NCBI GenBank assembly: GCA_029210645.1
Contig: JARGFT010000008.1
Location: 46,728 to 110,727 of the forward strand
From: Anaerosomatales bacterium
GTDB taxonomy: Bacteria > Actinomycetota > Coriobacteriia > Anaerosomatales > SLCP01
Direction of reading: 5' to 3'
DNA length: 64,000 nt
Shown here: positions 1 through 64,000 of the stretch, in pieces
How positions within the stretch are numbered: the first letter of the stretch is position 1
Layout: each line of letters begins with the position of its first letter
The notes under the pieces: generated by a model
Databases searched by the model: none
What the model was told of the DNA's origin: nothing
What the model saw: only the letters and a program-made list of their open reading frames with translations
Translations under genes and position numbers: made by a program

Positions 1-1
1 G

Positions 2-286
2 TCCGGCGTTCTCGCCGCGGTGATGCTCGGCATGGGCCGGGCGATCGGCGAGACCATGGCGGTGTTGATGCTCACCGGCAACGCGGCGAGGATACCCGGT
101 TCGCTCTTCGAGTCGGTCCGTACGATCACCGGCACGATCGCCGCCGAGATGGGCAACGTCGTGCAGGGTGGGCTGCACCAGTCGGTGCTCTTCACACTCG
201 GGTTGGTGCTCTTCGCCATCACCTTCCTGATCAACCTCGTGGCCGACCTGGTCCTCGAGAAGCAGCGCAGGAGGTGGCGCCGGTGA
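2..286 (+). CDS. pstC: Phosphate ABC transporter permease PstC (C-terminal fragment, truncated by window start)
   Basis: GMGRAIGETMAVLMLTGN motif typical of PstC; followed by pstA and pstB. Confidence 0.92.
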   Translation, partial: SGVLAAVMLGMGRAIGETMAVLMLTGNAARIPGSLFESVRTITGTIAAEMGNVVQGGLHQSVLFTLGLVLFAITFLINLVADLVLEKQRRRWRR

Positions 287-1140
287 ACCGGATTAAACGA
301 GCCCGCACAATCCAGACGGTCGCCGTGGGGATCACCGGCGCGGCGGCAGCGTTCATCATCGCAGCTGCGCTCTTCCTGCTCGTCTACATAGTCGTGCGCG
401 GTGCTCCCGCCATCAGCTGGGAGTTCCTGACCGACGTGCCCCGCAAGCAGATGAAAGAGGGCGGCATCCTCCCGGCGATCGTCGGGACGCTCGCCCTTAC
501 CCTCGGCACCGCGGCGTTCGCGCTGCCGATCGGGGTCGCCGCCGGCATCTACCTCTCGGAATACGCCCCCCGGGGTCGCAGCACGCGGTTGATCCGCCTG
601 GCCATCAGTAACATGGCGGGTGTTCCCTCGATCGTTTACGGCCTGTTCGGACTCGCGCTCTTCGTTATCCTGCTCGACCTCGGAAAGTCGATCCTCGCGG
701 GCGCGCTCACGCTCGCGTGCTTGACGCTGCCCGTCATCATCACGGCCACAGAGGAAGCGCTGCGTCAGATCCCGAGCGACCTGCGCCAGGCCTCGCTCGC
801 ACTCGGCGCGACGCGGTGGCGCACGATCTACCGGATCGTGCTGCCGGCGGCAGCGCCGGGTATCGTCACCGGCTCGATCCTCGGCCTGTCGCGTGCCGCA
901 GGCGAGACCGCCCCCATCCTCTTCACGGCGGCGGTGTACTACAAGCGGCAGATGCCGGACTCGGTCTTTGCCGACGTGATGGTGCTGCCGTACCACATAT
1001 TCATCCTGGCCACCCAGGTCACGGGGCGACCCGACGACATCATCTGGGGAACCGCACTCGTGCTCGTCGGAGGCGTGACCGCGATCAGCGTGGCCGCCGC
1101 GACGTGGCGCTCCATTCAGAGACGGAAGGTGAGATGGTGA
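274..1140 (+). CDS. pstA: Phosphate ABC transporter permease PstA
   Basis: Membrane permease with GIYLSEYAP...[14 protein letters not shown] motif; operon context. Confidence 0.94.
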
Positions 1141-1931
1141 CCGCACAGTCACATGCCGGCAAGGGAAGCTTCGATCTGCACGACGTCTCGGTCACGTACG
1201 GCTCGGAGACCGCGATAGCGGGCGTCTCGATGCACATCGAGCCCAATGCCGTGACCGCGCTCATCGGCCCGTCGGGCTGCGGGAAGTCTACGCTCCTGCG
1301 CTGTCTCAACCGCATGAACGATGAGCTCGGCAACGCGACGGTGGGGGGACGCATCCTGCTCGACGGGGTCGACGTCTACGACAAGGAGTACGACCCGGTC
1401 GAGCTGCGCACCAAGGTGGGGCAGGTCTTCCAGAAGCCGAATCCCTTCCCGATGACGATCTACGACAACGTGGCGTACGGCCCGAGGACCCAGGGAATCC
1501 GCAAACGCAGCGATCTCGACGCGCTCGTCGAGCGCTCGCTCACGCGCGCTGCGCTCTGGGGAGAGGTGAAAAAGGACCTCAAGAAACACGCGTTCGAGCT
1601 CTCCGGAGGCCAGCAGCAGCGTGTCTGCATCGCCCGAGCTCTGGCCACCGAGCCCGAGGTCCTGCTCATGGACGAGCCCGCCTCCTCGCTCGACCCGATC
1701 TCGACGCAGCAGATCGAGGACACCATCGCCGAGCTGAAGGAGTACGTGACGATCGTCATCGTCACGCACAACATGCAGCAGGCTGCCCGCATCTCGGACA
1801 AGACCGCATTCATGCTCCGCGAGTCTATGGAGCACCCCGCGTTCCTCGTCGAAGTCGGCGAGACGCGGACGATGTTCACCAATCCGGGCGACAAGCGCAC
1901 CGAGGCCTACATCACCGGGCGCTTCGGTTAG
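1134..1931 (+). CDS. pstB: Phosphate ABC transporter ATP-binding protein PstB
   Basis: Walker [10 protein letters not shown], signature LSGGQQQR, PstB-like [21 protein letters not shown] overlaps the pstA stop. Confidence 0.96.
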
Positions 1932-1996
1932 GCCGGAGCGAAGTGCGGCAGGCACGCCCGCCCGCGCTGCGTCAGGCACATACGACCGGGAAAGCA

Positions 1997-2028
1997 ACAG
2001 GACGCGCCGAGGGGGAGGCGCGTCCTGT
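1997..2028 (+). terminator. Intrinsic terminator of the pst operon
   Basis: ACAGGACGCGCC / GGCGCGTCCTGT perfect 12-bp stem followed by TTATGTT. Confidence 0.8.
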
Positions 2029-2230
2029 TTATGTTCTGAGCGGCGTTACCCGCCCCTCGAGGGGGGAGGAGAGAAGCGGGTCGCCTGCTCTGCCGATTAT
2101 GCAAGCAACGAGCGTGCCACACTCGTGGAGGAGACTCGGGTTTCCGTGCACTGCTCGGAAGTATGCACTTCACGCGCGCTGGGCCTCGCAGTAGGGTATG
2201 AGCAATGCGTGACCACGGCGAAGGGAACCC

Positions 2231-2815
2231 ATGGCGCACCTCAAGTTCGATCCCGCCAAGCTCGAGAAACTCAACGACCCGGGCCGTCTCGAGACGCTCA
2301 GACCCGATGCGATGTGGGCGGCGTTCGGAGTCGAGGCTCCGGCGGTGCTGGTCGAGATCGGGGCCGGAACGGGTCTGTTCGCGGCCGAGTTCTCCAAGCG
2401 CGCGCCCGGTGCGACCGTCTACGCGGCGGACATGTCGGACCAGATGATCGACTGGATGCGGCAGTACCGCCCCGAGGTCGCGGACGGGTGTGTGGCCCCG
2501 GTCCGCTCCGAGGAGAGCGCGGTGCCCCTGGAAGACGACATCGCCGATGGTGTCTACATGATCAATCTGCATCACGAGCTTGCCGAGCCGGCGGCAATCT
2601 ATGTCGAGGCGTACCGGATGCTACGGCCGGGTGGCCGGGTGCTCGTCGTCGACTGGGCTCCGGCGGACACTCCCAAGGGCCCGCCGCTCCGGGTGCGCGC
2701 GACTACCGAGGACCTCGTCTCCCACCTCGAGCGTGCCGGTTTCGCCGGCGTGGCCGTCCACGACATCCTGCCGTGGCACAGCGTTGTCTCCGCCGGTAAG
2801 GAGGGAGGGATCTGA
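2231..2815 (+). CDS. Class I SAM-dependent methyltransferase
   Basis: VEIGAGTGLFAAEFSKRAPGATVYAADMS (motif I) and MLRPGGRVLVVDW. Confidence 0.85.
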   Translation: MAHLKFDPAKLEKLNDPGRLETLRPDAMWAAFGVEAPAVLVEIGAGTGLFAAEFSKRAPGATVYAADMSDQMIDWMRQYRPEVADGCVAPVRSEESAVPLEDDIADGVYMINLHHELAEPAAIYVEAYRMLRPGGRVLVVDWAPADTPKGPPLRVRATTEDLVSHLERAGFAGVAVHDILPWHSVVSAGKEGGI

Positions 2816-3309
2816 TGGATGTCGTCATTCGCGATGCAGAGCCGGGTGATGCGCAGGCGATCGCGGACATCTACAACCCCTACGTGACCGGGTCGGTCGC
2901 CACCTTTCACACAGAGCCGGTCGATGAGGCCGAGCGCCTGCAGTGGCTCATCGGTCACGATGCCCTCCATCCCGTGCTGGTCGCAGTCGGCGGCGGGGAG
3001 GTCGTCGGGTGGGGTTCGCTGACGCAGTGGGCGTCGCGTCCGGCATGGCGCCGCACCGTCGAGGTGTCGACCTACGTCTCACTCGACCATCGGGGAGAGG
3101 GCATCGGTCGCCAGCTCATGGACGCGCTTATCGAGCGCGCCTCGGGCGCCGGTCACCACGTGGTCATGGCGCAGGTGGTCGCCGGCAACGAGGCGAGCCT
3201 GGCGATGGGCGAGCGGACCGGCTTCGAGCGCGTCGGCCTGCTCAAGGAGGTGGGTCACAAGTTCGGGGCCTACCACGACATCGTGCTTTTGCAGAGGATC
3301 CTTCCGTAG
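2815..3309 (+). CDS. GNAT family N-acetyltransferase (phosphinothricin acetyltransferase-like)
   Basis: RDAEPGDAQAIADIYNPYV start and STYVSLDHRGEGIGRQLMDAL acetyl-CoA site. Confidence 0.85.
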   Translation: MDVVIRDAEPGDAQAIADIYNPYVTGSVATFHTEPVDEAERLQWLIGHDALHPVLVAVGGGEVVGWGSLTQWASRPAWRRTVEVSTYVSLDHRGEGIGRQLMDALIERASGAGHHVVMAQVVAGNEASLAMGERTGFERVGLLKEVGHKFGAYHDIVLLQRILP

Positions 3310-3391
3310 ACGGCGCGTTTCCCATCCTCGGCGCGGGTACATACGCATGGCGCATACCGCACGTGACTGACCGGGAACGGGGAGGATGCTC

Positions 3392-3865
3392 GTGGATGAC
3401 GAACGCGTGGAACTGACGGAAGGCCAGCGTGCTCCCGAGATCGCTGCCACTGTCACCGGTGCTGGCGCGTTCCGCCTCTCCGACCAGCGGGGATCGTGGG
3501 TCGTCCTCTACTTCTACCCGCGGGCGAACACCCCGGGTTGAACCCACGAGGCCAAGGACTTCCAGGAGCACAAGGCAGCCCTGGAGGCCCTCGACGCCCT
3601 CGTGGTGGGCGTGAGCGCTGACAAGCCCGAGGTCCAGCAGCGGTTCATCGACACGTTCGACTTGACCTTCCCGATGATCTCGGACACTGACAGGAGGATC
3701 ATCGAGGCGTATGGCACGCGCAAGGTCCTGGGTGTGACGGCCGAGCGGACGACGTTTCTCATCGACCCCGAGGGTCGTATCGCCCGCGTCTGGCGCAAGG
3801 TCAAGGTGCAAGGACATACGGATGACGTTCTCGCGGAGATAGAACGGCGTCGCGGCGCGGAGTAG
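3392..3865 (+). CDS. Bcp/AhpC-TSA family peroxiredoxin with in-frame TGA read as selenocysteine (PrxU/BcpU-like)
   Basis: GTG (or ATG 3386) start behind GGGGAGG; LYFYPRANTPG-TGA-THEAKDF aligns the TGA (3539-3541) with the peroxidatic Cys of Bcp (YPKxxTPGCTxEA); frame continues open to 3865; hairpin 3559-3587 after the UGA. Confidence 0.9.
3559..3587 (+). promoter_or_regulatory. Candidate bacterial SECIS hairpin of the peroxiredoxin
   Basis: CTTCCAGG / CCTGGAGG 8-bp stem (one wobble), 13-nt loop starting AG, apical loop ~26 nt after the UGA. Confidence 0.6.
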
Positions 3866-3867
3866 GG

Positions 3868-4260
3868 GTGAGAACGATGGCAAGCAGCACCGGTGCGGTC
3901 GTGGCCCGGGTCGTGGCACTGCTTCTCAGCGTGGTGTGGGGGTTCTTCGTCGCCTTCAACGTCGTCTTCTCCGACGTCTTCGGCGTGGGCGACATGGTCG
4001 GCGCGATCGGTTTCGTCGCGGGTGCCTACGCGCTCCTCGGCCTACTCTTCGGCCTGGCGGGGCCACGCACCGGCTGGAGGTGGATGTGGTGGCTGAGCGC
4101 GCCGGGTGTGCTGCTCGTCTTTCTCGGGCTCTTCGACAACGTGGGCCGCGCGCTCTACCACGCAGCGGTCATCGCGGCGCTCATGGCCGGATCGGCGTTC
4201 GGTGGGTGGCTCGGAGCATGGGTCCGGGGCCGGTTCAGTCGCGGGCCAGCCACTCCCTGA
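3868..4260 (+). CDS. Hypothetical membrane protein
   Basis: Open reading frame with several hydrophobic segments, directly after the peroxiredoxin. Confidence 0.65.
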   Translation: MRTMASSTGAVVARVVALLLSVVWGFFVAFNVVFSDVFGVGDMVGAIGFVAGAYALLGLLFGLAGPRTGWRWMWWLSAPGVLLVFLGLFDNVGRALYHAAVIAALMAGSAFGGWLGAWVRGRFSRGPATP

Positions 4261-5785
4261 CCGCACCCTCGATGCCCTCGCGACCGGCGTCCACCACGCC
4301 GGTGAATCGCTCGGCGGCATCGTCGAGTTCGGCGAGCGCGCGCGGCGCACAAGCACCCTCTGGGGCCATGCGCTGCACCTCTGCCAGCAGCTGGACGCCG
4401 GTGAGCGACGCCACATCGGCGGGCAGAGCGTCCGCGTACGGGATGCCGCGCAACGCCTTGTACACGTCGGTCCCGAACTTCGCCCAGTGCGCGGTCGAGA
4501 CCACGAGCACCGGGTTGACGTCGCGCAGCCGCTCGGCGACCTCCCACGCGACCGCGGTGTGCGGGTCGAGCAGGTAGCCGTACTCGCCGCACACGCGCCT
4601 GATGCACGCGAGCGACTCGTCGTTGGTGACCGAGTCCGCCGCGAAGTGCTCGCGAACGTGGTGGAATGTCTCGCGGTCCACCGTGAAGCGGCCTTCGGCG
4701 CGCAGCGAGGCCATCCATCCCGCGGTGCGCTCCGCGTCACGCGTCAGCTCGTAGAGCTGCCGCTCGAGGTTGCTCGAGATCAGGATGTCCATGCTCGGGC
4801 TCGGCGTGGTGACGAAGTCACGCTCTGAGATGTCGTATACGCCGGTGGCGATGAAGTCGGCAAGCACACGGTTCTCGTTGGCGGCGCAGATCAGGCGCCC
4901 GATCGGCACCCCGATGCGCTTGGCGTAGTACGCGCCGAGTATGTTGCCGAAGTTGCCCGTGGGCACGCACACGTCCATAGGCCGGCCGGCCACCACTCCG
5001 CCGCTCGTCACCAGGTCGGCGTAGGCGCTGACGTAGTAGGCGATCTGCGGCAGCAAGCGGCCCCAGTTGATCGAGTTGGCCGAGGAGAGGAGAAGGTCGT
5101 GGTGTTCGCGCAGCTCGGCCGAGAACCCTTCGTCTCCGAAAGCAGCCTTGACGGCGTTCTGGCAGTCGTCGAAGTTGCCCCGGACGCCGAAGACCCCGAC
5201 GTTGTCGCCGGCCTGCGTGACCATCTGCTTGCGCTGCAGGTCGCTCACGCCCTCTGCGGGGTAGAAGACCACGATGCCGGTGTGCGGCCGGTCGGCGAAG
5301 CCGTCGAGTGCCGCCTTGCCGGTGTCGCCCGAGGTGGCCACGAGGATGAGGAAGTCCTCGGCAAGCGTGCCCACGGCCTGCTTGGCGGCGATGGCCTCGG
5401 AGAAGAAGAGCGGCATGCACTGGAGCGCCATGTCCTTGAACGCGCTGGTCGGGCCGTGCCAGAGCTCGAGCACGTGCGTGCCGGCGACGACCTCGGTGAC
5501 CGGCGCGATGCGCGGGTCGGCCCACTGGGAGCCATACGCATCGCGCATGAGGGCTGCCACGCGCCCGGCTTCCACGTCCACGCCGAAGCGGCTGAAGAGG
5601 TCCGCCGCCCGCTGCCAGTAGGGGAGCGTGGCGTAGGCGAGGATCTCCTCGAGAGAGAGCGACGGCAGCGCATCGGGGACGTAGAGCCCGCCGCCGGGCG
5701 CGATGCCCGCGACGACCACGTCGCTGAAGGTGGGGTGCGAGCGGTCGGTCCCGCGCGTGTCGTGGTAGGTGATCACGTGAGCCAT
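4235..5785 (-). CDS. thrC: Threonine synthase
   Basis: MAHVITYHDTRGTDRSHPTFSDVVVAGIAPGGGLYVPD, HGPTSAFKDMALQ PLP-lysine motif, VPTGNFGNILGAYYAKRIG. Confidence 0.95.
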   Translation of the reverse strand: MAHVITYHDTRGTDRSHPTFSDVVVAGIAPGGGLYVPDALPSLSLEEILAYATLPYWQRAADLFSRFGVDVEAGRVAALMRDAYGSQWADPRIAPVTEVVAGTHVLELWHGPTSAFKDMALQCMPLFFSEAIAAKQAVGTLAEDFLILVATSGDTGKAALDGFADRPHTGIVVFYPAEGVSDLQRKQMVTQAGDNVGVFGVRGNFDDCQNAVKAAFGDEGFSAELREHHDLLLSSANSINWGRLLPQIAYYVSAYADLVTSGGVVAGRPMDVCVPTGNFGNILGAYYAKRIGVPIGRLICAANENRVLADFIATGVYDISERDFVTTPSPSMDILISSNLERQLYELTRDAERTAGWMASLRAEGRFTVDRETFHHVREHFAADSVTNDESLACIRRVCGEYGYLLDPHTAVAWEVAERLRDVNPVLVVSTAHWAKFGTDVYKALRGIPYADALPADVASLTGVQLLAEVQRMAPEGACAPRALAELDDAAERFTGVVDAGREGIEGAVREWLARD

Positions 5786-5826
5786 GCGAGCATGATACCC
5801 GACCGGCGCTCTCGCCGGCGATGGCG

Positions 5827-6360
5827 CTACTCGTGCTGGAACTCCTCGTCGAGCATCTCCATGAGCAGGCCGTCGCGCCACTGGCCGTCTGGGCCGCGCT
5901 CGTAGCGTCGCATGATACCGACCGGCCGGAATCCGACCTTCTCGTAGGCGCGGATGGCGTTGGCGTTCTTCGCCGCGGGGTCGATGCTGATGCGGTGATG
6001 TCCCCGCACCTCGAAGAGGTAGCGTGCGAGGGTTCGCAGCGCATCCGGGCCGAGCCCCCGGCCCGAGTACGGCGCCAGCACGACGATGTCGATGCCCGCG
6101 GACCGGTAGTCGGGGTCGGTCTCCTCGCTGTAGAGGATCGCTCCGACCAGCGAGTCGCCGACGTCGATCGCAAGCCCGGTCGAACGTTCCTCGGTCAGCC
6201 AGCGTCTGACTTTGTCGGGCTCCGTTCCCCACCAGGGGGCGGCACTCTCGTCCGCCGGCACTGCCTCGGCGAGCAGTTCGACATCGCTCTCCTCCAGCGG
6301 CCGCAGGGTGACCCGCTCTCCGTGCAGGACCGGTGGCGCGGGTGTTGGTGAATCTGTCAT
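5827..6360 (-). CDS. GNAT family N-acetyltransferase
   Basis: GERVTLRPLEESDVELLAEAV..GRGLGPDALRTLARYLFE..AYEKVGFRPVG. Confidence 0.85.
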   Translation of the reverse strand: MTDSPTPAPPVLHGERVTLRPLEESDVELLAEAVPADESAAPWWGTEPDKVRRWLTEERSTGLAIDVGDSLVGAILYSEETDPDYRSAGIDIVVLAPYSGRGLGPDALRTLARYLFEVRGHHRISIDPAAKNANAIRAYEKVGFRPVGIMRRYERGPDGQWRDGLLMEMLDEEFQHE

Positions 6361-6434
6361 GGAGACCTCCCGGAGGTACGGTGATCCACAAGTCGATGGT
6401 GTACGCTTCTTCTGTACCCGAGAAGGGAAGTGAT

Positions 6435-7616
6435 GTGGTGCGCTACTGCGTGATCATCCTCGACGGCGCGGCCGGCTGGCCCCATCCCGATTACGGTGGA
6501 CGGACGACGCTCCAGGCGGCATCCACGCCCAATCTCGACCGCCTGACACGTGAGGGGATGCTCGGTCTTGCACAGACCGTTCCTGAGGGTACGGAACCCT
6601 CCTCCTCGGCAGCGTGCACCTCGATCCTCGGATACGACCCGGTTGCCGACTACGTGGGACGCGGGGCGATCGAGGCCGCGAGCATGGGCATCGACCTTGC
6701 GCCCGATGAGGTGGCGCTCAGGCTGAACCTCGTGACGCTCACGGGCGGGGTCATGGCGAGCTACGCGGCCGGACACATACCCACCGGGGACTCGCGGGCA
6801 CTCGTCACCGAGATAGCATCGCACCTCGATGACGACGTCTTCCGGCTCTATCCCGGGATCGCCTACCGCCACATACTCGTCGTCAAGGGCCATCCAGAGC
6901 TGCTCGAGGCGCGCTACACCCCGCCTCACGACATCTCCGACAAGCAGTTCGCCGAGCATCTTCCCGCAGGCCCGGGTGTCGATCTGCTGCTGGACTACAT
7001 GGATCGCGCCCGCCCGATCATCGCCGCGAGCGCCGTCACTGCTGCCCGCGCTGCGGCCGGGGTCGCTCCCACGGACGTGTGGCCGTTCTGGCCGGGCCAG
7101 GCGCCCGGTGGGATCGAGACTTTTGCCGAGCGCCGGGGCGTGCGGGCTGCGTTGACCTCCGGCGTGGACCTGCTCAACGGGCTTGCGGTCCTCTTCGGTA
7201 TCGAGCGGCTCCAGATCGCCGGTGTGACCGACGGTCCGGACACCGACTATGCCGCCCAGGCGATCGGGGCGCTTGTGGCGCTCGAAGAGCACGATGTCGT
7301 GATCGTGCACGTCGAGTCGCCCGACGAGGCGGGACACTCGGGCGACACCGAAGCCAAGATCGCCGCCGTGGAGGCCATCGACCGCGAGGTCGTCGGCCGC
7401 ATCGCCGGCTCCGCGGACGACCTGCGCATCCTCGCGATGCCCGACCACCCTACGCCCATCGAGCTCAAGACCCACTGCGGCGAGCCGGTGCCGTTCGTGT
7501 TGCACGGGCCGGGCGTCACGGGCAATGGTGCCGAGGCCTTCGACGAAGCGGCGGCGGGAGGTACCGGGCTCGTCGTCGAACCCGGTCACGGGGTCATGGA
7601 CCTGCTGCTTCGTTAG
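6435..7616 (+). CDS. apgM: 2,3-bisphosphoglycerate-independent phosphoglycerate mutase, archaeal-type
   Basis: VRYCVIILDGAAGWP..STPNLDRLTREGMLGLAQTVPEGTEPSSSAACTSILGYDP; VHVESPDEAGHSGD; MPDHPTP. Confidence 0.88.
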   Translation: MVRYCVIILDGAAGWPHPDYGGRTTLQAASTPNLDRLTREGMLGLAQTVPEGTEPSSSAACTSILGYDPVADYVGRGAIEAASMGIDLAPDEVALRLNLVTLTGGVMASYAAGHIPTGDSRALVTEIASHLDDDVFRLYPGIAYRHILVVKGHPELLEARYTPPHDISDKQFAEHLPAGPGVDLLLDYMDRARPIIAASAVTAARAAAGVAPTDVWPFWPGQAPGGIETFAERRGVRAALTSGVDLLNGLAVLFGIERLQIAGVTDGPDTDYAAQAIGALVALEEHDVVIVHVESPDEAGHSGDTEAKIAAVEAIDREVVGRIAGSADDLRILAMPDHPTPIELKTHCGEPVPFVLHGPGVTGNGAEAFDEAAAGGTGLVVEPGHGVMDLLLR

Positions 7617-7646
7617 CGCTCGCCCACGGCGACCGGCGGTCTACTC

Positions 7647-8693
7647 TCAACTCTGGCAGGCAGGGTCGAGTTCGTCGAGGAAGCGGAAGAGTTCGGTGGC
7701 GAAGCGCTCGGGCCGCTCTTCATGCGGGATGTGACCCGTGTCCTCGAAGGTGGCGAGACGTGCCCCGAGGACCTCGGCCACCCTCGCGCTGTCGGCGTAG
7801 GGGACGGTCCCGTCCTCGGTACCCGCGACCACGAGCACGGGGCACTCGATCGAGTCCAGCGCGTCAGCCGCCCGGTCGGGCCTCGGGGCGATGGTGAGCT
7901 CCCAGAGTGCGCGGTCCCAGTCGCGGATGGCGAGCGGGGCCCGGTAGCCCTCGATGACCTCATCGGTCACCGCCGACGGGTCGGCCCACGCTGCGCGGAC
8001 GAGGCGTTCCCCCGTGTCGCCGGCGAGCGCGCGTCTGACGATGAGCGGGCCGATACGCCGCGCCTGGGGCGTGGCGAGCAGGGGCCGGACGAATCGGGGT
8101 GCGCCGCCTTCTGTGTATATGGCAGGCGCCTCCAGAACCAGCCCGCTGACCCGCTCGGGATGACGTGCGGCCGCAAGCACGGCGATCGTGCCGCCTGCCG
8201 AGTGTCCGACGAGGACTGCCTGGGAGATTCCCAGCTCGTCCATCAATCCGATGACGTTGTCGGCCTGGGTGGTCGGAGAGTAGGGGTTAGGGCCTTCCCA
8301 CTCACCGCGTAGTTTGCGCTCGGTCAGGCCGAAGCCCGGGCGGTCGAACGCGATGGCGGTGGCCCGGGCGGCGATGTCGGGCAGCGTGTCGCGCCAGGAG
8401 AAGGTCGAGGCGCCGAATCCGTGCAGGAAGATGACCACCCGGCCGCCGGTGCCGGAGCGCACGTAGTGATGCTCCACGCCGCCGACCTCGACGAAGAGCG
8501 AATCCGGGCCCGCCAGCTCCCGCGGTTCGACTGCGCCGGGGACCTCGGGCACGGGCCAGAGCAGTGGCACGAACAACAGGGCGGCGAGCAGACCGAGCAG
8601 TACCCACGCGATCAGTCGCCGGGCGCGACCGTGGCGGGGCGGGGCGGCGACAGAGGGATCCGGAGGTGCCTCGGGTGTGGCGGCGTGGTCCAT
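7647..8693 (-). CDS. Alpha/beta hydrolase, membrane-anchored
   Basis: N-terminal TM, IFLHGFGASTFSWRD oxyanion region, VLVGHSAGGTIA nucleophile elbow. Confidence 0.88.
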   Translation of the reverse strand: MDHAATPEAPPDPSVAAPPRHGRARRLIAWVLLGLLAALLFVPLLWPVPEVPGAVEPRELAGPDSLFVEVGGVEHHYVRSGTGGRVVIFLHGFGASTFSWRDTLPDIAARATAIAFDRPGFGLTERKLRGEWEGPNPYSPTTQADNVIGLMDELGISQAVLVGHSAGGTIAVLAAARHPERVSGLVLEAPAIYTEGGAPRFVRPLLATPQARRIGPLIVRRALAGDTGERLVRAAWADPSAVTDEVIEGYRAPLAIRDWDRALWELTIAPRPDRAADALDSIECPVLVVAGTEDGTVPYADSARVAEVLGARLATFEDTGHIPHEERPERFATELFRFLDELDPACQS

Positions 8694-8696
8694 ACG

Positions 8697-9305
8697 CTAT
8701 ATCTTCCCTGCGAGGATGCGGCCGAGCGAGCGGGCTTTGTCTTCCTCCCACTCGTGTACCTCCGGGTGGCGCCAGGTATCGGTGACCGCCAGCGAGCCGA
8801 CGGTGCGGATTCCGCCGCTGCCGAGCGCGGCGCGCAGCTGGCGCACGGGGCCCGTGGTGTAGCCGAAGAAGGTCGCCAGCGGCTCGGGTGCCGCGCATGC
8901 GGTGATGATCACGGCCCGGCGCGCGTCTCTGACAACCGGTGCGTGAGCCACCTCCCGGGGGCCCATGCCGGGGAGGCGAAGCTGGCCCGATGAGGCGAAG
9001 TAGCCGTTGACGCGGTCGAGGAAGGCGGCAGTCGCCCCCTCCGGTTTGCGGAAGTACGCGGGGATCCCGAGGATGACGCCGTCGGCCGAGGCGATACGCT
9101 CGACCAGGGAAGGGAGGTCGTCGCCGATCTTGCAGGCATCCGTGATGCGACACATGCCGCACCCCGTGCACGTGCGGATCTCCAGGTCGTAGAGGCGCAC
9201 CCGCTCGACCTCGGCCCCTGCGGCCTGCGCTGCTGCTGCAGCCGTCTCGACGGAGTGACTCACGACTCCGTGCCTCGGGCTCGCATCGATGGCGATGATC
9301 CTCAT
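8697..9305 (-). CDS. Flavodoxin-like NAD(P)H-dependent FMN reductase family protein
   Basis: IIAIDASPRHGVVSHSVETAAAAAQAAGAEVERVRLYDLEIRTCTGCGMC..LGIPAYF. Confidence 0.85.
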   Translation of the reverse strand: MRIIAIDASPRHGVVSHSVETAAAAAQAAGAEVERVRLYDLEIRTCTGCGMCRITDACKIGDDLPSLVERIASADGVILGIPAYFRKPEGATAAFLDRVNGYFASSGQLRLPGMGPREVAHAPVVRDARRAVIITACAAPEPLATFFGYTTGPVRQLRAALGSGGIRTVGSLAVTDTWRHPEVHEWEEDKARSLGRILAGKI

Positions 9306-9913
9306 GACGTGCTCCCTCTCTCGTCGGTTCGTCGAGCAAAGAGCCGGGACTGCGTGCCTGGTTCCGTCGGATGTTCCTGTTCGATGAGGTCCGAGAGCGT
9401 CTCAAGGGTGCCGTCGAGCCAGTCGATCGTTGAGCGCGCATCCGACATCGCAGCGCCCAGTGTCAGGCGGTGAAGGATGGCGTCGCGTCCGGCCCCCTTG
9501 GCTTCCTCGGCAGCGCGCGCGCGGAGGATGTCGAGGCGTTGCTGCATCGCAGACCGGCGCTCGCGGACGATGTGTAACAGGTCCTCATCGGACAGGCGGT
9601 CCGCGAAGCGAAGCTGGATGAGGAAGGGATCGCGCAGGGGAGGGAGAGGGGCGGGGGTAGCGGCCCACCGGTCGAGCTCCTCGACTCCCGCCGGAGTGAT
9701 CGAGTAGACCTTCCGGTCCGGGCGGGAGCGCTGGCGTTTGACGCGTGAGGTGACGTGTCCGCGCTTCTCGAGCCCCTCGAGGGTCCGGTAGATCTGGGCC
9801 TGATCGGCTGTCCAGAAGTGCTGTGCGTCGTGGTCGAAGCACAGAGTCTTGAGCTCGTATCCGGTCATTGCCTGCTCGCGCAGGAATCCCAGAATGGCGT
9901 GTGCCAGCGACAT
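9302..9913 (-). CDS. PadR family transcriptional regulator
   Basis: MSLAHAILGFLREQAMTGYELK..QIYRTLEGLEKRGHVTS..KVYSITPAGVEEL. Confidence 0.9.
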   Translation of the reverse strand: MSLAHAILGFLREQAMTGYELKTLCFDHDAQHFWTADQAQIYRTLEGLEKRGHVTSRVKRQRSRPDRKVYSITPAGVEELDRWAATPAPLPPLRDPFLIQLRFADRLSDEDLLHIVRERRSAMQQRLDILRARAAEEAKGAGRDAILHRLTLGAAMSDARSTIDWLDGTLETLSDLIEQEHPTEPGTQSRLFARRTDERGSTS

Positions 9914-9948
9914 GCACTGCCTCTGCAGAGGTATATAAGACAGCACAA

Positions 9949-9968
9949 GTATATGTGAAGACATATAC
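9949..9968. promoter_or_regulatory. PadR-type operator candidate
   Basis: Perfect inverted repeat GTATATGT-GAAG-ACATATAC 36 bp upstream of the padR start; matches the general ATGT-N-ACAT form of PadR operators. Confidence 0.7.
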
Positions 9969-10108
9969 AATGACAACCTCAACCATGGGTTGAGGTATAT
10001 CGGGATAGTGCCTGCTCAGAGAGTTGCGGAAAGCCTCAACATGGAATCGAGCTGAGGTTTCCGGTGAGTTGAAGGGCCACAGGGGCCCGTGAGTACCGCC
10101 CGTTGGCG

Positions 10109-11902
10109 CTAGGCTCCGAACTGGCTCTGATGAAGCCGGGCGAAGCGCCCTCCGGCGGCAAGGAGCTCCTCGTAGGTTCCGTCTTCGACCATCGTACCGC
10201 CGTCGATAACGACGATGCGGTCGGCATCGCGCACGGTGGAGAGGCGGTGGGCGATGATGAGCGCGGTGCGGCCCGCAAGCAGCTCGCGGAGTGCCTGTTG
10301 GATGAGCGCTTCGGTGCGCGTGTCGACCGACGAGGTCGCCTCGTCGAGGATGAGGATCGCCGGGTCGGCAAGGAGCGCGCGCGCGAACGCGATGAGCTGG
10401 CGCTGCCCGGTCGACAGCGTACCCCCCCGCTCGCCCACGATGGTGTCGTAGCCCTCGGGCAGCCGGTCGATGAAGTCGTCGGCGCACGCGACGACCGCGG
10501 CGGCACGTACCTCACCGTCGGTCGCTCCCTCGCGACCGTACCGGATGTTCTCGGTGACCGTTCCGGGGAAGAGGAACGGGTCCTGCAGGACGATCCCGAG
10601 ATGGGTGCGCAGCGAGCGCGTCGTCACCGAGCGGGCATCATGTCCGTCGATCAGGACCGCGCCGCACGTCGGGTCGTAGAAACGGGGCACGAGGTTGATG
10701 AGGGTCGTCTTGCCGGCTCCCGTGGCCCCGACGACCGCAAGTGTGGTACCCGGCTCGACCACCAGGTCGATGTCGTGGAGCACCTGGGGACCGGTGCCGT
10801 AGGAGAAGCACACGCCCCGGAACTCAACCCTGCCTTGCACGTGCGCAAGCTCTTGGGCGTTGGGGGCGTCCGTGACCTCGCTCGGGGTGTCGAGCAGCGA
10901 GAACACTCGCTCGCCGCCCGCAAGCGCCGACTGCGTCTCCGCGTACAGGCTCGAGAGTTGGCTCACCGCGTTGAAGAACGACCGCGCGTAGCCGAAGAAC
11001 GCGACCACCACGCCGATGGTGACGAGGCCGCCGGTGGCGAGCCACCCTCCGAACGCGGCGACGAGTGCTGTGGCCAGCGAGGAGATGACCGCCAGTGTCG
11101 GCGAGAAGGCCGAGGAGACCGCCGAGGCGGTGACGTTGGCATCACGGTTGGCGGCGTTGCGAGAGATAAAGCCGCTGCGGTCGGAGTCGGTGCGGTTGAA
11201 TGCCTGCGCGACCTTGATGCCTGCTAGTTCTTCGGCGAGCGTAGCCGAGACGTCGCCGATCGCCTCCTGACGGCGGCGGAACGCCTGGCGGGCGATGTAG
11301 CCGAAGAGCCGCGTCGCTCCGAGCATCACCGGTACGACGGCAAGGGTCACGAGTGCGAGGCGCCAGTCGACGATGAACATGCCGACGAGTGTGGCGACGA
11401 TGCCGAGGGCGGCACCCAGTACGCGGCGAAAACCCTGGGACAGGAAGGAGTTGAGCGTCTCGATGTCGTTGATCAGCCGGCTCATCAGATCGCCCGACTC
11501 CACGCTCTCGAAGTAGGAGACCGACAGCCGCTGGATCGTGCCGAAGACTTCCTCGCGGACCTCGAAGAGCGCACGCTGCCCCGCCTGACCCAGCCGCAGG
11601 ATCTGCGCGCGCTGCGACCACCAGCCAACCACCGCGGCACCCACCAGCAGCAGTGCGGGGACGAGCAGCACGTCGGTGCCGTCGCCCGCGGCGGCGGCAC
11701 CGACGGCCGTGTCGATCACCAGACCGGTGAGTGCAGGCTGTGCGGCGGTGGCGCCCGAGGCGACGACCAGCCAGATGAGCGCGACCGCCATCTCGCCGCG
11801 GTAGGGCAGCAGGTAGCGCAGCAGGCGCCGGATGGCGCCCCAGGCCGACCGGGGCCGCTCCTTCTTGGCGAGGGACTTGAGCGAGGAGCCGCCACGCGCC
11901 AT
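10109..11902 (-). CDS. ABC exporter, TM-ATPase fusion (half of a heterodimer)
   Basis: Exporter TMD plus Walker A GATGAGKTT and ILDEATSSVD. Confidence 0.93.
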   Translation of the reverse strand: MARGGSSLKSLAKKERPRSAWGAIRRLLRYLLPYRGEMAVALIWLVVASGATAAQPALTGLVIDTAVGAAAAGDGTDVLLVPALLLVGAAVVGWWSQRAQILRLGQAGQRALFEVREEVFGTIQRLSVSYFESVESGDLMSRLINDIETLNSFLSQGFRRVLGAALGIVATLVGMFIVDWRLALVTLAVVPVMLGATRLFGYIARQAFRRRQEAIGDVSATLAEELAGIKVAQAFNRTDSDRSGFISRNAANRDANVTASAVSSAFSPTLAVISSLATALVAAFGGWLATGGLVTIGVVVAFFGYARSFFNAVSQLSSLYAETQSALAGGERVFSLLDTPSEVTDAPNAQELAHVQGRVEFRGVCFSYGTGPQVLHDIDLVVEPGTTLAVVGATGAGKTTLINLVPRFYDPTCGAVLIDGHDARSVTTRSLRTHLGIVLQDPFLFPGTVTENIRYGREGATDGEVRAAAVVACADDFIDRLPEGYDTIVGERGGTLSTGQRQLIAFARALLADPAILILDEATSSVDTRTEALIQQALRELLAGRTALIIAHRLSTVRDADRIVVIDGGTMVEDGTYEELLAAGGRFARLHQSQFGA

Positions 11903-13680
11903 CAGCCCTCACCGTCCTCGATCGAGCACGCACCCGGGACCTCGATCTCCTCGCCGCCCGCGAGCTGGCTCGCGGCGATCTCGGCGTAGACACAGCTTGT
12001 GGCGAGCAGCTCGTCGTGCGTGCCGAGGTCGACGACCCTGCCCTCATCGAGCACGACGATCAGGTCGGCGCGCCTCACGGTGGACAGTCGCTGCGCCACG
12101 ACGAACGTCGTCCGCCCCTCCATGAGCGTGCCGAGGTTCTCCCGCAGTGCCGCCTCGGTCTCGGCGTCAACGCTCGAGGTGGAGTCGTCCATGATCAGGA
12201 TGCGCGGGTCGATCAGGAGCGCCCGGGCGATCGCGATGCGCTGACGCTGCCCCCCGGAGAGCTTGATGCCCCGCTCTCCCACGCGGGTGTCGTAGCCATC
12301 CGGCAGCGCGAGGATGAAGTCGTGCGCCTGCGCGGCTCCTGCGGCGGCCCGCACGTCCTCATCGGAGGCATCGGGCCGTCCGTATGCGATGTTGTCGCGC
12401 ACCGAGCCGGAGAAGAGGACCGAGTCCTGCATGACGACCCCGATCCGCGCGCGCAGGCTCGAGATCGTCAGGTCGCGGACATCGTAGCCGTCGACGAGCA
12501 CGGCGCCGTCGCTCACGTCGTAGAACCGGGGGATGAGGTTGACGACGCTCGTCTTGCCCGACCCGGTGGCGCCCACCACCGCGACGATGGTGGCCGGCTC
12601 GACGGTGAACGTTATGCCGGCGAGTGTCTCGCGGGTGTCGCCCGGGTAGCGCAGGTGGACGTCGCGGAACTCCACCTGTCCACGGGTCTGGCCGAGTACG
12701 GTCGCGCCGGGCCTCTCTTCGACGTCGACGGGCGCGTCGAGTACCTCGAAGAGCCGCTCGGCGCTTGCGCTTGCTCGCGCGATCGATTGCGCTCCGAACC
12801 CGATGATGTAGAGCGGGGACAGGAGAAGGAAGAGGTATGACGTGAACGCGACGAGCTCACCGACCGTGAGCGTGCCGTTGATGATCTGGGCAGCACCCGC
12901 CACGGTCACGACTCCGACCCCCAGAGTGCCGACCGCGAAGAGCAGCGGGAAGGCGTTCGCCACGGTGCGCCGCACCGAGAGCCCCTGTTCGAGCAGGGCC
13001 TCGTCCGCCGCACGGTAGCGCGCGATCTCGAAGTCTTCCCGCGCGAATGCACGCACGACGCGCGCGCCCGCGATGTTCTCCTGGAGGACCGCGTTGAGCG
13101 CGCCGAGCCGCTTCTGCGACAGGCGGAACATCGGACCGAGGCGGCGGACGAACAGGAAGAGGACGAGGAGCGTTCCCGGGACGACGGAGAAGGCCACCAG
13201 AGCCAACGCGGCGTTCATCGAGAGCAGCAGGACCACCGCGCCGATGAGCAGGAGCACGGCCGAGACCGCCTGCACCAGCCCGCCGCCGACGAACTCGCGC
13301 ACGAGGTCGACGTCGCTCGTCACCCGCGTGATGAGCTGCCCGGTGCTGGCGCGGTCGTGATAGGAGAACGAGAGCCTCTGCAGCTTGTCGAAGATGGCGT
13401 TACGCATATCGAACGCCGCGCCATGGCTCGCCTTGGCCGAGAGGAAACCCTGAAGGAAACTCGCAAGCCCCCCGAGCACGGCAACGCCGATCAACCCGAG
13501 TGCGCCCCGCCAGATGAGCGCTGTGTCTCCGCCGGCGATGCCCCTGTCGATGATCGCGCGCAGGATCTGCGGGGAGACGAGATCCGCGGCCGATGCGGCG
13601 AGTACCGCGAAGACCGCGGCTGCCGCTGTCAGGCGGTAGGCGCGCATGAAGCGCAGGGCGCGCAGCAGTGCGCTCGACAC
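11902..13680 (-). CDS. ABC exporter, TM-ATPase fusion (partner half)
   Basis: GATGSGKTS, LSGGQRQR, IMDDSTSSVD; GTG start behind AAGGAG; overlaps its partner. Confidence 0.93.
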   Translation of the reverse strand: MSSALLRALRFMRAYRLTAAAAVFAVLAASAADLVSPQILRAIIDRGIAGGDTALIWRGALGLIGVAVLGGLASFLQGFLSAKASHGAAFDMRNAIFDKLQRLSFSYHDRASTGQLITRVTSDVDLVREFVGGGLVQAVSAVLLLIGAVVLLLSMNAALALVAFSVVPGTLLVLFLFVRRLGPMFRLSQKRLGALNAVLQENIAGARVVRAFAREDFEIARYRAADEALLEQGLSVRRTVANAFPLLFAVGTLGVGVVTVAGAAQIINGTLTVGELVAFTSYLFLLLSPLYIIGFGAQSIARASASAERLFEVLDAPVDVEERPGATVLGQTRGQVEFRDVHLRYPGDTRETLAGITFTVEPATIVAVVGATGSGKTSVVNLIPRFYDVSDGAVLVDGYDVRDLTISSLRARIGVVMQDSVLFSGSVRDNIAYGRPDASDEDVRAAAGAAQAHDFILALPDGYDTRVGERGIKLSGGQRQRIAIARALLIDPRILIMDDSTSSVDAETEAALRENLGTLMEGRTTFVVAQRLSTVRRADLIVVLDEGRVVDLGTHDELLATSCVYAEIAASQLAGGEEIEVPGACSIEDGEG

Positions 13681-13764
13681 GATACTCCTTGGTGGGTCGA
13701 CGCGGGACGAGGTGATTCTCCGAGCGATTCTACGATTGTAGCGATGTCGGCGATGTCGTGCGGT

Positions 13765-13814
13765 CTTCACGCGAGAACGGGCTCCCGTTGCCGGGAGCCC
13801 GTTCTCGCGTGAAG
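13765..13814. terminator. Long perfect intergenic hairpin (terminator-like, lacks a T-tract)
   Basis: CTTCACGCGAGAACGGGCTCCCG-TTGC-CGGGAGCCCGTTCTCGCGTGAAG: 23-bp perfect arms. Confidence 0.65.
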
Positions 13815-13863
13815 GGGGAAGAGAAGCAGAGGCTGTGGGGCTACAGCCGTAGAGCCGTGCTCA

Positions 13864-14082
13864 TCATCCGCAGAGTACGGTTCGGATGCGCTCGAACTCG
13901 GCGGTGTCGATCTCACCGGTGGCAAGCCGGCGACGAGAGATCCGGAGCGCTCCATCGGCAGGAGTGGAGGCCGGGACAGGAAGCACGTCTGCACGCGCAA
14001 GCACACGGGTGTTGTGTATCGCATAGATGGCGAGCATGCCGAACGCCAGTATGAGAACCGGTCCGAAGGTCATCGAGCTCAC
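13864..14082 (-). CDS. Small membrane protein with SHOCT-like C-terminus
   Basis: One TM, then RISRRRLATGEIDTAEFERIRTVL resembling SHOCT. Confidence 0.55.
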   Translation of the reverse strand: MSSMTFGPVLILAFGMLAIYAIHNTRVLARADVLPVPASTPADGALRISRRRLATGEIDTAEFERIRTVLCG

Positions 14083-14177
14083 CCCTCACATCAATCGCCG
14101 ATGTGAGTTCAGTATGCCCCGCGGTCACGCAGGGACGGTGAAGCCCCTGTGGAGATGGTGTGGAGCGTCCGATCCGT

Positions 14178-15170
14178 TCACGCGGGCGGCTCGGACAGTG
14201 CAGGCTCCACTGCGACGCGCAGGCCGTCGCCGGCCGGTCTCGCGCGCGGCGGTCGAGTGGGTGCGGTCGTGGTCAGCGCCACGCCGACGACGATGACGAG
14301 CATCCCGGCGATCACCCAGACGTCGACCGGTTCCGGTCCCGCGATCAGGCCGACAGTCCCTGCGGCCCAGCCGAGGAACACTGCGACCACCGGGTTGACG
14401 TAGGTGTACGTCATGACCTTGGAGGTCGGGACCCTGGCGAGCAGCCAGACGAATGCGGTGAACGCGATGCACGACCCGAAGATGGTGAGGTACGCCAGTG
14501 CCCAGAGGCCTCCGGACGAGATTCCCGACATCAGCGGGACCTCGCCCAGGACAGCGCCGACTGCCAGGAGGATCCCTCCGGCGACGAGCATCTCGTAGCC
14601 GGTTGCGACAACGGCGTGCGCCTTGACAGGCCGTCGTCGGGAGATGAGCGAGCCGGTGGTCCACAGCCACGTTGCCAGTATCTGCAGCCCGACCCCGAGC
14701 CACTCGGCACCGGAGCCGTGGACGCCGGTGATTCTCGGCCACAGGAGGAGCGCGAGTCCCGCGAATCCGAGAACGAGGCCGGCGATCCCGCGGGCGGTGG
14801 GCTGGTCCATCCCCGGCAACACTCCCTCGGCGGCGGCTACCCACAGTGGGATGAGCGCTACCACGAGCGCGGAGAGGCTTGACGGTATGTACTGCTCGGC
14901 GAGGACAGTGAAGAACATGCCACCGCACAGCAGGAAGATACCGACTACGGAGACCGTGACCAGATCGTGCCGGGAGAGCCGGAGGCGCCACCCGCGCCAG
15001 CGGGCGAAGGTCAGCAGGATGAGACCGGCAAGCGCGAGCCGCAATCCCGTGAAAAGCGCGGGTGGCATGTCATGCTCCAGGCCGATCTTGATGGCCAGAT
15101 AGGTGGAGCCCCAGATGATGTACATCGCCAGGAAGGCAAGGACGGTCTTGGCGTCGAAAGGTCGCGACAC
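14178..15170 (-). CDS. EamA/DMT family transporter
   Basis: FLAMYIIWGSTYLAIKIGLEHDMPPALFTGLRLALAGLILL, duplicated EamA repeats, TYVNPVVAVFLGW. Confidence 0.92.
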   Translation of the reverse strand: MSRPFDAKTVLAFLAMYIIWGSTYLAIKIGLEHDMPPALFTGLRLALAGLILLTFARWRGWRLRLSRHDLVTVSVVGIFLLCGGMFFTVLAEQYIPSSLSALVVALIPLWVAAAEGVLPGMDQPTARGIAGLVLGFAGLALLLWPRITGVHGSGAEWLGVGLQILATWLWTTGSLISRRRPVKAHAVVATGYEMLVAGGILLAVGAVLGEVPLMSGISSGGLWALAYLTIFGSCIAFTAFVWLLARVPTSKVMTYTYVNPVVAVFLGWAAGTVGLIAGPEPVDVWVIAGMLVIVVGVALTTTAPTRPPRARPAGDGLRVAVEPALSEPPA

Positions 15171-15395
15171 TGCGGCTCCTGTGGGTCGATCCGGCCGGTG
15201 CTTCGCGCCGGGGGGCCGGTTGCGTCAGAACAGGATACTCCCGGGAGACGATGCGCGCACCAACGTTGGAGGAAGTGGGGCCACCCCTTCCCTCACCTGC
15301 GGCGACACCGAGACTCTGGCACGCCGTGTGCTCTAGCACGCGTATCTCGCTCACGCGGGGTGGTTGACTGTACCCGAGAGAAGGATCTTCACCGC

Positions 15396-15710
15396 GTGCT
15401 GGAGCCGAAGCGACTCGACTGCTGGGAGTATCAGGGATGCGGGCGCGGTCCGGGTGGCCGCCGCTCCCGGAACGGTCAGCGGTGCCCTGCCGCATCGTGC
15501 GACGCGCTCGACGGCGCGAACGGCGGCACGAATGCCGGGCGCGCCTGCTGGGTGGTCGCCGACACGCTCTGCAGCGGCAAGCCGTGCGGCGATTACGAGC
15601 GTAAGATCCACGAGTGCCGTAAGTGCTCGTTCTTCGCCCGGGTGCACGTCGAGGAGGGGCTCGGTGACGAGGCCACCCAGGAGCTGCTCGTCCGGGTGCG
15701 CTGCACGTAG
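15396..15710 (+). CDS. Two-CW domain-like cysteine-rich protein
   Basis: LDCWEYQGCGR...CWVVADTLCSGKPCGDYERKIHECRKCSFFARV; GTG start behind GAGAAGG. Confidence 0.65.
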   Translation: MLEPKRLDCWEYQGCGRGPGGRRSRNGQRCPAASCDALDGANGGTNAGRACWVVADTLCSGKPCGDYERKIHECRKCSFFARVHVEEGLGDEATQELLVRVRCT

Positions 15711-15743
15711 GCGTCCGGAGCGGCGGCGCGCTACACTCCCTCC

Positions 15744-16190
15744 ATGAGCCCTCACTGCTACGAGTATCCGCGTCCCGCCGTCTCGGTCGACGCCGTGCTT
15801 CTTGCCGGCCCGCCTGCGCGCCCGCACGTGCTGCTTGTCCGGCGGGCGGCAGAGCCGTTCGCGGGGGCGTGGGCGCTTCCCGGAGGCTTTGTCGACGAGG
15901 GGGAGCGGCTCGAAGACGCCATGCGCCGCGAGCTCGCCGAAGAGACGGCACTCGTGGTCGACGGCCCGCTCGTTCAAGCCGGAGCGTACGGTGACCCCGG
16001 CCGCGACCCGAGGGGGTGGACGGTCAGCATCGCGTTCGTCGGCCGCATCGGCGATGACCTGCCCGATGTGGTCGGCGGCGACGACGCGGCAGAGGCCGCC
16101 TGGCATCCGGTCGATACGCTTCCGGAGCTGGCCTTCGACCACGCGATCATCGTCGCCGGGGCACTCGCCCGGATTGACGAGGGCTGGTGA
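15744..16190 (+). CDS. NUDIX hydrolase
   Basis: GGFVDEGERLEDAMRRELAEETAL Nudix box. Confidence 0.92.
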   Translation: MSPHCYEYPRPAVSVDAVLLAGPPARPHVLLVRRAAEPFAGAWALPGGFVDEGERLEDAMRRELAEETALVVDGPLVQAGAYGDPGRDPRGWTVSIAFVGRIGDDLPDVVGGDDAAEAAWHPVDTLPELAFDHAIIVAGALARIDEGW

Positions 16191-16213
16191 GGGGGGCTAC
16201 CATCCTCGGCAAC

Positions 16214-16515
16214 TCATATCGAGCCTGCGATGGGGATGAGTACGCGGTCGCGTAGGACCTCAAGAGAGCCGGGGTAGCTGAGAACCGGCGTCCGAGAACC
16301 CGTGGAACATGGCCCCGGAGGCTTCCGGAGGAACGGCGTCCGAACCGCGCTGCGGCGGCGGACGGCGCCCAGTAATGCCGGACGGTGGCCCCCGTTACCG
16401 CGGGCATCAAGAGGCGGACCGGAGCGACCGGTCCGTGAAGTCGGGTGGTACCGCGTGAAGCGATGCGCTTCTCGCCCTGGCGATTCCGTCAGGCGGGGAG
16501 CGTTTCTTGTTGGTG
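16214..16515 (+). promoter_or_regulatory. T-box leader with probable Met (AUG) specifier
   Basis: Stem I with AUGAGUA / GAACAUGG specifier loop flanked by GGGG/CCCC and CGCGG/CCGUG stems; distal GGGGTAGCTGAGAACCGGC; T-box TGGTACCGCG at 16446-16455; terminator downstream. Confidence 0.85.
16466..16511 (+). terminator. T-box-controlled intrinsic terminator
   Basis: CGCTTCTCGCCCTG / CAGGCGGGGAGCG stem followed by TTTCTTGTT. Confidence 0.8.
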
Positions 16516-16528
16516 GAGGTGTCGCGCG

Positions 16529-17701
16529 ATGGCGAAGAGCTGGGAAGAGATCAACGCGAGGATCGCTGCGGGTGAAGCCGTGGTGATGACCGCCGAGGAG
16601 TTCGGGGTGCTGGCGGCTGACGAGGGCGTGAGCGCGGCCGCGCGCACTGTCGACGTCGTGACGACCGGTACCTTCGGGCCGATGTGCTCGTCGGGCGCTT
16701 TCCTGAACTTCGGTCACTCCGACCCCCCGATCAAGATGGGCGCGATCACGCTGAACGACGTGCCCGCGAGCGGTGGTCTGGCGGCGGTCGACACCTACCT
16801 TGGTGCGACCGAGCCGAGCGTCACGCGGGGCATCGAGTACGGCGGCGCGCACGTCATCGAGGACCTGCTGCGCGGACGTGCCGTGCGTCTGAAGGCCACC
16901 GGGCCGGGAACCGACTGTTATCCGCGTACCGAGATCGACACCTACGTGACGCTGGACGACCTCAACCAGGCCTACCTGTTCAATCCGCGCAACTGCTACC
17001 AGAACTACGCGGTGGCGGTGAACAGCGGGGACCGGGCCCTCTACACCTACCTCGGGACACTGCTGCCCCGGTTCGCAAACGCGACGTACTCCTCGGCAGG
17101 CGCGCTTTCCCCGCTGCTCAACGATCCGACGTACCGCACCATCGGCGTGGGCACGAGGTGCTTTGTCGCGGGAGCTCCCGGCTACGTTGCCTGGGAGGGT
17201 ACCCAGCACAACCCGAACCAGGAGCGCGACGAAAACGGGGTGCCGGTGGGTCCGGCGGGAACCCTCGCGTTCATCGCCGACCTCAAGCACGCCAGCCACG
17301 AGTTCTTCAGCGCCGCCACGTTCGAGCGCTACGGTGTCTCGGCCTTCGTGGGGATCGGCATCCCGATCCCGGTGCTTGACGAGGACCTGGCGGCGACCCT
17401 CGCGCTTACCGACGCCGACTTGAGCGCGACGGTGTTCGACTACGGCGTGCAGCGCCGCAGTCGTCCGGCACTCGGACGGGTCACGTATGCCGAGCTGAGG
17501 AGCGGGCAGATCGAGATCGAGGGCAGGCCCATACCCACCGGGCCGATCAGCTCGCTGCCGGTGGCGCGCCGCATCGCGGCAGAGCTCAAGCGCTGGATCG
17601 CCGAGTACCGCTTCACCCTCACTCCGCCGCTGCAACCCCTGCCGCAGCCGGGTTCCCAGGGCGTCAAACCGCTCGAGATCAGGTCCGAGGAGGCGATCTG
17701 A
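16529..17701 (+). CDS. Homocysteine biosynthesis protein (DUF39 family)
   Basis: KSWEEINARIAAGEAVVMTAEEF..VVTTGTFGPMCSSGAFLNFGHSDPPIKM. Confidence 0.88.
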   Translation: MAKSWEEINARIAAGEAVVMTAEEFGVLAADEGVSAAARTVDVVTTGTFGPMCSSGAFLNFGHSDPPIKMGAITLNDVPASGGLAAVDTYLGATEPSVTRGIEYGGAHVIEDLLRGRAVRLKATGPGTDCYPRTEIDTYVTLDDLNQAYLFNPRNCYQNYAVAVNSGDRALYTYLGTLLPRFANATYSSAGALSPLLNDPTYRTIGVGTRCFVAGAPGYVAWEGTQHNPNQERDENGVPVGPAGTLAFIADLKHASHEFFSAATFERYGVSAFVGIGIPIPVLDEDLAATLALTDADLSATVFDYGVQRRSRPALGRVTYAELRSGQIEIEGRPIPTGPISSLPVARRIAAELKRWIAEYRFTLTPPLQPLPQPGSQGVKPLEIRSEEAI

Positions 17702-17703
17702 CG

Positions 17704-18111
17704 ATGGCACGCAGACGACTCGACCTCACCTTCCCTCCGCGGCAGGCGACCAAGGCGATCACCTACCACCTCGTGAAGGACTTCGATCTGGTGCCCAACA
17801 TCCTGCGCGCGCAGATACAGCCCGCGCAGGAGGGTCGCATGCTTCTCGAACTCACCGGTAGTGCCGAGCAGTTCGAAGCGGGTGTGGCGTTCCTGCGGGC
17901 CGAGGGGATCGGCGTGCGGGAAGCGGCGAGCGACATCTGCCTGGACGACGAGCGGTGCGTGGTATGCGGACTGTGCACCGCGGTCTGCCGACCCGGCGCT
18001 CTTACGCTCGCGGAGGGAACCGCCGAGCTCGTGTTCGACAAGGACAAGTGCGTGTATTGTGAGGCGTGCGTGGTCGCGTGCCCCCGCAGGGCCGTCACGC
18101 TGCGCTTTTAG
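17704..18111 (+). CDS. NIL domain plus 2x[4Fe-4S] ferredoxin protein
   Basis: NIL region then CVVCGLCTAVCRPGAL and CVYCEACVVACP. Confidence 0.88.
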   Translation: MARRRLDLTFPPRQATKAITYHLVKDFDLVPNILRAQIQPAQEGRMLLELTGSAEQFEAGVAFLRAEGIGVREAASDICLDDERCVVCGLCTAVCRPGALTLAEGTAELVFDKDKCVYCEACVVACPRRAVTLRF

Positions 18112-18139
18112 CTGCTTCCAGAAAGGTTGAAGAACAGCC

Positions 18140-20578
18140 ATGCCCGACATCCTCTCACGCCTGGGCCGTGACGTGCTGGTTATCGACGGCGCGTTCGGGA
18201 CGATGCTACAGCGCGCGGGCATCCCGCCGGAGCAATGCCCCGAACAGCTCAACCTCACCGCGCCCGAGATCGTCGCGGGCATCCACCGAGACTACGTCCT
18301 CGCGGGAGCCGACTGCGTCAGCAGCAACTCCTTCGGCGGCTCGCGCCCGAAGCTCGACGAGTACGGTCTGGGCGATCAGGTGGTCGAGCTCAACCGGGCC
18401 GCGGTGCGTGTCGCACGCGAGTCGGGCGCCCAGCACGTGCTTGCCGATGTCGGCCCGACGGGGCTCGTCCTGGAACCGCTGGGCACGGCATCCTTCGAGC
18501 TCGTCTTCGAGGTGTTCGCCGAACAGGTCACGGCGCTGGCGGCCGAGGACCCCGACGCCATCATCATCGAGACGATGACCGACATCGCCGAGGCCCGCTG
18601 TGCGGTGCTTGCCGCCCGCTCCGTGTGCGAGCTGCCGGTCTTCGCGTCGGTGACCTTCGGGCTCGGCGGGGTGATGGACATCTCCGGCACCGACCCGGCG
18701 ACCGCCGCCGTCATCCTGGAGGCTGCCGGCGCGAGCGCGGTCGGCATGAACTGCGGGCTGGGCCCCGAGCAGATGCTCCCGTACGTCGAGGCGATGACGG
18801 CCGCGACCGCGCTGCCGGTCATCGTGCAGCCCAACGCCGGGCTGCCGCGCCTCGAAGACGGCCGGACGGTGTTCCCCGGGACCGCCGACGAGATGGGCGG
18901 CTTGGCCGCGAGGTTCGTGCGCGCAGGCGCGTCGCTCGTCGGCTCGTGCTGTGGTTCTTCGCCGGCGTTTACCGGCGCCATCGTCGACTTTGCCAAGGAG
19001 CTGCCGGTCGTCGAGGGTCGGGTCGGACTGCCCGGCGTGGTCATCGCCGGTCCCCGGCGTACGCTGCGGATCGGAGCGGGAGCACCCATCGCGAAGATCG
19101 GCGAGCGCATCAACCCCACCGGTAAGCCGGAGCTCGCCGAGTCGCTGCGTGCCGGCTCGATGTCGGTCGTGCGCGCCTACGCCGCCGAGCAGGAACAGGC
19201 CGGCGCCAGCGCGCTCGACGTGAACGTCGGTGCGGCCGGCGTCGACGCGCCATCGGCCCTGCGCTCGGCGGTGCTGGCGCTCTCCGGCGGCAGCGACCTG
19301 CCGCTCGTACTGGACAACACCGACCCTGCCGCGCTCGAGCCCGCGCTGCGCATCTATCCGGGCCGCGCGCTCATCAACTCCGTCAACGGCGCGGACGACT
19401 CGCTCGACTCGATCCTGCCGCTTGCCGCCCGGTACGGCGCCGCCGTGGTCGCGCTCGCACTGGATGACGAGGGGATTCCCGCCGACGTAGCGGGCCGAGT
19501 CGCGATCGTCGAGCGCATCCGGGCTCTCGCCCACGCCGCCGGACTGAGCGACGCGGACCTTCTCGTGGACACGCTCGTGATGACGGCGGCCACCGATCCG
19601 GATGCGCCGCGCACCACGGTGGAGTCCATGGCAGCGGTCCGTGCGGGCGGACTTGCCACGCTCCTCGGCGTGAGCAACGTGAGCCACGGCCTGCCGACCC
19701 GCCCCGAGCTCAACGCGGCGTTCGTCTCGGCGGCTGCGGCATCCGGGCTCGACGCGGCCATCGTCAACCCGTCCGACGCGGTCGTCTCCGGGGCGGTCGG
19801 TCTGGCCGACTCCGCGCGGGCGGCGGGCGCCAGCCCGGACGCACACGGCGACGTGTGGGCGGCCTGGGATGCCGCGTACGCCGCTGCGCTCGCGCGTACG
19901 GCGGGCGGCGAGTCGGGTGCTGTCGCGGCACGTGCGGCCGACACGCGTTCGGACGGCGAGCGTCTCGCCGATGCCGTGTCGCGGGGAGATGCCGACGGTG
20001 CCCCGGCTCTCGTTGATGCCCTTGTCGAAGGCGGCATGGCGCCCGGCCGGGTCATCGGCGAGGTGCTGACCCCTGCGATCCAGCGCCTCGGCGACGCATT
20101 CGGCAGGGGAGAGGCGTTCCTGCCGCAGCTCATGGTGGCCGCCGAGGCGATGAAGGCCGCCGTCGCGCGCGTGAAGACCTACCTGCCCGAGGACGCGGGT
20201 GCGTCGGAGGGTAGCGTCGTGTTCGCCACGGTGAAGGGCGACATCCACTCGATCGGCAAGGACATCTGCGTCTCGCTGCTGGAGAGCCAGGGATTCGACG
20301 TCAACGACCTGGGCGTGGACGTTCCGGCCGACCGCGTGCTCGAAGCTCTCGGCGATGCCGACGTCGTGTGCCTCTCGGCGCTGATGACCACGACACTTCC
20401 GGCGATGGAGGCCACGGTGCGCGCGATCGCAGGAGAGCACGAGGGCGTGCCGGTGTTCGTCGGCGGCGCGGTGGTCACGGGCTCGTGGGCCGAGAGCGTC
20501 GGCGCAGGGTACTCTGATGATGCACCGGGCTGCGTGAGAGCGGTCCGCGAGGCGGTTGCCGCAAGGAGGCAGGGATGA
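18140..20578 (+). CDS. metH: Methionine synthase-type protein (Hcy methyltransferase, pterin-binding and B12-binding domains, no reactivation domain)
   Basis: DGAFGTMLQRAG, GSCCGSSPAFTGA, GERINPTGK, DIHSIGKDICVSLLESQGFDVNDLGVDVP. Confidence 0.92.
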   Translation: MPDILSRLGRDVLVIDGAFGTMLQRAGIPPEQCPEQLNLTAPEIVAGIHRDYVLAGADCVSSNSFGGSRPKLDEYGLGDQVVELNRAAVRVARESGAQHVLADVGPTGLVLEPLGTASFELVFEVFAEQVTALAAEDPDAIIIETMTDIAEARCAVLAARSVCELPVFASVTFGLGGVMDISGTDPATAAVILEAAGASAVGMNCGLGPEQMLPYVEAMTAATALPVIVQPNAGLPRLEDGRTVFPGTADEMGGLAARFVRAGASLVGSCCGSSPAFTGAIVDFAKELPVVEGRVGLPGVVIAGPRRTLRIGAGAPIAKIGERINPTGKPELAESLRAGSMSVVRAYAAEQEQAGASALDVNVGAAGVDAPSALRSAVLALSGGSDLPLVLDNTDPAALEPALRIYPGRALINSVNGADDSLDSILPLAARYGAAVVALALDDEGIPADVAGRVAIVERIRALAHAAGLSDADLLVDTLVMTAATDPDAPRTTVESMAAVRAGGLATLLGVSNVSHGLPTRPELNAAFVSAAAASGLDAAIVNPSDAVVSGAVGLADSARAAGASPDAHGDVWAAWDAAYAAALARTAGGESGAVAARAADTRSDGERLADAVSRGDADGAPALVDALVEGGMAPGRVIGEVLTPAIQRLGDAFGRGEAFLPQLMVAAEAMKAAVARVKTYLPEDAGASEGSVVFATVKGDIHSIGKDICVSLLESQGFDVNDLGVDVPADRVLEALGDADVVCLSALMTTTLPAMEATVRAIAGEHEGVPVFVGGAVVTGSWAESVGAGYSDDAPGCVRAVREAVAARRQG

Positions 20579-21288
20579 TCATCACCAAGCCGCGCGAGTG
20601 GGAGCGCATCCTGCGCAACCTCGACGAGGTGCATGCGCGCACGGTCTTCATCATGGGATGCGGGCAGTGTGCGACCGTCGCTCACACGGGCGGCGAGACC
20701 GAGATCCTCGAAGCGAAGACGCGGCTCGAGGCGGAAGGCCGCCGGGTCACCGGCTGGGCAGTCGGTGAGGTCGCCTGTCACTCGGGAGGCACGCGCCTGG
20801 AGGCCCGTCGCAACTCCGGAAGCATCGAGGACGCCGACGCGGTGCTCGTACTCTCGTGCGGCGCGGGCGTCCAGACCGTCGCGGATGCCATGAGCAAGCC
20901 GGTCTTCCCCGGGCTGGAGAGCGTGTTCCTCGGCAACGTGGTGCGCCACGGAGTGTTCGAGGAGCGGTGTCAGATGTGCGGCGACTGCGTCCTCGACCTC
21001 ACTGGCGGCATCTGCCCCGTGACCACCTGTCCGAAGGGGCTGCTCAACGGTCCCTGCGGCGGCATGTGGGACGGCATGTGCGAGGTGCTGACCGACCGCG
21101 AGTGCACGCACGTGCGGATCCAACGCCGCCTGGCCGAGCAGGGTCGCGTCGCCGCCCACACCATCGTCCCGCCGAAAGACTTCAGCGCCAAGCTCAAGCC
21201 CGGGAGCGTCAACCTGCGCGAGGGTCGCGAGCGCGGGCGCAGGAAGCCCTCCGCACCCGGGGGCCCAGAGGGCGAGGGGGGCCGATGA
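20575..21288 (+). CDS. metV: Methylenetetrahydrofolate reductase C-terminal-type FeS protein (MetV)
   Basis: FIMGCGQCATVAHTGGE, CQMCGDCVLDLTGGICPVTTCPKGLLNGPCGG. Confidence 0.87.
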   Translation: MIITKPREWERILRNLDEVHARTVFIMGCGQCATVAHTGGETEILEAKTRLEAEGRRVTGWAVGEVACHSGGTRLEARRNSGSIEDADAVLVLSCGAGVQTVADAMSKPVFPGLESVFLGNVVRHGVFEERCQMCGDCVLDLTGGICPVTTCPKGLLNGPCGGMWDGMCEVLTDRECTHVRIQRRLAEQGRVAAHTIVPPKDFSAKLKPGSVNLREGRERGRRKPSAPGGPEGEGGR

Positions 21289-22157
21289 GCCGCCTCCGCG
21301 AGCTGCTCGAGCGGGGAGAGTTCGTCGTGACCGGCGAGGTCGCACCGCCGCTCGGCACCGACATGAGCGCGATGATGCGCTCGGTCGCCGTTCTCGGCCC
21401 GGTGACCGACGCGCTGAACGTGACCGACAACCAGGGAGCCACGCTGCATCTGTCCAGCCTCGCAGCGTCCCGTGCGGTGCTCGAGGCGGGATTCGAGCCG
21501 ATTTTCCAGCAGACCTGCCGCGACCGGAACCGGCTCGCGCTCCAGTCCGACCTGCTCGCGGCCGCCACGCTCGGCCTGCAAAACGTGCTCATCGTCACCG
21601 GGGACGACCCGCGTGGCGGTGACCACCCGCAGGCAAAGGGCGTCTTCGATCTCGATTCATCGCAGCTCATCGAGATCGCGACCGGTATGAACGACGGGCG
21701 TGACATGCTCGGCCGGGAGATGGCGGGGGGCACCGATCTCTACATCGGAGCGGCCGCCTTCCCCGAGGCCGAGCCCTTCGACATCCAGTCGGCACGCGCC
21801 ATCCGCAAGATAGAGGCGGGCGCGCGCTTCTTCCAGACGCAGGCGGTGATGGACGTCGAGCGCTTCGCGCAGGCCGTGGAGGCGTGGCGGCCCCATGGGG
21901 TCAAGGTCATCGCCGGGATACTGCTGCTCAAGAGCCCGCGTGTGATCGACTTCATCAACACGAGACTGGCCGGCCTCATGGTTCCTGACGACCTTGCCGA
22001 GCGGATCAGAAGCGCTGGCGATCCCTTCGAGGAGTCCGTGCGACTTGCGATCGAGCAGGTCCGTGCGGTTCGCGAGATAGCGGACGGTGTGCACATCATG
22101 CCGCTCGGCGCCGACGAGGCGGTCGTCAGGATCCTCGAGGGGGCCGGCATCCGGTAG
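21285..22157 (+). CDS. metF: Methylenetetrahydrofolate reductase
   Basis: FVVTGEVAPPLGTD..DALNVTDNQGATLHLSS..NVLIVTGDDPRGGDHPQAKGVFDLDS. Confidence 0.9.
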   Translation: MSRLRELLERGEFVVTGEVAPPLGTDMSAMMRSVAVLGPVTDALNVTDNQGATLHLSSLAASRAVLEAGFEPIFQQTCRDRNRLALQSDLLAAATLGLQNVLIVTGDDPRGGDHPQAKGVFDLDSSQLIEIATGMNDGRDMLGREMAGGTDLYIGAAAFPEAEPFDIQSARAIRKIEAGARFFQTQAVMDVERFAQAVEAWRPHGVKVIAGILLLKSPRVIDFINTRLAGLMVPDDLAERIRSAGDPFEESVRLAIEQVRAVREIADGVHIMPLGADEAVVRILEGAGIR

Positions 22158-22209
22158 GGACCGACCGCGCCCGACAGGGCGTTGCCGGGAATGTATGTAA
22201 CGAGACGCC

Positions 22210-23217
22210 ATGCGCGTTCTGCCAGCGCCGGTCCTGGTGACGGAGCGTGGACCCCATATGGACGTGCGCACCAAGGCGGTGACCGAACGGCTCTTCCCGC
22301 AGAGGTCGAGTCGCTGGCTGGCGTACGCTCTCGTCACGTCGTTCCTGATCGTTCTCGGCGGCAGCCTCCTCATGTACAGTCTCTTCGCCGCCCAGCCGGT
22401 AGAGACGAGCATCGCGAACAACGAGGGGCAGCAGTCGATCACCGCGCTGATCGACCGGACCCCCGGCGGCCCCTCTCAATGGACCCCGTACATCGCGGTT
22501 CTCAAGCAGATGCAGGACCAGATGCGGGTGCCGGTGCGGGCGAAGTACGTTGCCGGGCGTGCCGCGGTGACCGACGCGATGGCCGACCCGCAGATCGACG
22601 CGGCATTCGTGTCGATCTACCAGTATCTGGTGCTTGAGGACGACACGGAGTGGGAGCTGCTCGCAACGCCGATCGTCGACGGCCGGCCGCTCGAGACGGC
22701 GGTCATCGCGGTGCGTGCCGACTCGCCTTACCGTAGCTTCGAAGACCTCAGGGGGACGAGCATAGCGCTTGCGCCCGGCGCGTCGATCCGAGGGTTCGCG
22801 TACGCCGGCTGGCTTGCGGTGCGCTCCGGCAGCACGCTCGACGGCTTCTTCGGCGCGGTGCACACCGGAGGGGAGCACGTCGAGAACCTCGAGCACCTTG
22901 CCGCAGGTGACGTCGACGTCGCGTGCGTGGGGCGCTCTCACTTGCTCGCCTGGCCTCCCGAGACTTTTCGCGTGGTGTCCGAGTCGCCGGAGATGGGTCT
23001 GCCGCCGATACTCATGCGAACGCGTCTGCCGGAGTACTTCCGGGACAACCTGAAGGCCGGGCTGCGGGGTTTGGGCCCGGGTGCGGGCTTGCCGGCCGAC
23101 GGGCCGGTCGGGGGATTCTACTTCCCGACTGCTGCCGACTACGATTTCGCGCGGACCCTCCTCGAGTACGTGGACCTGAGCGTCCTCGAGCAGCAGTGGG
23201 GCAGGGGCGATGAGTGA
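22210..23217 (+). CDS. PhnD-like periplasmic-binding protein, membrane-anchored (ATG 22258 is an alternative start)
   Basis: N-terminal TM; SFEDLRGTSIALAPGASIRGFAYAGW typical of the PhnD/phosphonate-binding fold; overlaps the histidine kinase gene. Confidence 0.75.
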   Translation: MRVLPAPVLVTERGPHMDVRTKAVTERLFPQRSSRWLAYALVTSFLIVLGGSLLMYSLFAAQPVETSIANNEGQQSITALIDRTPGGPSQWTPYIAVLKQMQDQMRVPVRAKYVAGRAAVTDAMADPQIDAAFVSIYQYLVLEDDTEWELLATPIVDGRPLETAVIAVRADSPYRSFEDLRGTSIALAPGASIRGFAYAGWLAVRSGSTLDGFFGAVHTGGEHVENLEHLAAGDVDVACVGRSHLLAWPPETFRVVSESPEMGLPPILMRTRLPEYFRDNLKAGLRGLGPGAGLPADGPVGGFYFPTAADYDFARTLLEYVDLSVLEQQWGRGDE

Positions 23218-24787
23218 CATCGGCCTAGCGAACGAGCAGGATTCAGGGTTGCGCTCTGTCCGCTCGCTCCGCACGCGCTTCGTCGCGCTGGTACTCCTCG
23301 GGGAGTTGTTGTTCGCACTTGTGGTCGGCGTGACGGTCGGCGTGTACAGTGCGCGAACCGCTGCCACAGAGCGGCGCCAATCGCTCGAACGGGTGAGCCT
23401 GGCGACCGCCGCCGCACTCGCTCCGATGATCGCCGATCAGGACATCGCTCGCGTCCAAGCGCTCATGGACAGCATCATGGCCAGCGATACGACAGGCGAG
23501 ATCGAGTGCATCCAGGTTCTCGACGGGACCGATGCGCCGATCGCGTACAGCGCGCCCGAGGGGGTGGCGACCTGCGAGACCTATCTCGGCAACGACACGC
23601 CCTTCGGCGTGCTCACCCGGCCCCAGACCGTCCGCGCCCCGGTGATCGTGGAAGGATTCGAGATCGCCACGGTCTTGATGAACTTCGGGCCTCCTGACCT
23701 GCTCCAGGTGTTGGGAAGTCATGCCATCGCGGCGTTCATCGTGGTGCTCTCCGTCGCGCTCGTCTCGGCTCCCTGGACAGCCTGGCTCGTCCTGCGAACC
23801 GTCATCGAACCGATCGCACGCCTGCGTGATGGAGCCCACATGCTGGCCGAGGGCGAGGAGGGCGTGACGCTGGACACCGGCCGGCGCGATGAGATCGGCG
23901 AACTGGCCCGGACCTTCGAGGAGACGGTCCGGCAGCTTGCGGACAAGGAGCGCCGGCTCGAGATCTCCCTCGCGAGCCTTGAAGAGGCGTACGAGGACCA
24001 GAGCAAAGCCCGCAAGGCGCTCGAGGAGGTCGCTCGCATGAAGTCGGACTTCGTGGCGGTCGCCTCGCACGAACTGCGCACTCCGCTCTCGGTGATCAGG
24101 CTGTACGCGGAGATGCTGGAGGAAGGGGAGCTCGGCGGGTTGTCCGAGGAGTCGCACGAGGCCATCTCGTCGATAGCGTCGGCCGCCTCCCGCCTCAGCT
24201 CGATCGTCTCGGACCTCATGGATGCGGCGCTTCTCGAGCGAGGTCTGATGCCGCTCGAGTTCAGCCGCGTGGAACTCGACAAGACGGTTCGTGCATCGGT
24301 GAGGGATGCCAACACTCTCGCGGCCGCCCGCGGGGTTCGCGTGGTGCTCGGCGACGACGTTCCCGAGATCGATGCGTGGATCGACCCGCTGCGCATCCGT
24401 CAGCTCCTGGACAACCTCATATTCAACGCGGTCAAGTACTCCGACGGGGCACCGGAGGTGCAGGTCCGGCTACGAGACGAGGGCGATCACGCGGGTATCG
24501 ACGTGATCGACTCCGGCCGGGGGGTGCGCGAGGACCAGCGCAACGAGCTGTTCAAGCTCTTTGCCAAGCTGGACTCCGAGGACAGCCGCGACACGGCCGG
24601 ACTCGGGCTGGGGCTCGCTATCAGCGCGCGGATCGCCGAGGCGCACGGCGGGTCGATCATCTACGCGGACAACCCGCTCGGCAAGGGCTCGATCTTCACG
24701 CTCAAACTCCCGATCGGAGATGCCAGCGTGTCGAGGCAGGACGCGTCGATATCGGTCGTCAGCGAGGGGGGCAGCGGTGACCAGTGA
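23210..24787 (+). CDS. HAMP sensor histidine kinase
   Basis: Two TMs, HAMP, ASHELRTPLSVIRLYAEML H-box, DSGRGV, GLGLAISARIAEAHGG. Confidence 0.93.
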   Translation: MSDIGLANEQDSGLRSVRSLRTRFVALVLLGELLFALVVGVTVGVYSARTAATERRQSLERVSLATAAALAPMIADQDIARVQALMDSIMASDTTGEIECIQVLDGTDAPIAYSAPEGVATCETYLGNDTPFGVLTRPQTVRAPVIVEGFEIATVLMNFGPPDLLQVLGSHAIAAFIVVLSVALVSAPWTAWLVLRTVIEPIARLRDGAHMLAEGEEGVTLDTGRRDEIGELARTFEETVRQLADKERRLEISLASLEEAYEDQSKARKALEEVARMKSDFVAVASHELRTPLSVIRLYAEMLEEGELGGLSEESHEAISSIASAASRLSSIVSDLMDAALLERGLMPLEFSRVELDKTVRASVRDANTLAAARGVRVVLGDDVPEIDAWIDPLRIRQLLDNLIFNAVKYSDGAPEVQVRLRDEGDHAGIDVIDSGRGVREDQRNELFKLFAKLDSEDSRDTAGLGLGLAISARIAEAHGGSIIYADNPLGKGSIFTLKLPIGDASVSRQDASISVVSEGGSGDQ

Positions 24788-25535
24788 CGAGGTGGCGCTC
24801 CACGGGCTGATGCGGGTGCTGGTCGTAGACGACGACATCCAGCTTCTGCGCGGACTCACTATCTCGCTCTCGCACGAGGGATACGAGGTCACAACGGTGT
24901 CGAGCGGAGCGAGGGTGCTCGATGCCATCGCCCAGGTCGACCCCCACGTGGTCCTGCTCGACGTGATGATGCCCGGCATCGACGGCTGGGAGGTCCTGCG
25001 CCGCATCCGGGCCAACGCGAGCACCATCAACCTGCCCGTGCTCATGCTGACCGCCAAGGACTCCGAGGACGCCAAGGTGCACGGCTTCTCCCTCGGCGCC
25101 GACGACTACCTCACCAAGCCGTTCAGCATCCGGGAGCTCCGGTGTCGGGTGGCCGCGCTCCTCCGTCGCACGGCGAGTGCGGAGCAGGCCCCGTCGGAGT
25201 CGGTACAGATCCCCGTGACCGCCGGTTCGTCCGGGTTCGAGTTTGTGGAGTCACGCGACGTCTTCTACATCGAGGGTATCCGGAACTACACGTACGTCCA
25301 CACCTACGACGGTCGCCACCTGAGCCGTCTGAGCCTCGGTGACATGGAGCGCAGGGTACCGGACACCCTGATGCGGGTGCACCGGTCCTACATCGTGAAC
25401 CTCGACCACGTGCACGGATGCCGCTGGGCGACGCGCTCGTCGTACCACCTCGTGCTCGCGGACGTGGATTCCACGGAGATCCCCGTGAGCCGCATGCTCG
25501 TATCCGAGGTCGAGCAGCGTTTGAACCTCAAGTAG
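24777..25535 (+). CDS. Response regulator with LytTR DNA-binding domain
   Basis: VLVVDDDIQLL..VVLLDVMMPGIDGW..TAKD receiver; RDVFYIEGIRNYTYVHTYDGRHLSRLSLGDMERRV..VHRSYIVNLDHV LytTR. Confidence 0.93.
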   Translation: MTSDEVALHGLMRVLVVDDDIQLLRGLTISLSHEGYEVTTVSSGARVLDAIAQVDPHVVLLDVMMPGIDGWEVLRRIRANASTINLPVLMLTAKDSEDAKVHGFSLGADDYLTKPFSIRELRCRVAALLRRTASAEQAPSESVQIPVTAGSSGFEFVESRDVFYIEGIRNYTYVHTYDGRHLSRLSLGDMERRVPDTLMRVHRSYIVNLDHVHGCRWATRSSYHLVLADVDSTEIPVSRMLVSEVEQRLNLK

Positions 25536-25550
25536 CCGACCCGCCCGCTC

Positions 25551-26189
25551 CTAGGGCTCGGCGTGGCCGAGCAGGATGCGGATCGCGGCATGGGCCTGAT
25601 GTGCCGCAGCGACCATCACGCGCGAGGCGAGTAGCGGCAGGCCGTCGCGCACGTCGCTGGTGCAATCGCCTACCAGGTAGAAGTGCTCGCCGATCTGCTC
25701 GGTCAGCACGTCGTTCGCCGATCGGACTCCCGCCAGTCCGGATGCCCCGACGAGTGGCAGCTCCGGCGCCGCCCCGCAGAGCACGTTGGTGATCATCGCC
25801 TTGACCTCGGCGCGGTCGACCGCCTCGATCACCACGTCCGCAGCTCCGACGGTGGCGAGCAGGTTCTCGGCGGTCATGCACTCGTGTACGAGGGTGAGCG
25901 CTGCGCCCGGGTCGATGCGGCGCAGCGTCTCGGCGAGCGCGTCTGTCTTGCGCATGCCGACCTGGTCGCGGAAGAAGAGTTGCCGGTTGAGGTTGCCCTC
26001 CTCGACGACGTCGAAGTCGATCAGCGTGAGGTGGCCCACACCCGAGCGCAGGAGCATCGCCGCGGCGTTACTGCCGAGCCCGCCACAACCGATGATCGCC
26101 ACGTGCGACGCCGCGAGTCGGGCGCGCATCGCGGGATCGTCGCTCGGTACGAGGGGTGGCGGACAGGCGTTGTGTTCGTCTGCGGGCAC
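25551..26189 (-). CDS. ThiF/MoeB/HesA family adenylyltransferase
   Basis: SHVAIIGCGGLGSNAAAMLLRSGVGHLTLIDFDVVEEGNLNRQLFF. Confidence 0.9.
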   Translation of the reverse strand: MPADEHNACPPPLVPSDDPAMRARLAASHVAIIGCGGLGSNAAAMLLRSGVGHLTLIDFDVVEEGNLNRQLFFRDQVGMRKTDALAETLRRIDPGAALTLVHECMTAENLLATVGAADVVIEAVDRAEVKAMITNVLCGAAPELPLVGASGLAGVRSANDVLTEQIGEHFYLVGDCTSDVRDGLPLLASRVMVAAAHQAHAAIRILLGHAEP

Positions 26190-26191
26190 CG

Positions 26192-26431
26192 CTAACCACC
26201 AGCGACCGGTGGAAAGATCGCAAGCCGGTCTCCCTCGGCAAGGACGGTGTCCTCGTCAGCGTGCCGCCCGTTGATGAAGAGCACGCGCGGCTCGTCAGGC
26301 AGGCCGAGCGATTCGATCACCGCGCCCACAGTCGTGCCCTCGGGCAGATCGAACGCGCGCGGCTTGCGCCCGGCCTCGCCGTCGGGCTGGAAGCTGGAGA
26401 GGTGTGCGAAAAGCGCGACGTTGACCTGCAT
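26192..26431 (-). CDS. MoaD/ThiS-like ubiquitin-fold sulfur carrier
   Basis: VNVALFAHLSSF..VLFINGRHADEDTVLAEGDRLAIFPPVAGG ending in GG. Confidence 0.9.
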   Translation of the reverse strand: MQVNVALFAHLSSFQPDGEAGRKPRAFDLPEGTTVGAVIESLGLPDEPRVLFINGRHADEDTVLAEGDRLAIFPPVAGG

Positions 26432-26501
26432 GTGCAGCCCTTCGGAAGAAAGCGCGAGGGGCGCGGGGCGTGCCCGCACCCCTCGCATCGGTACCCGATA
26501 C

Positions 26502-28280
26502 CTACGAGATACCCATCTTAGCTGCCGTCTCCGGCACGAAGTCGAACACGCTGTCCAGGTCCTCATCGGTGACCTGGAAGACGATGTCGTGCGGAGGCAG
26601 CGGCACGGACTTGAAGAACCCGGGCAGCCGGTCGTCGGCGGCCGTGAAGCCGGCCTTCTCGTTGAAGAGCCGCTCGAAGACGAGGGTCTCCTTGCCGAGC
26701 TGCATGAGCGCGTCGGGATCCCACGAGTCTCCGGTGTGCGCCTCGACCATGTCGTGGATGGCGGTGAACGCATCCGGGATGTCGAGGACCGCGAACGCCA
26801 CGAAGATGCACAGCCCCACGCTGTCGAGCATCGCGGTGGCGATCTGCAGGTTCTTCGAGAGCTCGGCCTGTCCCTCGGGCTTCAGCGGATCGACGGTTCC
26901 GCCGACGCTCAGGATGTTGGCAGTGATCGTGTAGCCGGCCGTGTGATCGGCGCCCTGGGGAGTGGTTGCGTATGTAACGCCGATACCCATGACAGAACGC
27001 GGGTCGTACGCCGGCAGCGCCTGGCTCTTGACCACGGGGATGTGCGCGACACCGAACTGCTTACCGGTCGCAAGCGCTCCGTCCCAGATCACGCGACCGG
27101 GCACTCCGCCGTCAGCACCGCTCATGAGCGCGTCAAGTGCGCCCTTGGCGTCGCCGAACTCGAGCTTGCCCGAGTCCATGTAGACGGCGAGCGTGGCGCC
27201 CATCTCGATGGTGTCCAGACCGAGGTCTCCGCACGCGCGGTCGAGCTCGGCGATATCGTCGAGGTCACCGATGCCGCAGTCGGCACCCATCGACCACACG
27301 GTTTCGTACTCCGGTCCCTTGGTCTTGTAGTGGCCGTCCTTGTCCATCCAGTAGCGCGAGCACTGGATGGTGCATCCGGTGTGGCAGCCGTGGTGCTCGT
27401 GGCCGCCGCGGGCCTTGATCGTCTCGGCCTGGCGCTCGCCGCCGATGTCGTCGGCCTTCTCGAAGGAGCCCTCCGAGAAGTTGCGCGTCGGCAATCCGCC
27501 GGCCTCGGAGAGGATGTTGGTAAGGACGTTGGTGCCGTACGCCGGAAGCGCCTGTCCGGTGACCGCGTGCTCCTTGAGCGCCGCGGCGAACCGCTTCATC
27601 GCGGCCTGGAACGCCTCCTTGTCGGCGTGTTCGGTGTACTGCAGGCCCTTGTCCGAGAGCACGATCGCCTTCAGGCCCTTGCTGCCCATGACCGAGCCGA
27701 GGCCTCCACGACCGGCGAACCGGTTCGGGTAGCCCTTCGGGTCGGAGATGGCGATGCCGGCTGCTTTCGCTCCGACCTCGCCGGCAGGGCCGGTCTGGAT
27801 GGTCGCGTAGCGGTCGTTCTCGGGACGGGTAGCAGCGATCTTGTCGGCGAGTTCGTAGTTGCCGAGTCCCGCCCACTCATCGACGCGCTCGATCTTCGTC
27901 GAGCCGTCTGCCTCGATGACGAGGCAGTAGCGGGCATCCGGATCGGCCGGCTTCCCGCTGACGATGAGCGCACCGATGCCGAGACGTGCGAATGCGTGAG
28001 CAGCCTGGCCGCCGGAGTTCGACTCCTTGATGCCGCCGGTGAGCGGGCTCTTGGCGCCGACCGACAGGCGACCGCCGTTGGGCGCACTCGTCCCGCCGAG
28101 GATGCCCGGCGAGAAGACGAGGACGTTGTCCGGACCGAGAGGATCGGCAGTGGGGGGAACCTCAGAGAAGACTATGGCGTCTGTCAGTGCCCGGCCTCCG
28201 TAGCGGCGCCAGCCTTCAGGGAGCGGTTCCCGGGTGATGCTGAGATCAGACATGTTGACGCGCAACAGGTCACGTTTCAT
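26502..28280 (-). CDS. aor: Aldehyde:ferredoxin oxidoreductase family tungsten-pterin enzyme
   Basis: YGGRALTDAIVFSEV..SPGILGGTSAPNGGRLSVGAKSPLTGGIKESNSGGQ..GRGGLGSVMGSKGLKAI. Confidence 0.93.
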   Translation of the reverse strand: MKRDLLRVNMSDLSITREPLPEGWRRYGGRALTDAIVFSEVPPTADPLGPDNVLVFSPGILGGTSAPNGGRLSVGAKSPLTGGIKESNSGGQAAHAFARLGIGALIVSGKPADPDARYCLVIEADGSTKIERVDEWAGLGNYELADKIAATRPENDRYATIQTGPAGEVGAKAAGIAISDPKGYPNRFAGRGGLGSVMGSKGLKAIVLSDKGLQYTEHADKEAFQAAMKRFAAALKEHAVTGQALPAYGTNVLTNILSEAGGLPTRNFSEGSFEKADDIGGERQAETIKARGGHEHHGCHTGCTIQCSRYWMDKDGHYKTKGPEYETVWSMGADCGIGDLDDIAELDRACGDLGLDTIEMGATLAVYMDSGKLEFGDAKGALDALMSGADGGVPGRVIWDGALATGKQFGVAHIPVVKSQALPAYDPRSVMGIGVTYATTPQGADHTAGYTITANILSVGGTVDPLKPEGQAELSKNLQIATAMLDSVGLCIFVAFAVLDIPDAFTAIHDMVEAHTGDSWDPDALMQLGKETLVFERLFNEKAGFTAADDRLPGFFKSVPLPPHDIVFQVTDEDLDSVFDFVPETAAKMGIS

Positions 28281-28321
28281 GCGCTACCTCCGATCAACGA
28301 AGTTCCCTGACAGCACAAGCA

Positions 28322-28340
28322 GAGGAGAGTAGTTCTCCTC
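28322..28340. promoter_or_regulatory. Inverted repeat upstream of aor
   Basis: GAGGAGA-GTAGT-TCTCCTC, 42-60 bp upstream of the aor start (minus strand). Confidence 0.45.
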
Positions 28341-28416
28341 ATCTTTGATGTTCCCCATAAAACAGAATTTAGGGTGGCCAGGAGAAGGGAATCCACGAAA
28401 CGCACCCATCTTGAGT

Positions 28417-29283
28417 TCACCAGCTCGTCGCTACGGCCGGCACCGATCGGCGGTCGGCCAGCGAGAGAGCGTCGTTGGGACATGACGCGCGACAGGTGCC
28501 GCACCCCCAGCACGACTCCTGGGCCAGCACCACCGGACCGCCGTTGCGCGGCCGGGAGAGAGCACCGAAGGGACACGCGGGCACACACGCGCCGCACGCG
28601 GTGCACTCCTCCTCGGCAAGGCGGGCCACCCACTCGCCCTTCCACATGACCTTGATGTCGTGCTTGAGCGTCAGATTCATCGCCACGCAGCCGCTGGAGA
28701 CGTCGCAGTTGCAGATGGCTGCGATGAACGGCGTCTTGAACGTCCAGATGGTGTGTGCGAGGCCCCGGCGCTCGCACTCCCGTAGTACGGCCAGCGTGCC
28801 TTCCCGGTCGAGGCGCTCGAACGACGAGACGTCGGGACCGTCGGCGTACGACGACCAGCCCTCGGCGAGGACGTCGTCGACGGGGCGCACGGTGGTGACG
28901 AGACATACGCCCTCCTCCGCCTTGCGCTGTCCGCGACAGAGGCACGGGATGCGCACGACGCTCGTAGCCATCTCGACGATCTTCTCGCACTCCTCGATCG
29001 GGACCGGCTGGCCGAAGTGGTTCTCCTGCATGTGGCTCTCGAAGCGCGCTCGCACCGGATCGGCCACCGGTCTTGGTACGAAGCGGAGCGCTGCGAGACC
29101 TGCGCGGATCTTGCGGCGGTTGTCCTCGAAATCCCCGATGAAGGAGACCACGTAGCCGCGGCGCGCGAGGTCGCTCTCGAGGTCGGCTGCGTAGTTCGCC
29201 GCCTGCAGGTACCACTTCTCGCCGTCACCGTGCTGTACGCAGAACTGGCACATGCTCGCTCCCCGGCCGCGATTCCCTTGCAT
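28417..29283 (-). CDS. 4Fe-4S ferredoxin-type oxidoreductase subunit
   Basis: C-terminal CTACGACVPACPFGAL and CWGCGTCRASCPNDAL; CxxC motifs in the N-terminal part. Confidence 0.8.
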   Translation of the reverse strand: MQGNRGRGASMCQFCVQHGDGEKWYLQAANYAADLESDLARRGYVVSFIGDFEDNRRKIRAGLAALRFVPRPVADPVRARFESHMQENHFGQPVPIEECEKIVEMATSVVRIPCLCRGQRKAEEGVCLVTTVRPVDDVLAEGWSSYADGPDVSSFERLDREGTLAVLRECERRGLAHTIWTFKTPFIAAICNCDVSSGCVAMNLTLKHDIKVMWKGEWVARLAEEECTACGACVPACPFGALSRPRNGGPVVLAQESCWGCGTCRASCPNDALSLADRRSVPAVATSW

Positions 29284-29371
29284 CTATCCTACCCCGCCGG
29301 CGTCGAGGTGCCCGCATCATACTCACCGATGCTAGAATGCGCACCACGTCAACGGGTGCCGAGGAGGACCG

Positions 29372-30769
29372 ATGAGGATCATCGTGCTGGGCGGGGGGCC
29401 GGGTGGGCATGCGGCTGCGTTCGAGGCTGCCCGTCTCGGAGCCGAGGTCGTGCTGGTCGAGCGGGAGCGCCTCGGCGGAACGTGCCTGAACTGGGGCTGC
29501 ATACCCACCAAGACAATCCTGCGCTCGGCGCACATCGTGTCCGACACGAAGCGCGCGGCCGAGTTCGGGCTCGACGTCGCGGTGGCGCGCGTGGACGTCG
29601 AGCGGCTGCGCGAGCGCAAGGAGGGCGTGGTCGACGAGCTGGTCGGCCAGGTCGAGGGCACCGCGAAGCGACTCAAGGTCCGCGTCGTCTACGGCGAAGG
29701 CCGCCTCGTCTCGCCCCGCGAGGTCGAGGTCGCGTCTGCCGAGGGCTCCGGGACCGAACGCCTCGAGGGCGACGCCGTCATCCTCGCGACCGGCTCGAAG
29801 CCCTTCCGACTCCCGAACATCGACCACGATCTGCCGGGCGTCTGGACGAGCGACGATGCGGTCTCACTCGGCAGCATCCCCGATGAGATCCTCATCATCG
29901 GCGGCGGCGTCATCGGACTCGAGTTCGCATGCGCGTACGCGGCGTTCGGGAGCGCGGTCACCGTCGTCGAGCTCATGGAACAGGTGCTGCCGGGCAACGA
30001 CCGCAGGGTCGTCAAGGCCACGCAGTCCTCGCTCGAGGAGATGGGCGTGCGCTTCTTCCTGGGCGATGCTGTCGACTCCGTCGAACAACATGGCGACCGG
30101 GTGCGTGCCATCCTGCGCAGCGGCGAAGTGCTCGAGGCTGACACCGTCATGAGCGCTCCTGGCCGTATACCCAACTCGGCCGGGTTCGGCTATCCGGAGG
30201 CCGGGATCGAGATGGACCGCGCGGCGGTCAAGGTCGACGAGCACTTCCGCACCAACGTCCCGGGCGTGTACGCCATCGGCGACCTCATCGGCGGGATGAT
30301 GCTCGCGCACGTGGCCGAGGAGGAGGGCACGGTGGCTGCGCGCAACGCCGTCGCCGAGCTGCACACGGTGGGCGCCGCCCCGCAGCTCGAGGCGGTTCGC
30401 TACGACTGCATCCCTGCGTGCGTCTACACGTTCCCCGAGGTCGCTATCGTCGGCTCTTCGCGCGACTCCGCCAAGGAGCGCGGCATCGACGCCGTTCAGG
30501 CGGTCGCGAAGTTCGCCGCCAACGGCAAGGCTCTGGGTGAGGGTGAGGCCGACGGGTTCGTGCAGCTGGTCGCTGAGAAGGGGACCGGCCGCATCGTTGG
30601 ATGTCAGATCGTCGGGCCGCACGCCGTGGAGATCGTCCACGAGGTGGCGGTTGCCATGCGCCACGGCGTCGACGTGCGGCACCTCGCCGAGACGGTCCAC
30701 GCGCATCCGACTGTCAGCGAGGTCGTGAAGTTCGCGGCACTCGACGCGGCCGGCAAGTGCGGCTGCTGA
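29372..30769 (+). CDS. lpdA: Dihydrolipoyl dehydrogenase family flavoprotein
   Basis: GGGPGGHAAAFEAARLGAEVVLVE, GGTCLNWGCIPTK redox motif, AHPTVSE. Confidence 0.93.
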   Translation: MRIIVLGGGPGGHAAAFEAARLGAEVVLVERERLGGTCLNWGCIPTKTILRSAHIVSDTKRAAEFGLDVAVARVDVERLRERKEGVVDELVGQVEGTAKRLKVRVVYGEGRLVSPREVEVASAEGSGTERLEGDAVILATGSKPFRLPNIDHDLPGVWTSDDAVSLGSIPDEILIIGGGVIGLEFACAYAAFGSAVTVVELMEQVLPGNDRRVVKATQSSLEEMGVRFFLGDAVDSVEQHGDRVRAILRSGEVLEADTVMSAPGRIPNSAGFGYPEAGIEMDRAAVKVDEHFRTNVPGVYAIGDLIGGMMLAHVAEEEGTVAARNAVAELHTVGAAPQLEAVRYDCIPACVYTFPEVAIVGSSRDSAKERGIDAVQAVAKFAANGKALGEGEADGFVQLVAEKGTGRIVGCQIVGPHAVEIVHEVAVAMRHGVDVRHLAETVHAHPTVSEVVKFAALDAAGKCGC

Positions 30770-30790
30770 GAGACGGGACCTGCGGTCGGC

Positions 30791-31687
30791 ATGACCTACG
30801 CACACGGAACGAAACAGGAGCGCCTTCCCGAGTGGTTGCGGCGCCCGATCGCCACCCCCGGGCGCGCCACCGCGGTCGAGGGGCTCCTCGGCGAGCTGCG
30901 CCTGAACACGGTGTGCCAGAGCGCCAAGTGCCCGAACCGGGGGGAGTGCTACGCGAGCGGCACCGCGACGTTCCTCATCATGGGCGACGCCTGTACCCGC
31001 GGCTGCCGCTTCTGCGCGGTCGAGACCCGCGTACCGGCGCCGCTCGATGCGGGCGAGCCGGCGCGCGTGGCCGAGGCGGCGAGGCGCATGGGGCTGGCGC
31101 ACGTCGTCGTCACCACGGTGACCCGCGACGACCTGCCAGACGGCGGGGCGGCGCACTTCGTCGCGGTCATCGAGGCGCTGCGCGAGGCGGTCCCGGATGC
31201 GACGGTCGAGGTGCTGACGAGCGACTTCGCCGGCAACACCTCGAGCATCGACGCCGTCACCGACGCCCGTCCCGACGTCTTCAACCACAATCTGGAAACG
31301 GTACCGCGCCTCTACCCGGAGGTGCGACCGGGGGCGGAGTACCGCCGCAGTCTCGGCGTGCTCGCGCGCGTGAAGGAACGGTGCGCCGAGGCCGACGCAC
31401 CCCCGCTGCCCACCAAGTCGGGGCTCATGCTCGGCCTGGGGGAGACGCCGGAAGAGGTCGTGGCGGTCATGCGCGATCTGCGCGAGGCGGGATGCGACTT
31501 GCTCACCCTCGGCCAGTACCTGAGGCCGAGCCCGGCGCACCTGCCGGTGGCCGAGTTCGTCGAACCCGCGGTTTTCGAGGAGCTGGCACGGGAGGGGCGC
31601 GCGCTCGGCTTCTCTGCGGTCGAGTCAGCACCGTTCGTGCGTTCGAGTTACCACGCCAAGGAACTCGCGGACCGGGCGTCCGAGTGA
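30791..31687 (+). CDS. lipA: Lipoyl synthase
   Basis: [29 protein letters not shown] radical [31 protein letters not shown]. Confidence 0.96.
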
Positions 31688-31708
31688 GTCAGCGTCCTGC
31701 GGGGCGAG

Positions 31709-32764
31709 CTAGCGGTCGGCTTCGGTCCCCGTGACCAGCACCGGCCACCCCGCGCGGTCCCGACCGCTGTTCTTGGCCTCGTACAGACTCGAGTCGGCTC
31801 CGGCCAGCAGCGCATCGATCGCACGCTCGGAGTAGGCGCCGCGCGGAGAGAGGACTGCCCCGCCCACGCTGACCCTCAAGGGGACCGGCGCGCCGTCCCA
31901 GTTCGGGCAGTGGATGTCCCGGACGCTGCTCAGGATGCGTTGCGCGAGCGCCGTGTACTCCTCGGCGTCGGTCTCCGGAGCGACGATGGCGAACTCGTCA
32001 CCCCCGTAGCGTGCGATGAGGTCGCTGCGGCGTGTCGAGTCCCGCAGCGCTCCGGCGATGCACTCGAGCGCGTAGTCGCCCACCGCGTGGCCGTGTTCGT
32101 CGTTCACGCGCTTGAACTCGTCGACGTCGACCAGGAGCACCATCAGCGGGCGCTCGTACCGGTGTGCCCAGGAGATCCACTGCTTGAGGTGCGAGATCAG
32201 TCCACGGCGGTTGAAGAGCCCGGTGAGCGGGTCGTGCGTTGCGTACGCGGCCAGCGTGACGTTGTCGCGCAGCGCGCGCTTCAAGACGCGGGCGAGGAAG
32301 CGGGCGAGCGGATCGGCGCTCTGATTGCGCTCGATCGCCCCGACGAGCTGCTCGACGTGGCGCGCGTACGCCTCGCGGTGGTGACCGGTCCGGCCCGGCT
32401 CGGTGAGCTCGAGGAGCTCTGCGAAGACCGGGTCGAGCATGAAGAACTCGAGGTGCGCCGCGAGTTCGACCATCTGGGCGGGCGTGAGTGCGGACAGGTC
32501 GTCGGGGAGCGAACTCAGAACGTCGTCGCGTACCTGACGGAGGTCCTGCAGGAGGTTCTCGGGGTCGTTGACTACATCGGGAATGAGTCCCTGGTCCCAG
32601 GCGTCGAGCAGCTCCTGCCACCATATGACGTGGGACTCCTCCTCGTGAGCGAGCTGATCGAAGACGCTTGCGAGGTCCTCGTCGCTGCAGTGTTCCGACA
32701 GGGCCCGGTACGTTGTTACCGCGAGCGAATCGAGCTCGACACAGGTGGCGAGTATCTCCCGCAT
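31709..32764 (-). CDS. Diguanylate cyclase with N-terminal ferritin/rubrerythrin-like domain
   Basis: VELDSLAVTTYRALSEHC..LAHEEESHVIWWQELL at the N-terminus; GGDEF core RYGGDEFAIV. Confidence 0.8.
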   Translation of the reverse strand: MREILATCVELDSLAVTTYRALSEHCSDEDLASVFDQLAHEEESHVIWWQELLDAWDQGLIPDVVNDPENLLQDLRQVRDDVLSSLPDDLSALTPAQMVELAAHLEFFMLDPVFAELLELTEPGRTGHHREAYARHVEQLVGAIERNQSADPLARFLARVLKRALRDNVTLAAYATHDPLTGLFNRRGLISHLKQWISWAHRYERPLMVLLVDVDEFKRVNDEHGHAVGDYALECIAGALRDSTRRSDLIARYGGDEFAIVAPETDAEEYTALAQRILSSVRDIHCPNWDGAPVPLRVSVGGAVLSPRGAYSERAIDALLAGADSSLYEAKNSGRDRAGWPVLVTGTEADR

Positions 32765-32921
32765 GGAAGTCCCCCGATCGGCAGTGTGCCCTCGTTCGAC
32801 TATACCGCTCAGATGGTTGCTTCTGCCAGAAGGCCGCAGATCCGCAGCCCGGCCGCACCAGAGGAGGCCGCGTCCCTCGCGCCCGCTTGCGCCCCGGACC
32901 CGGCGCGGCGAAGATGGAGAC

Positions 32922-33659
32922 ATGACATTCGAGCCGCGTACATACCGCCGTACTGCCCAGCCTGCAGGGCTCGTCTGCTTCGAGGTTGCGATCAAGGAGA
33001 CAGACCTTCAGGTGTGTGCCGCACGCGACCTGACGGACCTTGCTGAGGACCTCGTCGTCCGAGCGCGATGGGAGATCGAGGGTTTCATCCGGGCCCACCC
33101 CTACTTCCGGGAGACGCTCACGCCCATCGATGTCCCCGAGTCGGCGCCGGAGATCGTTCGCCGAATGGCCGAGGCGGGGCGTATCGCCAGGGTGGGCCCG
33201 ATGGCTGCCGTTGCCGGAGCGATCGCCGAGTACGTCGCCAGGGGACTCGCGGAGGTTTCCAGCGAGGTCATCGTCGAGAACGGCGGCGATATCTATCTCA
33301 TGGGGACCGAGGACCGGACGGTCGCGCTCTGGGCCGGCGATCACGGGGTGAAGGGCCTGGGCCTCACGGTCCGGGGCGGACTGCAGCCCGTGGCGGTATG
33401 CACGTCCTCGGGTATGGTGGGCCACTCGGAGTCGTTCGGTGCGGCAGACGCGGTCACCGTGCTTGCGCGCAACGGCGCGCTGGCCGACGCGGTGGCCACG
33501 GCGCTGGCGAACCGCATTCGCGAACCGGAGGACGTCGAGCGTGCCGTCGAGGCGGCGCGTCACATCCACGGCGTGCTCGGTGTGCTCGCCACGGTGGAAG
33601 GACATCTCGGTGCGTGGGGTAACGTGCACCTCGTTTCCCTGCCAGATCAGGTCTCGTGA
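32922..33659 (+). CDS. UPF0280 family protein
   Basis: AEYVARGLAEVSSEVIVENGGDIYLMG..CTSSGMVGHSESFGAADAVTVLA. Confidence 0.8.
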   Translation: MTFEPRTYRRTAQPAGLVCFEVAIKETDLQVCAARDLTDLAEDLVVRARWEIEGFIRAHPYFRETLTPIDVPESAPEIVRRMAEAGRIARVGPMAAVAGAIAEYVARGLAEVSSEVIVENGGDIYLMGTEDRTVALWAGDHGVKGLGLTVRGGLQPVAVCTSSGMVGHSESFGAADAVTVLARNGALADAVATALANRIREPEDVERAVEAARHIHGVLGVLATVEGHLGAWGNVHLVSLPDQVS

Positions 33660-33671
33660 AGGGTGGGTGGT

Positions 33672-33965
33672 ATGGACAGCATCGATGAGCTGGACATGTA
33701 CGAAGCGGAGAAACGTCTTGCGCTCTACAACGAGTACCGTGAGGCCGCGCGCATCTTCACCTACTACATCGAGACCGAGCTACGGGCCTATCTCGCCAAC
33801 GACGTGACCGTCGAGCCGCACCCGGCCGAGGGCGGGATCTACTTCAAGGTGACCCTGACCGACGTGTGGATCTACGAGGCCGAGCGGCTGAACCGCTTCG
33901 TGCCGGAGACCGTCATCTACTCGATGGGTGATGTGCACGTGCAGCGTCTCAAGACCGACGAGTAG
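33672..33965 (+). CDS. DUF2469 family protein
   Basis: LDMYEAEKRLALYNEYREAARIFTYYIETELRAYLANDVTV resembles actinobacterial DUF2469. Confidence 0.8.
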   Translation: MDSIDELDMYEAEKRLALYNEYREAARIFTYYIETELRAYLANDVTVEPHPAEGGIYFKVTLTDVWIYEAERLNRFVPETVIYSMGDVHVQRLKTDE

Positions 33966-36119
<2,154 letters not shown>

Positions 36120-36124
36120 CCGCC

Positions 36125-37096
36125 GTGGCTTCGACGCGCATACCGCTCTCCCTCGACCCGTCACGCTGCGACCGATGCGGTCGCTGCACCACCGCGTGCG
36201 CCGCGGGGGCCTTGCGTGTCGGGGCGACCTACATCTACGTTGACTGGAAGTCCTGCGACGGTTGTCTCGAGTGCGCGAAAGTGTGCGATGCAGGAGCGAT
36301 CACCGGGCGCGGGGCGCCGGAGGCACCGGCCGTGCCGGAGCGCCGCCCCGCGACTGTATCCGCACCCCCGACGGTCCGTCCGACCGCATCCGCTCCCGAG
36401 TGGACGCTGCTCGAGGCCTGGGCGCTGCTCGCCGCACTCATCGCGGCCTTCCTCGGCAAGGACGCGCTCCTGACGAGCGACGCTCTGCTGGGTCTGCCCG
36501 GGGATACGCAGGTCTTTGCACGTGTGGCCGTGCTGTTCAGCTTCTATGCGATCCAGGCGGCGCTCCTCTGGCTGCTCGCGTGGCGGCGTGGCCTGAGCGT
36601 ACTCGACGCGTATCGCCTTCGTGCTGCCGACGTGCCGTGGAACGCGCGGCTCGCCTCGGCCGGTCTGGTTGTCGGGTTGCTCGTGGCGGTGCGTCTCGGC
36701 GCGTGGGGCTACGGAGCGTTCGCGCAGGAGATGGGCTGGACTCCGCCGGCGCGCGAGGTGGGCGACCTGACGGAGATCTTCGGGCCCACGGTCTGGGGTC
36801 TGCTCCTCTCGGTGGTGCTCGTGGTGATCGTCGCACCGCTGGTCGAAGAGGTGGTCTTCCGCGGGGTCCTGCAGGGCGCGTTCGCCGGTCGTGTGGACTG
36901 GCGCATCGCTATCGCTCTGTCGGCAGCGCTCTTCGCCCTCTACCACTTCACGCCCTGGCTGTTCCTCCCGCTCTTCGCGCTCGGAGCAGCGTGCGGGTGG
37001 CTGGCGCACACGCGCCGGAGTCTGCTCCCCGCCATCTCGCTACACGGCGCCTACAACGTGCTCCCGGTGGTCATCGCGTTCTGGATGGTGTGGTAG
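36125..37096 (+). CDS. [4Fe-4S] ferredoxin - CPBP/Abi intramembrane metalloprotease fusion
   Basis: CDRCGRCTTACAAGAL and CDGCLECAKVCDAGAI, then TMs and EEVVFRGVLQG, FALYHFTPW, HGAYN (CPBP motifs). Confidence 0.82.
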   Translation: MASTRIPLSLDPSRCDRCGRCTTACAAGALRVGATYIYVDWKSCDGCLECAKVCDAGAITGRGAPEAPAVPERRPATVSAPPTVRPTASAPEWTLLEAWALLAALIAAFLGKDALLTSDALLGLPGDTQVFARVAVLFSFYAIQAALLWLLAWRRGLSVLDAYRLRAADVPWNARLASAGLVVGLLVAVRLGAWGYGAFAQEMGWTPPAREVGDLTEIFGPTVWGLLLSVVLVVIVAPLVEEVVFRGVLQGAFAGRVDWRIAIALSAALFALYHFTPWLFLPLFALGAACGWLAHTRRSLLPAISLHGAYNVLPVVIAFWMVW

Positions 37097-37224
37097 GTCA
37101 GGATCCGGTATGAGCCTGGATCGATGCCGGGTGCATGCTCACCGAACACGTCGTCGTGCAGAGAGGTGGAATCGGGAGGGGCTCCAGAATCGTGTCGTCG
37201 GAGGGGTCGTGGGCGACGTCGCCG

Positions 37225-37330
37225 GTGACCTCGTCCGTGACCCACGTGACATCGCGGGTGACCCCCCGAGGGGTCATCGGTGACGTCACCCGGGTCGCCC
37301 GCGATGTCACCCGCAGCCTCGCCGGTGACC
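37225..37330. repeat. Cluster of GTGAC half-sites with nested inverted repeats
   Basis: Eight GTGAC/GTCAC copies; 19-bp dyad 37246-37264 / 37292-37310 with one mismatch; perfect palindrome GGTGACGTCACC at 37279-37290. Confidence 0.7.
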
Positions 37331-37462
37331 CCCATCCGGACGGTATCTGGAGACCCCCTGACCCCCGACTCCCGGGTGCGGGCGACATTCGGTCAGGAGG
37401 GCAGCGCACCGAGACGGGCCTCGTCACTTAGTGCGGCCCACGGAAGCGGGGAGGGCGGCACC

Positions 37463-37918
37463 ATGACGACCAGACACGCACGGCGCACCACGTATCTGGA
37501 GATGCTGGAGATACTGGGCGGGTCCGCCGCTGACGGGCCGCCGCCCGACGATTACGAACGATTCCAGGCGGCGATGGGCACGCGGCGCAACCCCCGCAAC
37601 GGGGCTCCGATGCCATATACACAAGAGGAACGCGCATCCTTGCTGAGACGCGTCTTCGCTGATTACCTCACCCGCCACCCGGAGATGGCCGCGAGCGCCC
37701 GTGGCCAGTCCTGCGCCCGGCTCAAGGTGCGCTTTCCGCGCACGCTCTACTCCGAGATCGGTGTCGCAGCGCAGGCGGACGGGAGCAGTATGAACACGTT
37801 CGTCGTCGCGGCATGCGCCGCCTATCTCGGCAGGCGGGGAGTCTCAGGCTCGCGGCTTCTCGACCCCGGAAGCTCCTCCGAGGATCCGTTGGCAGCTTTC
37901 GACTGGACCGAGCGGTAG
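37463..37918 (+). CDS. Ribbon-helix-helix-like DNA-binding protein
   Basis: LKVRFPRTLYSEIGVAAQADGSSMNTFVVAACAAYLGRR resembles RHH (HicB/Arc-like). Confidence 0.6.
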   Translation: MTTRHARRTTYLEMLEILGGSAADGPPPDDYERFQAAMGTRRNPRNGAPMPYTQEERASLLRRVFADYLTRHPEMAASARGQSCARLKVRFPRTLYSEIGVAAQADGSSMNTFVVAACAAYLGRRGVSGSRLLDPGSSSEDPLAAFDWTER

Positions 37919-38028
37919 AAACGTGACGCGACCCGGCGCACGCCGGCTCCGCCCTCCCGGCCTCCTCGGGTATCATGAAGCACGTTGCCGCCCGCACGCG
38001 CCAAGACCACACCCCGGAGGGCCTACCC

Positions 38029-38331
38029 ATGTCCATCTCCGAAGCACAGGTACGCCACGTCGCGCTGCTCGCGCGGCTCAAGCTCACCGACGAGGAGGTT
38101 GCCCGCCTCGGCGACGATCTGAACTCGATCCTCGGCCACATCGACACCATCCGGCAGCTCGATCTGGCCGATGTGCCGCCGACCGCCCACGCCCTCGACG
38201 TCGTCAACGAGACCCGTGCCGACGAGGTCAGGCCGTGTCTATCGCGTGAAGAGGCGCTCGCTAACGGGCCCGAGGTGGCGGAAGGTGCGTTCGTGATCCC
38301 GCGCATCGTAGGCGGGGGTGACGCGTCATGA
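38029..38331 (+). CDS. gatC: Asp-tRNA(Asn)/Glu-tRNA(Gln) amidotransferase subunit C
   Basis: ISEAQVRHVALLARLKLTDEEVARLGDDLNSILGHIDTIRQLD. Confidence 0.94.
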   Translation: MSISEAQVRHVALLARLKLTDEEVARLGDDLNSILGHIDTIRQLDLADVPPTAHALDVVNETRADEVRPCLSREEALANGPEVAEGAFVIPRIVGGGDAS

Positions 38332-39809
38332 TCGACGTCTCCCGGCTCACCGCCACGCAGATCCGCGACGGCATCGCCGACCGCCTCTTCACCGCCCGCG
38401 AGGTCGCCGAGGCCGCGCTCGGCCGCATCGAGGCGCTCGACGGCCAGGTGCATGCCTTCAACCAGGTGACCGCAGAGCTTGCGTACGCGGCCGCCGAACG
38501 TATCGACGACGCCGTGAGGTCCGATGTGGTCCTCCCGCCGCTTGCCGGGGTGCCGGTGGCAGTCAAGGACAACATGAACCTGCTCGGCACCCGGACCACC
38601 TGCAGCTCGCGCATCCTCGAGAACTACGAGAGCGCCTACGACTGCACCGCAGTGCGCCGCCTGCTCGATGCCGGGGCGCTACCCGTGGGCAAGTGCAACA
38701 TGGACGAGTTCGCGTTCGGCTCGTCGACCGAGAACTCGACGTTCGGCCCCACCCACAACCCGTGGGACCTCGAGCGGGTGCCCGGCGGCTCCTCGGGCGG
38801 CTCGGCGGCCGCGGTCTCGGCCGGCATGGCCACCATCAGTCTCGGCTCGGACACCGGCGGCTCGATCCGCCAGCCCGGTTCGCTCACGGGAACCGTCGCG
38901 CTCAAACCCACCTACGGGCGCGTGTCGCGCTACGGGTGCGTCGCGTTCGCATCGAGTCTCGACCAGATCGGTCCGTTCGCCAAGACGGTGGGGGAGTGCG
39001 CACTCGCGCTCAACGCCATCTCGGGCAAGGACCCCATGGATGCGACCAGCGTCGACCGCCCGGCCGAGGACTTCACCGCCACGCTCGCTGAGGGCATCGC
39101 GGGCCTGCGCGTGGGTATCGTGACCGATCTGCTCGAAGCCGAGGGATGCGAGGGCGCGGTCCGCGACAGCGTCCGCTCCGCCGCCGAGACCTTCGCCGCG
39201 CTCGGCGCCGAGGTCGGCGAAGTCGAGCTGCCGAGCACCGCGCACGGCCTTTCGGCCTACTACATCATCGGACCTGCCGAGGCGAGCTCGAACCTGGCCC
39301 GTTTCGACGGAATCCGCTACGGGCACCGCGTGGGCGACGCCGACGACGTCCTCGACCTCTACATGCGCTCGCGCGCCGAGGGTTTCGGGCCGGAGACCAT
39401 CCGCCGCGTCATGCTCGGCACCTACGCGCTGTCCGCCGGCTACTACGATGCGTACTACGGTCAGGCCCAGAAGGCACGTACGCTGATCAAACGCGACTTC
39501 GAGTCCGCCTTCGAGCGCTTCGACGTCCTGCTCACGCCCACCTCACCCACGGTCGCATTCAAGATCGGCGAACGGGCGAGCGATCCGCTCGCGATGTACC
39601 TCTCCGACGTCTACACCATCCCGGTCAACCTCGCCGGCAACTGCGCAGTGAGCGTGCCGGGCGGACTCTGCCCCACCAGCCGGCTTCCCATCGGCCTGCA
39701 GATCATCGGCACGCACTTCGCCGAGTCGACCGTGCTGCGAGCCGCCGCGGCGTTCGAGGCCGCGCTCGGGTTCGACCCCACGCCGCCGCTCGTTCGCGAT
39801 GTGCAGTAG
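38328..39809 (+). CDS. gatA: Asp-tRNA(Asn)/Glu-tRNA(Gln) amidotransferase subunit A
   Basis: GVPVAVKDNMNL..VPGGSSGGSAAAVSAGMATISLGSDTGGSIRQP amidase signature. Confidence 0.96.
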   Translation: MIDVSRLTATQIRDGIADRLFTAREVAEAALGRIEALDGQVHAFNQVTAELAYAAAERIDDAVRSDVVLPPLAGVPVAVKDNMNLLGTRTTCSSRILENYESAYDCTAVRRLLDAGALPVGKCNMDEFAFGSSTENSTFGPTHNPWDLERVPGGSSGGSAAAVSAGMATISLGSDTGGSIRQPGSLTGTVALKPTYGRVSRYGCVAFASSLDQIGPFAKTVGECALALNAISGKDPMDATSVDRPAEDFTATLAEGIAGLRVGIVTDLLEAEGCEGAVRDSVRSAAETFAALGAEVGEVELPSTAHGLSAYYIIGPAEASSNLARFDGIRYGHRVGDADDVLDLYMRSRAEGFGPETIRRVMLGTYALSAGYYDAYYGQAQKARTLIKRDFESAFERFDVLLTPTSPTVAFKIGERASDPLAMYLSDVYTIPVNLAGNCAVSVPGGLCPTSRLPIGLQIIGTHFAESTVLRAAAAFEAALGFDPTPPLVRDVQ

Positions 39810-39841
39810 GGGCACGCCGAACCGGACCCCTTAGCGTTGCG

Positions 39842-39877
39842 TCGAGTTAGTGAGAACGATCGTTCCCGCTAACTCGA
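39842..39877. repeat. 36-bp interspersed palindromic repeat, copy 1
   Basis: TCGAGTTAGTGAGAACGATCGTTCCCGCTAACTCGA. Confidence 0.9.
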
Positions 39878-39990
39878 GCCGACAGGGCGCCCCCCGCTCC
39901 CCGGCGGCAACTCCTGCGTTGGCACGGCGCCGTTCAGTGGAATACATACAGAGAACTGCTTCGACTGCCGATCCTGAGGAGGGACCCGAC

Positions 39991-40371
39991 GTGACTGAGC
40001 ACGACACCGAGAAGGACCAGCCCAAGAAGTCAGTCGATGTTGAGACCGGGCTCGTCGAGAAGGCGTTCCTCATGGGTCTCGGCGCGGCGTTCTTCGCCAA
40101 GGACAAGGCTGAAGAGCTGGCCGATGAGCTCGTGAAGCGCGGCAAGATCAGCCGCGAGGACTCGGACTCATTTACCGGCAGGCTCGTCGACCAGGCGGAC
40201 AGCGCCGCAGAGTCCGCGCAGAAGACCGTCTCCGAGGAGACCGCCAAGGTCGTCCAGCGCATGGGCCTGGCATCGAAGGCCGATCTGGACCGGCTCGAGT
40301 CGGAGCTCGCTGAGATCAAGGCGCTCATCGCCTCGATGAAGCCCGTCGGGGGCGGGCCCGCAGAGTCGTGA
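39991..40371 (+). CDS. Phasin-like / PHA-regulatory-type protein
   Basis: VEKAFLMGLGAAFFAKDKAEELADELVKRGKISREDS..LESELAEIKALI; precedes AarF/UbiB gene. Confidence 0.65.
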   Translation: MTEHDTEKDQPKKSVDVETGLVEKAFLMGLGAAFFAKDKAEELADELVKRGKISREDSDSFTGRLVDQADSAAESAQKTVSEETAKVVQRMGLASKADLDRLESELAEIKALIASMKPVGGGPAES

Positions 40372-42053
40372 CTCCTCTGGGGGTCGCATCGTCCGACGTC
40401 AGCAAGCACCTGGCCCGCCATCGGGAGATGGCAGCGGTGCTCGCCGACGAAGGTCTGCACACCGTCATCGACGCCGTTGGCCTCGGGGGCTTCGCGCCCA
40501 AGCGCCGCAGGGCGTCGCGGCGGGAGGATACCGATGTCCTCACGCGCGAGCAGCACGCCAGGCGTGCGCTCGAGCGGCTCGGTCCGACCTTCATCAAGGT
40601 CGGACAGGCGATCTCGACCCGTACCGACGTCATCCCGCCCGAACTCTCGCGCGAGCTGCGCAAGCTGCAGGACGAGGTCCCCGCGGAGCCCTTCGAGACC
40701 GTCAAAGGCGTGATCGAGGCCGACCTCGACCTGCCGCTCGAAGAGGCGTTCGCGACCTTCGAGCGCGAGCCGGCAGCCGCCGCCTCGCTCGGTCAGGTCC
40801 ACTGGGCGACACTGCACGACGGCACCGAGGTAGCGGTCAAGGTGCAGCGGCCCGGTGCACGGCGCCAGGTCGAGATCGACATCGATATCGCGCTCACGCA
40901 GGCCCGGTGGGTCGCCCAGCAGACCGATCTCTTCGGCACCACAGATATCGTCGCCATCGCCGAGGAGTTCCTCGATGCGGTCAGGCAGGAGCTTGACTAC
41001 ACCAAGGAAGCGAGCAACGCCGACCGGCTGTGGCGCGCGTTTCGCGACGACGAGACCGTCGCCTTTCCCCGAGTCCACTGGCAGCGCTGCAGCGGTCGCG
41101 TGCTCACGCTGGAGCGGCTCAACGGCATCACGATGAACCGGTTCGACATGCTCGATGAGGCGGGCATGGACCGCTCCGAGCTTGCGGCCCGCGGGATCAA
41201 CTGCTACCTCAAGCAGATCTTCGAGTTCGGCTTCTTCCACGCCGACCCCCATCCGGGCAACTACCTGGCGCTGCCGGACGGTCGCGTGGGGTTCACCGAC
41301 TTCGGCCGGGTAGGGAGCATCTCGGATGCCTCGCGCGAGCGCTTCGTGGACCTCATCTGGGGTGCGGTGAACCACGATCCGAGGATGGCCACCGACACCC
41401 TGATCGCGCTGAGCGAGAACCCCGACATCGACGAGCCCGCGCTCTTCAAGGAGGTCTCCCGCCTCATCGGCAAGTACCACGGGCTGGAGCTCGGCAAGAT
41501 AAACTTCGGCGAGCTGATGCGCGAGACACTCGGGCTGATCCGCGGCCATCAGCTCGGCGTGCCGAACGACTTCGCGCTCGTCATCGGTACGCTGGGCATC
41601 CTCGAGGGTGTGGGTACCACGCTCGATTCGACGTTCGACTTCGCCACCGCCGCCAAGCCCTACGCCAACAAGGTGGTCCAGGAGCGCATGCGGCCCGACG
41701 TCATCGCGGGCAAGGCCATGACCGCGCTGCGCAACACGATGCGCGTCGCCGAGATGCTGCCGGAGGCTACCGAGCAGCTGATGCGCCGCGTCTCCAAGGG
41801 CGAGGTGAAGATCTCGGTGCGCCCCACCGGCGTCGAACAGCTCGTTGCCGATCTCAAGGAGCTGGTGAACCGGCTTGCCTTCGCGATGGTGGTCGCCGCG
41901 CTCGTCATCGGCTTCTCCACGCTGCTGAGCGTGACCGGCGCGCCCGGGTGGGTGCGGATCGTGGGCGAGATCGGCATCGTACTTTCGTTCGTCGTGACGG
42001 TGTGGTTCTTCGTCTCGATCATCCTCGCGCACACCCGCGGGAAGAGGCGCTAG
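40368..42053 (+). CDS. ABC1/UbiB/AarF family atypical kinase
   Basis: LGPTFIKVGQAISTRTDVIPPEL..AAASLGQVHWA..FGFFHADPHPGNY. Confidence 0.93.
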   Translation: MTPLGVASSDVSKHLARHREMAAVLADEGLHTVIDAVGLGGFAPKRRRASRREDTDVLTREQHARRALERLGPTFIKVGQAISTRTDVIPPELSRELRKLQDEVPAEPFETVKGVIEADLDLPLEEAFATFEREPAAAASLGQVHWATLHDGTEVAVKVQRPGARRQVEIDIDIALTQARWVAQQTDLFGTTDIVAIAEEFLDAVRQELDYTKEASNADRLWRAFRDDETVAFPRVHWQRCSGRVLTLERLNGITMNRFDMLDEAGMDRSELAARGINCYLKQIFEFGFFHADPHPGNYLALPDGRVGFTDFGRVGSISDASRERFVDLIWGAVNHDPRMATDTLIALSENPDIDEPALFKEVSRLIGKYHGLELGKINFGELMRETLGLIRGHQLGVPNDFALVIGTLGILEGVGTTLDSTFDFATAAKPYANKVVQERMRPDVIAGKAMTALRNTMRVAEMLPEATEQLMRRVSKGEVKISVRPTGVEQLVADLKELVNRLAFAMVVAALVIGFSTLLSVTGAPGWVRIVGEIGIVLSFVVTVWFFVSIILAHTRGKRR

Positions 42054-42156
42054 AGGCGTAACGTGCCCGGCCTCCTCTGCCCGACGGGGCGCCACCGCGG
42101 TTCGCTGCGCTTCCGGTAGAATCGGGTGCACCTGTCGAGTGAAGGAGCGTACCCAC

Positions 42157-43686
42157 GTGGCGAAGGACCGTCTGGCGAGCGTGCTCGAGCGTTGGGAGGC
42201 CGTCATCGGTCTCGAGATCCACACCGAGCTCACCGCGCTCAACACCAAGATGTTCTGCGGCTGTCCGGTGGCCTTTGGCGGAGAGCCTAACACGAGGGTC
42301 TGCCCGGTCTGCCTCGGCATGCCCGGCGCCCTGCCCGTGCCGAACCGGGCCGCCATCGAGGCCACCGTGCTCGCGGGGCTTGCCACCAACTGCACCATCG
42401 CCGAGTGGAGCCAGTTCCACCGCAAGAACTACTTCTATCCCGACATGCCCAAGAACTACCAGATCTCCCAGTACGACCTGCCTTTTTGCGCGGACGGCTT
42501 TCTCGATGTGGAGGTCGAGCACGATGGCGCCGCCCAGCGCCCCGACCGGGACGCGGGGTACACCACGCGGATCGGCATCACCCGGATCCACCTCGAGGAG
42601 GACACCGGCAAGATGATCCACGTGGGCGGGAGCGAAGGCCGCATCGCCGGTGCGACCCACAGTCTCGTCGACTTCAACCGTGCGGGCACCGGGCTGATGG
42701 AGCTCGTGACCGAGCCCGACATCCGCACGCCGGAAGAAGCGCGCCGCTTCGCCCAGAAACTGCGGCTCATCTGGCTCACGCTCGGTGTCTCCGACTGCAA
42801 CATGGAGGAGGGCTCGATGCGCGTGGATGCGAACGTGAGCGTCCGGCCGCGCGGGGAGACGGAGCTCGGTACGAAGGCCGAGATCAAGAACATGAACTCC
42901 TTCAAGTCGCTGCACGATGCGCTCGCTCACGAGATCGTGCGCCAGACCGAGGAGTTGGACAACGGAGGCCGGATCGTCCAGGAGACGCGCCACTGGGACG
43001 CGGGTGCCAAGCGAACGAGCAGCCTGCGCTCCAAGGAAGAGGCCCACGACTACCGCTACTTCCCCGAGCCGGACATGGTGCCTTTCGAGTTCTCCGCCGA
43101 GTGGATCGAGTCGGTGCGGGCGACCCTTCCCGAGCTGCCCGACGAGAAGCGCAGGCGGCTCATCGACGCCTACGGCATCCCGGTGCACGACGCCACGGTG
43201 CTGACCGGAGATGACCTCGACATGGCCGAGTTCTTCGAGGCGGCCGTGACCATCGGCGGGGCGGAGCGCGCCAAGGCGATCAGCAACGTGATGCTCAACG
43301 ACCTCTCGATGCACCTGAACGCCGCGGGTATCAGCGTGGCCGAGTCCAAGGTGGTCCCGTCGATGGTGGCCGAGCTCGTGGGGCTGGTAGAGGAGGGGAC
43401 GATCTCGAGCAAGCAGGCCAAGGAGGTCTTCGCCGAGATGGCCGAGACGGGGGATGCTCCCGGCGCCATCGTGGAGTTGCGCGGGATGAAGCAGGTCTCC
43501 GACACCGGCGCGATCGAGGAGGTCGTCGACCGCGTCATCGCCGCCAACCCCGCCCAGGTCGAGCAGTATCGCGGAGGCAAGACCGCCGTGATCGGGTTCT
43601 TCGTGGGACAGGTCATGCGCGAGATGGGCGGCCAGGCCAACCCGAAGGTTGTGAACGAGGTGCTGGCCCGCAGGCTCGGCGGGTGA
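42157..43686 (+). CDS. gatB: Asp-tRNA(Asn)/Glu-tRNA(Gln) amidotransferase subunit B
   Basis: WEAVIGLEIHTELTALNTKMFCGC..RVCPVCLGMPGALPVPN; GTG start behind GAAGGAG. Confidence 0.96.
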   Translation: MAKDRLASVLERWEAVIGLEIHTELTALNTKMFCGCPVAFGGEPNTRVCPVCLGMPGALPVPNRAAIEATVLAGLATNCTIAEWSQFHRKNYFYPDMPKNYQISQYDLPFCADGFLDVEVEHDGAAQRPDRDAGYTTRIGITRIHLEEDTGKMIHVGGSEGRIAGATHSLVDFNRAGTGLMELVTEPDIRTPEEARRFAQKLRLIWLTLGVSDCNMEEGSMRVDANVSVRPRGETELGTKAEIKNMNSFKSLHDALAHEIVRQTEELDNGGRIVQETRHWDAGAKRTSSLRSKEEAHDYRYFPEPDMVPFEFSAEWIESVRATLPELPDEKRRRLIDAYGIPVHDATVLTGDDLDMAEFFEAAVTIGGAERAKAISNVMLNDLSMHLNAAGISVAESKVVPSMVAELVGLVEEGTISSKQAKEVFAEMAETGDAPGAIVELRGMKQVSDTGAIEEVVDRVIAANPAQVEQYRGGKTAVIGFFVGQVMREMGGQANPKVVNEVLARRLGG

Positions 43687-43819
43687 CGGCGTCGGGTTGG
43701 ATTCCGGCAAGACCCCGGTTGTTGCGGCGTGCTAGCGTCTGCCGCGCGAGGGAAGCGGGCGGCTTCGACTCGGGCGCGTCGGGGGTTCGACTCGGGCGCC
43801 AGGGGCTTGTGCCGGACCG

Positions 43820-43855
43820 TCGAGTTAGTGAGAACGATCGTTCCCAGTAACTCGA
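43820..43855. repeat. 36-bp interspersed palindromic repeat, copy 2
   Basis: TCGAGTTAGTGAGAACGATCGTTCCCAGTAACTCGA. Confidence 0.9.
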
Positions 43856-43925
43856 CGCACGTGCCAACCGCCTCCCGTGACCCCCTCGCCTCATACGGCG
43901 CGGAACACACGATCGGGGGACTCAC

Positions 43926-44285
43926 ATGGCCAGACCACCGTATCCCGGCAAACTTCACTACTTCATCGGCAGTAGAACCCGGGCGCGTGTCATCGAGCGC
44001 CTCTTCTCGGGCTCACAGCCCGAGACGTACCTGCGCGAGCTCGGGCGTCACACCGGAGCTGGCCTCGGGGCCCTGCATCGCGAGGTGACCGAGCTCCGGC
44101 GCATGGGGCTGATCAGCACGCACGTCAGAGGGACGTCACGCTATTTCGTGCCGGATGCGACTCACCCGCTGTACGAGCCGCTCCGTGCGCTGGTCGAGGC
44201 CTGCGAGACCCAGGATCGCAGCGATCGCACCCCGCTACGCCCGGGGCTCCGACAGGGGGCGCATCGCCAGAGGGGCAGTGGGTAA
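43926..44285 (+). CDS. Winged-helix transcriptional regulator
   Basis: RARVIERLFSGSQPETYLRELGRHTGAGLGALHREVTELRRMGLISTHVRGTSRYFVPD. Confidence 0.75.
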   Translation: MARPPYPGKLHYFIGSRTRARVIERLFSGSQPETYLRELGRHTGAGLGALHREVTELRRMGLISTHVRGTSRYFVPDATHPLYEPLRALVEACETQDRSDRTPLRPGLRQGAHRQRGSG

Positions 44286-44409
44286 CGCCCGGGGGCGTTG
44301 GCTTTGGTCGAAACGGCGACCGTTCGGAGCCGCTAAACGGCACCAAAAAGCCGTTCGTCGCCCAATCAGTGACATTCGTCAGCATTTCGAACATTTCTCG
44401 GAAAAGTGC

Positions 44410-44438
44410 TTGCGCGCCCCCGAGAGGTCGGATAGAGT
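44410..44438 (+). promoter_or_regulatory. Sigma70-type promoter of the ncRNA candidate
   Basis: TTGCGC - 17 nt - TAGAGT. Confidence 0.65.
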
Positions 44439-44444
44439 CTGTCT

Positions 44445-44617
44445 TGTCCCGAGAGGTTGAACCGGGCGAGCCGCCAAAAGTAGCGTACCAGTAGCTGCCG
44501 GCGGAGCTTCAGAAGGGTTGGCCACGCGCGAGTGGGGTTGGTCCGGTCGGAGTTCCAAGGGTGTGAAACGGGAAGCTACGGAGTAGCGAGTCTCGCAGGG
44601 GGAGATTTCTCGGGACA
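44445..44617 (+). ncRNA. Candidate standalone structured RNA (~173 nt, family not recognised)
   Basis: Predicted TSS coincides with the first base of a perfect terminal stem TGTCCCGAGA (44445-44454) / TCTCGGGACA (44608-44617); internal hairpins GCTAC-GGA-GTAGC and CCAC-GCGCGA-GTGG; no convincing ORF. Confidence 0.6.
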
Positions 44618-44628
44618 CTTTTGTGTCC
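44613..44628. terminator. Hairpin between convergent transcripts
   Basis: GGACAC-TTTT-GTGTCC. Confidence 0.45.
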
Positions 44629-44635
44629 GGGGACC

Positions 44636-45571
44636 CTACAGCTCGCTCACCACATGCGCCACGGCAGCATCCAGATCGGCGTAGGCGTACTCGAATCCGG
44701 TCTGCCCGAGGGCGCGAGGCTCGGCGCGCTGGCTGTAGAGCATGTAGGGCGCGACCTCACCGAGAACCGCCCTGAGCGCCGGCCCGGGAACGGGGAGCCA
44801 CGAGGGTCGGCGCAGTGCCCGGCCGAGAGCCGCTGTCAGATCGCGCATCCTTACGGGCTCGGGTGCGCACGCGTTCACCGGGCCGGACACCTCAGCGGAT
44901 TCGATCGCGTGACGGTAGACCGCTGCGATGTCGTGGACGTGTATCCAGGTCGTCCACTGTCGTCCGCTGCCCACCGGCCCCCCGACAAAGAGTTTCATCG
45001 GGAGCGCAAGGCGGGGGACGAGTCCCTCTGTGCCCAGCACGAGTCCGGTGCGGACGCACACGACCCGGGTGCCGGTGATCCGCTCGGCCTCGCGTGCAGC
45101 GGCCTCCCATTCGCATGCCAGTATCGCGAGCCAGTCAGCGCCGGGATCGGAATCCTCATCGAGGACCTCCTCGCCGCGGTCGCCGTAGATGCCCACGCCC
45201 GACGCGCTCACGAGCACGCGCGAGCGATCGGGATGCGTCGTCGCGGCGTCGGCGAGGGCGCGCACGAGGGCGCGATTCGTGCCCACGCGGCTCTCCCGCA
45301 GCGCGTGCTTGACAGTGGCGTTCCACCGGCTCGCTATCGGATGCCCCGAAAGGTTGACCACCGCATCGGATGCGCCTACCTGCTCGGTCCACCCGCTTTC
45401 GGGCGCGCGGTGGTCGAACCGGACCTCCTCGAGCGCGTCGGGGTCGAACCCGAGCTCGCGTACCCTTCCCGGTCGCCGTGAGAGCCACACGACATCGTGA
45501 CCTGCTTCGATGAGCTGTCGCGTGAGCTCCCTGCCGATGAACCCGGTTCCCCCGGCGATGGCGATACGCAC
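44636..45571 (-). CDS. TIGR01777-type NAD-dependent epimerase / SDR oxidoreductase
   Basis: MRIAIAGGTGFIGRELTRQLIEAGHDVVWLSRRP. Confidence 0.92.
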   Translation of the reverse strand: MRIAIAGGTGFIGRELTRQLIEAGHDVVWLSRRPGRVRELGFDPDALEEVRFDHRAPESGWTEQVGASDAVVNLSGHPIASRWNATVKHALRESRVGTNRALVRALADAATTHPDRSRVLVSASGVGIYGDRGEEVLDEDSDPGADWLAILACEWEAAAREAERITGTRVVCVRTGLVLGTEGLVPRLALPMKLFVGGPVGSGRQWTTWIHVHDIAAVYRHAIESAEVSGPVNACAPEPVRMRDLTAALGRALRRPSWLPVPGPALRAVLGEVAPYMLYSQRAEPRALGQTGFEYAYADLDAAVAHVVSEL

Positions 45572-45735
45572 TGGCTGTCCTCCGGTCCTCGTGGTGCCCC
45601 TGTCACCTCATGCTACCCGAACCCGGTCTGGCGGCGGGTCCGGTGTCCTCGGGTATAGACTCTCAGATGCCGGTCATCGGCATCGGGCGAGAGAGCTGGA
45701 CACGCACAGGTTCGCGTTCGCCGACAGGAGATCCG

Positions 45736-46293
45736 ATGAGGCGACACCCGTACTGGGTCCCGATGATCACCGTGCTCATCGTGAGCGCGGCACTTGCCGG
45801 TTGCGCCTTGCCCCGCGCCGACGAGCCCGTGGTCGCCGAGCCGGAGGACGTGACAGCCCAACCGTCCGAGCCTGCAGTTCCCGCGGTGCCGCCCGAGATC
45901 GACACCGAGATCGTCTCGGTCGAACTCGGCGAGGAGGCGACGGCCGGCCCGTGGACGCTGCTCGTGCGCGAAGCTGAGTTCGAGGACTCCTTCGGCGACC
46001 TGTCGGCATCAAACGGCGGCACGCTGCTCAAGCTCGAGATGCGGCTCGCGAACTCCTCGGCAGACGACCTCATGGCGACCCCGACCGACTTCACGCTCTC
46101 CGACGGCACGGCATCCGCACTCCCGATGACCGGCGTGCCTGAGTTGACGCCGGAGCGCGCCGTTCCAGCGGGCGGCTCGGTGGAGCTCACTGCGGTCTTC
46201 TCCATCTCGGCGGCGCAGGCGGAGGCCCCGCTCGATCTCGTGTTTCAGCCGGCCGAGGGCGGTGCTGTGAGCATCGCGGTGGACATCCGCTAG
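45736..46293 (+). CDS. DUF4352-like lipoprotein
   Basis: Lipobox LAGC; beta-rich domain with LKLEMRLANSSADDLMATPTDFTLSDG. Confidence 0.75.
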   Translation: MRRHPYWVPMITVLIVSAALAGCALPRADEPVVAEPEDVTAQPSEPAVPAVPPEIDTEIVSVELGEEATAGPWTLLVREAEFEDSFGDLSASNGGTLLKLEMRLANSSADDLMATPTDFTLSDGTASALPMTGVPELTPERAVPAGGSVELTAVFSISAAQAEAPLDLVFQPAEGGAVSIAVDIR

Positions 46294-46321
46294 ATCGACA
46301 CACTCACATGAGAGGAGCCCG

Positions 46322-46756
46322 GTGAGGGCGCGCGCATCCGCGTACATCGACCGCGAGCCGCACGCAGTGTTCGAGCGGCTCGCAGACTTCGCCAGCCACG
46401 CATCGTGGCGGCCCGAGGTGCTCTCCACGCAGGTCATCGGAGAGGTCGCACGCGGCTCCGAGGTCATTCAGGGTGTCTCCCTGCAGGGGAGGACCGCCGT
46501 TCTCGACCTCGTGATCACCGAGTTCGACCCGCCGGAGCGGATCTCGTTTCGGACGAAGACCGCGAACCCCCGCGCCCGGGGCGGCTTCCGGCTCGAGCGG
46601 GAAGGCAGCGGCACCCGCGTGAACATCTCCGCCACCATCGAATTGGAGGGTGCCGCCTCGCTTGCCGAGGAACGCATCCGCGAGGCCGCCGAGCTCAACG
46701 CGCGGGAGAGCCTGGCGCGCCTGAAGGCCCAGCTCGAGAGCGGAGGAAACCTCTGA
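46322..46756 (+). CDS. SRPBCC superfamily protein
   Basis: ARASAYIDREPHAVFERLADFASHASWRPEV. Confidence 0.82.
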   Translation: MRARASAYIDREPHAVFERLADFASHASWRPEVLSTQVIGEVARGSEVIQGVSLQGRTAVLDLVITEFDPPERISFRTKTANPRARGGFRLEREGSGTRVNISATIELEGAASLAEERIREAAELNARESLARLKAQLESGGNL

Positions 46757-47961
46757 TGCGCAACCCGCTTTCCGGATTCGCGGACCCGCTGCGCCGACCG
46801 CGGTATCTCGTGTGGTCGGGTGTCGGCGTGATCGTTCTCCTGACCGTGATGATGGCGTCGCTCGCGGGTACCTCCACGCGCTGGTTCTGCAACGAGGTCT
46901 GTCACGTAGTGCACTACGACAACGCGCGGCAGTACGAGGCCTCCACTCACTCGCGGATCTCCTGCCTTGCGTGCCACATCCCGGTGAACCTCGACGGCCT
47001 GCGGTTCACAGCCGAGAAGGCCGAGAAGCTGCCGGATGTCTGGCACGTGCTGAGTGACTCGTTCCACCTGCCGATGAACGAGGCCTCGCGTATCGCGCTC
47101 ACGATGCCCGAGGGGCAGTGCACTCAGTGCCACAACCTCGCGACCCGGGAGCCCACGCCCACCGACGGGATTCTCATCGACCATGCGGTGCACTCCGAGG
47201 CGGAGATCCCCTGCGCCATTTGCCACAACCGTGTGGCGCATCCCGAGATCTTCGACCTCACGCTCCCCGGCAACGAGAAGCACGAGGACTTCATGACGAT
47301 GACCGCGTGCTTCCGCTGCCACACGCTCACCGACTCCTCGCCGCGCGAGTTCACGGCCCCCGGTGCGTGCAGCGCGTGCCACACGCCCGGGTTCGAGCTG
47401 ATGCCGGGCAGCCACCGGGAGGACGGCTTCTACGCCGAGTACGGTGACTCGTCCGGTCACGCCCGCATGGCTGCCGCCGAGGAAAGCACAACCGCTGCTG
47501 CCGGGGAGTTGTGGGCCGAGGCGGGACCGAAGATCCGCGAGAAGCGGCCGATGCTGCTCTCGCGCATCCTGCGCATCCCGCATGGAGAGCTCACCGACCT
47601 GCCGCCTGCAGGCGTTGTGAACGAGTGCTCGACGTGTCACGTGATGTCTGTCTTCTGCGAGGGCTGTCACGGCCTGGAGATGCCTCACCCGGCGAGCTTC
47701 ACGGCCGAGCACGCCGCACTCGGCGACGCCGATCCGGAGATGTGTGCGAGGTGCCACAACACAACCGGCGATGCCGCGCTCAACGACACCGCCTGCGACC
47801 AGTGCCACCACCCCGCCGGCGACCCGCGCGTCGCGTGGATCAGCGAGCACGATGAGGCTGCCCGGGCCACCGACGACATCAGGACCGACTGCTACCGGTG
47901 CCACGAGGAGCTGTTCTGCTCCGTGTGCCACGTGCGCGGCGAGAAGGCGACGCGGTACTGA
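46756..47961 (+). CDS. NapC/NirT-like membrane-anchored multiheme c-type cytochrome (about 12 hemes)
   Basis: N-terminal TM; one CX3CH (CNEVCH) plus eleven CXXCH motifs. Confidence 0.93.
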   Translation: MRNPLSGFADPLRRPRYLVWSGVGVIVLLTVMMASLAGTSTRWFCNEVCHVVHYDNARQYEASTHSRISCLACHIPVNLDGLRFTAEKAEKLPDVWHVLSDSFHLPMNEASRIALTMPEGQCTQCHNLATREPTPTDGILIDHAVHSEAEIPCAICHNRVAHPEIFDLTLPGNEKHEDFMTMTACFRCHTLTDSSPREFTAPGACSACHTPGFELMPGSHREDGFYAEYGDSSGHARMAAAEESTTAAAGELWAEAGPKIREKRPMLLSRILRIPHGELTDLPPAGVVNECSTCHVMSVFCEGCHGLEMPHPASFTAEHAALGDADPEMCARCHNTTGDAALNDTACDQCHHPAGDPRVAWISEHDEAARATDDIRTDCYRCHEELFCSVCHVRGEKATRY

Positions 47962-47982
47962 GGCTGGCGCGCCCGGGACGTG

Positions 47983-48012
47983 TGTCTTACAAGCGGTTAG
48001 GAAAGTAAGACA
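47983..48012. promoter_or_regulatory. Inverted repeat upstream of vapBC
   Basis: TGTCTTAC-N14-GTAAGACA. Confidence 0.5.
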
Positions 48013-48049
48013 TTCATGCAGCGTGTGAGTTCCCGGGAGGCGGGCCGAG

Positions 48050-48307
48050 ATGCGCGTGACCGTGTCGTCGAAGGGGCAGATCGTGCTACCGGCGGATATT
48101 CGTCGCAAGTACCGCTTGAGCGCGGGTACTCGACTGCAGCTCGTGGATCTTGGTGGTCAGATCTCCCTCGTGCCGGCGATGGATGATGCCGTGCTGGAGT
48201 CCTTCGGGATGCTCGAGGACGGGCCCTCCACCGCGGACCTTGAGCGTGCTCGTCGGGAGGACCGTCGCCGCGAGGACCGCACCCGCCAGAAAGACGCCGG
48301 GCGGTGA
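48050..48307 (+). CDS. AbrB/SpoVT-family antitoxin (VapB-like)
   Basis: MRVTVSSKGQIVLPADIRRKYRLSAGTRLQLVD. Confidence 0.9.
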   Translation: MRVTVSSKGQIVLPADIRRKYRLSAGTRLQLVDLGGQISLVPAMDDAVLESFGMLEDGPSTADLERARREDRRREDRTRQKDAGR

Positions 48308-48717
48308 GCGCGGGACCCGCAGTCGTGCTCGATGCGTGGGCGGTGATGGCGTACCTGCGGGGCGAGGCGGCGGGCGAGGTTGTTCGCGACCTCCTGGCCG
48401 GGGCCCGGGAGGCAGGCGCCGCTCTCCCGCTCTCGGTGGTCAACTGGGGCGAGGTCGTCTACGTCACGATGCGTGCGCGCGGGCGCGAGGACGCGGTGCG
48501 CGTCGTGGCTGCGCTCGATGGATTGCCGGTGGCGGTGGTGGACGCCGATCGTGATCTGACGTCGCGCGCAGCCATGCTGAAGGCAGAGCACCGTCTGTCC
48601 TATGCCGACGCATGCGCTGCAGCCCTTGCGCTCGCACTCGATCTCCCGCTGCTCACCGGCGACCCGGAGTTCCGCGCTCTCGAACCGGAGTTGGCGCTGC
48701 ACTGGATCGGGGAGTAG
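48304..48717 (+). CDS. PIN domain toxin (VapC-like)
   Basis: VVLDAWAVMAYLRGE..NWGEVVY..LSYADACAAALALALDLPLLTGDPEFRAL. Confidence 0.92.
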   Translation: MSAGPAVVLDAWAVMAYLRGEAAGEVVRDLLAGAREAGAALPLSVVNWGEVVYVTMRARGREDAVRVVAALDGLPVAVVDADRDLTSRAAMLKAEHRLSYADACAAALALALDLPLLTGDPEFRALEPELALHWIGE

Positions 48718-48776
48718 GCGATATGCAGGCAGTCTGCGCGCAGTGGCGTGGGGAAGGGAGAGGGTCAGCAGTACCG

Positions 48777-48812
48777 TCGAGTTAGTGAGAACGATCGTTC
48801 CCATTAACTCGA
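48777..48812. repeat. 36-bp interspersed palindromic repeat, copy 3
   Basis: TCGAGTTAGTGAGAACGATCGTTCCCATTAACTCGA. Confidence 0.9.
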
Positions 48813-48884
48813 GGGTCCGGGAAGAACCCTCGGAGCGTCTCGGACAGCGCGCAGCACGTGGCGTCACCCGCGCCCCCGCGCCTC

Positions 48885-50156
48885 CTACGGCAGTGGCGAG
48901 ACCGGCTCCTCGGCGGCGGTGATCGTCGGAATCGCCTCCTCGGGCACCGGCCGGTCCCCGAGCTCGCGGTCGATGCTGCGCGCCTCGCCGAGCGAGAACA
49001 GCGCGAGAGCGGAGGCGAAGAGCGCGCCTGCGATCATCGTGCCCTGAACGCCCAACACGCCCGCGACAGCCGGCGCGATCGCGAGCGGCAGCAGCTCTCC
49101 GAAGCGCCGGTGCGTCTCGGCGGTGCCGATCACCCGGCCCACGGACTCGGGTGGGGAGTCGCGATGGATGAGCGTGCGCAGCAGCGGCTCGAGCAGGCCG
49201 ATGACCGAGCCCCACGCCAGCGCGCCGAGGTAGACGACGCGCATGTCGGCGGTCCCCACGTAGATGATCGACCCGAACCCGCTGAGCGCCACCGCATACG
49301 CGAGCCCGCGCGCCGAGATCACGCTCATCCGCAGGCGGGGCAGCATCGCGGCACCGATCAGCATGCCCGTCCCGAACACCATGTTCACCCAGCCGAGCGT
49401 CTCGATGTCGGCGAGCACCACGTCGCGGAAGAAGAGCGGTTCGAGCACCCCGAACGCGCCGAAACTCAGCCACACCACGGTGCCCGCGAGCACGTAGTAG
49501 CGCAGCGCGCGGATGCGGTAGGCGGTGCGCATGCCGTCGATCAGTTCGGCCACGGCGCGACTCCGCTTCCCGACCGGTCGGGGAGCGGGTGCCCGCACCA
49601 GGTGCGCGCGCCACACGATGATGGCAGCGGCCAGCGACGTGACCGCGTCGATGATGAAGATCCAGTCCACGTTCGCGTAGCGGACGATCAGCGCGCCGAT
49701 CGCCGGCCCGATCACAAAAGAGAGCGATCCGGCACCGTCGAGCATCGAGTTCACCCGTTTGAGTTCCTCGGGCCGCTCGGTGAGGTAGGGGGCGAAGGTC
49801 GCTCCCGCCGTCATGACCGGGGCTCCCACCAGCGCCCACACCGTGCCCACCGCGATCAGCGCCGGCATCGTGTCGGCCCAGATGAAGGCGAGCGCGGCGG
49901 GAACGAAGATGACCTCGGCCACGGCGAGTACCACGCGCGGCCCGTAGCGGTCGACGAGCACGCCGGAGGCAGCGCTTCCGATCAGGAGTGCCACCGACAG
50001 CGCGAACATGAGCACGGCGAGATCACCGGCCGTTGCGTCAAGGTCGAAGGCTGCCTTGCCCCACACGCCGACGAAGAACGCCGCCTCGCTGCCGACGCGC
50101 GACAGGAACCGGGCGGCGACTACTCTGAACAGGTCGATCCGTCTCATGAACGCCAC
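48885..50156 (-). CDS. MFS transporter
   Basis: 12-TM pattern; SAASGVLVDRYGPRVVLAVAEV motif A-like. Confidence 0.9.
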   Translation of the reverse strand: MAFMRRIDLFRVVAARFLSRVGSEAAFFVGVWGKAAFDLDATAGDLAVLMFALSVALLIGSAASGVLVDRYGPRVVLAVAEVIFVPAALAFIWADTMPALIAVGTVWALVGAPVMTAGATFAPYLTERPEELKRVNSMLDGAGSLSFVIGPAIGALIVRYANVDWIFIIDAVTSLAAAIIVWRAHLVRAPAPRPVGKRSRAVAELIDGMRTAYRIRALRYYVLAGTVVWLSFGAFGVLEPLFFRDVVLADIETLGWVNMVFGTGMLIGAAMLPRLRMSVISARGLAYAVALSGFGSIIYVGTADMRVVYLGALAWGSVIGLLEPLLRTLIHRDSPPESVGRVIGTAETHRRFGELLPLAIAPAVAGVLGVQGTMIAGALFASALALFSLGEARSIDRELGDRPVPEEAIPTITAAEEPVSPLP

Positions 50157-50253
50157 TCTCGAACGGGTGCCAACACGGCATGATATGCGTTTCGGCCGGC
50201 CGAAGATACAGAAACCGGGTTACCCTGACAGCCACTCGGTGGGTACGGGCGCG

Positions 50254-50283
50254 TTGACACCGGATTATCCCTGCTCATAGACT
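50254..50283 (+). promoter_or_regulatory. Sigma70-type promoter of the 20-heme cytochrome
   Basis: TTGACA - 18 nt - TAGACT. Confidence 0.7.
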
Positions 50284-50376
50284 GTATGGGATGTGCCGCG
50301 AACACATGTGCGGCGAACGCAAGCCGCAGTGGGGGCGCGGTCTTGGCATGCCTGGCTTCCCCCAAGGTGCGTGTTG

Positions 50377-52029
50377 ATGCAGCGTACGGCGCAGACGGCC
50401 GGTCCTCGACGCACGTCATGGCTCATCGCCGTGGCGGTGGTGGCGACGGCTGTCGCGTGGGCGGTTGCGCTCAACATCCAGGCGCAGGGAATCCCGGTCG
50501 TGGACATGACCGGCGAGGTCACCCGGGACTCGTGCAGCCCGTGTCACATGCGGCTGGACGAGGCGGACACCCCCGGGCTCATCTACAGCCACGGCACGCA
50601 CATTCTCGTTGCGTGCTCCTCGTGCCACGCAACCATGCCCCACGAGGCCGGGCAGACCGCCCGTCCCGGGATGGCCGGATGCTTCGCGTGCCACGGCGTT
50701 CCGCACTCGGCAGGTCCGGTTCTCGGCTCGGGGGAGTGCGAGACGTGCCACACACCCGCGTTCGATCTGCGGCCCGCCTCACACGTGGATGACTGGGCCC
50801 AGGAGCCGCACGTGCGCGGAGTCGAGAGCGACGGGACCAACAGCTGCATGCTCTGTCACGTCGCCCCGATCGACTGCGATGCGTGCCACGTCGAGCAGGC
50901 GGTCGAGGTGGGGCCCATGCCGCCGCTCTACATCGCGTCGGTGCCCGTGCGGCCCGAGCGGCCCGAGTGGAAGATCTCCCTCGGCGGGCCGGTCACGCCG
51001 GGCCAGTGCATCTTCTGTCACTACGACTTCGACGACTTCGAGCCGGGTCGCATCATCTTCTACCACGAGGACCATCTCTCCCGCGGCTTTGGCTGCACGG
51101 GCTGCCACCCGGTCTTCCCGCACACGCCGGAGGGCACCATCTACAACACCATGGCCGACTGCTACCGGTGCCACAGCCTCGAGCACGCCGGGCAGGGTCT
51201 GGTTGCGACCGAGGAGTGCCTCGACTGCCATCCGCCCTCCTTTGAGCTGGTGCCGGAGAATCACACGCCCGAGTTCACCGCCCGCGAGCATGCGGGCATG
51301 GTCGAGGAGGACGAGACGTACTGCACGCTGTGCCACAAGTCCCCGTTCTGCCAGGAGTGCCACCGGGCGCAGCGCGTGATGGCTGACGGTTCGGAGGCGC
51401 GGTTCGTGATTCCGGAGGACCACCAGGAGGCAGTCTGGCTCTCGCAGCACGGGCCGAAGTTCCTCGACGCCACGGGCACCTGCTGGGCGTGTCACGACTC
51501 GCCGTCGTGCGAACGCTGCCACCAGACGCCGATGCCGCACCCGCCGGGGTGGTTCGAGGAGCATGGCCTCTCGGAGTTCAGCAAGGCGGCCGATGCCGAC
51601 TGCGACGTTTGCCACACGGACCGCCAGTGGTGTCAGGAGTGTCATCACGACCAGGTTCGCCGTGTCGACCTGGTCGAGGAGAACTGCACGCCGTGTCACG
51701 AGGAGATGGCGACGTTCCCGCGCACGCAGCTGCGCGACCAGAAGCTTGCGCCGCATGCGGTTCACTTCGAGGTGCAAGAGGTCAAGGGACGACCGTACCG
51801 CTGCTACGAGTGTCATGCCACCTGGGGCAGCAATGGCAACGGTAACGCTACGGACCATGTTGGGTCCCCTTCAGAACTCGGGCATGACCTTCGCTTGTGC
51901 TACGACTGTCACGGAGCGCTGGACTTCCAGAGTGTCCTGATCGCGCCGTGGCCTGGAGCACAGCTGTGCGGCAGATGCCATCCGGAAGGACCCGTGTCCG
52001 ACCTGGACCCTGCGGCCCAGCTTCAGTAG
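50377..52029 (+). CDS. 20-heme c-type cytochrome, membrane-anchored
   Basis: N-terminal TM and 20 CXXCH motifs counted in the translation. Confidence 0.94.
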   Translation: MQRTAQTAGPRRTSWLIAVAVVATAVAWAVALNIQAQGIPVVDMTGEVTRDSCSPCHMRLDEADTPGLIYSHGTHILVACSSCHATMPHEAGQTARPGMAGCFACHGVPHSAGPVLGSGECETCHTPAFDLRPASHVDDWAQEPHVRGVESDGTNSCMLCHVAPIDCDACHVEQAVEVGPMPPLYIASVPVRPERPEWKISLGGPVTPGQCIFCHYDFDDFEPGRIIFYHEDHLSRGFGCTGCHPVFPHTPEGTIYNTMADCYRCHSLEHAGQGLVATEECLDCHPPSFELVPENHTPEFTAREHAGMVEEDETYCTLCHKSPFCQECHRAQRVMADGSEARFVIPEDHQEAVWLSQHGPKFLDATGTCWACHDSPSCERCHQTPMPHPPGWFEEHGLSEFSKAADADCDVCHTDRQWCQECHHDQVRRVDLVEENCTPCHEEMATFPRTQLRDQKLAPHAVHFEVQEVKGRPYRCYECHATWGSNGNGNATDHVGSPSELGHDLRLCYDCHGALDFQSVLIAPWPGAQLCGRCHPEGPVSDLDPAAQLQ

Positions 52030-52033
52030 GCGA

Positions 52034-52062
52034 TTGACAGCCGGAACGGAGCACATTAGTGT
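52034..52062 (+). promoter_or_regulatory. Sigma70-type promoter of the TPR gene
   Basis: TTGACA - 17 nt - TAGTGT. Confidence 0.7.
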
Positions 52063-52147
52063 CGCATTCGTCGGCTGGGGGGGGGGGCATGACTCCCAGC
52101 CGTTCGTGTGTGCACGTTACGTGCTCCGGGCAAAGGAGGCGACTCGC

Positions 52148-53188
52148 ATGCAAGCTGGCTCTGGCGTCGATACGGCGGCCACCCTCGGCCGCGAGCCGAT
52201 CGACCGCGCACTCGCCGTCATTGGCGCAGTCCTGCTGTTCGCCGTCCTTGGCGCAGGCGCCTTCCTCGCGTACTCGGTGATGGAAGGGCGTGCCATCGAG
52301 CAGGGTGCGACGCCGCGCGCGCGCCTCATCTCGGAGCTGCACGACAAGATCGAGGCGTCACCCAACGATCCGTCACTGCGCATCGGTCTCGGTGAAGCGT
52401 ATGCAGCAGCAGGCGAGTACGAGGACGCCTTGCGGGAGCTCAGCATCGCTCTCGAACTCAATCCGGACCACAGCGGCGCCCATCTCGTCCTCGGTCTGAT
52501 AGGTCTGATGCAGAAGGACTACGAGACCGCCGACACCTACTTCTTGAAGGTCATCGATCTGACCGAGGGGACCGAGTTCCAGGACCTCGTACTTAATCGT
52601 CGGTACGCGTTCTACTACCTCGGCGAGTCCGCACTCGACACGAGCCGGTACGAGGAGGCGATCGGGTACTACAAGGCGGCCATCCGGATGAACAAGGGTT
52701 CGGCCGACGCCTACATGGGACTAGGGCTCGCCTTCAAGGGCATCGGAGACCACGTGGCCGCTCTCGAGCAGTTCGAGATAGCGCTTGCTTTCGACCCGAA
52801 GTACGCTCAGGCACATTACGAGATGGGTCAGGTATATATGGCGCAGGATGACCGCATCAACGCAGCGGTGCACTTCGCTGAGGCCGCGATGCTCGCTCCC
52901 GACAACGAGCTGCCCGCTGAGGCGCTCGCGTCGCTCGGCACCGTGGAGGAGTGGGAGGCCACGGCGCGCGAAGCGCTGGCCGCCGGCGACACCGACACCG
53001 CGCTCGAGGCCGTGCTGATCACCAGGGCGCTCGTCCAGGACGATCCCGCCTACATCGTGCTGCACGGCGAAGTTCTTGAGGCCATGGGCGATACCGACGC
53101 CGCCATGGACGTGTATGCTGAAGCACTGGCTGTTGCACCGCAGGATGCTGCGGCAAGAGCCGCTGTCGCACGGCTGGAGCAAGAGTAG
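52148..53188 (+). CDS. TPR-repeat membrane-anchored protein
   Basis: N-terminal TM then TPR repeats (ALRELSIALELNPDHSGAHLVLG; AIGYYKAAIRMNKGSADAYMGLG). Confidence 0.88.
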   Translation: MQAGSGVDTAATLGREPIDRALAVIGAVLLFAVLGAGAFLAYSVMEGRAIEQGATPRARLISELHDKIEASPNDPSLRIGLGEAYAAAGEYEDALRELSIALELNPDHSGAHLVLGLIGLMQKDYETADTYFLKVIDLTEGTEFQDLVLNRRYAFYYLGESALDTSRYEEAIGYYKAAIRMNKGSADAYMGLGLAFKGIGDHVAALEQFEIALAFDPKYAQAHYEMGQVYMAQDDRINAAVHFAEAAMLAPDNELPAEALASLGTVEEWEATAREALAAGDTDTALEAVLITRALVQDDPAYIVLHGEVLEAMGDTDAAMDVYAEALAVAPQDAAARAAVARLEQE

Positions 53189-53219
53189 TCTCAACCACAG
53201 GCGAAGGTGAGGTGCCGGC

Positions 53220-54719
53220 GTGACAAAGCGCCGCAAGCGGCTCGTTCTGGCTATCGCGGTATTGCTGTTGCTCCTTCTCTGTCTGGTGGCGACGATAATC
53301 AACTACCGGGCCACCCGGCAGCTCGCGCTCCCGTTCATCCAGGTATTGACCGCGGAGCTCACACCGCCGCAGTACCTCTACTCCTTCGCCGGTCCGGAAG
53401 ATGACCGGCTGATACGACCGATCGGTGTACTCGAACACGGCGGTTCCGTGTACGTGCCCGATTCGCGCCGCGGTAAGGTCTACGTCTTCAACATCGATGG
53501 TGAGTTCCAGTACACGTTCGGTGAGGATGTGCTCGTCACGCCGCTCTACGTCGCGCGGAACCCCGCCGACGGCTACTTCTATGTGTCCGATCGGCGGACG
53601 AGGTCGATTCAGATCTTCGAGTTCGACGGAACGCACGTCGGTGAGTTCGACCCGAATCTCCCCGAGGACCAGCTTCCCACGTTTCGAACGGGCGGTGTGC
53701 CATGGGTGCCGCTTGCAATCGCTTTCGATCCTGACGGCACGATGTACGTGACCGACCTGCTCAAGTCGCATCGCGTGCTCGCGTTCGATCCCGACGGAGA
53801 GTTCATGTGGTCGTCAGGGGTCACGGGCATAGCCGAAAGTGCGACCTCGAATCCCGGGTACTTCCAGTTCCCGAACAGCCTCAAGGCACACGAAGACGAG
53901 ATTTGGGTCGCCGACAGCAATAACCGGCGCCTCAAGATTCTCAGCCCCGAAGGCGAGCCGATCCGTATCATCCCGACCCAGGGCCTCCCGCGCGGCCTCG
54001 ACTTTGTGACGACCGGGAGCATCGAAGAGACCCCGACCACCTACGCGTTGGTTGCCGACACGCTCTCCCACGACGTCACATTCTGGACTGAGGATGGAGA
54101 GCGGCAGCTCACATTTGGTCAGCGCGGCGTTCTCGAGGGCGAGTTCGCCTACCCGAACGACCTCTCGGTGGGACAGAGGAACCGAATCTTCATCACAGAC
54201 ACGTCCAACGCACGCGTGCAGGTCTGGGGCTGGCCCGAGGAGCTAGCCCCCGTTCCGGCCATCACGGTGCCGCCCTACTGGATGTGGTGCCTGTCGCCGC
54301 TGCTGCTCCTGCCGCTGCTGCTCCTGTTCCGCCGCAAGCACTTCTTCGCTACCGAGGACTTCGTCGAGGTCATGGTTGAAGGCGAGCTGGTCGACCAGAT
54401 GGCCAAGGGTAAGGGGCGCAAGTACTGGATGGTCATGCCTGCCACGTGGGAGCGCTTCCGCGATGTGAAGGTCGACGAAATCGAGCTGCAGTATCTGCTG
54501 CATGAGACCGAGCACTCCGACTCCGATGCGCGCGACATCATGGAGCGTCTCGAGGTCGAGTACGACACGGCCGCGATCCTGTCGGTCGCCATGCGGGCCA
54601 AGGTATTCTGCACCGAGGACTCCAAGCTGAGAAGGCTAGCTCGTGCACTCGAGGTCGATGTCGTCGATCATGAGGAGTACCTTGAGCGTTTCGGCAAGCC
54701 GGACAAGACCGCGCGATGA
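53220..54719 (+). CDS. NHL-repeat beta-propeller protein with internal TM and cytoplasmic PIN-like C-terminus
   Basis: NHL-like repeats (GSVYVPDSRRGKVYVFNIDGEFQYTFG; DGTMYVTDLLKSHRVLAFDPDGEF), second TM MWCLSPLLLLPLLLLFRRK, C-terminal LSVAMRAKVFCTEDSKLRRLARALEVDVVDHEEYLERFG. Confidence 0.8.
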   Translation: MTKRRKRLVLAIAVLLLLLLCLVATIINYRATRQLALPFIQVLTAELTPPQYLYSFAGPEDDRLIRPIGVLEHGGSVYVPDSRRGKVYVFNIDGEFQYTFGEDVLVTPLYVARNPADGYFYVSDRRTRSIQIFEFDGTHVGEFDPNLPEDQLPTFRTGGVPWVPLAIAFDPDGTMYVTDLLKSHRVLAFDPDGEFMWSSGVTGIAESATSNPGYFQFPNSLKAHEDEIWVADSNNRRLKILSPEGEPIRIIPTQGLPRGLDFVTTGSIEETPTTYALVADTLSHDVTFWTEDGERQLTFGQRGVLEGEFAYPNDLSVGQRNRIFITDTSNARVQVWGWPEELAPVPAITVPPYWMWCLSPLLLLPLLLLFRRKHFFATEDFVEVMVEGELVDQMAKGKGRKYWMVMPATWERFRDVKVDEIELQYLLHETEHSDSDARDIMERLEVEYDTAAILSVAMRAKVFCTEDSKLRRLARALEVDVVDHEEYLERFGKPDKTAR

Positions 54720-54743
54720 TTCTGAAATACCGCTCCGGCGCTC

Positions 54744-54794
54744 TTGTAAGATTCGGGGAGCTTGGGTAGAATACCCTCTGTAACAATAGTTACA
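54744..54794 (+). promoter_or_regulatory. Hydrogenase operon promoter plus operator-like inverted repeat
   Basis: TTGTAA - 17 nt - TAGAAT, then TGTAAC-AATA-GTTACA (54779-54794) over the expected start site. Confidence 0.65.
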
Positions 54795-54948
54795 TTGCTG
54801 TGGCTTAACAGGACTTGGCCGCGGATGACGAGATTCGGGCACGAGTAGACAGAGGGACCGGCAATCCCTCCCGCAGCCAGCCGGGGTCGCAAGGGGTAAG
54901 AGGGGCACTATGCCGATGTACGGATGCTGCTTCCTCCGGGGCGATGAC

Positions 54949-54969
54949 CTCGCCCCGTTCTGGTCTGCC
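54949..54969 (+). promoter_or_regulatory. Stable hairpin in the long hydrogenase 5' leader (attenuator candidate)
   Basis: CGGGGCGA-TGACC-TCGCCCCG. Confidence 0.45.
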
Positions 54970-55163
54970 CTTTTCCCAAGCTCACCTGCGCATTCGCGCA
55001 TCTCAGGTTCCTGTAACCCGTCACGCAACAGCGTGTTTGCACGACCGGATTGTGGTTTCCAGTGGACGGGCGCGGAAGGGGGGATCTGCTAGCCCGCGCG
55101 TGCGTGACGCGCGTTAGTGTTTCCCATCCCGTAACCGATTCACTGAAAGGGGGCAAGGGGAAC

Positions 55164-56522
55164 ATGGCAGTAACCAGACGACAGTTCGTCGCGGGAATGA
55201 GCGCTCTGGCCGCATCGATGGGATTTAATTCGGCCCAGATCGCGAAGATCACCGAGGCGCTGGCTGTTGGCGGACTTGGCTTCAAGACGAAACCCAAGGT
55301 TCTGTGGGTCCATGGCGCCGAGTGCACTGGCTGTTCAGTCTCATTGCTCAGCCTGTACGAGGATGCCCGGGGTCTGGCGATAAGGGGTACGAACATCAGC
55401 ACGCTCGCTGCCCTTGAGCTGGCGACGGACGCACCGGGTGGCGATGTCCTCACCTATAAGCGTACGCTGCAGAACAACGGGTTCAATGTGGATGGATCGC
55501 CTTACGCGATCAACGTCCAGGACATCCTGATCGACTGGGTCGACCTGCAGTATCACGAGACCGTTCAGAGCATGGGTGGCGACCTCGGCTATCGAGTGCT
55601 CGCAGAGAACATGGTCTACAGCGGCGGCGACGACCCGTTCGTGCTTGTGGTTGAAGGCGCTGTTCAGGACAAGGACCTTGGCGGTGCCTGGGGCGACGCT
55701 GGTCACCATCCATGGTGTTCCATCGGCATGCCCGACACTGCAGGCACTGCGGTCATCGACGGCACCACGCCTCTCACGGACCTCTCGTTCGATGATGTGG
55801 TCCAGAAGCTTGCGGAGCGCGCGGACTGTGCGGCGGTCATCGCAATCGGCCAGTGTGCCACGTTCGGTGGCATTCCCGCGTCGACCTCACCCGAGTTCAC
55901 GGACATCCTCGGCGTGGGCCAGGGCGACAACAAGGGTCGTCAGACGGGGGCCATGGGCACCCACGAGTTCCTCCTGCACAAGGGCAGCGCAGCGGCCGAT
56001 AAGGTCGTCAACGTGCCCGGTTGCCCGACTAACCCGTGGTGGTTCGTGCTTACCGTCGTAGCGTTCCTCGTCGATCTGAAGGCCACGCTTGGCGCTCTTG
56101 CCGGCACCGAGGGCCCGCTGGGCATTCTCACGGCCACGGCCGGCCTTCCCGCTATCACCGGTGGCGTCGATGCAACCCGTCGCCTCACCGCTGTCTATGG
56201 CACCCCGCTTCACGGCCCGGCGTGCGCTCGCTACGGCGAGTACGTAAAGGGCAACTTCGCCGATAACCCCGGTGAGGACGGCTGCCTGCAGCTCATCGGC
56301 TGCAAGGGCCCCTCGGTCAACTCGACGTGTGGTGTCCACGGCTGGAACGGCCAGCAGCCCGAGAACAGGGAAGCGCTGCGTGGTGCGGGCTTCATCGACT
56401 CCCATAACGTCGCCGACTTTGGCGGCAAGCAGGGCGGCAACTGCATCATGGCCGGTCACCCCTGCATGGGATGCACGGAGCAGGGCTATCCCGACGCATT
56501 CGTCCCGTTCGTTGTCCGATAA
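55164..56522 (+). CDS. [NiFe]-type hydrogenase small subunit, Tat-exported
   Basis: TRRQFVAGMSALAASMG Tat signal; LWVHGAECTGCSVSLL, IGQCATFGG, VPGCPTNP, NCIMAGHPCMGCTEQGYPD FeS motifs. Confidence 0.95.
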   Translation: MAVTRRQFVAGMSALAASMGFNSAQIAKITEALAVGGLGFKTKPKVLWVHGAECTGCSVSLLSLYEDARGLAIRGTNISTLAALELATDAPGGDVLTYKRTLQNNGFNVDGSPYAINVQDILIDWVDLQYHETVQSMGGDLGYRVLAENMVYSGGDDPFVLVVEGAVQDKDLGGAWGDAGHHPWCSIGMPDTAGTAVIDGTTPLTDLSFDDVVQKLAERADCAAVIAIGQCATFGGIPASTSPEFTDILGVGQGDNKGRQTGAMGTHEFLLHKGSAAADKVVNVPGCPTNPWWFVLTVVAFLVDLKATLGALAGTEGPLGILTATAGLPAITGGVDATRRLTAVYGTPLHGPACARYGEYVKGNFADNPGEDGCLQLIGCKGPSVNSTCGVHGWNGQQPENREALRGAGFIDSHNVADFGGKQGGNCIMAGHPCMGCTEQGYPDAFVPFVVR

Positions 56523-56543
56523 GACAGGAAGGAGGGAATACAC

Positions 56544-58592
56544 ATGGCTTATCCAGGTGCGATTACCAACGAAGTCGACCCGGTCTCACGAATCGAAGGT
56601 CACCTCGGCGTTGCGGTCAACGTGTCGGGTGGCGTGATTCAGAGCGCCTACACCCACGGCAACCTGTGGCGCGGTTTTGAGAACATTGCCATTGGGCGTG
56701 AGCCGAATGATCCGATCACGCTCATGCAGCGTATCTGTGGCGTTTGACCTGTGCCGCATGGCACGTGTGCCACATACGCCGCTGACGCGGTTCTCGGCTA
56801 CAGCAAGAGCTACATGACATGGGATACCACCACCATGGGTGGCGGCATGGGTGTACCGGCGAAGGCCGTCCATCTACGCAACCTCGCCGTGGCGTGCGAC
56901 AACCTCATGTCGAGTATCACGCACTTCTACCACCTCGCTGCGCCCAGCTACGTCCAGGGCCCGAACATGCCGCCGTGGACGCCGTACTGGAATGACGCTG
57001 ACTACCACGCTCTCCTCCTGTCACAGGGACGGACATTGCCCCAGGTCGATGAGGGCTTCTCGAAGGACCTCTGGTCGGCTGTCATCACGCAGTACGTGAA
57101 GGCGCTGCGCATGCGTCGCCTCGTCTTCGAGGCAAGCGCGCTCTTCATCGGTCGTGCGCCGATGACATCCAATCTGGTCGCCGGTGGCGTTACCGTGAAC
57201 GCAGGTGATGCTGACTTCGCAGATCGCTGCGACACCTTCAAGGAGATCATGACCGAGGTCGGCAACTTCATCGCCAAGGAGTACGTCCCGGTCGCGCTTG
57301 CGCTGAGCGCGCTCTATCCCGGCTACGACAACACCAACAACCTTGGTCTGGGTTGGGGTGCTGGCCTCGGCAACTTCCTCGCATGGGGTAACTACCCTCT
57401 GCCCGGTGGCGGCATCGCCGTCAAGGGTGGGAAGTTGGACAACACCGCCGCTGCTCCCGCGTTCGCACACGGTGCGCCCGATCAGTTCATGACAGGGTAT
57501 GGGAGTGTGGACACCGCAATTCAGCGCGTCAAGGTCGGCCTGCGCGAGTTCATCACCTACTCGCGCTACGCTGACCTCGACACGCCGGAGTTCGACGCCG
57601 ATGACAAGGCGTATCCCGGTGACGTGACGCGCACGGTTCCCGACAGGGACAAGGCCAGCGCCTACACCTATCTCAAGGCACCTCGGTTCGATGAGAAGGC
57701 CAGAGAGGTGGGCCCGCTGGCTCGCATGTACGTCAACGGCATCTTCCAGAACGACGTCGCGCTTGCGACTACGGTCAACCTTGGGGCACCTTACGTCGGC
57801 TACGCTGACTACGCAAAGGGCGCTGGGCTCGATCCGGCCATGATTGCGGCCGATATCGCCGTCGCTCTCGTCCGCGAGGGACTTGCGACGCTGACCGTGG
57901 ATCTCTCGGTTGATGGTGGCACTGCCGCGACCATAGTCGTTGGCAAGACGGTGGGCGTGGACGGCGCAACACACGCTATCGGAACTCTGACTGGCGCCAT
58001 CATCACTGCCGCCTACACCGGTGGCACCGTGACCGTTGGTCTGGAAGAGTGGGCATTCAGCAACCCGGTTATCACCGGTACGATCGCGGGCCACGTGCTC
58101 GGTCTGAAGGCCGGCATCTCCACGATGGACCGGATCCGCGCTCGTGCGCTCGAGTCGCTGATCCACATCCAGTTCGTCAACGGTCCTGCGGACACGTGGG
58201 TCGGCGGCTGGATTGCTGACGTCAAGGGAATGGCGGGCGAGGCCACCTTCATCCCGAAGCCGACCCCTACCGGCGAGCGGAAGGGCTTCGGCTGCATCGA
58301 CGCTCCGCGCGGTGCGTTGGCGCACTTCTCGACCATCAACAACGGCAAGATCTCTGCCTATCAGTGTGTCGTTCCCTACACCTGGAACGGCTCGCCGCGA
58401 GACAAATTCAACAACCCGGGTGCGACGGAGAAGGCGCTCGAGGGAGTGCCCTTCGACAACAACATCCCCGTGTACTTCGGGCCCGGCGTTGCACAGGTCG
58501 CTGGCGCTGAGAGCCCTGCCCAGGCTGGTGGCGTTGAGGTCTTGAGAGTATGTCAATCATTCGACCCGTGTATCGCTTGTGCGGTCCACTAA
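56544..58592 (+). CDS. [NiFe]-type hydrogenase large subunit with in-frame TGA read as selenocysteine in L1; no C-terminal propeptide
   Basis: DPVSRIEGHLGV, RICGV-TGA-PVPHGTC (TGA 56745-56747), then same frame open to SFDPCIACAVH-stop; track ORFs 56544..56747 and 56751..58592 are in the same frame. Confidence 0.92.
56736..56774 (+). promoter_or_regulatory. Candidate bacterial SECIS structure around the hydrogenase UGA
   Basis: Outer stem TGTGGC (56736-56741) / GCCACA (56769-56774) enclosing the UGA and GTGCC-GCAT-GGCAC; alternative hairpin TGGCA-CGTG-TGCCA with loop 16 nt after the UGA. Confidence 0.55.
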
Positions 58593-58615
58593 CCCTGTGA
58601 GAAGGAGGTGACAGA

Positions 58616-59947
58616 GTGAAAAGACTCAGCATTCTCGTAGTACTTGCAACGATGTTCCTGCTTGCGTTCAGCGGGGTTGCTTATGCGAACTTCGCGATTC
58701 ACGGCGGGTACTCGCTCGATACCGACGCGTGCGCCGGCTGTCACAGAGCACACACGTCGTTCTCGGAGCTCCGATGGGCGAGTCAGTATGACCCGGCCAT
58801 CACCTCGAGCGCACTGCTCGTGTCCTCTGCTGACACGATGACCGAGTTCTGCAACACTTGTCACGGTCCGGATGCGCCGGGTGCCTCGACGAACGTCGTC
58901 GAAGGCGTCTTCGACTCCGGCCCGTCTGCGGATGTCTCCACTACCGTCGGTGCTTCCTCACTGGGCACACCGACGGTCGATCCGACGCTCTACCAGACGA
59001 ACTCCACCTTCGATGCGGTTCTGAACGGTGGTGGCTTCTCGACGGTCGGAGCAGCTTCGACGCAGTCCATGCACAGCATGGATGCAACGGGAACCATGTG
59101 GGGCTTCGGCGCGTCCGTTGACGCTGCCGAGTATCCGAACCTCACCTGCACCAGCTGCCATGACGTGCACGGCAGCTCGAACTATCGTCTGCTGAAGGAC
59201 AGCCTCCCTGGTGGCGCTGTCGGCGGTTACCTGCCCGACGGCACGCCTCAGCCCTTCGTCATCTCGGCTGAGCAGGGCTACCCGGCTGGTGGCTGGCTCA
59301 AGCATGAGGATGGCGCCGCTCAGATGAATCTCTATCGTCCGAACTACACCGCTCCGGAGTATGCGTACCAGCCTCCGGCGGTACCCGGTGAGTTCCGGTC
59401 GATGTCCGGTTGGTGTGCTGGGTGCCACCAGCAGTACATCGTCCGCGAGAGCGCTTACAACTACGGTACCTTCGAGGGCCTGTCGGCATCTATGGGATCT
59501 GTCAACCGCCACCGTCACCCCGTCAACGTGACGCTTGCTGCTGGTGTCGGTCCAGACCGTAACCTGGTGGAAGAGGTCAGGCTTCAGCCGGGCATCTCCG
59601 TGGAGGAGTCTCAGACCCAGGGCGGCTTTGGTGCGACCTACGCCCTCCCGCTCGAGGCCAGGCCTGCTAGCCCGTTGCCTCGTGGCACCTGGGGCGAACA
59701 GGACTACATCGGCTGCCTGACGTGCCACCGTGCGCACGGCAGCGATGCCGTCATGACTGGCTGGGCCGAGGCCACGATCGAGCTGATCCAGCCGGCCGGC
59801 TCAGTCTCAACAACGGATGGTGTGCCGAGCGTAGACATTTGGGGTCCGGTCATCGCTCCCGGTCGTGGTGGTGTGGAGCCGCTCACGGATAGTGCCCTCC
59901 TGCGCTTCGACAACCGTGGCGTGTGCGAACGCTGCCACAACAAGTAA
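58616..59947 (+). CDS. Exported hexaheme c-type cytochrome
   Basis: Signal peptide; CAGCH, CNTCH, CTSCH, CAGCH, CLTCH, CERCH; GTG start behind AAGGAGG. Confidence 0.92.
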   Translation: MKRLSILVVLATMFLLAFSGVAYANFAIHGGYSLDTDACAGCHRAHTSFSELRWASQYDPAITSSALLVSSADTMTEFCNTCHGPDAPGASTNVVEGVFDSGPSADVSTTVGASSLGTPTVDPTLYQTNSTFDAVLNGGGFSTVGAASTQSMHSMDATGTMWGFGASVDAAEYPNLTCTSCHDVHGSSNYRLLKDSLPGGAVGGYLPDGTPQPFVISAEQGYPAGGWLKHEDGAAQMNLYRPNYTAPEYAYQPPAVPGEFRSMSGWCAGCHQQYIVRESAYNYGTFEGLSASMGSVNRHRHPVNVTLAAGVGPDRNLVEEVRLQPGISVEESQTQGGFGATYALPLEARPASPLPRGTWGEQDYIGCLTCHRAHGSDAVMTGWAEATIELIQPAGSVSTTDGVPSVDIWGPVIAPGRGGVEPLTDSALLRFDNRGVCERCHNK

Positions 59948-59995
59948 TACTCGCGAGCACGACCTGAAGCGATTCTGGCTTCATGAGCACTGACG

Positions 59996-60027
59996 GCGGG
60001 CCCCGGGTCGCTCGACCCGGGGCCCGC
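59996..60027. terminator. Strong hairpin after the hydrogenase-cytochrome operon
   Basis: GCGGGCCCCGGGTCG-CT-CGACCCGGGGCCCGC. Confidence 0.65.
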
Positions 60028-60115
60028 TGAACGCCTGGAACAGGTATCGATGGTGTAGAGTGGACGGGGCGTCAGGTCGGCATCCGCCGAGCCTGCTAGC
60101 AGCGAAGATTCTCAG

Positions 60116-61462
60116 ATGGAGATACACATGACAGAGAACGATGAGCACACCGCAGGGTGGGAAGGCTACCGTGCGATCGGCCTGGTTGACAACCCCTTTC
60201 GGTTGCCCGCTCGGACGGGCCCGGATGAGGTCGGCATCAAGCTGACGACTCGCGCAGCATCGCTGAAGCTGCTGACCGCCATCGAAGAGGTGATTGCGGG
60301 CGACCGCCCGCGTCCGGTCCGGGTGTTGAAGTCATCGACCCTGCCTGCCTACTACCCCCGCTCTGCCATGACCACTACGCTGCGGGAGTTGGGCGAGGGA
60401 AGCGAGACGGGACTGCTTCCCGTGTACGTGCAGCTCATCATGATGCGCAAGGGGCGCATCCGTGGCACCCTCTCGGCGCTTGCCGAACTCGTTGTGGGAC
60501 GCTCGATCGACCTGACCATCGCTCGTTACGCGCAAAGGGCGCTCAGCGAGCCCGACGCGCTGTTGCCTGAGTGGAACGATGTCGCAGCGCTTGACGTAGC
60601 GGATCTGCTCGACAGATTCGAGTCTGAGCCTGCAGCCACTGTTGCGGAGGTGTTCGGCGCACCAGTGGAGCTCCGCGAAAATGTGGCGGGTGGGCTTGCC
60701 GAAGTCATGAGAAACTCCGGCATGCGTCAGGCCCATCAGCCGATCGATCCCCAGGAAGACGATGCGACGTCGGAGGAGGACGCCGCCGAGAAGCTCGCGG
60801 CGATGGTGGATGACAGTGAGGGACCTGCCGAAGACGAGGCTACTGAAGAAGACCCCGCGGCACACGAGGCGGCGGTTGTCTCGGCGTACGTGATCGCGCA
60901 CCTGAAGAAGCACGTGTCGCCGGTGCTGGGACGCGGGTTGCGCGCCTACGTCCTGAGCGGTACGGCGGCCATGTCCCAGGAGCTCAAGGTCACTCGGGCA
61001 CCTCGCAAGACGCTCGGGGCCATTGCCCGGTTCGCTAAGCTCACATTCCGCTCGGTGGTGATCATCTACGACGGATTCGAGGCGTGGGACGATATCCCCG
61101 ACGATCAGCGGGCGATCATCGTGAGCGGGCTCTCCGAGATCCGCTTTGCGCTCGGGGCCGATGGCGTGATTGTCATCGCGGGTTCCGAAGCCGAGGCGCC
61201 CGAGATCGACGACCAGTTCGCCACCGCCATCCGTGTGGACTGGACGATGCCTGAACTCCAGCAGGTCGAGGTACCCGACACTGCCTGCGGCTACGATGTC
61301 TTCGCCGGCTGGCTCCAAGCGGCCACGCTTCCCGGTGCCGATACCTCGGCGCTGAGGGCGCGTGTGGAGCGCGTGTGTGCTGGCAGCGAGACTCTCTCCG
61401 CTGGCGCAGCCCTTGCTGCTGAGGAGATCGAGAAGGCGGCAGCTGAGGCCATGGGCGGCTAA
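60116..61462 (+). CDS. Uncharacterised protein, possibly a degenerate P-loop/STAND-like ATPase
   Basis: Long ORF with NPFRLPART N-terminus, acidic linker 'EEDDATSEEDAAE', then SVVIIYDGFEAWDDIPDDQRAIIVSGLSEIRFALGADGVIVIAGSE resembling Walker B/sensor regions; no clear Walker A. Confidence 0.6.
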   Translation: MEIHMTENDEHTAGWEGYRAIGLVDNPFRLPARTGPDEVGIKLTTRAASLKLLTAIEEVIAGDRPRPVRVLKSSTLPAYYPRSAMTTTLRELGEGSETGLLPVYVQLIMMRKGRIRGTLSALAELVVGRSIDLTIARYAQRALSEPDALLPEWNDVAALDVADLLDRFESEPAATVAEVFGAPVELRENVAGGLAEVMRNSGMRQAHQPIDPQEDDATSEEDAAEKLAAMVDDSEGPAEDEATEEDPAAHEAAVVSAYVIAHLKKHVSPVLGRGLRAYVLSGTAAMSQELKVTRAPRKTLGAIARFAKLTFRSVVIIYDGFEAWDDIPDDQRAIIVSGLSEIRFALGADGVIVIAGSEAEAPEIDDQFATAIRVDWTMPELQQVEVPDTACGYDVFAGWLQAATLPGADTSALRARVERVCAGSETLSAGAALAAEEIEKAAAEAMGG

Positions 61463-61498
61463 CGGGAAGACACGACGCTGCTGCGGCACGGGAGGGAC

Positions 61499-62383
61499 GT
61501 GGATCTCATGGACAAGCCGCAGACATCCGAGATGTCCGGGGCGCCGACACGCATGCGAGCAATGCTGGCATCCAACGCCTTCCGTGTGGGCATCGTGGTG
61601 CTCGCCGCTGCGATTATCTTTGGCGCGTGGGCGTTCGCCCAGTCCGGACGCGACGAGGCGCCGGACGACGGCGCGACCGTAGTGCTGGCCCTTGACGACG
61701 ACTACGAGCGCGCCCGTCAGGCCGCTGAGTCGGGTGACACCGACAAGGCTGTCGAGATACTCGAGCGCATTCTTGCGGAAGACCCTGAGCACGAACGCGC
61801 AGCGGCATTGCTGCGTCAGTTGCGAGCCGATCAGGTCGCGGCGGCGGATAGCGCAGGCACGCAGTCCGGGGGCAGTGGGGACTCGGCGACCGATGCTGAT
61901 GGATCGAGCAGCCAGGATCCCGCGCAGCCGGACGCCCCGGATTCCGCGCAACCGCGTCCGATCGACGACGCCGCGCTGCTTGCCCCGGTGACCGATCTCG
62001 CCCTGCTGCTGCCTCAGGTCATTACCGGGTGGGAGCGGGGTAGTCCTCTGGTGGAGGGTTCTGATGCGACCGTGTCATTCTCGCCCACGAGTGCGGGTAC
62101 GGTAAGCCGTGCGCTCTACTCGGTCCATGATCGCGGATCTGTCGAGGGTGCGCTCGCGTTCATCGAGAACACGAGCAAGGTCGCGTTCTCGAGCAACGGA
62201 GCCGACGTGCGCATCGGTCAAGAGAACGGGTACTTCGGCAGCGACGAGCGCAGGCTCGCGACCGCCGTGTTCGCCCGCGGCCGGTTCGCGTTTGAGGTCG
62301 TGGTGACAGTACCGGATGGCAACCCGGCTTCTGCCAGGGATGCGGCGATCGCCCTTGCGGGCGAGTTCGAGGCAGCACAGTAG
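61499..62383 (+). CDS. Membrane-anchored protein with short TPR-like segment
   Basis: N-terminal TM, YERARQAAESGDTDKAVEILERILAEDPEHERA, Ser/Asp/Pro-rich linker, C-terminal domain of unknown type. Confidence 0.7.
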   Translation: MDLMDKPQTSEMSGAPTRMRAMLASNAFRVGIVVLAAAIIFGAWAFAQSGRDEAPDDGATVVLALDDDYERARQAAESGDTDKAVEILERILAEDPEHERAAALLRQLRADQVAAADSAGTQSGGSGDSATDADGSSSQDPAQPDAPDSAQPRPIDDAALLAPVTDLALLLPQVITGWERGSPLVEGSDATVSFSPTSAGTVSRALYSVHDRGSVEGALAFIENTSKVAFSSNGADVRIGQENGYFGSDERRLATAVFARGRFAFEVVVTVPDGNPASARDAAIALAGEFEAAQ

Positions 62384-62415
62384 ACACTCACATACTTGGA
62401 ACGGGAGCGCTCTGC

Positions 62416-64000
62416 ATGTCGATAGGTATCTCACGAAGCACAGGCTCGCGTGCAATCCGCTTGTTAGTGGCGCTCGCACTGGCCTTCCCGGTGGTCTTCG
62501 TTTCGCCCGGGCCGGCGGTAGCTGCAGGTGCGACCACGTGCGTGAGCATCTCGACGGGCGGAGTGCCCGGCGATAGCGAGAGCCGCAACCCGGTGATGTC
62601 TCCCGACGGTCGATATGTCGTGTTCGAGTCCCGGGCGACCGATCTCGTTGCCGGCGGCACCAGCGGTACGCTGCACATCTTCTGGCACGACCGGGACACC
62701 GGTCAGACCGAGCTCGTGAGCAAGTCGACCGGAGGCGCTGAGGCGAACAGCAACAGCTTCAACGCTACCGTCTCGGCCGACGGCCGATACGTGGCGTTCC
62801 AGTCGGTCGCGTCGAACCTGGTGGCCCCCGACACTGGCGCGCAGGATGTGTTCATCCGTGATCGCGTGGGTGGCACGACCGAGCGTGTGAGCGTGGCGAT
62901 CAACGGGGGCGAGGCCAACGTAGGCAGTCAGAACCCCATGATTTCCGCTGACGGCCGGTTCGTGGCGTTCGACTCGAGTGCCACTGATCTGGTGACCGGT
63001 GACGGCAACCAGTCCAACGACGTCTTCTTGCGGGACCTCGGAGCCAACACGACGACGCGGGTTAGTGTCACCAACACCGGCGCCCAGGCCACGGGCGGTG
63101 GCAGCCGTAATCCGTCCATCTCGGCTGACGGCCGGTACGTGGCGTTCGAATCCGAGGCGACCAACCTGGTCAGCGTCGCATCCAACGGCTACAAGCATAT
63201 CTACAGGCGGGACCGCACCGGCGCCACAACGACGCGCGTGAGTGTGACGGGAGCCTCGACGCAGGGAAACAGCGACTCGCAGAATCCGGCGATCTCGGGC
63301 AACGGGCTGGTGATAGCCTTCGAGACGTTCGCGACCAACCTCGGTGGCAGCAATCCCGCTGCCTATTCCGACGTGATCGTGCGCGAGGGCACCAGCACCA
63401 CGCGCGTGAACCGCTCCTCGAGCGGGGAGCTCGGCAATGGACTGAGCCAGCGGCCCTCGCTCTCATACACCGGCAGGTACGTCGCGTTCGATGCGTCATC
63501 AACGAACCTCGTGAGCCTAGACGCCAATGGCAGCGACGACGTGTTTGTGCGCGACAGGACCGCCGGGACCACAAGTCTGATGAGCATGGCCTCGGGCGGT
63601 GCACAGGGCGACGGGCACAGCACCTTCGCAGCGATCTCCGGCGACGGCCTGATTGTCGCGTTCCAGTCACTCGCGACGAATCTGGTGGGCGGGGACGCTA
63701 ACACCAAGCTCGACGTGTTCGTGAACGCGCGGGCCATCGTTCCCACGGGCACCATAACCATCAACTCGGGCGCCCCCTACACCAACACGCTAAGCGTCAC
63801 AGCGGCTCACACGGCCAGCGCGGGCGTGACACAGATGCGCCACTCGACCAACGGCGGCTCGACGTGGAGCCCTTGGGAGCCCTACAGCGCGACCAAGACG
63901 GTAACGCTCCTCCCAGGCGACGGGGAGAAGTCCGTTCGGGTTCAGTTCAGGGGCGGGGACGACACCGAGTCGGCCGTCTACCTGGACACCATCATCCTCG
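62416..64000 (+). CDS. Exported TolB/PD40-like beta-propeller protein (3' end outside window)
   Basis: Signal peptide; repeats of NPxxSADGRYVAFxSxATNLV..DVFxRDRxxGTTxRVS; frame open to the window end so missing from the ORF track. Confidence 0.85.
   Translation, partial: MSIGISRSTGSRAIRLLVALALAFPVVFVSPGPAVAAGATTCVSISTGGVPGDSESRNPVMSPDGRYVVFESRATDLVAGGTSGTLHIFWHDRDTGQTELVSKSTGGAEANSNSFNATVSADGRYVAFQSVASNLVAPDTGAQDVFIRDRVGGTTERVSVAINGGEANVGSQNPMISADGRFVAFDSSATDLVTGDGNQSNDVFLRDLGANTTTRVSVTNTGAQATGGGSRNPSISADGRYVAFESEATNLVSVASNGYKHIYRRDRTGATTTRVSVTGASTQGNSDSQNPAISGNGLVIAFETFATNLGGSNPAAYSDVIVREGTSTTRVNRSSSGELGNGLSQRPSLSYTGRYVAFDASSTNLVSLDANGSDDVFVRDRTAGTTSLMSMASGGAQGDGHSTFAAISGDGLIVAFQSLATNLVGGDANTKLDVFVNARAIVPTGTITINSGAPYTNTLSVTAAHTASAGVTQMRHSTNGGSTWSPWEPYSATKTVTLLPGDGEKSVRVQFRGGDDTESAVYLDTIIL

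Follow-up and report, generated by a model that had tools for sequence, protein, structure and literature searches.

A predicted standalone structured RNA family of Anaerosomatales and the Aquicultor lineage, absent from Rfam

Closest described RNAs

Ms1, from mycobacteria and Streptomyces, and CoRP, from Corynebacterium, are RNAs that bind RNA polymerase (PMC9130861, PMC11077062), with lengths of about 300 nt and 516 nt, respectively (PMC11077062), and the Ms1 gene has a HAD hydrolase and an oxidoreductase as neighbours (PMC9130861). The RNA described here is like both of them in being standalone, structured, found in Actinomycetota and unrelated in sequence to Rfam 6S RNA. Regarding gene order, it is unlike Ms1, as the copy analysed here lies near gatB, the gene of a small putative regulator and an epimerase-family gene, and copies elsewhere lie near dtxR, queD and rnhA. 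With 6S RNA itself (RF00013) it shares the standalone gene, the length of about 180 nt, the closed-end rod and the strong promoter; however, it does not match the 6S covariance model and is without the large open bubble of 6S.

Locus and promoter

All coordinates are numbered along the window, meaning the whole 64,000-nt stretch of DNA that was analysed, and the structured RNA lies on its + strand. An earlier note on this DNA had set the RNA between a regulator gene and a convergent epimerase gene, and this setting holds, with the regulator-side frame of 119 aa ending at 44285 and the convergent epimerase-family gene, which carries the domains PF01370 and PF08338, ending at 44636. The promoter that it had read off, two hexamers separated by 17 nt, is present upstream of the RNA together with a third element, as listed:

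44383-44404, + strand: A/T-rich upstream (UP-like) element, about -62 to -41
44410-44415, + strand: -35 element TTGCGC, with T, T and G in 92, 96 and 89% of 56 copies
44433-44438, + strand: -10 element TAGAGT after a 17-nt spacer, with T, A, G and T (positions 1, 2, 5 and 6) in 92, 92, 87 and 92% of 56 copies

The distance from the -35 and -10 elements to the RNA start is constant across the 56 copies of Anaerosomatales, where the UP-like block has an A+T fraction of 0.55 vs 0.37 farther upstream. The corresponding values in 19 distant copies are 0.87 and 0.63, and these copies carry a clearer TTGACA/TATAAT-like pair plus A/T tracts. A generic sigma-70 scan did not pick up the promoter. As read from the aligned copies, the RNA would be transcribed from a strong promoter of its own, of the housekeeping type, which is kept in nearly all copies and is thus conserved together with the RNA.

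A dispersed palindrome of 36-40 bp, TCGAGTTAGTGAGAACGATCGTTCCCAGTAACTCGA, also occurs in the window, at 43820-43855 and 48777-48812, with a variant around 39842-39877. Its 28-bp core has 12 places in the host genome, with 0 for the reversed control, and it may be an operator or a repeat.

Secondary structure and its comparative support

The predicted overall shape is a rod, consisting of P1, P2, the GAAA/AGUA loop, P3, the GUACCAG/GAAACGGGAA loop, P4 and a variable GNRA arm, as follows:

44445-44624, + strand: structured RNA of about 180 nt, with a deduced 3' end, supported by homologues, covariance models and covariation
44445-44458, + strand: closing stem P1, 5' strand, partner 44604-44617
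44466-44474, + strand: stem P2, 5' strand, partner 44586-44596, from the predicted fold
44475-44479, + strand: internal loop 1, 5' side, consensus GAAA (here CAAAA), facing GGAGUA at 44580-44585
44480-44484, + strand: stem P3, 5' strand GUAGC, partner GCUAC 44575-44579
44485-44495, + strand: most conserved motif GUACCAGUAGC, facing GUGAAACGGGAA at 44563-44574 across a conserved internal loop
44496-44506, + strand: stem P4, 5' strand, partner 44553-44563
44507-44552, + strand: variable apical arm, ending in the GNRA-type tetraloop GCGA at 44528-44531
44575-44579, + strand: stem P3, 3' strand GCUAC, partner GUAGC 44480-44484
44586-44596, + strand: stem P2, 3' strand, partner 44466-44474, from the predicted fold
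44604-44617, + strand: closing stem P1, 3' strand, partner 44445-44458, with conserved G.U pairs inside
44618-44624, + strand: U-rich tract after P1, with a mean of 5.9 T in the 12 nt after GGGA in 75 copies

The fold of the window copy is no more stable than that of its shuffles (z = -0.62); since the window sequence alone makes a weak case, the comparative data (homologues, promoter conservation and covariation) decide, and they support the earlier proposal of a novel standalone structured RNA. Standard pairs make up 97.1% of the cells in an alignment of 45 copies from the order, with 94 double-change cells vs 27 in shuffled alignments and a covariation of 0.314 vs 0.176, and the pairing falls to about 48% when the partner is slid by one column. 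The phylum-wide set of 46 copies behaves in the same way (94.1% paired, 236 vs 80 double-change cells, covariation 0.526 vs 0.252). The shuffle controls ignore relatedness, for which the slid controls and the two-group swap test, joining the own 5' strand with the 3' strand of another copy, allow in part. By this swap test, P1, P3 and P4 pair better with their own 3' strand in 1998-2000 of the 2000 permutations, in the order and in the distant copies taken separately.

The predicted start, 44445, is the first base of P1, and the pairs from U44445-A44617 through A44454-U44608 form a perfect 10 bp, both as the earlier note had it. P1 continues beyond them with G.U, G.U, U-A and U.G pairs up to 44458/44604, reaching 14 pairs when the wobbles are included. 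Conservation of this terminal stem had been named beforehand as a test of the proposal, and homologues in which the stem covaries were found: among 46 sequences, 99.3% of its cells are paired and 6 of 13 pairs show double changes, and only 2 of 2000 swaps within the order are as good. Regarding P2, the swap test is clear in the distant copies (0/2000) and not significant within the order (140/2000), and the inner part of this stem is paired in 78% of cells (46 sequences). In the order set and the phylum set alike, each of the five P3 pairs has changes in both strands, with 94-96% pairing and no swap as good either within the order or in the distant copies (0/2000 each), and the outer part of P4 has double changes at 4/4 pairs in the order set (swap test 0/2000). 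The apical hairpin is 91% paired, with double changes (46 sequences), and a GNRA-like loop pattern closes the arm in 71/75 copies. An alternative 3' hairpin suggested by the alignment, GAGGU...ACCUC, was dropped, with 426/2000 and 751/2000 swaps as good.

Besides the stems, two internal loops are conserved. In internal loop 1, GAAA occurs in 53 of 75 copies and AGUA in 51, both being found together in 40, and this GAAA/AGUA arrangement may resemble a loop-E/bulged-G module. The loop of GUACCAGUAGC and GUGAAACGGGAA is pinned by an invariant CC-GG (44488-44489 with 44570-44571); its conserved form is GUACCAG(U)AGC/GAAACGGGAA, as seen in the conserved alignment columns. The spacings between motifs differ by steps other than multiples of 3, and the region is therefore not coding.

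The 3' end

A U-rich tract trails P1 in copies from all lineages, and for this reason P1 plus the tract is a probable terminator. The downstream hairpin GGACAC-UUUU-GUGUCC, which the earlier note had pointed out, is present at 44613-44628; however, it is not a conserved part, with a comparable partner in 18/75 copies, and it is mutually exclusive with P1, as it uses bases of the P1 3' strand.

A closing stem followed by a U-tract is terminator-like, as would be expected of a cis-acting leader or attenuator, and some distant RNAs sharing P1 do precede an aroF-like gene. However, the window's downstream neighbour is convergent, which excludes a leader role, and the same orientation is found at the ancestral locus described below, making this explanation very improbable.

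Distribution, paralogues and variants

BLASTN finds the RNA in 53/61 relatives, often in two copies, and a copy 99% identical to that of the window is present in a MAG named 'Coriobacteriia bacterium'. The covariance model R1 detects it in 66/69 genomes of Anaerosomatales, with zero matches outside this order in the other orders sampled among 301 genomes drawn from Coriobacteriia. When the phylum was searched with R1, the RNA was also seen in other classes of Actinomycetota, and R2, built from the phylum-wide alignment, finds it in 29/36 genomes of the class holding Ca. Aquicultor and genome G346. In both phylum searches, strong full-length matches are limited to Anaerosomatales and the Aquicultor lineage, the E-values of these home-made models being rough. 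Core-pattern matches outside Actinomycetota are partial, reach at most 22 bits with R1 and were taken as chance, and no viral contig with the core pattern was found in IMG/VR.

One flank of the ancestral copy holds feoB and the gene of a DtxR-type regulator; the other holds queD, rnhA, a gene for a CT398-like zinc ribbon and nif3, these four all convergent toward the RNA. The Aquicultor lineage has ubiD/ubiA or other genes instead of feoB/dtxR and retains rnhA, the zinc-ribbon gene and nif3, and low-scoring homologues of 140-184 nt occupy the ancestral place too. Of the two paralogues, the window carries the second, with the copies at non-ancestral places forming one tree group (support 85), and tandem copies exist in one family. 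As judged from these comparisons, the RNA is deeply conserved, with an old paralogy and a fixed ancestral locus.

Inverted terminal sequences, several copies and the tandem copies of one family could also be features of a mobile element similar to a MITE, its inverted termini being 13 bp long. The chromosomal place is, however, fixed across two classes, the promoter is conserved outside the termini, the copies fall into two old paralogue groups and P1 keeps G.U pairs, because of which it is not a DNA palindrome; taken together, a mobile element is hardly credible.

Variants of 90-184 nt retain P1 with a shortened or altered interior. Miniatures of 90-93 nt (L210:2499-2591, L213:2521-2610 and L212) consist of P1 and inner stems without the outer arm, and in three copies (L091, L092 and L093) the conserved loop has an additional hairpin inserted between its GAAA and its GGGAA. 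In the Actinomycetota family f44, RNAs of 121-163 nt (L202-L209) have the P1 sequence GUCCCAAGAAGUCGGA...GGUUUCUUGGGAC with a different interior and either follow pgk or precede an aroF-like gene; one of them gives a weak CsrC match (18.2 bits). Within the Aquicultor class, a conserved element of about 45 nt, CCCCC(C)ATGGTTAATAGAGGCACGGGTCTCGAGAACCCACTGGGGG, lies directly 3' of the RNA at L073, L074, L086, L083 and L077, and it matches no family of Rfam at the gathering score.

Comparison with known families

With Rfam release 15 as the reference for novelty, the RNA matches no family at the gathering score, nor down to E = 10, which answers the Rfam check that the earlier note had asked for. 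No paper tying structured RNAs to Anaerosomatales or Aquicultor was found in the open-licence literature. By covariation and model searches, the RNA is a standalone structured family absent from Rfam.

The likeness to 6S-type RNAs noted earlier stands as far as size and closed ends are concerned; an identity with 6S does not, as the Rfam 6S gene of the host is a separate one, lying elsewhere (RF00013, 48.9 bits against a cut-off of 46.4). A 6S match was also found in 53/61 relatives, 37 of them over the cut-off, and among the distant carriers 18/19 have a 6S that exceeds the cut-off. Thus, although the length, the closed ends, the rod-like fold, the standalone gene and the two copies per genome would fit either the 6S RNA of this lineage or an additional one, a distinct Rfam 6S gene in the same genomes shows that the RNA is not 6S, and RF00013 gives no match at the RNA locus even at E 10, leaving such an assignment very unlikely.

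The models of RNase P and tmRNA are likewise unmatched here, and the host has its own genes for both (contig C11:295572-295920 and contig C4:17815-18167, respectively). In the host, about 11 kb separate the RNase P gene and the ancestral copy, and in two distant genomes the RNase P RNA gene adjoins the RNA in divergent orientation (L074:2211-2652 and L086:3521-3978).

Y RNAs, which associate with Ro60, have a conserved closing stem, a variable interior and a U-rich 3' end. The structured RNA has these three features as well, but its closing stem is without a bulge, unlike that of Y RNAs. Ro60/TROVE (PF05731) was found in 0/31 genomes, with a positive control included, and the Y-RNA reading is ruled out because of this absence. 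Several GGA motifs are reminiscent of CsrB/CsrC; CsrA (PF02599), present in 3 of the 31 genomes, all distant carriers, is found neither in the host nor in any of the 16 Anaerosomatales genomes tested, and a CsrA sponge is ruled out since the host and its order have no CsrA.

Possible mode of action

Very probably, the family is a non-coding RNA that stands alone, acts in trans and measures about 180 nt. It would be transcribed from its own strong promoter, fold as a rod and end at P1 and the U-tract; it would presumably be abundant and could serve, in trans, as scaffold or decoy, binding a conserved protein machine via P1 and the conserved loops. The strong promoter, the closed rod, the conserved small internal loops and the dispensable outer arm suggest that the RNA is held by a protein.

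One candidate partner is a lineage-specific protein, with which the RNA would form a dedicated ribonucleoprotein; P1, the GAAA/AGUA loop, P3 and the GUACCAG/GAAACGGGAA loop would then be the putative binding site, with the outer arm dispensable. The concentration of conservation in P1 and the inner loops is consistent with this, as is the retention of P1 in the shorter or altered variants, whereas the co-occurrence tests of two protein families (Ro60/TROVE and CsrA) gave no partner; the proposal is a tentative one.

About as likely as a dedicated protein is RNA polymerase, which is our best guess among the known partners by analogy, because the Ms1 and CoRP RNAs of Actinomycetota bind it. The RNA would be an unrelated analogue of 6S, Ms1 and CoRP, binding the core enzyme or holoenzyme and storing or releasing it. 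Of these models, 6S RNA binds sigma-70 RNA polymerase and serves as template for pRNA, and Ms1 binds the core polymerase in the absence of sigma. RNAs of this kind have evolved more than once in Actinomycetota (Ms1: PMC9130861; CoRP: PMC11077062), and the rod shape and strong UP-like promoter would agree with such a function. It is weakened, however, by the presence of 6S in the same genomes, and the small internal loops are strongly conserved, without an open bubble, and the published Ms1 neighbours differ (PMC9130861), so that binding to RNA polymerase is possible but doubtful.

Biological significance

The chances are about even that the family represents a new class, namely an RNA that is abundant and housekeeping-like, was ancestrally present in at least two Actinomycetota classes and forms a ribonucleoprotein unlike those of 6S, Ms1, RNase P, tmRNA and SRP, with relatives in further lineages sharing only the closing stem.

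An RNA that almost all genomes of an order have kept and that extends to a second class, with a constant position and a strong promoter, likely matters to the cell, yet one so conserved is in no Rfam family. As Anaerosomatales is a cultivated order (PMC9686372), the RNA is open to direct testing. It may add to the RNAs of Actinomycetota that bind RNA polymerase, or it may belong to a new ribonucleoprotein.
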